A DNA stretch of 37,592 nt from Candidatus Poribacteria bacterium (GTDB lineage Bacteria > Poribacteria > DTPJ01 > WJIO01), in contig WJIO01000111.1 of assembly GCA_014730235.1 (NCBI GenBank), positions 1-37,592 of the forward strand. Reading direction: 5' to 3'. Position 1 is the stretch's first letter. Every line of letters begins with the position of its first letter. Both the position numbers and the translations under genes were made by a program. Shown piece after piece: positions 1 to 37,592 of the stretch. The notes below the pieces were generated by a model. The model did not search any database and was not told the origin of the DNA. It saw only the letters and a program-made list of their open reading frames with translations.

Positions 1-10
1 AACCAATTCT

Positions 11-225
11 CTTAAGTCAGTAACATTCCCATTAATCCTCCCCCTTTGGAAAAAAGAAATGAGATTCTTTGCTATATATTGTCATTATTACCACACTTAA
101 CTCTGAAGAGACAGATTAATCAAAATCCCACAAACTCCCTTATAAAAGGGAGAATTTAGAGGTACTTTTCTCAAAATTTCCTTAAGTCAGTTACATTCCT
201 TTAATTCCCTTTTGAAAAAACGGGT
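11..225. repeat. Imperfect direct repeats in leader intergenic region
   Basis: The first 370 bases hold no gene. Two related stretches of about 45 bases lie at 11-55 and 181-225. Both begin CTTAAGTCAG, continue with a TACATTCC-like segment, then a run of pyrimidines and a GAAAAAA tract. Between them at 135-152 is a small inverted repeat with arms CTCCCTT and AAGGGAG and a 4-base loop. The pyrimidine/GGAAAAA pattern also appears near 1655-1685, so these look like decayed copies of a dispersed repeat rather than regulatory sites. Confidence 0.5.
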
Positions 226-275
226 TTTTATCTACATTTATTAACCGATACAATGTTTTTTGACATGTTGACGTT

Positions 276-291
276 TGGCATGTTTGTTGCT
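276..291 (+). promoter_or_regulatory. Sigma-54 (-24/-12) promoter
   Basis: TGGCATGTTTGTTGCT matches the sigma-54 consensus TGGCACR-N4-TTGCW, with the invariant GG (277-278) and GC (289-290) separated by exactly 10 bases. Transcription would start near 301, giving a leader of about 70 bases before the PRC-barrel gene at 371. Two almost identical sites precede the genes at 19392 and 25356. Unlike those, no TGTYG-N9-CRACA pair is visible in the 275 bases upstream. Confidence 0.82.
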
Positions 292-370
292 CTATATTAT
301 ACTATATATAATTCACTTGTTTTTTATTGCAAATAATTTTGAATTATACTTTTAAAAAAGGAATTCAATA

Positions 371-1084
371 ATGAAAAAAGGAGCTATTCTCAGAAGTATA
401 AAAGAGTTGTACCGATATGACGTGCGTGCAACTGATGGACATATTGGAAAAGTTGATGATTTCTGCTTCCAAGATGATACCTGGTTGGTAAAGTATATGG
501 TCGTTGACGTTGGGGGATGGCTTTCATATAGAAGGGTTCTAATATCATTTACTTCCCTTAAAAAACCGGATTGGTCAGAGAGGGTTTTTCCGGTTAAATT
601 GACAAAAGAAATGGTGAAAAGCAGTCCACCACTGGATGAAAATAGACCTATATCCAGAGTTTATGAAGATGAACTTAGCGAACATTATGGATGGCCAGAC
701 TTCAGCCCTGTAAAAATCAGGATTGCCTCTATGGAGGCTCGAAAGGAATCAATCCTTAGAAGTGTAAAAGAGGTATTAGGTTATCATATAAATTCTACTG
801 ATGGAGAAGTGGGTCATGTGGGAGATTTTATTATAGATGACAGCAAATGGTTAATACAATATATGGTGGTGGACACAAGAAACATATTGCCGGGTAAAGA
901 GGTGCTGGTATCTGTAAACTGGATCGAGAAGGTAAGCTGGGCAGAATCAAAGGTTTATCTGGACATCACTGAGGAAGAATTGAGAGGCGCGCCGGACTTT
1001 GATTATTCAACACCAGTAAATCGAGAATATGAAATGAGACTATATGATTATTACGGTAGGCCTTTTAATGAGAATGAATTGTAA
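371..1084 (+). CDS. Tandem PRC-barrel domain protein
   Basis: The 237-residue protein has two PRC-barrel modules, about residues 5-110 and 125-235. Each opens with LRS(I/V)KE, then a (T/S)TDG..G.V.DF turn, a W(L)..YMVVD strand and a closing NR.YE.RLYDYYGRP-like tail in the second module. PRC barrels are small beta-barrels found in photosynthetic reaction centre H subunits and RimM, and serve as protein or RNA interaction modules. No signal peptide or membrane segment is visible, so it is probably cytoplasmic. AAGGAATTC lies before the ATG, and a sigma-54 promoter lies 80 bases upstream. Close paralogs are at 26623 and 27435, and a more distant one at 12164. The exact function is unknown. Confidence 0.9.
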   Translation: MKKGAILRSIKELYRYDVRATDGHIGKVDDFCFQDDTWLVKYMVVDVGGWLSYRRVLISFTSLKKPDWSERVFPVKLTKEMVKSSPPLDENRPISRVYEDELSEHYGWPDFSPVKIRIASMEARKESILRSVKEVLGYHINSTDGEVGHVGDFIIDDSKWLIQYMVVDTRNILPGKEVLVSVNWIEKVSWAESKVYLDITEEELRGAPDFDYSTPVNREYEMRLYDYYGRPFNENEL

Positions 1085-1128
1085 AGAGGCAGGTATAAAT
1101 TTAATATAGACTAACAGAAGGTGATTTT

Positions 1129-1284
1129 GTGGCAAGGACTAAAAGTGGTCGAAAAAGACGTAGAACTGAAATTCGTCAAAGACAGAAGCGCAGAAAAAAA
1201 CGTAAAAAATTGGCAAGAAAACTAGGGGTTACTATTGAGGAGCTCCTGGAGATGATGGACCGGGGTGAAGTGAAAAGGATATAG
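1129..1284 (+). CDS. Very basic 51-residue small protein
   Basis: A GTG-started frame follows AGAAGGTGA at a normal distance and ends in TAG. It encodes 51 residues. The first 33 are dominated by Arg and Lys (RKRR, QKRRKKRKK), followed by an acidic, amphipathic helix-like tail (VTIEELLEMMDRGEV). This composition would suit a nucleic-acid-binding peptide, but no family was recognised. It lies 44 bases after the PRC-barrel gene and may be co-transcribed from the sigma-54 promoter. The following BON remnant continues in the same reading frame after the stop, so part of it could also be decayed sequence. Confidence 0.5.
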   Translation: MARTKSGRKRRRTEIRQRQKRRKKRKKLARKLGVTIEELLEMMDRGEVKRI

Positions 1285-1502
1285 AAAATAAAAGCAGATA
1301 TAGAAGATGAATTTTTTGGAGTCTATTTGTTGACTCTGATGGCATCGTCGTGAGTGTAGAGGATGCTGTTGCGACACTTACAGGAACTGTTGAAACCTGG
1401 TCTGAGCGTCAGAGTGCTACAGAAAATGCTATTGAAGGTGGAACTATTCGAGTTATTAATAAACTTGAGGTAGATTATGGCTCAGGTTATTGGCCTTTGT
1501 AA
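1285..1502 (+). pseudogene. BON-domain gene remnant with a frameshift
   Basis: Translation gives KIKADIEDEFF in one frame and WSLFVDSDGIVVSVEDAVAT and onward in the next, ending GSGYWPL and TAA at 1500-1502. Joined, it closely resembles the last BON domain of the protein at 21012 (LFWSPFVDSDDIDVSVENG). The break falls in the T-run at 1312-1317; one extra T would restore the frame. The upstream part of a normal secreted BON protein is missing and there is no convincing start. This is therefore a relic, or a gene fragment disturbed by a homopolymer error. BON domains are periplasmic or outer-membrane stress-associated modules. Confidence 0.72.
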
Positions 1503-1866
1503 TTTTATAATCTAAGAGTAAGACTATAAGATAAGTATTTTTCAATAATAATTCTTAAGTTTTCAAATATGCTAAAAATCCCCCTCTCCCCCTTATATGA
1601 AGATTGATTAATAAATCGGGTAATAAAAACTAAAGTTTAAACCCCACTAAAAAATCCCTCTTGATCCCCTTTGGAAAAAGGGGAAGATGATATTCTTCGT
1701 TCTGCTCAGAATGACAAATATGAATTCGGGGGATTATCCAATTAAATTTTAAAGCTTCATGTAAGATAATATTTATAGAAAGAAGTGATTAAAAAGTAGC
1801 TATAACAATGGAATAACAACAGATAATAATTGCAAAATAAAATGAACAGAGATTGGAGGATATAAA
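1503..1866. repeat. Gene-free stretch with decayed dispersed repeats
   Basis: No gene was found in these 364 bases. The stretch has C-rich runs (near 1577-1592 and 1641-1670), an inverted repeat with arms CCCCTTT and AAAGGGG at 1666-1683, and the fragment TTCTGCTCAGAATGACA near 1700-1717. The pattern is similar to the repeats at 11-225. The last 60 bases are AT-rich leader for the DUF2267 gene, and TTGGAGG at 1854-1860 serves as its ribosome binding site. Confidence 0.45.
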
Positions 1867-2292
1867 ATGAAATATGATGATTTTGTAAAAGAAGTTCAAA
1901 CTCGTGCTCGTTTAAACACTCTTGGAGAAGCTGTAGAGGCCACACGTGCTACTTTAGAAGCTCTTGGCAAGTGTATATCGCAGGAAGAGGCAAATCATCT
2001 GATGTCGGAACTGCCTAAGGAAATTGGTGTATACCTAGAAGATATTGGTGAACCAGAGAGATTTAGTTTGGATGATTTTTTTAAATATATAAACCAAAAT
2101 GAACGGAAATCAGTGGGTCTTGCTGAAAGTGTTCATCATGCCCGTTCAGTAATATCAGTGCTTCAAGATGCAGTATCAAAAGGCGAGATGAATGATATTA
2201 AGTCAATGCTTTCTGAAGAATTTGAACCGCTCTTCAGGGCAGGAAGCGAAGATTATATGTCTATGAAAGATTATAAAACTAAACATAGATAA
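1867..2292 (+). CDS. DUF2267 family protein
   Basis: The 141-residue soluble, mostly alpha-helical protein matches the DUF2267 pattern. It has an early TLGEAVEATRATLEALGKCIS helix, then EANHLMSELPKEI (the characteristic LP.E after an A..L helix), and an F..DDFFKYI segment. Two such half-repeats are expected in the family; the second here (residues 85-130) is weaker. The molecular function is not established, and the family often sits beside stress genes such as BON and PRC-barrel proteins, as here. GGAGG precedes the ATG by 6 bases. It is probably transcribed alone, because a palindromic repeat element follows. Confidence 0.82.
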   Translation: MKYDDFVKEVQTRARLNTLGEAVEATRATLEALGKCISQEEANHLMSELPKEIGVYLEDIGEPERFSLDDFFKYINQNERKSVGLAESVHHARSVISVLQDAVSKGEMNDIKSMLSEEFEPLFRAGSEDYMSMKDYKTKHR

Positions 2293-2321
2293 ACTATACT
2301 TTTGCAGTTTTTAAAATTATT

Positions 2322-2446
2322 GGTTCTTTGGAGTTAAGCTTGGTAAAGATGAAAAACTTTTATGAGCATGTCATTCCTGCATTTGCAGGAATGACACATG
2401 CTTAAGAAGTTTTCAAATTATTTCCAAACTAAACCCCGGAAGAACC
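2322..2446. repeat. Type I palindromic MITE-like element, degenerate copy
   Basis: The 125-base element begins GGTTCTTTGGAG and ends CCCCGGAAGAACC, an imperfect terminal inverted repeat. At its centre are arms TGTCATTCCTGCA and TGCAGGAATGACA around one T. Flanking octamers AAATTATT (2314-2321) and AAAGGATT (2447-2454) agree at 6 of 8 positions, as expected for an old target duplication. Intact relatives are at 4150 and 13299. As a long hairpin after the DUF2267 gene it could also slow or end transcription. Confidence 0.72.
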
Positions 2447-2562
2447 AAAGGATTTACTGAAAACTACTTAAACACGCGAAACTGCAATTATATTAAGGAA
2501 ATAGTGAAAGGATCATGAAATGACCGGTAGAAAGCCGGATATGGGATAACCAAGATATAGCA

Positions 2563-4143
2563 ATGAAAGAAGAAATCACCAGATGGGCTAAAAGTTTAAT
2601 CAGTCTTAAAGGAAACGTTAAATTTGGGCCTTTGTTTATAGCAGTGTTGTTGTTTTTTATAATCTTATTTATTTCTACACCTGAGAGTTTAATAAATTTG
2701 GTTAAGAAGCAAGATCCTTTAGGATATCATCTTCAATATGGCACGCGTACTATAACTGAAAGTATGAGCAGGATTCATGAAAAGGATTTTTCGCCTGAAG
2801 AAGTAGGCTATAAAGCAAAAATAATGGTAGCAATTCTTCTTCTTGCTGCCTTTTTATGGGCTACGGAGGCAATACCCATAGGGGCTACCGATCTTCTTGT
2901 AGGCGGACTTCTTTATATATTTGGTATTTTACCTGTAGATCAGATACCCAAAGCTTATATGAAAGATGCTGTATTTTTTATTTTTGGTGTTCTGGCTCTT
3001 GCTGTTGGCGTAAGTAAAACCGGTCTGGATAATCGGATAGGCATAATGCTTTTGGGCAAAATAAAAAGTATTGAATCCCTTTGTTTTGTTTTTTTTCCTA
3101 TCATATCAATTATAGCTGGTTTTTTATCAGGTCATGCACTTATGGCTATACTTCTGCCTGTGCTTTTATCGGTATATCATTCTGCCTGTAAACTATATGA
3201 TGTAAAATGTGATCGATCATTAGCTATATTACTCGTATTGGGTGTTTGCTTTTCTCTTAATCAAGGAGGACCTGGATCACCAGCGGCAGGAGGAAGAAAT
3301 GCCATAATGGTGGGATACCTGGAGGATTTTGGCAAACCTATTTTATTTAGACAATGGCTTATATATTCAATGCCTTATGTATTGATCATATCTTTTATTA
3401 CCGGTGTCTACATGTATATTACATTCAAAAGGAAGTTACGTGTTCCAACGGTTAATTTTTCCAAGTTTATCCATAAGGAAACTGATGAATTAGGTAGCAT
3501 CAGCGTTGATGAGATTATAATGACAGTAATTATGTTGGGTGTAATCTTAGCCTGGATAACAGCCAGCAGTAAACTTGGTATGGGAGGTACGTGTATAATT
3601 GGCGTTGCATTAATGCTTATTTCTGGCATAGTCAAATGGGCTGATTTGCAGAAAAAAGTCAGATTTGACGTGGTTGGCCTTTATGCAGCAGCATGTGCTA
3701 TGGGAGTAGCGCTTAAATCTACTGGCGCTTCATTATGGATCGCCAATTTGCTTATAAAAATTTTGCCTTCCTGGTTCAGGCAAGGGAATATGCTGATTGT
3801 TGCTGTTAGTGCAATTACTATGATTCTGACTAACTTTATGAGTGATGGGGCGACTGTTGCTGCAATGGGGCCTATAGCACTGGCAATGTCAGAGGTTTCA
3901 GGCATACATATCTGGAAAGTCGGTCTGGCTTGTGCTTTCTCTTCTTCATTTGCCAACATGCTGATAATAGGCACACCAAACAATGCGATTGCATATATTG
4001 GGGCAACTGATCCTGAAACAGGTGAGAAGCTTTTGAAAATTAAGGACTTTGCAATATATGGTATACCTATAACTATTATTGCTTGTTTAGTTCTATGGTT
4101 TTGGGGTGTTTTTGGATACTGGAAATGGCTTCCCTGGCTTTAG
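2563..4143 (+). CDS. DASS (SLC13)-type anion/dicarboxylate transporter
   Basis: The 526-residue inner-membrane protein has many hydrophobic helices. The layout fits the divalent-anion:sodium symporter family: an N-terminal helix (about 20-40), a long polar loop, and two pseudo-repeats each ending in a substrate/sodium-binding hairpin. The first hairpin is near residues 233-246 (GGPGSPAAGGRN) and the second near 420-436 (TNFMSDGATVAAMGP), followed by GTPNNAIAYIGA near 470. The first hairpin lacks the usual SIGGTAT wording. The substrate is therefore uncertain (dicarboxylate, sulfate or another anion). The start is the only ATG after an in-frame stop at 2521, and its ribosome binding site is poor. 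Its stop codon abuts the target duplication of the next repeat element. Confidence 0.85.
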   Translation: MKEEITRWAKSLISLKGNVKFGPLFIAVLLFFIILFISTPESLINLVKKQDPLGYHLQYGTRTITESMSRIHEKDFSPEEVGYKAKIMVAILLLAAFLWATEAIPIGATDLLVGGLLYIFGILPVDQIPKAYMKDAVFFIFGVLALAVGVSKTGLDNRIGIMLLGKIKSIESLCFVFFPIISIIAGFLSGHALMAILLPVLLSVYHSACKLYDVKCDRSLAILLVLGVCFSLNQGGPGSPAAGGRNAIMVGYLEDFGKPILFRQWLIYSMPYVLIISFITGVYMYITFKRKLRVPTVNFSKFIHKETDELGSISVDEIIMTVIMLGVILAWITASSKLGMGGTCIIGVALMLISGIVKWADLQKKVRFDVVGLYAAACAMGVALKSTGASLWIANLLIKILPSWFRQGNMLIVAVSAITMILTNFMSDGATVAAMGPIALAMSEVSGIHIWKVGLACAFSSSFANMLIIGTPNNAIAYIGATDPETGEKLLKIKDFAIYGIPITIIACLVLWFWGVFGYWKWLPWL

Positions 4144-4149
4144 ATTAAT

Positions 4150-4290
4150 GGCTCTTCCGGGTTCAATGCGGTTATAATTGAGAATTCTCTCAGATTGTCA
4201 TTCCTGCTTCAAGCTTTTTGAAAAAGCTTGAAGCAGGAATGACAGCATATAAAAGTTTCTTATCTTTACCACACTGAACCCGGAAGAACC
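4150..4290. repeat. Type I MITE-like element with 8-bp target duplication
   Basis: The 141-base element starts GGCTCTTCCGGGTTCA and ends TGAACCCGGAAGAACC, a nearly perfect 16-base terminal inverted repeat. It is flanked by perfect direct repeats AGATTAAT at 4142-4149 and 4291-4298. The core is a 24-base perfect hairpin (4196-4219 and 4221-4244) carrying TGTCATTCCTGC. The left duplication overlaps the last two bases of the TAG stop of the DASS gene, so insertion was immediately downstream of the coding end. It encodes no transposase and would need one in trans. Confidence 0.87.
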
Positions 4291-4321
4291 AGATTAATAA
4301 ACATTTTTGAAAGGATTTATT

Positions 4322-6016
4322 ATGGTACATGATGAGTTTATTTATGAAGATTGTATTGCATATTTTTCTATGGAGATTGGTCTTCAGAATGAAATCCATA
4401 CATATAGCGGCGGATTAGGTATTCTTGCTGGTGATATGTTACGTTCAGCAGCAGAATTGGAACTACCTCTTGTAGGGATAACTTTAGTTAGTCGCGCTGG
4501 TTATCTTTATCAAGAAATTGGAGATCAAGGGCAGCAGATGGAACATGAAGACTACTGGAAACCAGAAGACTGGTCACAATCTCTGGAAGCTAAAATTGCT
4601 GTTACTATCGAATCAAGGAAGGTCTGGGTTAAGGGATGGCTTTATTTAATGGAAGGATTATTTGAAAATAGAAAACTACCGGTGATACTTCTTGATACAG
4701 ATTTAGACGATAACAACGATGAAGATCGGAAAATTACCCATTATCTTTATGGAGGTGACAATACTTACCGGCTTAAACAGGAAATTGTGCTTGGGATTGG
4801 TGGTGTAAGGATGCTCAGAGCTTTAGGATTTAATGTACGCAAATATCATCTGAACGAAGGGCATTCCGCGTTGCTGACTCTGGAACTCCTGCGCGATCAC
4901 ATTTATCCAGAGGATGAAATAAAATGGGAGAAGATGCGTTATGACATCCCTGCGGTAAGGGATTTATGCGTTTTTACTGCCCATACACCGGAGAAAGCCG
5001 GTCAGGATGAATTTTCCTATGAATTATTTCAGAAGACGCTGGGAGATTTTATAGATATGGAAATCCTTAAATCTCTAGCCGGTGAAGATAGTGTGAATAT
5101 GACCCAGCTAGCCCTTAACCTGAGTGAATATGTAAACGGTGTAGCCAAGAGTCATGCAGAGACTTCCAGAGAACTTTATCCCGGATATCATATACGCTCA
5201 GTTACAAATGGTGTACATCCCTGCACCTGGACTCATGAAAGCTTTGCTGAATTATATGATAAATATATGAAGGGATGGCGTCATGAACCAGAACTTCTGG
5301 TTCGCGCAGACCAGATACCAGATGAAGCGATATGGGAAGCTCATATGGATTCCAAAAAGGAACTTATATCTATTGTAAAAAAAATGGTAAAAGTAGATAT
5401 GGATAAAAATATACCAATTCTTGGTTTTGCCAGACGCATGACTTCATATAAACGAGCAGATATAATATTTTCTGATATTGATCGTTTAAAGTCAATTGCA
5501 GATGAATGGCCTTTTCAGTTGGTATTCGCAGGTAAGGCTCATCCCAAAGACGATGAAGGTAAAGGAATAATCAAAACCATACATAATTATATAGATGATT
5601 TATCATCAGATATTCGAATAGCTTATCTGCCAAACTACAATATGGATATGGCTTTAAGCATTGTATCAGGTGTTGATATATGGTTAAATACACCTCTTCC
5701 TCCCAGAGAAGCATCGGGCACAAGCGGAATGAAGGCGGCTTTTAATGGAGTTCCTAACCTGAGTATACTTGATGGATGGTGGATTGAAGGTTGTATTGAA
5801 GGGGTTACAGGTTGGGCAATCGGTGATGAAGACAGTGATCCGGATAATGATTATGAATCCCTGTATCGGAAATTGGAGCAAACGGTACTTCCAATGTATC
5901 ATAACGATCGAGCGTCCTGGATTTCCGTTATGAAAGGCATTATTTCCAAAAATGCCCCATTCTTTAACAGTCACCGTATGATGCGCCGTTATGGGATAGA
6001 AGCTTATCTTTTTTAG
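4322..6016 (+). CDS. glgP: Alpha-glucan (maltodextrin/glycogen) phosphorylase, short type
   Basis: The protein, 564 residues from the ATG with GAAAGGA 7 bases upstream, is a GT35 phosphorylase. It releases glucose 1-phosphate from alpha-1,4-glucans using pyridoxal phosphate. The N-terminus IAYFSMEIGLQNEIHTYSGG and LAGDMLRSAAEL are typical of the short bacterial alpha-glucan phosphorylases. HLNEGHSAL and FTAHTPEKAGQDEF follow in the catalytic core. The PLP lysine is K471 in GTSGMKAAFNG. An upstream in-frame TTG at 4307 would add five residues but overlaps the ribosome binding site. Neighbours do not include other glycogen genes; the gene sits between two repeat elements and is probably monocistronic. 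It acts in the cytoplasm in storage-polysaccharide turnover. Confidence 0.93.
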   Translation: MVHDEFIYEDCIAYFSMEIGLQNEIHTYSGGLGILAGDMLRSAAELELPLVGITLVSRAGYLYQEIGDQGQQMEHEDYWKPEDWSQSLEAKIAVTIESRKVWVKGWLYLMEGLFENRKLPVILLDTDLDDNNDEDRKITHYLYGGDNTYRLKQEIVLGIGGVRMLRALGFNVRKYHLNEGHSALLTLELLRDHIYPEDEIKWEKMRYDIPAVRDLCVFTAHTPEKAGQDEFSYELFQKTLGDFIDMEILKSLAGEDSVNMTQLALNLSEYVNGVAKSHAETSRELYPGYHIRSVTNGVHPCTWTHESFAELYDKYMKGWRHEPELLVRADQIPDEAIWEAHMDSKKELISIVKKMVKVDMDKNIPILGFARRMTSYKRADIIFSDIDRLKSIADEWPFQLVFAGKAHPKDDEGKGIIKTIHNYIDDLSSDIRIAYLPNYNMDMALSIVSGVDIWLNTPLPPREASGTSGMKAAFNGVPNLSILDGWWIEGCIEGVTGWAIGDEDSDPDNDYESLYRKLEQTVLPMYHNDRASWISVMKGIISKNAPFFNSHRMMRRYGIEAYLF

Positions 6017-6046
6017 TCTTTTACTAGAAGATTGGCTTTTTGCTCT

Positions 6047-6122
6047 CGTAGGAATGGCAAATTTTGTAATTTGCCATTGATAAAAGCATTATAAACACAT
6101 TTTTAATTTTTACGATTGCTAT
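6047..6122. repeat. Half copy of the type II palindromic element
   Basis: CGTAGGAATGGCA, then ATTTTGTAATTTGCCAT, then ATAAACACATTTTTAATTTT and ACGATTGCTAT align in order with the reverse complement of the left half of the complete element at 25846-25982. The other half is missing. A local palindrome AATGGCAAATT / AATTTGCCATT (6053-6078) could form a hairpin downstream of the phosphorylase gene. It has no U-tract, so terminator activity is uncertain. The DUF2188 gene starts 19 bases beyond the repeat. Confidence 0.65.
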
Positions 6123-6141
6123 AAAAAAGAGGCGAAATATA

Positions 6142-6351
6142 ATGAAAAAGCGGGAAGTGTATCATGTTATTCCATATGCCAAAGATGGCTGGCAAATAAG
6201 AAATGAAAGAACCGATGAAATCATAAGTGTTTATGATACAAAACAGGAGGCAGTAAATAAAGCCATACAAAATTCTAAGGATAATACACCCAGCCGCTTG
6301 GTTGTACATAAGGAAAATAGCAGAATTCAAGTATTATATACATATGGATAA
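6142..6351 (+). CDS. DUF2188 family small protein
   Basis: The 69-residue protein fits the DUF2188 pattern: YHVIPYAKDGWQIRNE at the start (V.P...GW.V), a TK.EAV.KA helix near residues 35-45, and RLVVHKENSRIQVLYTYG at the end (the family's V.H..DG.I...TYG). The fold is a small beta-sheet with one helix. The role is unknown, and the family is common in stress-gene neighbourhoods. AGAGGCG lies upstream of the ATG. It is flanked on both sides by repeat elements, so it is almost certainly its own transcription unit. Confidence 0.85.
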   Translation: MKKREVYHVIPYAKDGWQIRNERTDEIISVYDTKQEAVNKAIQNSKDNTPSRLVVHKENSRIQVLYTYG

Positions 6352-6437
6352 AGATATGTATATAATTTTACAGTATGTAATTATTAAAAAATGGATATCA
6401 CCTGGTTGTATTCCTGCGTCAAACTTTTAGAAAAAGT

Positions 6438-6624
6438 GGTTCTTCCGGGTTTAGTGTGGTAAAGATAAGAAACTTCTTTATGCTGTCATTCCTGCTTCAA
6501 GCTTTTTGAAAAAGCTTGAGCAAAAAAGGAATAAGATTTTCGCAGGAATGACACATTTTGTAATTTACCATTATGATAAAGGTATTACTCAAAACAATTT
6601 CTCATTTTTTAACTATTATAATAT
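6438..6624. repeat. Chimeric element: type I left half joined to type II right half
   Basis: The left part starts GGTTCTTCCGGGTTTAGTGT and runs through GATAAGAAACTTCTTT into TGTCATTCCTGCTTCAAGC, as in the type I elements. After an irregular AAAAAAGGAATAAG stretch it resumes GCAGGAATGACACATTTTGT and AATTTACCATTATGATAAAG, ending ATTTTTTAACTATTATAATAT, which is the type II half. It therefore combines ends of two families at their shared TGTCATTCCTGC core. It fills most of the 322-base gap between the DUF2188 and aldo/keto reductase genes; the rest is plain AT-rich DNA. Confidence 0.72.
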
Positions 6625-6673
6625 AGAATTTTTGATTAACAAATCCAAAATTATTTGAAAAGGAGATGAAATA

Positions 6674-7447
6674 ATGCAATATGCAAAATTAAATTCTGGT
6701 GCAAATATGCCAATGGTAGGAATCGGGACATGGACATTAAAAGGTGATAAATGTCGCGAATCAGTCAGAAAGGCTCTTGAGGTAGGCTACATACATATAG
6801 ATACAGCGGAGGCTTACGATAATCAGGAGCAAGTTGCACTGGGAATAAAAGACAGTGGAGTGGAAAGAGATAAGATTTTTATAACATCAAAGGTGTGGAA
6901 AACTAATCTGCGATATGATGATACCCTGGAGGCATGTGATAACACTCTTAAGGAACTTCAGACAGATTATCTGGATTTATATCTGATACACTGGCCCAAT
7001 GACGAAATACCCATGAAAGAAACTTTTAGGGCATTAACTAAACTTAAGGATGATGGAAAGGTAAAAGACATAGGCGTAAGTAATTTTACAATTCAACACC
7101 TCGAAGAAGCTATGTCAGTCACCGAAACAGCTATTTCTGTGGATCAGGTTAAGTATCATCCATATGATAATCCGAATGACCTGCTGGAATATTGTAATGA
7201 AAACAATATAGTTGTTACAGCATACAGCCCTTTCGGTAAGGGAGATCTTTTTTCAGATGAAGAGCTGAATAAAATCGCTGAAAGCCATGATAAAAGTCTG
7301 GCTCAAATAATTCTAAAATGGCTCATACAAAAAGATATAGTTGTAATTCCCAGGTCGTCTTCAAAAGATCATCTAAAGGCAAATCTGGATCTTTTTGACT
7401 GGGAAATATCTGATGATGTAGTTCAGAAATTGGAAAACTTAACTTAG
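6674..7447 (+). CDS. Aldo/keto reductase
   Basis: The 257-residue NADPH-dependent oxidoreductase has a TIM-barrel fold and reduces aldehydes or ketones in the cytoplasm. The catalytic tetrad is intact: Asp43 and Tyr48 in HIDTAEAYDN, Lys73 in FITSKVW, and His106 in LIHWPN. The cofactor-binding end IPRSSSKDHLKANLD is also present. The GIGTW...GDK opening and the length fit the bacterial 2,5-diketogluconate reductase/YvgN-type subgroup. The exact substrate cannot be read from sequence. AAAGGAGATGAAATA precedes the ATG. The RemA-like gene follows after 50 bases and may be co-transcribed. Confidence 0.93.
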   Translation: MQYAKLNSGANMPMVGIGTWTLKGDKCRESVRKALEVGYIHIDTAEAYDNQEQVALGIKDSGVERDKIFITSKVWKTNLRYDDTLEACDNTLKELQTDYLDLYLIHWPNDEIPMKETFRALTKLKDDGKVKDIGVSNFTIQHLEEAMSVTETAISVDQVKYHPYDNPNDLLEYCNENNIVVTAYSPFGKGDLFSDEELNKIAESHDKSLAQIILKWLIQKDIVVIPRSSSKDHLKANLDLFDWEISDDVVQKLENLT

Positions 7448-7497
7448 TTTTAACTGATGTTAAGGACAAACCATTATATAATGAGGTGTAGATAGAT

Positions 7498-7881
7498 ATG
7501 AAAGTTGAAAAGGGCATAATGGTTGCCTTGGGTTATGGTAAATATTTCAAGTCCGACAGCATTGTAGGATTAGAACCAATAGAAGAGGGTAGAGGCCCGG
7601 GTAAACGTACACTTGTCCATGTTGAAGATATGGATGAACCTATTGTCGCGTCAAGATCAGAAGGTGCAATATTGCGGGATCTCATTGAGATGCCCAAAGA
7701 AATAACAAAGACCAGGGAACAATACCAATTATTGAGTGATATTTTAGATACTATTGCTGAAATAAATCCAGTATTGAGATCTATAATACGAGATCAGGGT
7801 AAATGGGATATAGATCGCCTGGAAGAAAGGATCAAAGAACTGCTGGAGGAGGAAGAAGAAACAGAAGGTAATGCATCTTAA
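7498..7881 (+). CDS. RemA/DUF370-like regulatory protein (tentative)
   Basis: The 127-residue soluble protein has an N-terminal beta-rich half, GYGKYFKSDSIVGLEPIEEG, then KRTLVHVED and PIVASRSEGAILRDL. This recalls the GFGN.V....IVAI and VILS...ETI..R wording of the RemA (DUF370) biofilm-regulator family. The C-terminal third (residues 75-127) is helical, coiled-coil-like and very acidic (LLEEEEETEG). The family match is weak and by eye only. It lies between the aldo/keto reductase and an amino-acid permease, with GAGGTG upstream. It could be a DNA- or RNA-binding regulator, but no specific role is supported. Confidence 0.6.
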   Translation: MKVEKGIMVALGYGKYFKSDSIVGLEPIEEGRGPGKRTLVHVEDMDEPIVASRSEGAILRDLIEMPKEITKTREQYQLLSDILDTIAEINPVLRSIIRDQGKWDIDRLEERIKELLEEEEETEGNAS

Positions 7882-7929
7882 TATTTTTATGCTTCCATAA
7901 TCAAGAAGGGATTATCTCCAAATAATTCT

Positions 7930-9264
7930 ATGAAAGCAGAAAAACAAAATAATCATTCAAATGAAAAGAAGCTTTCCCTGCTGGATACTGTGGGTATGTC
8001 CATCGGAGGAATGGTGGGCGGTGGAATATTTGCAGTGCTTGGAGAGGCCTCCAATATGTCAGGAAATGCTGCCTTTATAAGCTTTGGAATTGCCGGTATA
8101 CTGGCATTGATTACCGGAATATCCTACACGCGACTGACTCAAACTTTTGATGAAGCCGGTGGCAGTTTCTCTTATGTAGAAAAGCTGTCCGGCTCCGGGC
8201 CTGCAGGAACTCTTAGCTGGTTTCTGATCCTTGGTTATCTTTTTACAATTAGCCTTTATGCTCATACTTTTGGTGCGTATACAAGCAGGCTTTTTGGTTC
8301 GCATTATGGTCTCGGGCCTTATCTTGGCGGGTTAGCCGTTATAATCTTATCAGGGATTAATCTTGCAGGTGTGCGTGAGTCTGGAGTTAGTGAGGATATA
8401 CTGGTTTATGCTAAAGTCGCTATTCTCTTGATTCTCAGTGGGGTAGCATTTTCTGCAATAAAACCTCAGGAATTCCTACCAATAATGGAACATTCGCCAA
8501 CTACTGTAATAGGCGCGGCGGCTCTTATTTTTGTAGGTTACGAAGGTTTCCAATTACTCACTTATGATTATAACGATATTTCCAAACGTGAAAAGAATCT
8601 GCCACGCTCTGTCTGGATTTCCATACCCGCAGTTATTGTCATTTATATGATGATCGCTTTTGTCACTACCGGCACAGTAGGTGACCAAATAATAACTAAA
8701 CATAAAGAAACAATCCTCGCTTATGTAGCTGAGCCAATATTGGGTAAAGCTGGATTTACAATAGTATTGATAGCGGCGGTAATTTCTACTGCCTCAGCTA
8801 TTAACGCAACTTTGTTTGCTACAGCCAGACTCACCAAGCGTGTTGCAAATGATCAGCAACTACCTTCGGAAATAACCCGATGGGAAACGGGCGGCGTTTC
8901 TGTGGTATTTATTTGTATTATGACTGTTTTTGCAATTGTAATACAGTTTGTTGGAAATTTACACCAGATTACTACATTCTCAAGCCTTGTTTTTTTGTTG
9001 GTGTTTGCGATAGTTAATATGGTTGCACTAATCCATCGGGAATATAAGGATTGGTATATAGTTTTTCCCATAATTGGCTCCCTGGGATGCTTTAGCGCTG
9101 CTGTGGCTTTAGTTTATGACACTGTAACAACTGACTTAACGACCCTCTGGATCATCAGCGGCATTACCGCTGTATTGTTGATTCTAAGGTTTGTATATAT
9201 GCAATGGCATCCGGAATTTCTCGATAAAATCGAAAGAAAGGAGATTAAGAGAAATGATATATAG
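7930..9264 (+). CDS. APC-superfamily amino-acid permease
   Basis: The 444-residue inner-membrane protein has about 12 hydrophobic helices. Helix 1 carries the family's broken-helix motif, DTVGMSIGGMVGGGIFAVLG, and helix 2 gives SGNAAFISFGIAGILALITG. LTQTFDEAGGSFSYVEK follows, and later ALIFVGYEGFQLLTYDYNDI with the helix-6 region. These place it in the amino acid-polyamine-organocation superfamily. The transported substrate is not readable. The ribosome binding site is weak (AGAAGGGATT, rather distant). The stop codon overlaps the start of the next gene by 11 bases, so the two are translationally coupled and probably serve one pathway. Confidence 0.88.
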   Translation: MKAEKQNNHSNEKKLSLLDTVGMSIGGMVGGGIFAVLGEASNMSGNAAFISFGIAGILALITGISYTRLTQTFDEAGGSFSYVEKLSGSGPAGTLSWFLILGYLFTISLYAHTFGAYTSRLFGSHYGLGPYLGGLAVIILSGINLAGVRESGVSEDILVYAKVAILLILSGVAFSAIKPQEFLPIMEHSPTTVIGAAALIFVGYEGFQLLTYDYNDISKREKNLPRSVWISIPAVIVIYMMIAFVTTGTVGDQIITKHKETILAYVAEPILGKAGFTIVLIAAVISTASAINATLFATARLTKRVANDQQLPSEITRWETGGVSVVFICIMTVFAIVIQFVGNLHQITTFSSLVFLLVFAIVNMVALIHREYKDWYIVFPIIGSLGCFSAAVALVYDTVTTDLTTLWIISGITAVLLILRFVYMQWHPEFLDKIERKEIKRNDI

Positions 9265-10642
9265 TCCATCATCACCCCTTAATATGTGGGACACGTGGAT
9301 ATTTGAGCACAAAGATAAATTTTATTTGTATACACTTAATTCATCAGAAGGTAAAAGAGGTAACTGGGATTGTATAGGACTTGCTTTATCTGATGATCTG
9401 GTGAATTGGAAAGAACATGGTGTTGTTTTAAAATCCAGACCCAATCTCGATTATATGGGCACAGGTCATACCTGGGAATTAGACGGGAAATTTATGATGA
9501 ATTTTTCAGAATGTGTAAACGGCCTGCAGACTATATATTTTGCTGAATCTGAAGACCTGATGAACTGGAAACGTCTTGGCGATGAGTATGCCTGTCGTCC
9601 TGATCCTAAATGGTATCAGACAGAAAAAGAAAGCCTCTTGCCAGATCCCCGTTGGGATTGCATATGGGTAATGCCTAGAGAAAATGGGGATGGATATATC
9701 GGCTTTCTTACTGCAACAGCAGCTAAAGGTATAAAGCGGGGTGTGGCCGGTTGTGTTATATCTGATGATGGTCTTAGATTTACTCCTGTTCCTCCTGTAA
9801 GTCCACCGGAATTGGTGGAAACCCTAGAAGTTGATTCTGTGGAACGAATCGGTGATCTGTTTTATATGGTATATAATGGATTTTACTTTTTGATTTCTGA
9901 AAATCAGGAAGGCCCGTATATATTGCCAGATGATGATAATAAGCTCTATGAACCCAGTCCATATACTTACTTTGGAAGGTTTTTCCCGTATAAAGACAAG
10001 ATCCTTTTTAACCACCACTCTATACCAAGGGATAAAAGTGACAGCATAAGTCTTGGTACGCTGAAAGAAGTATATGAAAAAGAGACCGGTAAAATCGGCC
10101 TTAAATACTGGTCAGGAAATGATTTATTACGGGGACAATCCATTGAATCAGGAACAAGTCAATGCTCTGTAAGGTCTGTAAAGGAATTCTTTACCCGGGA
10201 ACAGCATACACCCTTCAGGATGGATTATTATGAAATAGGTGAATTATGCCTGTCGGGTTTGTTTGTTGATGTTGATATTAAACTGAACAGCGAAGAGCCG
10301 GATGCATCGGTTGGTATGTATTTTGGGGATGCTATGACAGGCACAGCTTTTTTAGCTCATACTGACGGCAGAATTGAATTCGGTCAGATGCAGGCCCCAT
10401 CTGAAAAACCACCTCTCTCATTTGAACCTGATCATGAAGTGCCCTGGGTGGTAAGAGAAGGTATTACAATTAACATGCGCGTATTAGTTCGAGGGCCGTT
10501 TATTGAATTGTATATGAATGATATGTTTGTTCAGTGTTATTCTATGCAAAAAGATTTAAAAGGTGGTTTTGGTATCCTTGTAGAGGGTGGTAATGCGGAA
10601 TTAAAAAAAGTTGATATATACCAAATGAACCTTAATTTATAA
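9254..10642 (+). CDS. GH32/GH43-like beta-propeller protein
   Basis: The 462-residue protein starts at the ATG after AAAGGAG, inside the end of the permease gene. The N-terminal 300 residues look like a five-bladed propeller: MWDTWIFEHKDKFYLYTLN near residue 11, LALSDDLVNWKEHG, DPRWDCIWVM near 129 and LEVDSVERIGDLFYMVY near 190. These are propeller signatures of fructosidase and arabinanase families. A C-terminal beta-sandwich (about 330-462) resembles the GH32 C-terminal module. The canonical GH32 WMNDPNG is absent; Asp13 could replace the nucleophile. No signal peptide is visible. It is probably a cytoplasmic glycoside hydrolase, but activity and substrate are uncertain. Coupling to a permease suggests uptake and breakdown of one compound. 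Confidence 0.78.
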   Translation: MIYSPSSPLNMWDTWIFEHKDKFYLYTLNSSEGKRGNWDCIGLALSDDLVNWKEHGVVLKSRPNLDYMGTGHTWELDGKFMMNFSECVNGLQTIYFAESEDLMNWKRLGDEYACRPDPKWYQTEKESLLPDPRWDCIWVMPRENGDGYIGFLTATAAKGIKRGVAGCVISDDGLRFTPVPPVSPPELVETLEVDSVERIGDLFYMVYNGFYFLISENQEGPYILPDDDNKLYEPSPYTYFGRFFPYKDKILFNHHSIPRDKSDSISLGTLKEVYEKETGKIGLKYWSGNDLLRGQSIESGTSQCSVRSVKEFFTREQHTPFRMDYYEIGELCLSGLFVDVDIKLNSEEPDASVGMYFGDAMTGTAFLAHTDGRIEFGQMQAPSEKPPLSFEPDHEVPWVVREGITINMRVLVRGPFIELYMNDMFVQCYSMQKDLKGGFGILVEGGNAELKKVDIYQMNLNL

Positions 10643-10668
10643 TTATCAGAGGGGATGAAAATAATAAA

Positions 10669-11838
10669 ATGTTTGGTAAAAAGATAAAGTTATTTAATCT
10701 TTTTGGCTTTGAGGTAAAAATTCACCTTAGCTGGTTTATAATAGCTTTTCTGGTTACCTGGTCTCTGGCTGCCGGACTGTTTCCGAGTTACTATGAGGGT
10801 TTATCAACGTCCACATACTGGATAATGGGTATACTTGGCGCAGTTGGTCTATTCGCTTCCATAATATTTCATGAACTCTGGCATTCCCTCGTTGCCAGAA
10901 GGTTCGGTATGCCTATGCACGGGATTACTTTGTTTATTTTTGGAGGTGTGGCTGAGATGGAGGACGAACCACCCAGTGCAAAGGCTGAATTCTATATGGC
11001 AATTGCAGGACCAGTAACCAGCATAATTGTAGGCGTGATTTTTTACGTTATATATATATTGGGTGACATCGGTGGATGGCCAACGGCAGCGACAGGTGTA
11101 TTCAGCTATCTTGGTTTTATTAATTTTATCCTCGCTGGATTTAACCTGCTTCCGGCCTTCCCTCTGGATGGAGGACGAGTTTTAAGGTCTGCTCTTTGGA
11201 AATGGAAGGATAACTTAAGCTGGGCTACCCGTATTGCATCCCGGATAGGTTCTGGTTTTGGTGTTGTATTAATTATTTTTGGCATATTTGGCTTTGTACG
11301 GGGATCATTTATCGGTGGTATATGGTGGGTTCTCATCGGTTTTTTCCTAAGAAACGCCTCTCAGACATCATACCAGAGGGTACTCATGCGTCGGGCCCTG
11401 GAAGGTGAAAGTATAAAGCGTTTTATGGAATCTGATCCTGTGACAGCGCCACCGTCTATTTCTGTAGATGAATTGGTGCAGAATTATATCTACAAATATC
11501 ATTTCAAGATGTTTCCAGTATTGGAAGATGAAAAACTTGTTGGGTGCGTTACAACTCGTAAAGTAAAGGGAATTCCACAAGAGGAATGGAACGTCCGTAC
11601 TGTAAAAGAAATTACAGAAGAATGTTCAGATGATAACACCATATCGCCAGAAGCTGACGCAATGGATGCTTTATCCACCATGAATAAGACGCAAAATAGC
11701 CGCCTTATGGTTACCGAGGATGGCCAGTTGGTTGGAATAATATCCCTAAAAGATATGCTTAAATTTTTATCTCTTAAGCTTGATCTTGAACAGCAGGACA
11801 TAAAGCAAATAAAGCGAATACCAACATCTTCTGAATAA
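10669..11838 (+). CDS. Site-2 protease (M50) with two CBS domains
   Basis: The 389-residue inner-membrane zinc metalloprotease has its active site within the membrane segments: HELWH at residues 68-72 supplies two His ligands and the catalytic Glu. The third ligand is Asp167 in NLLPAFPLDGGRVLR. About six membrane helices occupy residues 1-225. A cytoplasmic tail contains two CBS motifs (about 245-300 and 310-375), which in this family sense adenine nucleotides. Such proteases cut membrane-bound regulators or signal peptides during envelope stress. No anti-sigma substrate is seen nearby. GAGGGGATG lies upstream. Confidence 0.92.
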   Translation: MFGKKIKLFNLFGFEVKIHLSWFIIAFLVTWSLAAGLFPSYYEGLSTSTYWIMGILGAVGLFASIIFHELWHSLVARRFGMPMHGITLFIFGGVAEMEDEPPSAKAEFYMAIAGPVTSIIVGVIFYVIYILGDIGGWPTAATGVFSYLGFINFILAGFNLLPAFPLDGGRVLRSALWKWKDNLSWATRIASRIGSGFGVVLIIFGIFGFVRGSFIGGIWWVLIGFFLRNASQTSYQRVLMRRALEGESIKRFMESDPVTAPPSISVDELVQNYIYKYHFKMFPVLEDEKLVGCVTTRKVKGIPQEEWNVRTVKEITEECSDDNTISPEADAMDALSTMNKTQNSRLMVTEDGQLVGIISLKDMLKFLSLKLDLEQQDIKQIKRIPTSSE

Positions 11839-11862
11839 TTTTATATGAGGGGATAAAGCATT

Positions 11863-12075
11863 ATGAAAGCAGTTAAAGATGCTTATGAAACTACTATAGG
11901 TCGCGTTGTGGTAAAAGATAAGAATAACGTATTATGGGCTCTAAAAAAGGCTTACCAGGATAATTCACTTCCGCATAATAAAAAGCTCGAGGTAGCAATA
12001 GATATGTTTAAACAGGACAAAATCCATGCTTTCGAGAAATATATTGATAAGATACATGGGCCACTCCATGCATAA
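11863..12075 (+). CDS. Uncharacterised 70-residue helical protein
   Basis: The small soluble protein follows the site-2 protease by 24 bases with GAGGGGATAA upstream, so it is probably in the same operon. It starts MKAVKDAYETTIGRVVVKDK and is rich in Lys and charged residues, with predicted helices WALKKAYQD and KKLEVAIDMFKQDKIHAFEKYIDK. No family was recognised, and there is no signal peptide or membrane segment. Clean reading frame, ribosome binding site and composition support a real gene. Confidence 0.68.
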   Translation: MKAVKDAYETTIGRVVVKDKNNVLWALKKAYQDNSLPHNKKLEVAIDMFKQDKIHAFEKYIDKIHGPLHA

Positions 12076-12163
12076 ATGCCCTTCAGCGGCTATTATAAGA
12101 AGCTATAGAAGTTAAATTCAACCATTATTAAACTTGCTTAACCAAAAATAAGGGGAGACAAAA

Positions 12164-13207
12164 ATGAATGATGAAAAAGCTTTGAATACAAGAATTCATA
12201 AAGTTAGTGAAATTACAGAAGCTGATGTAAGTGATTCTCAAGGCCGTGACGTAGGAAAAATCAGTGATATTATCGTAACCCAATCCGGCGGATGGACTCC
12301 TTATATAATTCTGGATTACAAGGATAATTTATATACAATTCCCTGGAGGGCTATAGTTTTGCAGACGGAATCAGCCGGGAAAATTGAGGTTTCATTAAAC
12401 GTTGACACGGAGAGTATTGAAAAATCCGAAAGCTTTGATCTGGCAAACTGGCCGGATATGTCCAAACCCCAATGGGGGGCTCGTGTCTGTGACTATTTTG
12501 GATGCGAACCTGTTTGGGTTGGACATGAACCTCAGGAAATCAAAGTCCAGTCTTATGATCTGAGCAAAGCCCAAACTGTAACGGGTAAGGTAGTTAAAAT
12601 ATATAACTTTACACCAACCCCGGATGCGCCTGAAATTGCTGCATTGGATGTTAAAACCGAAGATGACGAGGTATATTCGGTTCATCTTGCCCCTGTGTGG
12701 TTTTTTGAATACCAACGGAAAGAAATTCGGGAAGGAGATACTGTTAGCGTAAAAGGAGTTAAAACTCTTGTTGGTAACGAACCGGCAATAATAGCTGCTG
12801 AGATTGATCATGGTTCAGATATAATTGTTCTAAGGGATAAGAGGGGAATGCCATCATGGAAAGCCTGGACAATACGCGAAAATTTGGAAGTTCATAGAAC
12901 AAGTTCCCTTTTTGAGACGGATATCAGGAGTTTGGATGGAAAGAAGATAGGTAGTATAGTGGATTTAGCAATAGATGTTGATAAGGGTCAGATTCCTTAT
13001 GTAGTTTTATCAACATATGGTTTGGATCATAAAAGAATTGTTGTACCCTGGAAGTTTATGAAGCTTTCATTCACTGAGGATAAATTCCTCATACACCTTA
13101 ATAAGGATCAGATGAAATCAGCACCGGGCTTTGAAGACAAATGGCCTGATATGACTGACGAAGATTGGATAAAGAAAGTCAATGAATTCTATCAGACAAA
13201 TGTTTAA
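12164..13207 (+). CDS. PRC-barrel / OB-like / PRC-barrel protein
   Basis: The 347-residue soluble protein has three parts. Residues 10-105 form a PRC barrel (ADVSDSQGRDVGKISDIIV, YIILDYKDNLYTIPW, WPDMSKPQWGARVCDYFG). The middle 135-235 is OB-like: VTGKVVKIYNFTP, a P-WFF strand, GDTVSVKGVKTLVGNEPAII and VLRDKRGMPSW. A second PRC barrel runs from about 250 to 345 (TDIRSLDGKKIGSIVDLAID, WPDMTDEDWIKKVNEFY). The two PRC ends are clearly repeats of each other. It differs in wording from the three tandem PRC genes in this window. AGGGGAGA precedes the ATG. It probably acts as a scaffold or ligand-sensing protein; function is unknown. Confidence 0.85.
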   Translation: MNDEKALNTRIHKVSEITEADVSDSQGRDVGKISDIIVTQSGGWTPYIILDYKDNLYTIPWRAIVLQTESAGKIEVSLNVDTESIEKSESFDLANWPDMSKPQWGARVCDYFGCEPVWVGHEPQEIKVQSYDLSKAQTVTGKVVKIYNFTPTPDAPEIAALDVKTEDDEVYSVHLAPVWFFEYQRKEIREGDTVSVKGVKTLVGNEPAIIAAEIDHGSDIIVLRDKRGMPSWKAWTIRENLEVHRTSSLFETDIRSLDGKKIGSIVDLAIDVDKGQIPYVVLSTYGLDHKRIVVPWKFMKLSFTEDKFLIHLNKDQMKSAPGFEDKWPDMTDEDWIKKVNEFYQTNV

Positions 13208-13241
13208 TTGAATGTTTTACGTCTTTTAAAAAGCCTTCATA

Positions 13242-13262
13242 GGGCAAGCCGAACGCGTGCCC
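13242..13262. terminator. GC-rich hairpin of the recurrent GGGCAYGC...GCGTGCCC type
   Basis: GGGCAAGC pairs with GCGTGCCC across a 5-base loop with one mismatch. The same stem occurs at 16887 and 23307 with a U-tract, and as a variant at 25731. Here no T-run follows, so it would be a weak terminator for the PRC-OB-PRC gene or a decayed copy. Confidence 0.4.
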
Positions 13263-13298
13263 AAAATTAACTGAAGAACCAAAAATATAAAAATAACT

Positions 13299-13418
13299 GG
13301 TTCTTCCGGATTTAGTGTGATTATAGTTGAAAATTCTCTCAACTTGTCATTCCTGCGAAAGCAGGAATGACAGCATAAAAGAGTTTCTTACCTTTACCAC
13401 ACTGAACCCGGAAGAGGC
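13299..13418. repeat. Type I MITE-like element with 8-bp target duplication
   Basis: The 120-base element begins GGTTCTTCCGGATTTA and ends TGAACCCGGAAGAGGC. It is flanked by perfect direct repeats AAATAACT (13291-13298 and 13419-13426). The core hairpin is TGTCATTCCTGC / GCAGGAATGACA around GAAA. It has the same left-arm subtype (ATTCTCTC) and right-arm subtype (TTTCTTAYCTTTACCACAC) as the copy at 4150, but lacks that copy's extended central stem. It contains no coding capacity. Confidence 0.87.
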
Positions 13419-13454
13419 AAATAACTTTAATGAGATAACAGGAGGGGATTTTTG

Positions 13455-14846
13455 GTGCGAAACGTTTCCTTAACAGTAGTAATTACTTTGCTAATATTTA
13501 TATACGGTGGCTGTGCGATAAATCCCATAACAGGTAAAAAGGAAGTAATGATCTTTAGCGATAAGCAGGAGGTTGCTCTGGGAAAAAATTCTGATCCGGA
13601 TATCAGATGGCAATTTGGCGGTACATATGACGATCCCGAAATCCAGAGATATGTAGAGAAAATAGGACAAAGTGTGGCAGCAGTTTCTCACCGCTCAGAT
13701 ATACCGTATCACTTTACCGTAGTTGATGATTCAGTAGTAAATGCCTTTGCTTTACCTGGAGGGTATATTTATATCAGCAGGGGTTTGCTGGCTCATCTGG
13801 ATAATGAAGCCCAATTATCTGCTATTCTCGGGCATGAAACGGGGCATGTAGCCGCCAGACATGGTATGAAACGCCTACAAAGTATATTGGGTTTTAACGT
13901 GCTGTTGGGTATAGTCGATCAGGTAGCTTCAGGGAGTGAAGATTACCGAAGATGGAGAGGACTTATAAAAACAACGAGCCAGGTTGCCTTTACCATGGTT
14001 ATACAGGGATACAGCCGGGGTGACGAGTTAGAATCCGATGAACTTGGGGCTTTATATGCCAGTAAAGCTGGATATGATCCCGATGGTATGATGCAAACCC
14101 TCGAAATTCTGGGCAGCTTACATAATGGTGAACCATCGGCCATAGAAGAGCTTTTTAGATCCCATCCAAAAGATTCGAAACGCATTGAAAACGTCAAGGA
14201 TTACATTAAAGAAATGCCTCCTGAACGTCAAAATGGTATTCTGAATAAATCGGAATTTGCGTTGGCTGTTAAGGATCTAAAGCTGGCCCAAGAAGCCTAT
14301 AATCATTATGATAAAGCTGAATTTCACCGTAGAGAAGGGAGATATCAGGAGGCCCTGGATGAATACAATAAGGCTTTGCAGATGAGAAATCTTGCAAAAC
14401 CCCATCATGGAATAGGTCTGGTTTACGAAGCTCAGGGTAATTATGATTCGGCCATCCGGGAATATGAAACTGTTTTACAAATAGACCCAAACTATATATT
14501 TTCCCTAAATGCAATAGGTCGATCTTATATAAAATTAAAACGTTATAACGACGCCTTGCCTAAACTCAAAAAAGCTGTAGAGATTTATGAAAACTTTGAT
14601 GACGCTTATGCAAATATGGGTGAAGCCTACTACAATCTGAATAAGTATTCGGAATCTGTAGAACCTTTAGAAATGGCCTTGGCCCTGAATGAAAACCATC
14701 CTCGCGCTCATACAACGCTGGGACTAACGTATGAAGCTTTGGGAGAAAAAGAAAAAGCTATAGCGGAATATGAAAAGGCTGTTGCGGTAGCTCCGCAAAA
14801 TGATTATACCAATATAGCCAAAGACCGGCTGGAAAAGCTAAAGTAA
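13455..14846 (+). CDS. M48 metalloprotease lipoprotein with TPR tail
   Basis: The 463-residue protein starts at GTG 13455, 7 bases after GGAGGGG; the TTG one codon earlier is too close. The lipobox YGGC places the lipid-modified Cys at residue 20, so it is anchored in the envelope facing the periplasm. The M48 zinc motif HETGH is at residues 127-131, with the third-ligand segment ELESDELGALYASKAGYDP. From about residue 275 there are four or five TPR repeats (for example YQEALDEYNKAL, YDSAIREYETVLQIDPN, YSESVEPLEMALALNENH). This is the architecture of BepA-like outer-membrane quality-control proteases. A repeat element directly precedes it, so it begins its own unit. Confidence 0.93.
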   Translation: MRNVSLTVVITLLIFIYGGCAINPITGKKEVMIFSDKQEVALGKNSDPDIRWQFGGTYDDPEIQRYVEKIGQSVAAVSHRSDIPYHFTVVDDSVVNAFALPGGYIYISRGLLAHLDNEAQLSAILGHETGHVAARHGMKRLQSILGFNVLLGIVDQVASGSEDYRRWRGLIKTTSQVAFTMVIQGYSRGDELESDELGALYASKAGYDPDGMMQTLEILGSLHNGEPSAIEELFRSHPKDSKRIENVKDYIKEMPPERQNGILNKSEFALAVKDLKLAQEAYNHYDKAEFHRREGRYQEALDEYNKALQMRNLAKPHHGIGLVYEAQGNYDSAIREYETVLQIDPNYIFSLNAIGRSYIKLKRYNDALPKLKKAVEIYENFDDAYANMGEAYYNLNKYSESVEPLEMALALNENHPRAHTTLGLTYEALGEKEKAIAEYEKAVAVAPQNDYTNIAKDRLEKLK

Positions 14847-14883
14847 CAGGTTTAACTTTTCCTTAAGGGGAAAGAGGTTAGTT

Positions 14884-15432
14884 ATGAGAGTGAAACTTGT
14901 ATTATGTATGGTTGTAGTTTTGATAGCTGCGGTAGATTTTGCTGAAGCTAATGAACCTACATGGCTGTTTACAGTTCCAAAGGCCCAGAGTCTGGGACGA
15001 GAAAATTTCAATCTGGGTTTTTTATATGCTGATATCGGCATAACCGACAATCTGGAGTTGGGCATACATGGCTTAAAATATTCCGTACCTGATTCCAGTG
15101 TGGGTTTTGGTTTTTCGATCTGGCCTATGGGAACCCCTTATGTAGTATTTAGTCCAGGCTCTGAATCAACCCGTATACATCTTGGTATTAAGGCTGCGCC
15201 GTATATCTTCTTTGCCGGTCTTGAATCAAGTTTATCCCGTAATATAAAACTGGGTGTCGAATTTAACAGTGGAGTAAATTTCGGTGTGCGAATAGTTCCG
15301 GCTGAAAACTGGACTCTGGATATTTTCGCATGGATTACGTCCTTTGAATTATACAGGTATAATTACAGGCTGGGTTTAGAGGATTATCGTATACTTCCGG
15401 GTATTCAATTTGCCTATAACGGAAGTTTGTAA
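14884..15432 (+). CDS. Secreted beta-rich envelope protein, unknown
   Basis: The 182-residue protein has a signal peptide (MRVKLVLCMVVVLIAAVDFA, likely cut after AEA). The rest is alternating hydrophobic and polar strands, rich in Gly, Tyr and Phe (NLELGIHGLKYS, VGFGFSIWPMGTPYVVF, RNIKLGVEFNSGVNFGVRIV). This is typical of a small outer-membrane beta-barrel or periplasmic beta-sandwich. No named family was recognised. It follows the M48 gene by 37 bases with GGGGAAAGAGG upstream and may be in that operon. Confidence 0.7.
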   Translation: MRVKLVLCMVVVLIAAVDFAEANEPTWLFTVPKAQSLGRENFNLGFLYADIGITDNLELGIHGLKYSVPDSSVGFGFSIWPMGTPYVVFSPGSESTRIHLGIKAAPYIFFAGLESSLSRNIKLGVEFNSGVNFGVRIVPAENWTLDIFAWITSFELYRYNYRLGLEDYRILPGIQFAYNGSL

Positions 15433-15462
15433 GTCTAAGAAACCTTCAAGGAGGTGAGATAT

Positions 15463-15633
15463 TTGTTTGTATGGGCTTTGATCTTTTTTCTAATTGCACT
15501 TATTGCTGCGGTTTTTGGTTTTACCGGAATTGCCGTAGCAGCAGCAGGTATTGCTAAAGTCCTGTTTTTTATATTCCTGGTTATTTTTATCGTATCATTG
15601 GTTTTGGGTTTAGTTCGTCGGAGTCGAGCTTAA
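15463..15633 (+). CDS. DUF1328 (YtjA-like) small membrane protein
   Basis: The 56-residue protein starts at TTG, 5 bases after AAGGAGGTGA. It is two membrane helices around the family core [21 protein letters not shown], followed by [17 protein letters not shown] and a basic tail RRSRA. This is the DUF1328 signature; E. coli YtjA is a member. It is an inner-membrane peptide of unknown role. A second, very similar copy lies at 20773. The 30-base spacing suggests co-transcription with the preceding gene. Confidence 0.92.
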
Positions 15634-15706
15634 ATATGGTTCTATAGGTATTGTATTACATAGACCCATTTTTATAGAGGGAAATATTAAGTTTATTACA
15701 GAAAAA

Positions 15707-15726
15707 TACAGGATAAATATCCTGTA
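15707..15726. promoter_or_regulatory. Perfect palindrome in lipoprotein leader
   Basis: TACAGGATAAATATCCTGTA is a perfect inverted repeat (9-base arms, 2-base centre) ending 4 bases before the AAGGAG of the lipoprotein gene at 15744. It may be a repressor operator or an RNA hairpin limiting translation. No second copy was noticed in the window. Confidence 0.42.
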
Positions 15727-15743
15727 GTATAAGGAGAATGAAA

Positions 15744-16424
15744 ATGAAAAGGTATTTTGTTTTAATTTTGGCTTTAGTGTTTATATCCACTTTGTTTATT
15801 GGTTGTCAGGGTAACGGTAAGAAGGCAGAAGTCAAATCAGGAACTGCGAAATCGGAAACAGAAACGGCTATGGCGGGAAGCAAAACTGAGACCAAAGAGG
15901 AGCCAGAACAGTCCTTTATGGAAGCTGAGAAAAATTTTGTGGAAAATAACATGGAAAAATCAGCTGAAGCCATACGTAATGCCGCAGAATCTTTAAGGTT
16001 CAAAATGACTGAAGTCTCAGAGGAATACACAGATGATCTTTCAAACACTGCCGATGAGCTTGATAACCTTGCGGATAAAGTGCAGGAAGGAACGGTAGAA
16101 TCTGTTGATGATTTGAAAAGCACCTTCTCCCGATATTATCAGAAGATGGCAAAAAGCAGACAGACTGAAGCCGCTGATGATTGGGCCCAAAATCGCAAAC
16201 AAGATGCTGCGCGAGCACTGGATAAAGCCGCTGATAACTTTGAAAAAGCCGCCAAATGGGCTGATGAAAAGATGGAGGAGGGTACTAAAAAAACAGTCGA
16301 AACCTCTCGTGATATGGCTAAAAAGATAAAAGAAGGAACCCAAGAAATAGGTGAAGAGGTCGGAGAAGGACTCCAGGCCCTGGGTAAAGAAATTGACGAT
16401 CTTGGTGAAAGGATCAGTCAATAG
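15744..16424 (+). CDS. Helical, charged lipoprotein
   Basis: The 226-residue lipoprotein has lipobox LFIGC with Cys21; start ATG 15744 sits 7 bases after AAGGAG, whereas the ATG at 15738 touches it. After a low-complexity Lys/Glu/Ser/Thr linker (22-55), the protein is almost entirely alpha-helical with heptad-like spacing (SAEAIRNAAESLRFKM, ARALDKAADNFEKAAKWAD, ETSRDMAKKIKEGTQEIGEE). This resembles apolipophorin- or LEA-like stress helices. It is anchored to an envelope membrane and may form coiled coils. No specific family was recognised. Confidence 0.78.
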   Translation: MKRYFVLILALVFISTLFIGCQGNGKKAEVKSGTAKSETETAMAGSKTETKEEPEQSFMEAEKNFVENNMEKSAEAIRNAAESLRFKMTEVSEEYTDDLSNTADELDNLADKVQEGTVESVDDLKSTFSRYYQKMAKSRQTEAADDWAQNRKQDAARALDKAADNFEKAAKWADEKMEEGTKKTVETSRDMAKKIKEGTQEIGEEVGEGLQALGKEIDDLGERISQ

Positions 16425-16454
16425 TATAGGTTTTTCACTTATACAGAAATTTTT

Positions 16455-16532
16455 GGCTCTTCCGGCTTGAGTAGGGTAAAGATAAGAAACTTCTTTCCAC
16501 TCAGGGTGACATATTTACGTCGTTCTGAGTGG
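16455..16532. repeat. Truncated type I repeat element
   Basis: GGCTCTTCCGGCTTGA and GGGTAAAGATAAGAAACTTC match the end and arm of the type I family. The usual TGTCATTCCTGC core is replaced by CCACTCA (16497-16503) and its inverse TGAGTGG (16526-16532) around AGGGTGACATATTTACG-like sequence. No right end is present. It lies between the helical lipoprotein and the GYD gene. Confidence 0.55.
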
Positions 16533-16580
16533 ATGTTGGCCTGGTATTAGATTTTAGAATATTATACAAGGAGGTTAAAA

Positions 16581-16871
16581 ATGGGACATTATATAATGCT
16601 CAGCAATTTGACGGATCATGGAGCTAAAACGGTAAAAGAGAACCCGGGACGAATTAAGGAAGTTGATAAAGAAGTTGAAGCGATGGGGGTGAAAATTCTA
16701 GCTCAGTATGCTGTAATGGGGCCTTATGATTTTGTGAACATTGTTGAAGCGCCGGATAATGAAACGGTAATGAGAGTTTCTATGGAATTATCGGCTCGCG
16801 GCAGTGTGAAGTTTACAACCCTTACGGCCATTCCGATTGATGAATTTATTGATCGTTTGAAAAACAAGTGA
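16581..16871 (+). CDS. GYD-domain protein
   Basis: The 96-residue protein has the GYD-domain pattern: YIMLSNLTDHGAKTVKENPGR, a helix (KEVDKEVEAMGV), then YAVMGPYDFVNIVEAPDNET (the family's GxYD..... segment) and SARGSVKFTTLTAIP. It has the ferredoxin-like alpha-beta fold of dimeric barrel proteins. It is cytoplasmic and of unknown function. CAAGGAGG precedes the ATG, and a strong terminator hairpin follows 16 bases after the stop, so it is monocistronic. Confidence 0.9.
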   Translation: MGHYIMLSNLTDHGAKTVKENPGRIKEVDKEVEAMGVKILAQYAVMGPYDFVNIVEAPDNETVMRVSMELSARGSVKFTTLTAIPIDEFIDRLKNK

Positions 16872-16886
16872 TTTTATCATTTTTAG

Positions 16887-16917
16887 AAGGGGCATGCCGA
16901 CGCGTGTCCCTTTATTT
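16887..16917 (+). terminator. Rho-independent terminator after the GYD gene
   Basis: GGGGCATGC (16889-16897) pairs with GCGTGTCCC (16902-16910) across the loop CGAC. Two extra A-T pairs lie at the base, and TTTATTTT follows. This is the same stem as the terminator at 23307. Confidence 0.85.
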
Positions 16918-16945
16918 TGTAAAATAATAAAAGGACATTTGGACA

Positions 16946-19171
16946 ATGAAAGAAGACAAGGCTACATTACAGGAACAGGTCGAAGAGCAAACAAAATCTG
17001 GTCGTAAAAAGTTTGGAACTTTTTCCGGGGTTTTTACGCCTACTTTGCTGACGATCCTCGGTGTGATAATGTTCCTGCGTGAAGGTTGGGTTGTAGGCAA
17101 CGCCGGTCTGTTAGGCGGATGGTTGATAATTCTTTTTGCCTTTACCATTACAATACTTACCGGTCTTTCTATGTCATCTATAACAACTAACATCCGCATA
17201 GGTGCAGGAGGGGCTTTCTCAATTATATCCCAATCTCTAGGTCTGGAGATGGGAGGTAGTATAGGTGTTCCCTTATATCTTTCTCAGGCTCTTGCGGCGG
17301 CCATGTATATATTTGGCTTTCGGGCCGGATGGTTGTATATATTTCCAGATCATCCCCCTATAGCAGTTGATATGATCGCTTTTGCTGTTTTATTTATCAT
17401 ATCTTTTGTAGGTGCTAATCTGGCATTTCGGGTGCAGTATTTTATCATGGCCATTATCGGTGCGTCCCTTGTGTCGGTGTTGGGAACGGTATTCACCGGT
17501 GGGCTTCAGGAGTCCGTTACTTGGTGGGGGAATTTCCGGGGTGCTCCGGAGACGGGTTTCCAAGGGGGAAACTTCTGGACTGTTTTTGCCGTTTTCTTTC
17601 CAGCCGCAACAGGTATAATGGCCGGTGCAAATATGTCAGGTGAATTGGAGGAACCCAGAAGAAGTATACCTGTAGGTACTTTATCGGCCATTGGTTTAAG
17701 TTTGATTATATACATGGTCCTGGCCTATTGGCTAGCAAGGGTGGCCACTCCTTCTGAACTTACCGAAAATTACACGATTATGATTGATCGGGCGTTATGG
17801 TCCCCTGTGGTTCTTGCGGGATTACTTGGAGCGACTTTTTCCTCCGGGCTTTCCTCTATGGTGGGCGCGCCACGAATACTACGTGCTTTGGGTGAACGCG
17901 ACATACTACCCGGTGGCGACTGGTTTGCGAAATCCAGCGAGTCTGGACAACCCCGTAATGCTTCATGGATAACTGGCGGAATTGTGTTTATAGCACTTTT
18001 GCTACGTAATCTTAATGCCATAGCGCCACTTATTACCATGTTCTTTCTTATTGCATACGCCATGATAAATGTGGTTGTATTTATAGAACAAAGTCTGGGT
18101 TTAATAAGCTTCAGACCTTTGTTTAAAGTGCCAAGATATGTCTCATTTCTGGGTGCTCTGGGATGTATCTTTGCCATGTTTATTGTAAATCCTGTATTCA
18201 GCCTTGTTGCCATAGCAATTGTAGTTATATTCTATGGTATACTTGTCCGACGTCATATGCAAGCACCTTTTGAGGATGTCAGAAGTGGGCTTTTTGCCTC
18301 TCTAGCTGAATGGGCTGCCAAAAAGGTAAGTGAGCTTGCATCGTCTCAGGAAAGGGCATGGAAACCTAATCTGCTTGTGCCCGTGGAAGATCCCAGCGAA
18401 CTAAGGGGATATTTCCGGTTTATTCACAGTATAACATATCCAAAGGGTTATGTAAAACTTGTAGGATTAGTATACAATGGCAAAGACGAGAAATTATCTG
18501 AGCGTTTACCCAGTTTAACCCGGGCCTTTCGGGAGGAAGGTATCTTCACAGCATGGACGCTGGTTGAGGCAGAAGACTTTAAATCGGGCTTATTGACTGG
18601 TATGCAGGTCTTAAGTGGTGTCTTCTTTCGTCCAAATATTGTGTTATTATCTTTACCTTGGGAAGAGAATCAAAAACGGGAACAGGACTTAAAAAGCATT
18701 ATAGAAAGTACAAACCAAAGCCACATGGGAGTTATGCTTTTTGTCGATCATCCAGAGGCAGGTCTGGGAAGAAGAGAACAGATCAACGTCTGGGTTCCAG
18801 ACCAAAGCCCAGAATGGAATTTAAGTATAGAGCTTGGTAACTTTGATCTGGCTGTTTTACTGGGTTATCAATTAAGGAGAAATTGGCGAGGTACTCTTAA
18901 CCTCATAACCAATGTAGAAGATGAACAAATGCTGGTTCAAGCTGGTGATTTTATGGAAAACATAATCGATCTTGCCCGAATACCTGATGCAAATACATAT
19001 ATACGCCACTGTGATCTTGAAACCTGTCTGGAAAATGCGCCGCAAGCCGATATAAGTGTTTTTCCATTAGGTGATGAGGTAGATTTTGAACATATAAGAC
19101 ATATAGCTAGTATAACTGATTCCGCCTGTATCTTTACCAGCGATTCTGGTGAAGAAAATGCCTTAGCATAA
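16946..19171 (+). CDS. SLC12-like cation-chloride cotransporter / APC permease
   Basis: The 741-residue membrane protein has a short polar N-terminus, then the cation-chloride-cotransporter motif FGTFSGVFTPTLLTILGVIMF, followed by REGWVVGNAGLLGGW. About 12 helices run to residue 440 (including FAVFFPAATGIMAGANMSGEL). A cytoplasmic C-terminal domain of about 290 residues lacks membrane helices and has alternating sheets and helices (VEDPSELRGYFRFIHSITYP, LLSLPWEENQ). This resembles bacterial Na-K-Cl cotransporter homologues. The ion or amino-acid substrate is unproven. AAAGGAC precedes the ATG. It follows a terminator and precedes a sigma-54 promoter, so it stands alone. Confidence 0.9.
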   Translation: MKEDKATLQEQVEEQTKSGRKKFGTFSGVFTPTLLTILGVIMFLREGWVVGNAGLLGGWLIILFAFTITILTGLSMSSITTNIRIGAGGAFSIISQSLGLEMGGSIGVPLYLSQALAAAMYIFGFRAGWLYIFPDHPPIAVDMIAFAVLFIISFVGANLAFRVQYFIMAIIGASLVSVLGTVFTGGLQESVTWWGNFRGAPETGFQGGNFWTVFAVFFPAATGIMAGANMSGELEEPRRSIPVGTLSAIGLSLIIYMVLAYWLARVATPSELTENYTIMIDRALWSPVVLAGLLGATFSSGLSSMVGAPRILRALGERDILPGGDWFAKSSESGQPRNASWITGGIVFIALLLRNLNAIAPLITMFFLIAYAMINVVVFIEQSLGLISFRPLFKVPRYVSFLGALGCIFAMFIVNPVFSLVAIAIVVIFYGILVRRHMQAPFEDVRSGLFASLAEWAAKKVSELASSQERAWKPNLLVPVEDPSELRGYFRFIHSITYPKGYVKLVGLVYNGKDEKLSERLPSLTRAFREEGIFTAWTLVEAEDFKSGLLTGMQVLSGVFFRPNIVLLSLPWEENQKREQDLKSIIESTNQSHMGVMLFVDHPEAGLGRREQINVWVPDQSPEWNLSIELGNFDLAVLLGYQLRRNWRGTLNLITNVEDEQMLVQAGDFMENIIDLARIPDANTYIRHCDLETCLENAPQADISVFPLGDEVDFEHIRHIASITDSACIFTSDSGEENALA

Positions 19172-19206
19172 AACCCCCTCCGGTAACTAATCTCCGAAAA
19201 AGCTTT

Positions 19207-19245
19207 TGTTGGTTAGCGAACAACAGTGTCGATTGATAACCGACA
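19207..19245. promoter_or_regulatory. Paired enhancer-like palindromes (TGTYG-N9-CRACA)
   Basis: TGTTGGTTAGCGAACAACA (19207-19225) and TGTCGATTGATAACCGACA (19227-19245) are both 19-base palindromes with arms TGTYG and CRACA. Their centres are exactly 20 bases apart, two helical turns. They lie about 104 and 84 bases upstream of the -12 element of the sigma-54 promoter at 19307, the normal place for an enhancer-binding protein. The same pair architecture occurs at 25056-25094. Confidence 0.72.
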
Positions 19246-19306
19246 ATTAACCGCCATCCTGGCTTTTCAAATACATTAATTATAGTCTATACAGCACCAA
19301 ATGGAT

Positions 19307-19322
19307 TGGCATATTTGTTGCG
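19307..19322 (+). promoter_or_regulatory. Sigma-54 (-24/-12) promoter
   Basis: TGGCATATTTGTTGCG has GG at 19308-19309 and GC at 19320-19321 with 10 bases between, as sigma-54 requires. Transcription is expected near 19332, 60 bases before the disulfide oxidoreductase gene. It differs from the site at 25220 by a single base. Confidence 0.85.
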
Positions 19323-19391
19323 CTTGATATACAGTGGTTAATTTGGTTATGTCTATTACTTCAAAAAAACTCCAGGGATAGATTAAATTAT

Positions 19392-20738
19392 ATGACAAAG
19401 CATAAATTCGATTTAGTTGTATTGGGAACCGGCCCTGCTGGTAACAATGTAACTTATAAATGTAAAGAAGCGGGATTATCTGTAGCCGTTATTGAATCTG
19501 GTTCTCCTGGTGGTACATGTTCACAGACTGGATGTGATGCAAAGAAACCGTTAGTTAATACAGCAGAAATCCTAGACTGGTTTAACCGCATGCAGGGAAA
19601 AGGTATTGAAGGCAAAGGATATATTGATTGGCAAAAGCTTATAGAATTCAAGCGTGTTTTTACTAAACCTATACCGGGTGATACAAGGGATAAGTTAACC
19701 AGAAATAAAATTCATTTATTTGAGGGAAAACCAAAATTTGTGGATGAAAATACTTTTCAGGTTGGAGAAGAAATAATCTCCGCCAGATGGATTGTAATTG
19801 CTACAGGTGCTCGCACAAAAGAGCTGAATATTCAAGGGGAGGAGATGGTATTAACAAGTGATCAGTTTATGGAACTTGATAAACTACCGGAAGATATAGT
19901 ATTCATCGGTGGGGGATATGTATCCTTTGAGTTTGCGCATGTTGCGGCAAGAGCGGGGGCAGATGTAACCATTATTGAAAAGAATGAGCGGATGCTTGAA
20001 AATTTCGATCAGGATTTGGTTAGATTACTTATTAAGTCCTCTGAAGCTTCTGGAATAGAAGTAGAAAAAGGTAAATGCGTAGATTGCGTCAGAAAGGTAA
20101 ATGAGAAATTTCTGGCGGAATGTAATAAAGGTAGAAATATTTTTGAAGCAGACATATTGGTTCATGGCGCAGGTAGAATACCAAACGTTGATGGTCTTGA
20201 TTTATCCAAAGCCAATATAGAGTTTGGCCCTGATGGCATTCACGTCAATGAATATCTTCAAAGCGTTTCAAATCCGGCGGTCTATTCTGCCGGGGATGTA
20301 TCGGCCACAGATGGGCTTCCTCTAACGCCTGTAGCAACTCTCGAAGGCGCTATTGTAGCCAGTAATATCCTTGAAAATAACAGCAAAACAGTGGACTACA
20401 CAGGCGTTTCAACATCTTTATTCACAGTGCCAGCTTTGGTTTCTGTTGGATTAACAGAGAAGCAAGCAGAGGAGAAAGGTCTGGATGTCACAGTTAATTA
20501 TGAGAATACAAGCGACAAAAAGCTTTATCAACAGTTAGGTGCTGAATATTCTGCATACAAAGTGCTTGTTGATAATAAAACTGAAGATATAGTTGGTGCT
20601 CATATACTTGGGCCTGATGCTTACGAAGTTATAAATATTTTTGCTATAGCTATGAGAGCCGGATTGAATTCTAATGACCTCAAGAAAGCTGTATTAGCAT
20701 ATCCAAGCAAAATATCAACTGTTAAATGGATGTTATGA
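19392..20738 (+). CDS. Dihydrolipoamide dehydrogenase-like flavoprotein disulfide oxidoreductase
   Basis: The 448-residue cytoplasmic FAD/NAD(P) enzyme has the FAD motif GTGPAG at residues 12-17. The redox-active pair is Cys43 and Cys48 in GGTCSQTGCDAKK, with the usual CxxxxC spacing but unusual intervening residues. The second nucleotide-binding fold is FIGGGYVSFEFAHVAAR, and the FAD closing motif is VYSAGDVSATDGLPLTPVA. The C-terminal interface segment reads LAYPSKISTVKWML where classical lipoamide or glutathione reductases have H-P-T-x-x-E; the His and Glu are missing. It is probably a disulfide or quinone reductase of the wider MerA/Lpd group, not a pyruvate-dehydrogenase E3. It is under a sigma-54 promoter. 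Confidence 0.9.
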   Translation: MTKHKFDLVVLGTGPAGNNVTYKCKEAGLSVAVIESGSPGGTCSQTGCDAKKPLVNTAEILDWFNRMQGKGIEGKGYIDWQKLIEFKRVFTKPIPGDTRDKLTRNKIHLFEGKPKFVDENTFQVGEEIISARWIVIATGARTKELNIQGEEMVLTSDQFMELDKLPEDIVFIGGGYVSFEFAHVAARAGADVTIIEKNERMLENFDQDLVRLLIKSSEASGIEVEKGKCVDCVRKVNEKFLAECNKGRNIFEADILVHGAGRIPNVDGLDLSKANIEFGPDGIHVNEYLQSVSNPAVYSAGDVSATDGLPLTPVATLEGAIVASNILENNSKTVDYTGVSTSLFTVPALVSVGLTEKQAEEKGLDVTVNYENTSDKKLYQQLGAEYSAYKVLVDNKTEDIVGAHILGPDAYEVINIFAIAMRAGLNSNDLKKAVLAYPSKISTVKWML

Positions 20739-20772
20739 ACAAATTAGTAAATAAAAGGTGGTGTTGGTATAT

Positions 20773-20943
20773 ATGTTAGGATGGGCTTTAACTTTTTTTA
20801 TAATTGCTATTATCGCTGCGGTTTTTGGTTTTACAGGGATTGCTCTGGCAGCGGCGGGTATTGCTAGAATTTTGTTTTTCATTTTTCTCGTTGTTTTTAT
20901 TGTGACCCTGGTTCTTGGTTTAGTACGCCGACGCCGTGTATAA
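20773..20943 (+). CDS. DUF1328 (YtjA-like) small membrane protein, second copy
   Basis: The ATG at 20773 gives 56 residues, the same length as the copy at 15463. GTG and TTG codons 9-15 bases earlier are in frame but overlap the AGGTGG ribosome binding site. The core [20 protein letters not shown] and the second helix [17 protein letters not shown] are nearly identical to the first copy, with basic tail RRRRV. It is a two-helix inner-membrane peptide of unknown role. It lies 34 bases after the oxidoreductase gene, so it is probably under the same sigma-54 promoter. Confidence 0.92.
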
Positions 20944-21011
20944 AGACGGTGTAAATTAAGAAATACTGGTTTATCCTCTATTATAATAAAGTAAATTGAA
21001 AGGAGTTTTCT

Positions 21012-22490
21012 ATGAGAACTTATATGACAAAGTCTTTTTTGATGATATCAATAATCATTATAATTAAATTAGCCGTCCCTGGTAGTCTTTTATCAGTAGA
21101 AAATGATTTGGAGGATAAACAGATTACAGGTGCAGTTGAGGCAAAACTCTGGATTGATGAAGGAGTCTCATCCCATCTTATAGATGTGGAAACGGAAGAT
21201 GGGGTAGTAACTTTATCGGGTTCTGTGGATAATATTTTATCTAAAGATCGCTCTGTAGATATAGCGAGTTCCGTTAAAGGGGTTACTTTTGTAATCGACG
21301 AAATGGAAGTTATGGATACAGGTAGAGCAGACAATGAAATCCGTAATGATGTTATTAATGCTTTGATGTTTGATCCAGCCACTGACTCATTTGAATTAAA
21401 TGTGGAAGTTGAAGATGGAACAGTAATTTTATCCGGTGTTGTAGAATCTTATGCCGAAAAGACTCTAAGTGCTACTGTTGCCAAAGGTGTTAAAGGTGTA
21501 AGGGATATTGAGAATAACATAACAGTTGATTATAAAACTGATAGAGCTGATGAGGAAATTAAATCTGATATTGAACAGCAGATAAATTACGATGTTTTAA
21601 TTGAAGAACCTATAAATGTTCAGGTTTCAGATGGTCATGTTGAACTCAAAGGGACTATTGGTAGTATGTATGAAAAAAATGCTGTAGAAGATAATGCCTG
21701 GGTTTCTGGTGTTAAATCGGTTGATACTGATGGATTAGAAATTAACTGGTGGATGCAGGATGAAGCCTGGTTAAAAGATAAATATGAAAAAATGCAGGAA
21801 AGTGATACAAAAAATGCAGTGGAACTTGCCTTGTATAACAACCCTAGAACATATCTAATGCCTATTGATGTAGAACTCAGTGAAAATGTTGTTACCCTGA
21901 GGGGAGTTGTCAACAACCTGAAAGCCAAGAGAGTTGCTGAGGATGTTGCTGAAGACGTAGAAGGTGTGTGGAGAGTCAAAAACCATATACGTGTCCGAAC
22001 AAAGCGAGATCTTACGGATAGTGGTATAAGAGATAGTATACTAAGTGCCCTTAAACGAGATCCTTATGTAAGTCGTCATAATATTAACGTGTCTGTAAAA
22101 AACGAAAAGGCATACTTAAAAGGTTCGGTTGACTCATATTTTGAGAAAGACAGAGCTGAGGAAGTTACTTCAGGTGTGCTTGGTGTAGCAGATATAAGCA
22201 ATAATCTGAGCGTTAGTTATGATTATAGCATTTTTTCAAAAAGCGATTGGGAAATAAAGGAAGATGTAGAAAGTCAATTGTTCTGGAGTCCATTTGTAGA
22301 TAGTGATGATATAGATGTTTCTGTAGAAAATGGTATAGCTACCCTTTCTGGAAGCGTTTCAAACGTTTTTGAATTTAAGAGCGCTATAAAAAACGCAAAA
22401 GATGGTGGAGCAAGAAAAGTTGTGGAAGATCTATATATTGAATATGGTCCAGGGCTTAAAGATGTTGGCTATGAGTTACAAGAAAGGTAG
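21012..22490 (+). CDS. Secreted protein with six BON domains
   Basis: The 492-residue protein has a hydrophobic signal segment (about residues 8-28) and six consecutive BON domains near 37-100, 107-170, 178-240, 265-330, 340-405 and 415-480. Each has an I...V...L helix, then the strand pattern (I/V)xVxVxxGxVxLxGxVxS and a closing GV..V.N.(I/L) strand. BON domains bind phospholipid or peptidoglycan-associated surfaces, as in OsmY and DolP. Six in tandem is long for the family. It is probably periplasmic and protects the envelope. AAAGGAG precedes the ATG. The next gene's ribosome binding site overlaps this stop codon. Confidence 0.93.
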   Translation: MRTYMTKSFLMISIIIIIKLAVPGSLLSVENDLEDKQITGAVEAKLWIDEGVSSHLIDVETEDGVVTLSGSVDNILSKDRSVDIASSVKGVTFVIDEMEVMDTGRADNEIRNDVINALMFDPATDSFELNVEVEDGTVILSGVVESYAEKTLSATVAKGVKGVRDIENNITVDYKTDRADEEIKSDIEQQINYDVLIEEPINVQVSDGHVELKGTIGSMYEKNAVEDNAWVSGVKSVDTDGLEINWWMQDEAWLKDKYEKMQESDTKNAVELALYNNPRTYLMPIDVELSENVVTLRGVVNNLKAKRVAEDVAEDVEGVWRVKNHIRVRTKRDLTDSGIRDSILSALKRDPYVSRHNINVSVKNEKAYLKGSVDSYFEKDRAEEVTSGVLGVADISNNLSVSYDYSIFSKSDWEIKEDVESQLFWSPFVDSDDIDVSVENGIATLSGSVSNVFEFKSAIKNAKDGGARKVVEDLYIEYGPGLKDVGYELQER

Positions 22491-22500
22491 GAGAGTATAT

Positions 22501-22836
22501 ATGTCAAATAAAAAGCATATAGAAGATAAGACTGATGAAAAAATATCAAATCTAAAACGAATAGAATACCAGAAAAAAATCGAAGCTGAGCTTAAACAAA
22601 TGGATGTAAAAATTCATAAGCTGGAAGCAGACACAGCAAAAGCCAGTTCTGATGTTTTGATGGAAACTAAAAAACAAATACGAAAAATAAGAGAAAAACG
22701 CGAAGAGCTGGAAGAATCATTGAAAAAGTTAAAAAACTCAGGTGATGAAGCATGGATGGACATAAAAGAAGGTATAGACAATTCACTTGCTGAAATGAAA
22801 GCTGCCTTTACCAATGCCATGGCAAGGTTTATCTGA
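22501..22836 (+). CDS. Coiled-coil stress protein (Sll1863-like)
   Basis: The 111-residue soluble protein starts at ATG 22501, 7 bases after GGAG, which is built on the stop of the BON gene. Residues 10-85 are one long charged helix with heptads (KKIEAELKQMDVKIHKLEAD, RKIREKREELEESLKKLKNS). Then comes AWMDIKEGIDNSLAEMKAAF, a tail typical of the small coiled-coil proteins grouped with Synechocystis Sll1863. Function is unknown; position suggests it is co-translated with the BON protein and the next membrane protein. Confidence 0.8.
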   Translation: MSNKKHIEDKTDEKISNLKRIEYQKKIEAELKQMDVKIHKLEADTAKASSDVLMETKKQIRKIREKREELEESLKKLKNSGDEAWMDIKEGIDNSLAEMKAAFTNAMARFI

Positions 22837-22875
22837 ATTTAGATATTAATAAAACAACAGGAGGTGATAGATTAG

Positions 22876-23262
22876 ATGTTTTTTACTCACTTGCTATTTG
22901 CCATTATCCTGGGTTTTTTGTTTACTTTGGTTTTTGCCGTGGGATTTCGGAGGAGAGGTCCATGGGGAAATATATTTATATTCTTTGTCCTTGTGTTTCT
23001 TGTAACATGGGCAGGTGGTCTATGGATAGCTCCCTTCGGTCCGGTATACTGGGGAGTGGCCTGGTTACCATTTTTAATAATTGGTTTTTTGTTTGCTATG
23101 CTATTGGCTGCATCCGGGCCTGTTCAACCGGTAAAAAGTCCTGAAGAAGCAATAGAAGAGGCAAAGATTGAAGTTGCTGTTCAAAGTATTTTGAACATCT
23201 TTCTCTGGGTGTTTATCCTTGGTTTGGTTTTTGCGATAGTTTATAGCTATATTACGGCTTAG
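22876..23262 (+). CDS. Four-helix inner-membrane protein, unknown
   Basis: The 128-residue protein has about four membrane helices: residues 5-23, 32-50, 57-80 and 105-126. The loops contain FRRRGPWGN and a conserved-looking WIAPFGPVYWGVAWLP stretch. A short acidic cytoplasmic loop (KSPEEAIEEAKIEVA) separates helices 3 and 4. The family is not recognised with confidence. CAGGAGGTGA precedes the ATG. It is the last gene before a strong terminator at 23307, closing the run that begins at 19392 or 21012. Confidence 0.78.
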   Translation: MFFTHLLFAIILGFLFTLVFAVGFRRRGPWGNIFIFFVLVFLVTWAGGLWIAPFGPVYWGVAWLPFLIIGFLFAMLLAASGPVQPVKSPEEAIEEAKIEVAVQSILNIFLWVFILGLVFAIVYSYITA

Positions 23263-23306
23263 TTTTAATATTACGCTTTATTAAATAAAAAATGCCAGAA
23301 ATTTTA

Positions 23307-23334
23307 AGGGCATGCTGACGCGTGCCCTGTTTTA
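23307..23334 (+). terminator. Rho-independent terminator
   Basis: GGGCATGC (23308-23315) pairs with GCGTGCCC (23320-23327) across TGAC, with one extra A-T pair, followed by GTTTTAAT. The same stem is used at 16887. Confidence 0.85.
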
Positions 23335-23467
23335 ATATGTGGACTCTATCAATACTATAATTTTGTAGTTTTAAATATTTTATAACTTAATTCAGAATTC
23401 ATGTAGTTTTAAGAAAGATTGGGCACGAACTATAGTGCCTAAAAATCAGAAATTTGGAGGGGTAGAA

Positions 23468-24037
23468 ATGAGGGCTGAGGATAGGGATAACCCAAATAAT
23501 AGTTTTGAAAATCAAGCTCTTATACATAAAGATTCGTTGTATCAATATGCGTTAAGCAAAGTTAAAAATGAAAGTGATGCAAAAGACCTGGTTCAAGAGA
23601 CATATCTTAAAGCATATAAATTCTTTGATACTTTTGAAGATGGTACTAACTGCAAAGCCTGGTTATTTACTATATTAAGGAATACATTTATAAACTTCAT
23701 AAGAAAAGATAAGATGCAACCTGTTCTGGTTTTTATGCAAGATATAAAAGCAAAAGGGTTAGAACCGGCGGGAGGAGAAAATCCTGAAGATCGAATATTA
23801 AAAGACAAATTCGATGATAAAGTAACTGGTGCTATAAATTCACTAAATGAACATTATAAAAATGTAGTTTTACTAGCTGATGTCAAGGGGTTCAGATATA
23901 AAGAAATAGCTGACATAATGAATTGTCCCATAGGAACTGTTATGTCAAGGTTATACAGAGGGCGAAAGTTACTCAGGGAAAAGCTTGAGGATTATGCGTT
24001 AAATAATGGTTATATAACACAGAAAAGTAATAGTTAA
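23468..24037 (+). CDS. ECF-type RNA polymerase sigma factor
   Basis: The protein is 189 residues from ATG 23468, which has TTGGAGGGG upstream; a GTG at 23435 lacks a site. Region 2 is DAKDLVQETYLKAYKFFDTF through WLFTILRNTFINFIRK, the usual core-polymerase and -10 recognition helices. Region 4 is HYKNVVLLADVKGFRYKEIA, then CPIGTVMSRLYRGRKLLREK, the -35 helix-turn-helix. It has the ECF (group IV) architecture. No anti-sigma gene is adjacent, so control must be elsewhere or transcriptional. It is a likely regulator of some of the stress genes here, but that is inferred from position. Confidence 0.93.
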   Translation: MRAEDRDNPNNSFENQALIHKDSLYQYALSKVKNESDAKDLVQETYLKAYKFFDTFEDGTNCKAWLFTILRNTFINFIRKDKMQPVLVFMQDIKAKGLEPAGGENPEDRILKDKFDDKVTGAINSLNEHYKNVVLLADVKGFRYKEIADIMNCPIGTVMSRLYRGRKLLREKLEDYALNNGYITQKSNS

Positions 24038-24064
24038 CAAATGAGTATCATTTGTTAACTATTA
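24028..24064. terminator. Perfect hairpin overlapping the sigma-factor stop codon
   Basis: Arms 24028-24044 and 24048-24064 are 17-base perfect complements around GTA; the arm TAATAGTTAACAAATGA includes the stop codon. No T-run follows (AAATCC), so this may be an operator or mRNA-stabilising structure rather than an intrinsic terminator. The rest of the gap to 24276 is AT-rich without visible features. Confidence 0.5.
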
Positions 24065-24276
24065 AATCCAAGTAATTATGTTTTGTATAACCCATCCTAT
24101 CTCCAAATTAACTCTAAAAAGCATTGTGCTTAACGATATTGCTATTGCATTTACATATAGTAATCTGATAAAATCAAAAAAGAATTAATGTTTTTTAAGA
24201 TACCTGAATATTTTGAATATTTTTTCAGAAGTGAACGATCATAAGTGAATTAAAACTTTCTTAAAAAGCGATACAT

Positions 24277-24903
24277 ATGGAAAATAAAGTAAACTTCCTA
24301 CAAAATGAATCGGAACTCCTGCGGGATATTCAGTCTGATGATAGAATGATAGATCGTCAAACCTTGGAATCCATAATATTGTTGGCTGTTGAACTGGCTC
24401 GGGAGGGTAGAGAAGGCAGGAAAATCGGAACTATGTTTGTAATATCTGATTCAGAGGAAACATTAAAACGTTCCAGATGCCTTATACTCGATCCGTTGTG
24501 GAATCATCCGGAATCAAAGAGAAATATCCTTGATTCAAACTTGCGTGAAACGGTTAAAGAATTATCCCAGTTAGATGGAGCTTTTATAGTTTCAAGAGAG
24601 GGTATTGTATTATCAGCTTGCAGGTATATAAATGCCTCTTCTGAGGGTGTTAATATTCCCTTAGGTCTTGGTAGTCGACATATGGCAGCAGCATATATCA
24701 CAAAAGAAACTAACTCTACAACCGTTGTAGTTTCTGAGTCCTCAATTGTTCGGGTCTTTAATAATGGTGATATAGTCGCAGAGATAATACCCGAATTATG
24801 GTTATTAAGAAGACATGGACTTCATATTGAAGGAGCTTATTCGCTTCGTAGTAGTGATGATGTGACTGTGGCAAGTAAAAAAAGTCAGGAATCAGAAGAT
24901 TAA
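24277..24903 (+). CDS. Diadenylate cyclase (DisA_N domain) protein
   Basis: The 208-residue protein makes, or is related to enzymes that make, c-di-AMP from two ATP. The DAC motifs are present: DGA at residues 100-102 in LDGAFIVSREG, and the GSRH loop at 132-135 in LGLGSRHMAAAYITKETNST. The canonical RHR is RHM here (Met136). The N-terminal helix LESIILLAVELAREGREGRK and IGTMFVISDS are typical of stand-alone DAC proteins lacking the DisA DNA-binding part and the CdaA membrane helices. It is probably soluble. No strong ribosome binding site is seen. Neighbours are the sigma factor upstream and superoxide reductase downstream. Confidence 0.85.
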   Translation: MENKVNFLQNESELLRDIQSDDRMIDRQTLESIILLAVELAREGREGRKIGTMFVISDSEETLKRSRCLILDPLWNHPESKRNILDSNLRETVKELSQLDGAFIVSREGIVLSACRYINASSEGVNIPLGLGSRHMAAAYITKETNSTTVVVSESSIVRVFNNGDIVAEIIPELWLLRRHGLHIEGAYSLRSSDDVTVASKKSQESED

Positions 24904-25055
24904 TCAACGAATCTGAAATCGGAAATATTTGTAAAATAACCAGGCGATATTAACCTGATAAAAAACTCCTCCGAATAAGCAGAAGATCTTGTATTGTGTC
25001 TTGTAGACGTAATCCGGCGTTTTAAATCTGAAAAAGAATTACAAAAATCAACTGC

Positions 25056-25094
25056 TGTTGGCTTAAACACAACTGTGTTGTGTTTAAGCCAACA
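25056..25094. promoter_or_regulatory. Paired enhancer-like palindromes within a perfect inverted repeat
   Basis: Two 19-base sites, 25056-25074 (TGTTG-N9-CAACT) and 25076-25094 (TGTTG-N9-CAACA), have centres 20 bases apart and are mirror images. They therefore lie inside a perfect 25-base inverted repeat (25049-25073 and 25077-25101, loop TGT). The -12 element of the sigma-54 promoter is about 148 bases downstream of the nearer centre. Spacing and half-sites match the pair at 19207. The inverted repeat could instead be read as a terminator of the cyclase gene, but no T-run follows. The surrounding gap (24904-25355) has no supported gene. Confidence 0.7.
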
Positions 25095-25219
25095 GCAGTT
25101 GCCCTGCACTCATTTATTCCAGCAATTTTCATCTCTTATAGATGCTTCCCAACACCCTGAATCCAATCATTATTCATCACATTTATAGAACCAGGTGTAT
25201 TTTTTCATCTACAATACTC

Positions 25220-25235
25220 TGGCATGTTTGTTGCG
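25220..25235 (+). promoter_or_regulatory. Sigma-54 (-24/-12) promoter
   Basis: TGGCATGTTTGTTGCG has GG at 25221-25222 and GC at 25233-25234 with 10 bases between. Transcription would begin near 25246, leaving a leader of about 110 bases before superoxide reductase. Confidence 0.85.
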
Positions 25236-25355
25236 CTAAAATAATTACATAAAGTTGGTATCATATCCTGTCTTATTGCTATTGAATCAGGTATTAAGAT
25301 GCTTTTTACAATTCATAATTACCCTATACATAAACAAGATAAAGGAGATTGAAAA

Positions 25356-25718
25356 ATGGCAAGATTTGGCGATGTAATTATTCCTCCTGAAGAAGAAGGA
25401 AAAGAAAAACATGTACCTCATATCCAGGCCCCAGACAAAGTAAAAGCCGGAGAATCTTTTGAATTAGAGGTAGTCGTTGGTAAAGAAGTAGCTCATCCCA
25501 ACACTATAGAACATCATATTAAATGGATTCAGGTTTACGCAAAGCAGGAGGGTTCTAGACCTGTGGTTCATGTCGCTACGCTTGACATGGGTCCAACCTT
25601 TGCTGATCCTAAAGTAACTTTTACGGCTATGCTTGAGAAAACATCCACCATCTACGCTCTGGAATATTGTAATATTCATGGTGTATGGGATAATTCTGTA
25701 AAAGTAGAGGTAGAATAA
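25356..25718 (+). CDS. Superoxide reductase (desulfoferrodoxin centre II / neelaredoxin type)
   Basis: The 120-residue cytoplasmic non-haem iron protein reduces superoxide to peroxide without making oxygen. The ligand set of the square-pyramidal iron centre is complete and correctly spaced: Glu17 and His19 in KEKHVPH, His47 and His53 in AHPNTIEHHIKW, Cys105 and His108 in EYCNIHGVW. It lacks the N-terminal rubredoxin-like centre I domain, so it is a one-iron type. AAGGAGATTG precedes the ATG. It has a dedicated sigma-54 promoter with enhancer sites and is followed by a stable hairpin, so it is monocistronic. This gene argues for an anaerobic or microaerophilic host. Confidence 0.95.
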   Translation: MARFGDVIIPPEEEGKEKHVPHIQAPDKVKAGESFELEVVVGKEVAHPNTIEHHIKWIQVYAKQEGSRPVVHVATLDMGPTFADPKVTFTAMLEKTSTIYALEYCNIHGVWDNSVKVEVE

Positions 25719-25730
25719 GAAATTAAGAAA

Positions 25731-25758
25731 TATTGGGCACGCTTTAGCGTGCCCAATA
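25731..25758. terminator. Strong hairpin after superoxide reductase
   Basis: TATTGGGCACGC (25731-25742) pairs perfectly with GCGTGCCCAATA (25747-25758) across TTTA. The downstream side lacks a T-run. The opposite strand is followed by TTTCTTAATTTCTT, so it may work better for minus-strand transcripts. It is a variant of the GGGCAYGC/GCGTGCCC stem seen elsewhere in the window. Confidence 0.6.
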
Positions 25759-25845
25759 CGCATCAATTCAGGCAGATTTATTAGTATCTTATACCGGTCT
25801 GGAAAAGAGAGAGCAAAGAATCTAAAGCCTTTAAAACATTTATTA

Positions 25846-25982
25846 AATATTGTAATCGTTAAAAAATGAAAAATGTGTTTAGAATAATACCCTTACCACG
25901 ATGGTAAATTACAAAATATGTCATTCCTGCGTTCGCAGGAATGACAACTAAATTGTATTCATTTTTTAACGATTACAATATT
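25846..25982. repeat. Type II MITE-like element with 25-bp perfect terminal repeats
   Basis: The 137-base element has perfectly complementary ends at 25846-25870 and 25958-25982 (AATATTGTAATCG... and ...CGATTACAATATT). At its centre is a 13-base hairpin TGTCATTCCTGCG / CGCAGGAATGACA (25919-25946). No clear long target duplication is seen; the ends are themselves palindromic (AATATT) and a TA duplication is possible. Half copies lie at 6047 and in the chimera at 6438. It sits in the 322-base gap before infC. Confidence 0.82.
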
Positions 25983-26040
25983 AAACTTGCTTAAACCATG
26001 ATGTTTTGACACCACGGTTTATAGAGATTAAGGAGAAAAT

Positions 26041-26574
26041 ATGGCAGGAAATGCTCATAAAACAAAAACCAAAGAGAAAAATCGGATACTAAATTTAAAT
26101 AGAATTCGTTTGATTGATAATGGCGGTAATCAGGTGGGTATAGTATCCCCTGAAGAGGCCTTTAAACTTGCCTGGGAAGAAGATCTGGATTTGGTTGAAG
26201 TAGCACCTGATGCAGAACCACCGGTTATCAGAATAATGGACTATGGCAAATATAAATATAAACAAAGTAAACGAGAAAAAGCTATAAAACAAAGTAATAA
26301 ACTGGAGAAGACAAAAGAGATTAAGTTAAGCCCATCTATTGGTGAACATGATTATAATTTTAAAAAAGACCACGCAGAAGAATTTCTGCAATCAGGTTCA
26401 AAAACCATATTTACTATACCCTTCAAAGGTCGAGAGGTAACACACCCTGAATTAGGCAGGGAGATAATGCAAAGGCTTGTCAAAGATCTTTCTGATATTG
26501 GAGATGTAATTTCTCCTCCTCGAATGAAAGGGCGATTTATGTCTATGGTAATGGCTCCACAATCAAACAAGTAG
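26041..26574 (+). CDS. infC: Translation initiation factor IF-3
   Basis: The 177-residue factor binds the 30S subunit, keeps subunits apart and checks initiator tRNA. N-domain: RIRLIDNGGNQVGIVSPEEA, LDLVEVAPDAEPPVIRIMDY (IF-3 signature, with Ile where Cys is usual) and YKYKQSKREK. Then a Lys-rich linker. C-domain: KEIKLSPSIGEHDYNFK, FKGREVTHPELGREIMQRL and GRFMSMVMAP. It starts with ATG after AAGGAGAAAAT rather than the AUU of E. coli infC. Neither rpmI nor rplT follows; PRC-barrel genes do, so the normal infC-rpmI-rplT operon is absent. It could be a second IF-3 copy. Confidence 0.95.
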   Translation: MAGNAHKTKTKEKNRILNLNRIRLIDNGGNQVGIVSPEEAFKLAWEEDLDLVEVAPDAEPPVIRIMDYGKYKYKQSKREKAIKQSNKLEKTKEIKLSPSIGEHDYNFKKDHAEEFLQSGSKTIFTIPFKGREVTHPELGREIMQRLVKDLSDIGDVISPPRMKGRFMSMVMAPQSNK

Positions 26575-26622
26575 CGAAATTATAATTAAAAATCTATCCA
26601 ATAACAAAAGGAGAGGGCATAA

Positions 26623-27414
26623 ATGCTAAGAAACATAAAGGAAATACAAGGATATACCATACGAGCTATTGATGGTGAAATTGGCAACGTACATGACTTT
26701 TACTTTGACGATCGGATGTGGGTAATTCGTTATATGATAGCTGATACAGGTGGATGGCTTTCGGGCCGTAAGGTGCTTATTTCACCTATAGCTCTTGATA
26801 AGCCAAAATGGGAAGAAGAAATACTTCCTGTTAATCTTAAAAAAGAAAAAGTAGAGAATAGTCCCGGGGTTGATACAGAAAAAACCGTTTCTCGTCAGCA
26901 TGAAAGAGAAACGCTGGAATATTACAGGTGGCCAATATATTGGGAATATATGAGTTATCCCTCCATAACTGCCGCCAGAACAACGGTACATCCTGAAATG
27001 GCGGCTAAACAGGCGGAAAAAGAACCACAAGAGGAAAAAAAAGAAGAAGGTGATTCTCATCTTCGCAGTACAAAAGAAGTTGAAGACTACAAGATTCAGG
27101 CTAATGACGGGGAAATAGGTCATGTTGATGATTATGTCGTGGATGATGAAGACTGGACAATAAGATATATTGTGGTAGATACCAGAAACTGGCTTCCGGG
27201 TAAGAAAGTTCTTGTAGCTCCTCAGTGGATCAAAAATGTCGAATGGACAAACAGAAAAGTTTATGTGGATCTGCCGAAAGAAGCCATAAAAAACAGCCCT
27301 GAATTTGATCCTTCATCACCGATAAATCGAGATTATGAAAACCGATTATATGATTACTATGGTCGCCGGAAATATTGGACAGAAACATTAGAGCAACGTA
27401 AAGATATTGGGTAA
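26623..27414 (+). CDS. Tandem PRC-barrel domain protein
   Basis: The 263-residue soluble protein has two PRC barrels (about 1-112 and 145-255). The first opens LRNIKEIQGYTIRAIDGEIG and has GGWLSGRKVLIS; the second has LRSTKEVEDYKIQANDGEIG, RNWLPGKKVLVAP and ends SPINRDYENRLYDYYGRR. Between them is an acidic linker (EKEPQEEKKEEGD). It is a paralog of the genes at 371 and 27435, with the same module order. AAAGGAGAGGG precedes the ATG. It lies 48 bases after infC and 20 bases before its paralog, so the three genes may form one unit. Function is unknown. Confidence 0.9.
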   Translation: MLRNIKEIQGYTIRAIDGEIGNVHDFYFDDRMWVIRYMIADTGGWLSGRKVLISPIALDKPKWEEEILPVNLKKEKVENSPGVDTEKTVSRQHERETLEYYRWPIYWEYMSYPSITAARTTVHPEMAAKQAEKEPQEEKKEEGDSHLRSTKEVEDYKIQANDGEIGHVDDYVVDDEDWTIRYIVVDTRNWLPGKKVLVAPQWIKNVEWTNRKVYVDLPKEAIKNSPEFDPSSPINRDYENRLYDYYGRRKYWTETLEQRKDIG

Positions 27415-27434
27415 AGAAGGGAGATTATTTAATA

Positions 27435-28169
27435 ATGCTTCGAGTTGTAAAAGAAATTTATGATTATAATATAAGAACTACTGATGGAAAAATTGGGGAA
27501 GTTAATGATTTCTACTTTGATGATCAATTCTGGAAAATCCGGTATTTAGTTGTTGATACTAGTAAATGGCTTTCAGGAAAGAAGGTTCTTATATCACCAA
27601 TAGCATTAGGAGAACCAAACTGGGTTGATAGGGAGCTTCCTGTTTCATTGACTAAAGTTCAGGTAAAGGAAAGTCCTGATGTTGACACAGATAAGCCTAT
27701 TTCCCGGCAACAAGAAGTTGAACTGCATGAGTATTATAGCTGGCCCTTCTACTGGGATTATGAAGCCCTTGCTAATGTAGGAAAAATGGTGAATATATCT
27801 GAAAAAAAGAAAGCAAAGATCTATGAAGGTAAACAAGATCTTCATCTGCGAAGTATGAAGGAAATAGTTGATTATAATATTGATGCTGTTGATGGTGAAA
27901 TTGGTAAAGTTCAGGATTTTGTGATAGAAGACAAAGATTGGTTTGTGAGATATATGGTGGTTGATACACGAAAATGGCTACCGGGCAAGAAAGTTTTAAT
28001 TTCACCGGAATGGGTAGATAGGATAAGCTGGTCAGATTCGAGGGTGTATGTAGATTTACCACAGGAAAAAATAAGGAATAGTCCTGAATTTGATCCAAAA
28101 CAACCAGTAAATCGCGAGTATGAAGAACGTTTGTATGACTTTTATGGACGCCCGAGATACTGGATCTGA
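27435..28169 (+). CDS. Tandem PRC-barrel domain protein
   Basis: The 244-residue protein repeats the architecture of its upstream neighbour: LRVVKEIYDYNIRTTDGKIG with KWLSGKKVLISP, then LRSMKEIVDYNIDAVDGEIG, WLPGKKVLISPEW and VNREYEERLYDFYGRPRYW. The central linker is short and basic rather than acidic. It has no membrane or signal sequences. AAGAAGGGAG lies upstream. It most closely resembles the gene at 26623, suggesting local tandem duplication; the copy at 371 is the remote member. Paired PRC barrels may assemble as dimers or bind ligands at the membrane surface, but no role is known. Confidence 0.9.
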   Translation: MLRVVKEIYDYNIRTTDGKIGEVNDFYFDDQFWKIRYLVVDTSKWLSGKKVLISPIALGEPNWVDRELPVSLTKVQVKESPDVDTDKPISRQQEVELHEYYSWPFYWDYEALANVGKMVNISEKKKAKIYEGKQDLHLRSMKEIVDYNIDAVDGEIGKVQDFVIEDKDWFVRYMVVDTRKWLPGKKVLISPEWVDRISWSDSRVYVDLPQEKIRNSPEFDPKQPVNREYEERLYDFYGRPRYWI

Positions 28170-28209
28170 GCAAATAATTAGAAATAACAAATAAGGAAGG
28201 TTGATAATA

Positions 28210-29364
28210 ATGGATATAATCTCTAAAAATCAGCTCAGATCTTTGATAAATGAACATGGAGAAATATGTGTTTCCATGTATTTACCAACTAGCCGTACAT
28301 GGCCGGAAACTCAAACAAATACTGCCAGACTTAAAAATGTTATTAGTAAAGCAGAAGAGCAAATTGCTGATCAAGGAGTAAGGAGACCCGAAGTCCAGGG
28401 GTTTCTGGCGCGAGCTAAGGAACTATTGGAGAATGAAGAACTCTGGAGACATCCCAGTGATGGTTTAGCAATTTTTTTATCCAGAGATAGGTTTGATTTT
28501 TATAGACTCCCTCTTGATTTTCAGGAACTGGTCTTTGTAGGAAATAACTTTCATATTAAACCTTTAATTCCATTATTCAGTAATAATGGAAATTTTTACA
28601 TTTTAGCAATAAGCCAGAATGAAGTAAGATTTTTTCGTGGTACACGCCATAAAATAGCTCAAATAAGCCCTGAAGACCTGCCTAATAGCATAAAAGAGGT
28701 GCTAAAGTATGATGTTCCCGAAAAACAAATACAACTTCATACTGGAACATCAAAGGGTTCAGCTCAACGGGCGGCAATGTTTCATGGTCAAGGTGCTGGA
28801 AAAGACAATTCAAAGGATAGAATTCTTGAATACTTCCGTTTAGTAGATGATAGCATACATAAAATGTTGAAAGAGGAGAAGGCTCCGTTAATATTTGCTG
28901 GTGTTGATTATCTTTTTCCTATTTATAAAGAAGTAAACAGCTATAACAATCTGCTGAATAAAGCGATTGAGGGAAATCCAGAAGAATTGGATGAACAGGA
29001 GATTCATAATAAAGCCTGGAAAATAGTGCAAAAGCATTTTAACCAGAAACAAGAAGAAGCGATTCAGCAATACAAAGAATATAAAGCTACAGAAAAGATT
29101 ACAAATGACTTGAGGGACATTGTTCCTGCAGCGTATTACGGAAAAATCGATACCTTATTTGTGGCTATTGATTTACAAAGATGGGGAGTATATGACCCGG
29201 ATAAAAATTCTTTGGAGATACATCAACAATCTCAAACAGGAGATTACGATCTCCTTGATTATGCAGCAGTTCAGACACTTCTAAACGGGGGAACTGTGTA
29301 TGCTGTTAAAATGGAGCATATACCCGGAAGACCGCCAGTTGCGGCTATTTTCCGATGGCAATAA
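28210..29364 (+). CDS. baeRF-type (bacterial eRF1-like) protein
   Basis: The 384-residue soluble protein starts at ATG 28210 after AAGGAAGG; a TTG three codons earlier overlaps it. The ordering fits the bacterial archaeo-eukaryotic release-factor-like family. The N-domain has SLINEHGEICVSMYLPTSRT and PSDGLAIFLSRDRFDFYRLP. The middle domain has FYILAISQNEVRFFRGTRH, HTGTSKGSAQ.., GQGAGKDNSKDRILEYFRLV and LIFAGVDYLFPIYKEV. The C-domain has AAYYGKIDTLFVAIDLQRWG. No GGQ is present in its eRF1 position. The family is proposed to act on ribosomes. It lies just upstream of phospholipid-type genes, with 44 bases between. Confidence 0.8.
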   Translation: MDIISKNQLRSLINEHGEICVSMYLPTSRTWPETQTNTARLKNVISKAEEQIADQGVRRPEVQGFLARAKELLENEELWRHPSDGLAIFLSRDRFDFYRLPLDFQELVFVGNNFHIKPLIPLFSNNGNFYILAISQNEVRFFRGTRHKIAQISPEDLPNSIKEVLKYDVPEKQIQLHTGTSKGSAQRAAMFHGQGAGKDNSKDRILEYFRLVDDSIHKMLKEEKAPLIFAGVDYLFPIYKEVNSYNNLLNKAIEGNPEELDEQEIHNKAWKIVQKHFNQKQEEAIQQYKEYKATEKITNDLRDIVPAAYYGKIDTLFVAIDLQRWGVYDPDKNSLEIHQQSQTGDYDLLDYAAVQTLLNGGTVYAVKMEHIPGRPPVAAIFRWQ

Positions 29365-29408
29365 AACCTAACTTAAAATGAAAATAAAAGATGAGGTAAG
29401 AAGTTTGC

Positions 29409-30047
29409 ATGATTGCTAATTTAATAACTTTAATCAGAATCATAATGACTTTTTTTGTTGTTGGTTTACTGAACAGAAATTTCTATTTGAACATTGCTAT
29501 GTTTGTTACCATAATTGTAATCATTATGATGGACTGGTTTGATGGTTTAATAGCACGGAAATATGAGGAAACATCTAAATTTGGTGCATTATTTGATATA
29601 GCGGGAGATCGGATTGTCGAAAATATCTTCTGGATGTATTTTGCAGCTATAGGTTTAATATCTGTCTGGGTTCCAATCATTGTTGTGTCCCGGGGGTTTT
29701 TGACAGACTTACTCAGGACAATGGCTTTCTCCAAAGGTAAGACACCTTTTGGAGAAAAAACTATGATGGAATCGGGATGGGCTAAAGTTCTTGTTAGTTC
29801 TCACGCCAGTCGAGGTATATATGCAGGCTTGAAAGTCGCTGCCTTCTGTTATTTAGCCGGTTTGCTGGTGATTAAAAGCGCTATTACAGAGTTTGGAATA
29901 AGTCCACCTATGAATTTATTAACTTTGATAGGTCAGATTTTGGTTTATGTGGTAGTTGTGATGTGTGTTATAAGAGGATTTCCTGTGATATGGGATGGTC
30001 GAAAATATCTTCTGGAGGGATTAAATGAGAAAAGCAGCGATATTTGA
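29409..30047 (+). CDS. CDP-alcohol phosphatidyltransferase (PgsA-like)
   Basis: The 212-residue inner-membrane enzyme has about six helices. The catalytic motif DGxxARx8GxxxDxxxD is complete: Asp45, Gly46, Ala49, Arg50, Gly59, Asp63, Asp67. It would transfer a phosphatidyl group from CDP-diacylglycerol to an alcohol such as glycerol 3-phosphate or inositol phosphate. Length fits PgsA-like enzymes, but the acceptor cannot be read. The last 23 bases overlap the HAD phosphatase gene, an arrangement that would suit PGP synthase followed by PGP phosphatase. The ribosome binding site is weak (GAGGTAAG). Confidence 0.9.
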   Translation: MIANLITLIRIIMTFFVVGLLNRNFYLNIAMFVTIIVIIMMDWFDGLIARKYEETSKFGALFDIAGDRIVENIFWMYFAAIGLISVWVPIIVVSRGFLTDLLRTMAFSKGKTPFGEKTMMESGWAKVLVSSHASRGIYAGLKVAAFCYLAGLLVIKSAITEFGISPPMNLLTLIGQILVYVVVVMCVIRGFPVIWDGRKYLLEGLNEKSSDI

Positions 30048-30675
30048 CCTAGATGGAACAATACTGAATATATCATCAGAAAGGACGTTCTTTTTTTATC
30101 TTTTCCTAAGAGGTGACATTAGCTTAAAAGATTTTACCATCTGGTTAGGTTATTGTGTTAAAAAAGCCTATAGAGATAATTTTACTGCGGCGATAAAATC
30201 TAACAAAATGTATCTTCGCAATAAGTCTTATAAAAGGTTATATGAACTTGCGTCCAGGTGTTTTACTGAAAAGCTATCAGATCATATATCAGACGAAGCT
30301 GTGAAAGAAATTGAATATCACAGGAGTAAAGGTCATTATCTTATACTTTTGTCGGGAACTCTTAATCTTTTGTTGAAACATTTTATGGATTATTTGAAAA
30401 TGGATTTGATGATAGGTACATCAGTTGAAACTCAGAATAATACCTTTACTGGAAGATTGAATGGAGTCCATCCTTTTGGTGAATCCAAAGCATTAATTGC
30501 TAAAAAGATAGCCCAGGAATACGAAATAAATCTGGAGGAATCATATGGGTACGGTAATTCATTTTCTGATGTTCCATTTCTGAATACAGTTGGTCATGCA
30601 ATTGCTGTAAATCCGGATAACCGATTAACAAGATATGCCAGGCAGAATAACTGGAGGATAATGAATTTTGTTTAA
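30025..30675 (+). CDS. HAD-IB phosphatase
   Basis: The 216-residue phosphatase has motif I FDLDGTI (Asp8 and Asp10), motif II LILLSGT, a motif III lysine in GESKALIAKK, and motif IV GYGNSFSDVPF. This is the subfamily-IB set shared with SerB and the E. coli PGP phosphatase PgpC. The cap region (about 15-100) is helical. Its start lies inside the upstream CDP-alcohol phosphatidyltransferase gene, with GGAGGG just before the ATG, so they are translationally coupled. Likely substrates are the phosphorylated product of that enzyme (for example phosphatidylglycerol phosphate); phosphoserine is the alternative. Confidence 0.88.
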   Translation: MRKAAIFDLDGTILNISSERTFFFYLFLRGDISLKDFTIWLGYCVKKAYRDNFTAAIKSNKMYLRNKSYKRLYELASRCFTEKLSDHISDEAVKEIEYHRSKGHYLILLSGTLNLLLKHFMDYLKMDLMIGTSVETQNNTFTGRLNGVHPFGESKALIAKKIAQEYEINLEESYGYGNSFSDVPFLNTVGHAIAVNPDNRLTRYARQNNWRIMNFV

Positions 30676-30774
30676 TATGAAAGGAGAGATTCGTTTGTAA
30701 GAATCTAGATTTTAAAAAGTGGAAGATATAGGTCTTTCATGAATAACTGAACCCAAATAAAGGAGTGAAGTATT

Positions 30775-32436
30775 TTGAAATTACGATTGACGTCAATAAT
30801 TATAATGGTATTTATTTTGGCATTTGCATCAGCAGGAAATGCCCAGGAGATATTTCATTATGTATCTTCAATAGACATCTATGTGGATGGTTTTATATGT
30901 GCTACCTGTGTGCGTATTTTGGAAGATACTTTAATGCAGGAAGATAGTATCGTAGAGGTTATTGGTGATCTGGAAAAAGGGATGTTGAGGGTTATTCCTC
31001 ATATGGATGGACGCTATCTGGATCTATTCGCCATGCGCCAGAGAATAAACGATACTGAACAATATTCCGTTCTCAGAATGGAAATTAGTCTGGTGGGAAG
31101 ATTTGTAAAATATCCAGCAGAATATTATATTGGTGGAATATATGCTTATAGTGGAGATAGGTATAAACTTAAGGCGGGAGATACGGAATTTATTCTTTCC
31201 AGAAATGATAAACTTACTGAGCTTATAAATTCCGGTCAAAAGGTGGTTAGTGCAAAGGGTACGGTAACTTCGTTTCAGGGAAAAAAAGTTCCCGTATTAC
31301 AACTAACTGAATTTCATAAACCTGTAGATGAAGAAATTAAAAAATGGGAAGACGCGGTAGTTTTTCCGAATCATATAGGTTCTATAAGAGTATATGTGGA
31401 CGGTTATATTTGTAATACCTGTGTCAGAGACCTTGAGAACGCCGCCAAAGTAGAGGAAGGGGTATACAGGGTCGAAGTTGATGATGATAAAAATATAATA
31501 ACCGTTGTTCCTCAGGTTTATGGCAGACAGATTGATCTGGAAAACTTATGGGATAACATAGATAATCTGGGAGATTTCACCGTTCTCAGAATGGAAATTC
31601 TTGCTGTAGGTGAAATCATTAAGTATTCTGCCAAATATTACAATGAGGTACAGGAGTATACCCACAGTGAAGACAGATATAAATTGCAGATCAAAGATAC
31701 CTATTTCCTCGCTCTTACGAATAACCAAACCCTGGATGAATTAATAAAATCAGGATATGACAGAGCGACTGTAAGGGGAACTATATCTGCTTTTTCTAAC
31801 GGAGTTCCAATCATGTTGCTTGCAGATTTTGAAAAGCCACTGGGAGAGATACCAAGCTGGGCAGAATATTCGGATCCTCTGGATAAATTAAGCGTTATGC
31901 TCGTGGGTGAAGAAATAGAGGAAACTGAAAATCCTAATCAGCTTGAATCTGTCAGAGTTTATGTAGATGGTTTTATCTCTGCCGCTTCGGAAGAATCCCT
32001 TGAAGATAGAATTATGGAAGAAGAAGGCGTTGAAATCGTAAACATGAACCCGCAAATGGGACTTATTGAGGTAATACCAAAGGATATAGAAAACTTTGAG
32101 TTATTTGACTTATGGCAGAATGTAAATAACATGAGGGAATATGAAATAATAAAGATGGATGTAGTTGCTACAGGTGAACTTCAGGAAGTTGAGTTTGAGT
32201 ATGGTGAGGAATCGGCTACACCTGAAAGGGTTAAGCGATATAAGTTATATGCCAAACCTTTTGATTTTGCCCTTTCTTATAATCCAAATCTGGCTCAGAT
32301 GCTGAGGGAAGAAGATAAGCTTTATACTGTAGTAGGTACTATAACATCTTTCAATGCCCAGGTTCCTATACTTGAGATTAAATCTTATAAAGAAGTTAAG
32401 GAAATGCCTGACTGGCTTAAACCCGATCCTTTCTAA
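30775..32436 (+). CDS. Secreted protein with three HMA-like/beta modules
   Basis: The 553-residue protein starts at TTG with AGGAG 9 bases upstream. The signal peptide ends near AGNAQ (residues 20-24). Three homologous modules follow, beginning near 33, 203 and 392. Each starts with (I/V)xVYVDGFIxxxxxxxLE, a heavy-metal-associated-like beta-alpha-beta unit. It continues with an L(F/W)..(R/N).N....Y.(V/I)(L/I)(R/K)M strand region and an OB-like domain (for example SAKGTVTSFQGKKVPVLQL). Modules 1 and 2 have CATC (Cys42, Cys45) and CNTC (Cys213, Cys216). Module 3 has SAAS (Ser402, Ser405) instead. It is probably periplasmic and may bind metal or thiols. No named whole-protein family was recognised. 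Confidence 0.78.
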   Translation: MKLRLTSIIIMVFILAFASAGNAQEIFHYVSSIDIYVDGFICATCVRILEDTLMQEDSIVEVIGDLEKGMLRVIPHMDGRYLDLFAMRQRINDTEQYSVLRMEISLVGRFVKYPAEYYIGGIYAYSGDRYKLKAGDTEFILSRNDKLTELINSGQKVVSAKGTVTSFQGKKVPVLQLTEFHKPVDEEIKKWEDAVVFPNHIGSIRVYVDGYICNTCVRDLENAAKVEEGVYRVEVDDDKNIITVVPQVYGRQIDLENLWDNIDNLGDFTVLRMEILAVGEIIKYSAKYYNEVQEYTHSEDRYKLQIKDTYFLALTNNQTLDELIKSGYDRATVRGTISAFSNGVPIMLLADFEKPLGEIPSWAEYSDPLDKLSVMLVGEEIEETENPNQLESVRVYVDGFISAASEESLEDRIMEEEGVEIVNMNPQMGLIEVIPKDIENFELFDLWQNVNNMREYEIIKMDVVATGELQEVEFEYGEESATPERVKRYKLYAKPFDFALSYNPNLAQMLREEDKLYTVVGTITSFNAQVPILEIKSYKEVKEMPDWLKPDPF

Positions 32437-32452
32437 ATATGTATTTTACCAG

Positions 32453-32486
32453 TACCAGATTGCAAAAATGCAATCTGGTATTTTTG
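32453..32486 (+). terminator. Rho-independent terminator
   Basis: TACCAGATTGCA (32453-32464) pairs perfectly with TGCAATCTGGTA (32469-32480) across AAAA, followed by TTTTTG. It ends transcription of the HMA-like gene. Confidence 0.95.
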
Positions 32487-32564
32487 TTTATTCCGGTTTT
32501 AGCATGGTAAATACCAGTGATTAAATAAGAAAACTTACTACTCTAAAACTGGAATAAACAAAAA
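32481..32564. repeat. Inverted repeat between convergent genes
   Basis: TTTTTGTTTATTCCGGTTTTAG-type sequence at 32481-32502 and its complement at 32543-32564 match at all but one position, enclosing 40 AT-rich bases. It abuts the plus-strand terminator and ends 17 bases before the stop of the minus-strand gene. It may be a third kind of palindromic element or part of a bidirectional terminator. Confidence 0.55.
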
Positions 32565-32581
32565 TAATACATGTTATTCTT

Positions 32582-33655
32582 CTATGAATAACTACCATAT
32601 ATATGAACTAAATCTATTACTCGCTGATAACTCTTAAAACTCACATTGTCAGGTACAGAATGATCGGAATGATATAGATAACCACCGTTTTTCTTTGCGA
32701 TGGTTACTTTTTTACTAATTTCTTCCTCAAGTTCCTCGTCTGTTCCTTCAGCCATTACCCGAACATCAATCCCACCCATTAGAGCAATTTTATCACCATA
32801 GTCCTGCTTTAATTGAATGACATCCATCCCTGCCTTGACTTCTAATGGTTGTAGACAATCCCAACCAGTCTCAATGAGGTCAGGAACTACTTCATTGAAA
32901 TTTCCGCAGGAATGTAATATGGCGAAAATGTCATTTTCATGACAAAAATCCACCAATCGCTTATGGGCCGGCATGACCAGTTCACGAAATTCCTGGGGTG
33001 CAAACATAAGGCCGTTACGATAGCCAAGATCATCGCTGCACCAATATCCGTCAAACTTGTAGCCTTTCTCAATGAGTAACTTAAATAGCCCTAAAGTCAT
33101 ATCAACGCCGGTTTCTATTACATCACTGATCCATTCGGGATCGGCCACCATAGCCATGAGCATATTTTCCAGTTGTATCTTGCCTGTAGACGCCTGATAA
33201 CCAGCACCACCCGAATAGCAGAAAAATTTATCATGCTTTTGAGCGTTTTTATATGCCTGCTCCATTCTCTCCCAATTAATACGATCAGGATCAGGTGTCA
33301 GTCGATGTTTGTGTTTTTCCCAGTCCTCTCTTGTTTTAACTGCATAATCAATAAGTTTTGGTGTTGAGGTTTTTTCTTTCCAGTTTTTCAATGTCCTTCC
33401 GTTTGCATCTCTATGTATTCTATATTCATTGGTTTCTTCCAATACTTCCGGTTTGAAACGAAAAGACAAATCCGCACCCAGACGTATAAATTCATAGCCA
33501 AAATAATCCGCAGGTGAAACATTTTTTGGTAACCCCTCTTTACGCCAACGTGCAATGGTTGTGCCCCAGGGGCTGTCCTGTATTGCCACTCTGTCTGCTT
33601 CTTGATGTTGAAGAGCCAGGGAAACGCGTTCTCTGGAAGTCTTTTTAACTGGCAT
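32582..33655 (-). CDS. Uroporphyrinogen decarboxylase (URO-D) family protein
   Basis: The 357-residue TIM-barrel protein is the only clear minus-strand gene. It begins TSRERVSLALQHQEADRVAI and has the family's FAILHSCGN segment, LMGGIDVRVM and a C-terminal GGYLYHSDHSVPDNVSFKSY. The HSCGN motif (His and Cys) is shared with the methyltransferase branch of the superfamily (MtaA/CmuA-like), whereas haem-pathway HemE has different wording. A haem role is therefore unlikely; a cobalamin- or zinc-linked methyl-transfer or an unknown decarboxylation is possible. TTCAAGGAG precedes its ATG. It is convergent with the HMA-like gene. Confidence 0.88.
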   Translation of the reverse strand: MPVKKTSRERVSLALQHQEADRVAIQDSPWGTTIARWRKEGLPKNVSPADYFGYEFIRLGADLSFRFKPEVLEETNEYRIHRDANGRTLKNWKEKTSTPKLIDYAVKTREDWEKHKHRLTPDPDRINWERMEQAYKNAQKHDKFFCYSGGAGYQASTGKIQLENMLMAMVADPEWISDVIETGVDMTLGLFKLLIEKGYKFDGYWCSDDLGYRNGLMFAPQEFRELVMPAHKRLVDFCHENDIFAILHSCGNFNEVVPDLIETGWDCLQPLEVKAGMDVIQLKQDYGDKIALMGGIDVRVMAEGTDEELEEEISKKVTIAKKNGGYLYHSDHSVPDNVSFKSYQRVIDLVHIYGSYS

Positions 33656-33727
33656 TAAAATACTCCTTGAAGTTGTTTGTGAAAAATATTAATCAAAATT
33701 CAAAGCCTTAATAACTGCTTTTCTTAT

Positions 33728-33756
33728 TTGATTTAACGGAGAAAGTCTGGTATAAT
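33728..33756 (+). promoter_or_regulatory. Probable sigma-70 promoter with extended -10
   Basis: TTGATT (33728-33733), a 17-base spacer ending TGG, and TATAAT (33751-33756) form a housekeeping-type promoter. It points at the outer-membrane gene at 33897. A leader of about 130 bases follows. Confidence 0.6.
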
Positions 33757-33896
33757 AATATAGTAAAGACTTTTGTTGTGTAGTGAAAATAAACTGGTAA
33801 ATAATTTAAAAATCCTTGATGTGTTATTTATAACATGATATGTTTTGTTCATGAATTATATCATCATTTGAATTTATAAACAATACGCAGTTACTG

Positions 33897-35147
33897 ATGA
33901 TACCTTTTTGTTTTATTACCTTGCTGATTTTTGGAAATTTATCATTTGATGATGGCTTAATTTCTGATATTGAGAATCAGCTAATGATAAAAGGTTTTGA
34001 AGATATAAGAGTTTTAACTGATAGTAAAGGTATCATTATTGAATACGAAAACAGGATTTATCGCTATCCGATAAGGGCTATAAAGGAGATAATGGAGATT
34101 ATCTCGTCCAGAATGCGAGATGAAACAAGTGTTACATTAATCCCACATAATCGGGGTTTACCATTATACTCTATAACTTTTTCCATAGTTGAATATAAAC
34201 GCTTGTTGGATACTAAGCCAGAATTGAACAGGGGTATAAATTCCCTCTGGAAAGCATTTAAAGCACTTACTAAGAAACCTTCTGCAAATTGTGATGAATT
34301 TCAGAAAACGGATACCTCTTTTGATACAGGAAGGGAAGATAATTCTGGTAGCTTCTTTCACCGAAAGTTTAATATTTTATTAATTCCACAATTTAAAGCT
34401 GTCTATGGCGCTGCTGTTGAGCCTGTAAAATCGCAGTTTAATCTGGTGCCAGAAATAAACGCAAGCTTTTGGAAGGGTATGTTACTCACAAGTCAGTTAG
34501 TGATTCCCATCCAAAATGAACTGGAACCGGAAGATGATAATTTAAGATCGGGATTATTAACTCTAAATCAGGTTAATTCATGGTTTTTTAATGTTTTTAC
34601 CTCTGTAACAGCAGGATATTTTACTCAACGTCGTTACGGTTTAGATTTAGAGATCAGAAAATATATGTATAATGGGAGGTGGTCTATAGGAATAAATTCC
34701 GGTTATACAGGTTATGCAGCATATATAGACGGGATTTGGTATTATTCTGATGTGGGACTTTTTACCTGGTTGATGGATATTGAATACTGGATTTCCCGAA
34801 TTGATATGAAGTTGCGATATGCCTATGGCAAATTTTTGTATGGTGATAAAGGTTGGAGATTGGATATATCCCGAAGGAGCGACGAGTACCAACTTGGTTT
34901 CTTTGTATATAAAACAGTTGGAGAGGAAAATGTTGGCTTTACTTTTGGTCTACCCGTCCCCCCTGCAAAGAATTTGCATTTCGGATCATTAACATTGGGA
35001 TTAGCGAAAGAGTTCAATCAGGAATATCGCTATAGAAGTTATCGGGAGGACGGAGTTCAATATAATACAGGCCATTGTGTTGATAAATTTTTAAATGGGT
35101 TAACTCCTGAACGTATTATAAAACAACTCAAGGAAATGGAAAATTAA
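33897..35147 (+). CDS. YjbH-like outer-membrane beta-barrel protein
   Basis: The 416-residue protein has a short hydrophobic N-terminus (FCFITLLIFGNLS) acting as signal. The first 130 residues are mixed alpha-beta (IENQLMIKGFEDIRVLTDSK). The rest is amphipathic strands typical of a barrel, with AYGKFLYGDKGWRLDISRRS, ..EYQLGFFVYKT.. and FTFGLPVPP. These resemble the closing strands of YjbH exopolysaccharide-export proteins (G.YL.GD.G...ISR). The match is by eye. ATG 33897 has no good ribosome binding site; a CTG or ATT start upstream (after the stop at 33852) is possible. The lipoprotein gene follows after 32 bases, so the two are probably an operon. Confidence 0.72.
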   Translation: MIPFCFITLLIFGNLSFDDGLISDIENQLMIKGFEDIRVLTDSKGIIIEYENRIYRYPIRAIKEIMEIISSRMRDETSVTLIPHNRGLPLYSITFSIVEYKRLLDTKPELNRGINSLWKAFKALTKKPSANCDEFQKTDTSFDTGREDNSGSFFHRKFNILLIPQFKAVYGAAVEPVKSQFNLVPEINASFWKGMLLTSQLVIPIQNELEPEDDNLRSGLLTLNQVNSWFFNVFTSVTAGYFTQRRYGLDLEIRKYMYNGRWSIGINSGYTGYAAYIDGIWYYSDVGLFTWLMDIEYWISRIDMKLRYAYGKFLYGDKGWRLDISRRSDEYQLGFFVYKTVGEENVGFTFGLPVPPAKNLHFGSLTLGLAKEFNQEYRYRSYREDGVQYNTGHCVDKFLNGLTPERIIKQLKEMEN

Positions 35148-35179
35148 TTATAAACCCGGATTTGAGAGGAGATCGGGAA

Positions 35180-35974
35180 ATGAAGCAAATTTTAATATAC
35201 TTCCTTATCGTTACTTTTTTGACATTCTCTATGTTGACATTTTGGGGTTGCGACAAGGAAGAAATTATAGATATTTCCGGAGAAACAGAAATTGAAACAG
35301 TTGTAAATGATCTTGCCTATGCAGATACAGAGATAGAAGCTCAAAAGGCGATTTGCAATTTACTGAATAAAGCGGAAATAGGTACATATCATGTTGGTAG
35401 TAAATATGAACCCTACGCTATGACTGATGAATCTATCGCCCAACTGGCAGAAGCCCAGATGTTATATAAAAAGGGTGAATTGACTTATTCTATGGGTGAA
35501 ATTTTTGAAGATGTTATGGCTATATCAAATAAAGTAAATATGGCGGAAGTTGACTTTGACGCGGCCGCTAATAAACTTGGTACACAAACAGAATCTGCCC
35601 TTGCCAACCCCGATGATTCTAAAAATGCTATGCTGGCTGTAATTGCTGCTGAAGGTGATATGATACCAACGAGTGCACCTTTATATAGGGAAACCACTAT
35701 AAAATCCCCGGTGCAAAATATACTTTTTGGAATTTGGTTGCATAGGGAATTAGCTGGTTCAAAAAAATCTTTTGATAATAATACAATGACTGCTCCTGCC
35801 ATTGAACCCGTTGTAGTAGATTATGATGAGGTCGCTTGTTATACGGCTTTCTTAGTAAGAATTGCTCATTGTCGGCGACTAGGTTTCTTCCTCAGATTAT
35901 GGTGTTATCGAAATGCAGGAGATAAGCTTGAGGAATGCTTGGCTAATATTCATGATCAAGGTGATAGTCAATAA
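35180..35974 (+). CDS. Putative lipoprotein of unknown function
   Basis: The protein is 264 residues from ATG 35180, which lies 8 bases after AGGAG; an upstream in-frame TTG (35162) overlaps that site. The N-terminus is a hydrophobic segment ending TFWGC with Cys24, a lipobox with an unusual Phe at -3. The mature part is acidic and helical (EIETVVNDLAYADTEIEAQK, YKKGELTYSMGEIFEDVMA), with a C-terminal Cys/Arg-rich segment (VRIAHCRRLGFFLRLWCYRN). The family is not recognised. It is probably co-transcribed with the YjbH-like gene and closed by the strong terminator at 35996. Confidence 0.7.
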   Translation: MKQILIYFLIVTFLTFSMLTFWGCDKEEIIDISGETEIETVVNDLAYADTEIEAQKAICNLLNKAEIGTYHVGSKYEPYAMTDESIAQLAEAQMLYKKGELTYSMGEIFEDVMAISNKVNMAEVDFDAAANKLGTQTESALANPDDSKNAMLAVIAAEGDMIPTSAPLYRETTIKSPVQNILFGIWLHRELAGSKKSFDNNTMTAPAIEPVVVDYDEVACYTAFLVRIAHCRRLGFFLRLWCYRNAGDKLEECLANIHDQGDSQ

Positions 35975-35995
35975 ATCCTGTTTCCACCATCCTTC

Positions 35996-36039
35996 AAACA
36001 TAGCTCTGCTAAATATTTAGCAGAGCTATGTTTGTTTTT
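35996..36039 (+). terminator. Rho-independent terminator
   Basis: A perfect 38-base palindrome with arms 35996-36014 and 36015-36033 (AAACATAGCTCTGCTAAAT and its complement) is followed by GTTTTT. It terminates the YjbH-like/lipoprotein unit. Confidence 0.95.
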
Positions 36040-36114
36040 AAATTATAGTATCATTTATACATCACCATGTGTGTCATAATGCAAACATTATTATACTTTT
36101 CTTGAGATAAATTA

Positions 36115-37275
36115 TTGGAAATTAAACCTAAAAGATATTATGAATTAGATTGGATTAGAGTTATTGTAATTCTAAATCTTATACCTTTCCATGCGGCATG
36201 GCTTTTGGCAACTGTACCTGGTTTTTCATACAACAATACAGAAAGCCTTCTGGCTAGGATAATGGGCGTTGGTGTAATATTCGTGAATCAGTGGCATATG
36301 CAACTATTATTTTTGGTTTCTGGTTGCAGTACTTTTTATTCACTAAAACGTCGTTCTAATTTTAATTATATTATAGAGCGATCAAAAAGACTTTTGGTTC
36401 CGCTTTTACTTAGTGTGCTGATATTCATTCCTCTAATGATTTATTTTTGGCCAATTCCAAAGGGTCAGGAAAGATTTTTCTGCCTTTTATATCGTAACTA
36501 TCTGTCTGCATTATTCAGCAAAGGTAAAATAAACTGGTTTCATCTCTGGTTTATATATTATCTTTATATATTTTCTATAATATCACTTCCAATTTTTATT
36601 TTAATCAGAAAGAAATATTATGAAAAGTTCTTTACAAAACTTTCAGAATTTTCTTTGAGAAAAGGTGGTATTCATCTTTTTGGACTACCGCTTGGAATTA
36701 TATTTGGAATTATAGGAATCCAGTGGTCTGTAACAGATCAAATTTCTATACCTCGATTGTTTTCTTATATACTCTTTTTTATATATGGTTTTCTAATTTG
36801 TCATTATGAAAATTTTCTGGAAGCTGTAGAGAAACAACGTAAATTATCACTTTTATTAGGTATAATCAGTTTTATCCTTGCTTTTTCAATGCTTCTGTTA
36901 CACAGAAATAATAAAGGAATAATGCCGCTTAAGCCGGGTTACAATTCGATATATATGCTGTATTTAACTCTTCGCGGCATGAATAGTTGGTTCTGGGTAT
37001 TGGCTTTTCTAGGTTTCAGTAAAAGATATTTAAGTTTCACTAACAGATTTCTACAATATTTTTTGGTTGCATCCTACCCTATTTATATTATCCATGAAAC
37101 ATTAATGATAATTTTAGGCCGTTATATTATCAAATTGAAAACACCTCTGCTGTTTGAGTTCTTATTACTTTGCATAGTAACCTTTCTGGTTACAATAGGA
37201 ATTTATGAATTGGCTATAAGAAGATTCAATATTACACGCATTCTTTTTGGTATGAAAAAAATAAGGTTTAATTAA
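36115..37275 (+). CDS. Acyltransferase family 3 membrane protein (OpgC-like)
   Basis: The 386-residue inner-membrane protein has about 10 helices. It begins RYYELDWIRVIVILNLIPFH, the family's (E)LDxLRxxAixxVxxxH start with the catalytic-type His. MQLLFLVSGCSTFYSLKRRS and RSKRLLVPLLLSVLIFIP follow, and later WFHLWFIYYLYIFSI. These are hallmarks of acyltransferase-3 proteins that O-acylate surface or periplasmic glycans, such as OpgC/MdoC. The acceptor is unknown. It starts at TTG with only a weak ribosome binding site. Together with the YjbH-like gene it suggests surface polysaccharide modification. Confidence 0.88.
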   Translation: MEIKPKRYYELDWIRVIVILNLIPFHAAWLLATVPGFSYNNTESLLARIMGVGVIFVNQWHMQLLFLVSGCSTFYSLKRRSNFNYIIERSKRLLVPLLLSVLIFIPLMIYFWPIPKGQERFFCLLYRNYLSALFSKGKINWFHLWFIYYLYIFSIISLPIFILIRKKYYEKFFTKLSEFSLRKGGIHLFGLPLGIIFGIIGIQWSVTDQISIPRLFSYILFFIYGFLICHYENFLEAVEKQRKLSLLLGIISFILAFSMLLLHRNNKGIMPLKPGYNSIYMLYLTLRGMNSWFWVLAFLGFSKRYLSFTNRFLQYFLVASYPIYIIHETLMIILGRYIIKLKTPLLFEFLLLCIVTFLVTIGIYELAIRRFNITRILFGMKKIRFN

Positions 37276-37373
37276 ATGTGAAAAATTAATATAAAGTATG
37301 GTATAATTTTTGCGAAATTAATAATTGTCCTATAAAAATAATAAATGGGTACCCGTTTTTACCTAGTTTACCG

Positions 37374-37403
37374 TTGACATAAAAGGAAACTGGATGTTAT
37401 AAT
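37374..37403 (+). promoter_or_regulatory. Sigma-70 promoter
   Basis: TTGACA (37374-37379) and TATAAT (37398-37403) are separated by 18 bases and both match consensus. The promoter drives the truncated gene at 37452. A second TGGTATAAT lies at 37299-37307 with no good -35. Confidence 0.85.
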
Positions 37404-37451
37404 TTCTTTAGAAACAGCGCGGGTAAAGGTCTTAATGCGGAGGAAAAAACA

Positions 37452-37592
37452 ATGTTAAAAAGACTGACGATATACACAGTTTTTGTTTTATCAATTTTGA
37501 TGATATTATGTTATGGAGCTTATGCAAAATGGGATAAATCACGAATGAGTGATCCTGCCGATATGGAAGGTCATCTGAAGAGTATATTCTTC
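37452..37592 (+). CDS. Secreted protein, cut by the window end
   Basis: The first 47 codons are present from ATG 37452, with GCGGAGGAAAA 4-14 bases upstream. The N-terminus has basic residues LKR, a hydrophobic core (VFVLSILMILCYG) and an AYA cleavage site near residue 25, so the product is exported. Only 22 mature residues are visible (KWDKSRMSDPADMEGHLKSIFF), too few to assign a family. A strong sigma-70 promoter and a leader of about 40 bases support it as a new transcription unit. Confidence 0.75.
   Translation, partial: MLKRLTIYTVFVLSILMILCYGAYAKWDKSRMSDPADMEGHLKSIFF

Follow-up and report, generated by a model that had tools for sequence, protein, structure and literature searches.

The closest described counterparts of the element reported here are the NorR and NorR2 regulons of Proteobacteria (norVW, hcp-hcr, hmp), in which a sigma-54 activator (EBP) with GAF, AAA+ and HTH domains serves detoxification genes through tandem dyad enhancers. 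NorR sites follow a 19-bp frame in which G5-T6 and A14-C15 are the most conserved positions, and NorR2 uses GATGT-N7-ACATC sites, two in tandem, ahead of sigma-54 promoters (Rodionov et al. 2005, PMC1274295). NtrC-type two-component EBPs have the order REC-AAA+-HTH and use two dyads upstream of the -24/-12 element. FleQ enhancers reportedly lie downstream of RpoN sites (Jyot 2002, as listed in PMC10723142). In anaerobes, the peroxide regulons that contain superoxide reductase and rubrerythrin are under PerR-type control. We found no description of sigma-54 control of these two enzymes in anaerobes in the literature searched, nor any paper there that combines a TGTCGN motif with sigma54 and a binding site; a TGTTG or TGTCG consensus is likewise absent from the text on the Desulfovibrio sigma-54 regulome.

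The window studied here, the whole stretch of 37,592 nucleotides, comes from a member of the uncultured phylum Poribacteria. It contains a 39-bp element of two dyads before a disulfide reductase gene and a second such element before a superoxide reductase gene (Table 1). From the observed site family, its spacing, the promoter class, the association of the two, the targets and the intact motifs of an EBP, we infer binding, activation, a redox signal and the identity of the EBP. We put at about 0.8 the probability that the element is the sigma-54 enhancer of a small stress regulon, with the EBP encoded on contig C190 or a paralogue as the likeliest activator.

Table 1. Features of the window, numbered from its first letter, and the nine pairs of the genome with their targets. 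Distances between pair and promoter run from the pair centre to the T of TGG.
Feature	Position	Strand	Sequence, target or relation
Enhancer site a (putative)	19207..19225	.	TGTTGGTTAGCGAACAACA
Enhancer site b (putative)	19227..19245	.	TGTCGATTGATAACCGACA; approximately the reverse complement of site a (14/19)
Sigma-54 -24/-12 element	19307..19321	+	TGGCATATTTGTTGC; class TGGCAYRTTTGTTGC; fits TGGCAYN5TTGC exactly
Pyridine-nucleotide-disulfide oxidoreductase gene	19392..20738	+	448 aa; flavin enzyme; target gene
Second element, site a	25056..25074	.	TGTTGGCTTAAACACAACT; one mismatch
Second element, site b	25076..25094	.	TGTTGTGTTTAAGCCAACA; near-perfect dyad with site a (18/19)
Sigma-54 element	25220..25234	+	TGGCATGTTTGTTGC; 145 bp from pair centre
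One-iron superoxide reductase gene (desulfoferrodoxin ferrous-iron domain)	25356..25718	+	EKHVP, HPNTIEHH and CNIHGVW ligand motifs; target gene
Sixth sigma-54 element of the class	276..290	+	TGGCATGTTTGTTGC; 276 bp from contig start
PRC-barrel-like protein gene	371..1084	+	After the 276 element; likeness to other PRC-barrel proteins
Pair	19207		Disulfide reductase; 81 bp upstream of element
Pair	25056		Superoxide reductase; 145 bp upstream of element
Pair	C248		Rubrerythrin; 120 bp upstream of element
Pair	C116:641		Hsp20, then BON-domain gene; 281 bp upstream of element
Pair	C101		Unknown 226-aa protein; 292 bp upstream of element
Pair	C190:2187		PRC-barrel; 288 bp downstream of weaker sigma-54 element
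Pair	C227:22702		CHRD/spondin-domain protein; 256 bp downstream of weaker sigma-54 element
Pair	C116:17827		34 nt before ferredoxin gene, after cytochrome P460-like gene
Pair	C190:5500		Overlaps EBP gene stop codon; contig end after

The first-pass annotation had read two 19-base palindromes at 19207, and both agree with the DNA letter for letter. Their centres lie at 19216 and 19236, exactly 20 bp apart, which leaves one base between the 19-mers. The distance of 84-104 bases that it gave to the -12 is also correct, the GC of TGGCATATTTGTTGC being about 104 and about 84 bp from the two centres, whereas its promoter spacing of TGGCA-N7-TTGC has to be amended to TGGCA-N6-TTGC (GG-N10-GC). The disulfide reductase has the redox disulfide as a CxxxxC motif, CSQTGC (GGTCSQTGCDAKK). 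Its best PDB match is 8k40 (E 4e-112), and it lies above the cut-off of none of the curated subfamilies. The same half-sites, N9 gap and 20-base phasing had been reported at 25056; the element there is real, but its first half-site ends in CAACT, with one mismatch. No blastn similarity beyond the motif is found between the two copies in the window at E 1e-3, which bears out the proposal of shared recognition rather than duplicated DNA. Directly before the superoxide reductase enhancer is a gene with a DisA-like diadenylate cyclase domain (DAC; 24277-24903), so that a link of the stress island to c-di-AMP is possible. A gene for an ECF-like sigma factor with Sigma-70 regions 2/4 (23435-24037) is also found among the stress genes. 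The genome has a second superoxide-reductase-like gene (G000:C423:8410-8658, L153), at which the pattern scans found no pair.

The search for the pair covered the genome (5.53 Mb in 451 contigs, 92% complete). With up to three mismatches, the scan returned eight pairs against two for a reversed-pattern control, and a variant of the pattern contributed a ninth, C248:5803. For the exact pair, the expectation in this genome is about 6e-5 occurrences, and two are observed. A 39-column matrix built from the nine pairs scores them at 28.9-38.8 bits when each is left out in turn; within the 436 kb of fetched loci the runner-up scores 15.6 bits, and shuffles attain 8-14 no more than a couple of times. 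The expectation, the control scan and the matrix scores together rule out a chance origin. The genome-wide statements are based on pattern scans, and the matrix was run on the 436 kb of fetched loci only, so nine pairs is a lower bound for the genome. All nine have the 20-bp spacing, and the exact core occurs at no other spacing for gaps of 0-30 bp. Over 60 bp, the C101 and C190:5500 pairs show 82% similarity, and one may be a duplicate of the other. Among other genomes, the exact pair has six matches in 257 Gb of GTDB, where about three are expected by chance. There is no pair with up to one mismatch in 38 related genomes, and the single same-order genome has pair matches at control level only. 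Superoxide reductase is absent from the 23 relatives searched, and a phylogenetic footprint is thus not possible.

The genome has one rpoN gene (RpoN DNA-binding domain, E 1e-60), 33 matches to PF00158, of which about 26 are strong, and 52 occurrences of TGGCAYN5TTGC against 11 for the reversed pattern (28+24 versus 5+6). As the first-pass annotation had anticipated, the pairs lie near sigma-54 sites: seven of the nine have a -24/-12 element of the consensus type no more than 300 bp away, against an expectation of about 0.05 (chance about 6e-15), and all five promoters with a pair upstream read TGGCAYRTTTGTTGC, with a spacer, RTTTG, that occurs in 6 of the 52 sigma-54 elements (hypergeometric 2e-6); these statistics were framed post hoc and are better taken as effect sizes than as tests. 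In all seven cases the sigma-54 element aims at the same gene as the pair. The sixth element of this private class is in the window itself, near the contig start. The 275 bp of contig available upstream of it hold no pair, and its pair may lie beyond the contig end; the PRC-barrel-like gene that follows is a possible further target. The targets are redox and stress genes, namely superoxide reductase, rubrerythrin, disulfide reductase, Hsp20-BON, PRC-barrel and ferredoxin; the first-pass annotation had named redox or envelope genes as targets that would support a regulon.

In four of the nine cases no class promoter lies downstream of the pair: two pairs follow a weaker sigma-54 element at 256-288 bp, a third is 650 bp away from an element with two mismatches, and the fourth runs up to a contig end. 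At C190:2187 and C227:22702 the element precedes the pair, which places the pair in the leader. At the contig end, the pair (L009 5500-5538) and the EBP gene's stop codon overlap, which makes the left half-site coding. Several regulon members carry a palindromic MITE-like repeat (GGYTCTTCCGGGTTCAGTGTGGT ... TGTCATTCCTGCGAAAGCAGGAATGACA), which has inserted either in the leader or between pair and promoter, and contig C190 also ends in this repeat; its copies are at 11055-11165 in L010, 1965-2090 and 5580-5702 in L009, and 7280-7410 in L012.

When the 18 sites are oriented from outer to inner they read YGTYGNNTNNNANACAACA, with half-sites YGTYG-N9-CRACR. Position 5 is G and positions 17-18 are AC in all 18, position 8 is T in 16 and position 12 is A in 17. 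Site b tends toward the reverse complement of site a, and the 39 bp thus form one larger dyad. This symmetry could also be that of an RNA or terminator hairpin in which the two sites pair in the transcript. The two halves of an element do match each other better than they match halves from other elements (p 0.0002, or 0.016 when the two near-perfect copies are excluded), and two elements fold into near-perfect hairpins of -26 kcal/mol. Two of the nine, however, fold no better than shuffles (z -0.1 and 0.0) with half-sites and phasing intact, five lie upstream of their own promoter and are therefore outside that transcript, and no T-run follows 25056 on the + (gene) strand. The two elements that fold no better than shuffles and the missing T-run speak against a terminator or RNA hairpin as the shared function, which was rejected, and we consider this reading very improbable. 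The extra matching between halves is presumably explained by quasi-palindrome correction during replication. A different view is that the pair serves a distinct repressor as its operator, one similar to HrcA, PerR or CRP/FNR, and is found near sigma-54 elements because the same genes are under double control. Three of the four pairs without a class promoter downstream are 31-34 nt before start codons, an operator-like place, and the N9 between half-sites recalls CIRCE. The CIRCE consensus is TTAGCACTC-N9-GAGTGCTAA. The half-sites here are YGTYG/CRACR and do not follow this consensus of the CIRCE/HrcA operator; they differ from the PerR and FNR boxes as well. Five of the six private-class promoters have a pair 81-292 bp upstream, a distance beyond the reach of simple repression, and the 19-bp frame with G5/C15 partly fits the sites of NorR-type EBPs (PMC1274295). 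A repressor operator is therefore unlikely, and we favor an enhancer.

If the pair is an enhancer, the question is which EBP uses it. Contig C190 encodes a 659-aa EBP of the order REC-GAF-AAA+-HTH, with a Fis-like HTH and with GAFTGA, the Walker motifs (including Walker A) and the phospho-acceptor motif intact. Its gene is flanked by two of the nine pairs, one 1.3 kb before it and one at its 3' end, a linkage that suggests, but does not prove, a connection between the two. Two paralogues, on C259 and C361, are 55% identical to it, and all three have the recognition helix GMNRSWL. We suggest that the C190 EBP or one of these two paralogues is the likeliest activator of the pairs. In a tree of EBPs, the C190 protein groups with an EBP of the same-order genome (93/91) and C259 with C361 (89/87); these groupings do not single out the regulator. 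An EBP with 53% identity to that of C190 is encoded in the same-order genome, which has, however, neither pairs nor superoxide reductase. The regulon could also be real and its activator another of the roughly 26 EBPs, for example C259, C361 or a NorR-like protein that the assembly lacks. The identity and the common helix of the paralogues are in line with this, as is the exact pair that adjoins a true NorR gene in a Desulfosarcina contig. Yet pairs are next to an EBP gene only on C190, all EBPs of the genome score below the NorR cut-off, and the C259 protein carries GAFTSA for GAFTGA. We give another activator somewhat less than even odds.

We propose the following mechanism for the C190 EBP or its paralogue. 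Each of the two adjacent 19-bp dyads would take one dimer of a single EBP, and as the dyads are 20 bp, or two helix turns, apart, both would be on the same helix face. On activation the dimers would be side by side and seed a hexamer, the intervening 81-292 bp of DNA would loop, and ATP hydrolysis would open the sigma-54 polymerase complex at TGGCAYRTTTGTTGC. The output would be a small regulon that clears superoxide and peroxide and guards thiols, proteins and the envelope. More tentatively, and as a conjecture that may well be wrong, superoxide reductase and rubrerythrin could in this uncultured phylum have a REC-GAF EBP with a NorR-like site as their master activator, in place of a PerR- or OxyR-type regulator and through a private sigma-54 class; judging from the pairs before start codons, this EBP might also act from downstream or as a repressor.

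The switch is of a known type, while the site, the promoter class and the target set look new. The NorR and NorR2 regulons have in common with it the GAF, AAA+ and HTH architecture, tandem dyads and detoxification targets; their 19-bp frame with G5 and C15 is matched in part, and the C190 EBP aligns to NorR residues 7-506. In the NorR frame, the 18 sites (outer to inner) have G5 in 18, A14 in 15, C15 in 14 and T6 in 3, position 6 being mostly G here and not T. The C190 protein differs from NorR in its added receiver domain and scores 361 bits against the NF003451 cut-off of 476, which no EBP of the genome exceeds, so a true NorR was rejected as a candidate. The targets are superoxide reductase and rubrerythrin, not nitric oxide reductase. 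We take the GAF iron-ligand positions for NO sensing to be the LPDPFDG stretch and a downstream Cys; these, present in the Desulfosarcina NorR, are not conserved in the C190, C259 and C361 proteins. The element thus appears to work like the NorR tandem enhancers, with an EBP that by its score falls outside the NorR family. One of the six exact matches in other genomes, a TGTTG-N9-CAACA pair in the Desulfosarcina MAG (L076 1923-2100), has on one side a NorR gene, which scores 668 bits against the cut-off of 476, and on the other a divergent hemerythrin-like gene, whose sigma-54 element is 83 bp from the pair centre. This is an independent hint that the same geometry is used by a GAF-type EBP elsewhere.

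The other described systems are more distant. NtrC-type EBPs share the REC-AAA+-HTH order, the intact phospho-acceptor and the two dyads upstream of -24/-12, whereas the protein here has an added GAF domain, the half-sites are unrelated and the targets are stress rather than nitrogen genes. FleQ offers an earlier example of EBP sites on the downstream side of the sigma-54 element, the arrangement seen at C190:2187 and C227:22702, though protein, sites and targets are different. PerR-type regulons contain the same detoxification enzymes under a metal-sensing repressor, in contrast to the activation by sigma-54 and an EBP proposed here. The element is defined sharply enough for sequence alone to single out nine sites, six promoters and one family of candidate activators in a lineage that is uncultured. 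They point to a NorR-type site geometry outside Proteobacteria that would serve defence against reactive oxygen rather than nitric oxide.

Follow-up and report, generated by a model that had tools for sequence, protein, structure and literature searches.

Related regulatory systems

What is known of the control of superoxide and peroxide defence in anaerobes mostly concerns repressors that leave the DNA upon oxidation. Sigma-54 regulons of the NtrC type, for example glnA/NtrC, have paired upstream sites, and NorR is a sigma-54 activator with a GAF domain. Sigma-54 control of NO detoxification by NorR, together with roo in Desulfovibrio gigas, is covered in the accessible part of PMC4287179. 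The Clostridioides difficile rbr-perR-sor operon, as presented in the available sections of PMC11980386, places rubrerythrin and superoxide reductase (SOR) under one control. The sigma-54 regulome of Desulfovibrio vulgaris (Kazakov 2015, PMC4641369, available in part) contains many enhancer-binding proteins (EBPs), mostly governing 1-4 operons each, and three of its motif groups have TGT/ACA half-sites separated by 9-12 bp. Nowhere does its main text use the words desulfoferrodoxin, rubredoxin or oxygen. A report of SOR under sigma-54 control was not found in the literature searched, mostly outside subscription journals, nor in the accessible parts of PMC4641369, PMC12316311, PMC10533852, PMC4287179, PMC3820574, PMC11980386, PMC5701242 and PMC12456013, which is weak evidence of novelty.

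The window considered here is the whole stretch of DNA that was analysed, 37,592 nucleotides from a Candidatus Poribacteria bacterium. Its SOR gene quite probably belongs to a sigma-54 regulon in which an NtrC-type EBP, likeliest a protein encoded on contig C190, would act from a pair of operator palindromes by DNA looping under oxygen or reactive-oxygen stress. In kind the mechanism is familiar; what appears new is its set of targets, its operator and its regulator. The putative regulon resembles NtrC-type systems in its paired palindromes, spaced by about two helical turns and preceding a TGGCAC-N5-TTGC promoter by 93-304 bases, and in a candidate activator with REC, AAA+ and HTH parts. It differs from them in the TGTTG-N9-CAAC letters, in a GAF domain inserted between REC and AAA+, and in its stress rather than nitrogen genes; the C190 EBP scores 380.8 against the NtrC model, under the cut-off of 558.6. 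A GAF-bearing sigma-54 activator and detoxification targets in anaerobes recall the NorR regulon as far as it is described in the available part of PMC4287179. Unlike NorR, however, the C190 EBP carries a REC domain and reaches 360.4 bits against an NCBIfam NorR equivalog cut-off of 476, and none of the operators was seen to adjoin a gene for a flavodiiron protein or an NO reductase. As in the PerR regulon of anaerobes, rubrerythrin and SOR would be under one putative control, but PerR is a repressor acting on a sigma-A promoter, and its analogue in this genome is a separate cluster on contig C423.

The superoxide reductase gene and its upstream region

The features of the SOR locus are the following (window coordinates):
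25049..25101, no strand: mirrored operator of the SOR upstream region, 53 bp, recognised by genome-wide recurrence
25056-25094: operator core, 39 bp
25056..25074, plus strand: left palindrome TGTTG-N9-CAACT, TGTTGGCTTAAACACAAC(T), centre 25065
25076..25094, plus strand: right palindrome TGTTG-N9-CAACA, TGTTGTGTTTAAGCCAAC(A), centre 25085
25220..25235, plus strand: sigma-54 promoter TGGCATGTTTGTTGCG, -24 GG at 25221-25222, -12 GC at 25233-25234
25356..25718, plus strand: one-iron superoxide reductase (neelaredoxin type), 120 aa, by profile and structure matches

The identification of the gene in the sequence-only reading is borne out by three lines of comparison: PF01880 (E 1.7e-31), TIGR00332 (above cut-off) and alignment with solved SORs (E to 1e-27), in which the EKH, HPNT-HH and C-N-x-H segments align. 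The protein has the PF01880/TIGR00332 domain without an N-terminal desulforedoxin domain, as in the one-iron type. The consensus sigma-54 promoter claimed by the same reading is a near-perfect site, scoring 14 of 14.5 in a TGGCAC-N5-TTGC context with standard spacing. Three sites scoring at least 14 are present in the 37.6-kb window, as compared to 0.16 expected from Markov shuffles. A scan of 24900-25400 returned no sigma-70-like promoter, and a sigma-70 reading of the region was set aside.

The genome encodes rpoN (PF04552, E 1e-60, a 506-aa open frame on contig C396) and contains 40 TGGCAYRNNNNTTGC sites against 5 in the control. Exact TGGCAYRTTTGTTGC sites number six, five of which adjoin an operator. 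The sixth is a possible regulon member at the window edge, where no operator was seen in the 275 bases between the contig edge and the promoter:
276..291, plus strand: sigma-54 promoter TGGCATGTTTGTTGCT, before a PRC-barrel gene at 371-1084

Several PRC-barrel genes are clustered between 371 and 29364 with genes for six-BON, DisA-type (DAC) domain, DUF2267 and baeRF-family proteins, in what looks like a stress-gene island. Between SOR and IF-3, at 25850-25979, terminal inverted repeats TTGTAATCGTTAAAAAATG and CATTTTTTAACGATTACAA flank a GTCATTCCTGC hairpin; letters like these are met again in locus L141, as is the hairpin in L115, and the element may be a small mobile one.

Around a loop of 3 bases, the mirrored operator has two 25-base arms, 25049-25073 and 25077-25101, each the perfect reverse complement of the other, as had been described from the letters; the longest perfect inverted repeats in Markov shuffles of the window (n = 10) have arms of 9-11. 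The two palindrome centres, 20 bases apart, lie about 168 and 148 bases upstream of the sigma-54 site, in agreement with the earlier estimate of 150-170 bases before the -12 element. This repeat is far beyond chance and, judged by its letters and those of its counterparts, is part of a coherent putative regulon. That it serves instead as a transcription terminator or RNA hairpin is extremely unlikely. As RNA it would fold at -42.4 kcal/mol (z -8.8), and on the minus strand 25098-25052 resembles a terminator whose tail is rich in T; yet no T-run follows the repeat on the plus strand, and no minus-strand gene was found running into it. Moreover, the other operators reach only -11 to -17 kcal/mol as RNA (five of nine folded), and their self-complementarity falls to as little as 18/39, yet the TGTTG/CAAC half-sites and the pairing with sigma-54 sites are kept. 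After the terminator scan and RNA folding, this explanation was set aside in favour of a protein-binding operator.

Recurrence of the operator across the genome

A search for the tandem pattern covered all 5.53 Mb of the genome assembly (451 contigs, completeness 91.6%, contamination 4.8%). With up to two mismatches it returned 13 rows against 0 for a reversed-pattern control, and with up to three, 22 rows (14 distinct places) against 2. Ten of these 14 places were accepted as 39-bp operators, all fitting one dyad with the symmetrised consensus TGTTGGTTA..AcACAACA.TGTTGTgT..TAACCAACA. Their leave-one-out matrix scores range from 16.5 to 39.1 bits; in a single random sequence of 5.53 Mb the maximum is 20.2 bits. 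Since this random peak exceeds the lowest score, that of the C402 operator (16.5 bits), the latter was retained on its promoter. The four places left out (C57:186, C252:4145, C413:38788 and C431:15513) each have three mismatches and a matrix score below 9; around C431:15513, up to 350 bp away, three sigma-54-like sites score 12.5-13.5. Mean identity among the ten operators is 0.64 in the core and 0.32 in the flanks; these unrelated flanks rule out a dispersed repeat.

A sigma-54 site scoring at least 13.5 is found within 350 bp of eight of the ten operators, against a background of 0.077 per such stretch; the remaining two sit close to contig ends, at distances of 164 and 490 bases. The operator centre lies upstream of the -12 element by 157 bases at SOR, 93 at window position 19307, 304 at C101, 293 at C116, 132 at C248 and 187 at C402, and downstream of the sigma-54 site at C190:2187 and C227 (-275 and -243 bases). 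Conversely, when the surroundings of all 40 TGGCAYRNNNNTTGC sites were scanned, only seven had an operator within 350 bp, and the operator thus marks a sub-regulon. In three cases (L141 1918-2260, L145 4766-5075 and L144 5028-5101) some 30 bases separate the operator from the start codon that follows it, and each of these operators is downstream of a sigma-54 site, which in the third case is weak (13.0) and placed before the preceding gene.

For an enhancer, the positions at C190:2187 and C227 are unusual, as the sigma-54 site lies 243-275 bases upstream of the operator and the start codon some 30 bases beyond it. Together with C116:17828, where the operator likewise precedes a start codon by some 30 bases, they would suit a roadblock and speak for an operator bound by a repressor or another regulator acting with or against the sigma-54 activator. 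Such an arrangement is very unlikely: in six of the ten cases the operator precedes the -12 element by 93-304 bases, a distance usual for enhancers, and every sigma-54 promoter requires an EBP. Control by an enhancer-binding activator, as originally proposed, gains from the ten operator places, from the strong sigma-54 site at eight of them and from the presence of rpoN, as well as from 33 PF00158 matches in the genome and one EBP gene bracketed by two operators.

Target genes

The genes beside the operators, with the second operator copy of the window, are listed below:
19207..19245, no strand: second operator copy in the window, 39 bp
19307..19322, plus strand: sigma-54 promoter TGGCATATTTGTTGCG, from the score scan
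19392..20738, plus strand: pyridine-nucleotide disulfide oxidoreductase, 448 aa; none of the equivalog cut-offs shown was reached
Contig C248: rubrerythrin, then aldo/keto reductase
Contig C116: Hsp20, six-BON protein, PEP synthase
Contig C116, other end: cytochrome P460-like gene, then the operator, then a 4Fe-4S ferredoxin
Contig C190: PRC-barrel gene
Contig C227: CHRD/spondin secreted protein
Contig C101: protein of no known family
Contig C402: propeller-like protein; trypsin/phosphoesterase protein

The disulfide oxidoreductase gene is the window's second operon of the putative regulon. SOR produces peroxide and rubrerythrin removes it, so that an oxygen-stress role of the regulon is a fair inference. 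The predicted set as a whole (SOR, rubrerythrin, ferredoxin, disulfide reductase, Hsp20, PRC-barrel and BON proteins) points to an oxygen or reactive-oxygen stress programme.

The candidate activator

Among the 33 EBP-type matches, one gene is singled out by its surroundings:
G000:C190:3530-5509: candidate activator with REC-GAF-AAA+-HTH organisation, 659 aa, PF00158 E 7.9e-74

The protein has REC, GAF and Sigma54_activat domains; alignment reveals the GAFTGA motif and a C-terminal HTH-like NRSWL segment, and no Pfam HTH model reached 0.001. Two operators, at C190:2187 and C190:5500, flank the gene: the first is 1.3 kb before it, ahead of the PRC-barrel gene, and the second overlaps its stop codon. 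No sigma-54 site of at least 11 was found directly before the gene, and no sensor kinase was identified for the regulon. Full-length relatives are C259 (56%) and C361 (55%) in the same genome and G001:C267 (53%) in G001, the one relative genome of the same order; among the matches listed, the other genomes of the 20 searched have only partial ones.

The 3' ends of these related genes are informative. That of C361 is spanned by TGTTAGTAATCAATAACA-GG-TGTTAGTATTTACTAACA, with a sigma-54 site and a TPR gene behind, and a TGTTG-N8-CAACA pair stands just past the stop of G001:C267, with a sigma-54 site after it. The pattern TGTTRN8YAACA-N2-TGTTRN8YAACA, written only once these tandems were known, has its genome-best matches at or just past these two stops (0 and 2 mismatches, respectively). 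At three mismatches it returned 8 rows against 14 for the control in the own genome (G000) and 8 against 2 in G001; because the control exceeded the pattern in the former, only the 0- and 2-mismatch rows were used. No tandem was seen for the C259 paralogue in the 105 bases up to the contig end, and neither the C361 nor the C259 stretch contains an operator-matrix match of at least 8. Related tandem palindromes of different letters, each with a sigma-54 site behind it, are located at the 3' ends of paralogous REC-GAF EBP genes at L115 976-1013 and L265 3208-3245.

From this arrangement, the C190 REC-GAF-AAA+ protein is probably the activator of the regulon. It is rather unlikely that the sigma-54 regulon is served by another EBP (C259, C361 or an NtrC-like protein), the C190 operators then being further targets. 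The genome offers 33 PF00158 matches to choose from, the NRSWL segment is nearly alike in all three REC-GAF paralogues, making cross-binding possible, and the C190 gene has no sigma-54 site immediately 5' of it. Against this stand the bracketing of the C190 gene by two operators, the C361 and G001:C267 tandems at the same 3'-end place with paralogue-specific letters, and the C361 and C259 stretches, in which the operator matrix has no match of 8 or more.

In the mechanism proposed, an NtrC-type EBP, most likely the 659-aa C190 protein, would bind the 39-bp operator as a pair of dimers, the 20 bp between the two palindromes corresponding to two helical turns. Once bound, it would loop the DNA and activate sigma-54 polymerase at TGGCAYRTTTGTTGC-like promoters, the SOR gene being one target of the regulon.

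A second superoxide-defence locus

The sequence-only reading had placed superoxide defence under an enhancer-binding activator rather than a classical repressor. Its positive half is supported for the SOR gene at 25356-25718, which has both the sigma-54 site and the operator; the exclusion of a classical system is not, as the genome carries another locus:
L277 (G000:C423:3500-13000), 3692-5729: second superoxide-defence cluster

There, a Fur/PerR-type regulator, rubrerythrin, a two-iron SOR and Ni-SOD follow in a row, and the 9.5 kb examined contain neither the operator nor any sigma-54 site that scores above 12.5. Superoxide defence is thus split over two loci, a classical-looking branch existing next to the sigma-54 branch. 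The two Fur-family proteins of the genome are encoded on C423 and C277, neither at the SOR locus of the window; a second control acting at the promoter at 25220 is possible.

Conservation in other genomes

An SOR match is present in three of 58 genomes, the own genome and two distant ones (37-38% identity). The operator pattern, with up to two mismatches, matches in 36 of 145 genomes including the own one, the other 35 having 1-3 rows, like the control, and in two of 17 genomes from SOR-bearing lineages. One match with a single mismatch, in the L035 genome before a gene resembling an IclR-type regulator by eye, was taken as chance because its control scored too. Upstream of SOR homologues in other phyla, the operator was found in 0 of 80 (some upstream stretches being shorter than 500 bases) and a plus-strand sigma-54-like site of 12.5-13.5 in five of 80. 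The operator was not found in the relatives searched, and on present data the putative regulon appears private to its own genome.

Biological implications

These features suggest a dedicated, previously undescribed stress circuit. A broader scheme can be put forward only tentatively: a two-component sigma-54 antioxidant regulon, in which REC-GAF EBPs with paralogue-specific mirrored operators at their own stop codons might control an anaerobe's superoxide-to-water pathway (SOR, rubrerythrin and ferredoxin) when oxygen is met, a PerR-type system existing apart from it. Operators in this lineage could be matched to their EBPs by looking at where the EBP genes end. The organism appears uncultured; the operator, candidate regulator and target list are directly testable in a laboratory host. 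If the proposal is true, control by a sigma-54 activator would leave the SOR gene strictly off until both a signal and ATP are provided, a different logic applied to the same genes.
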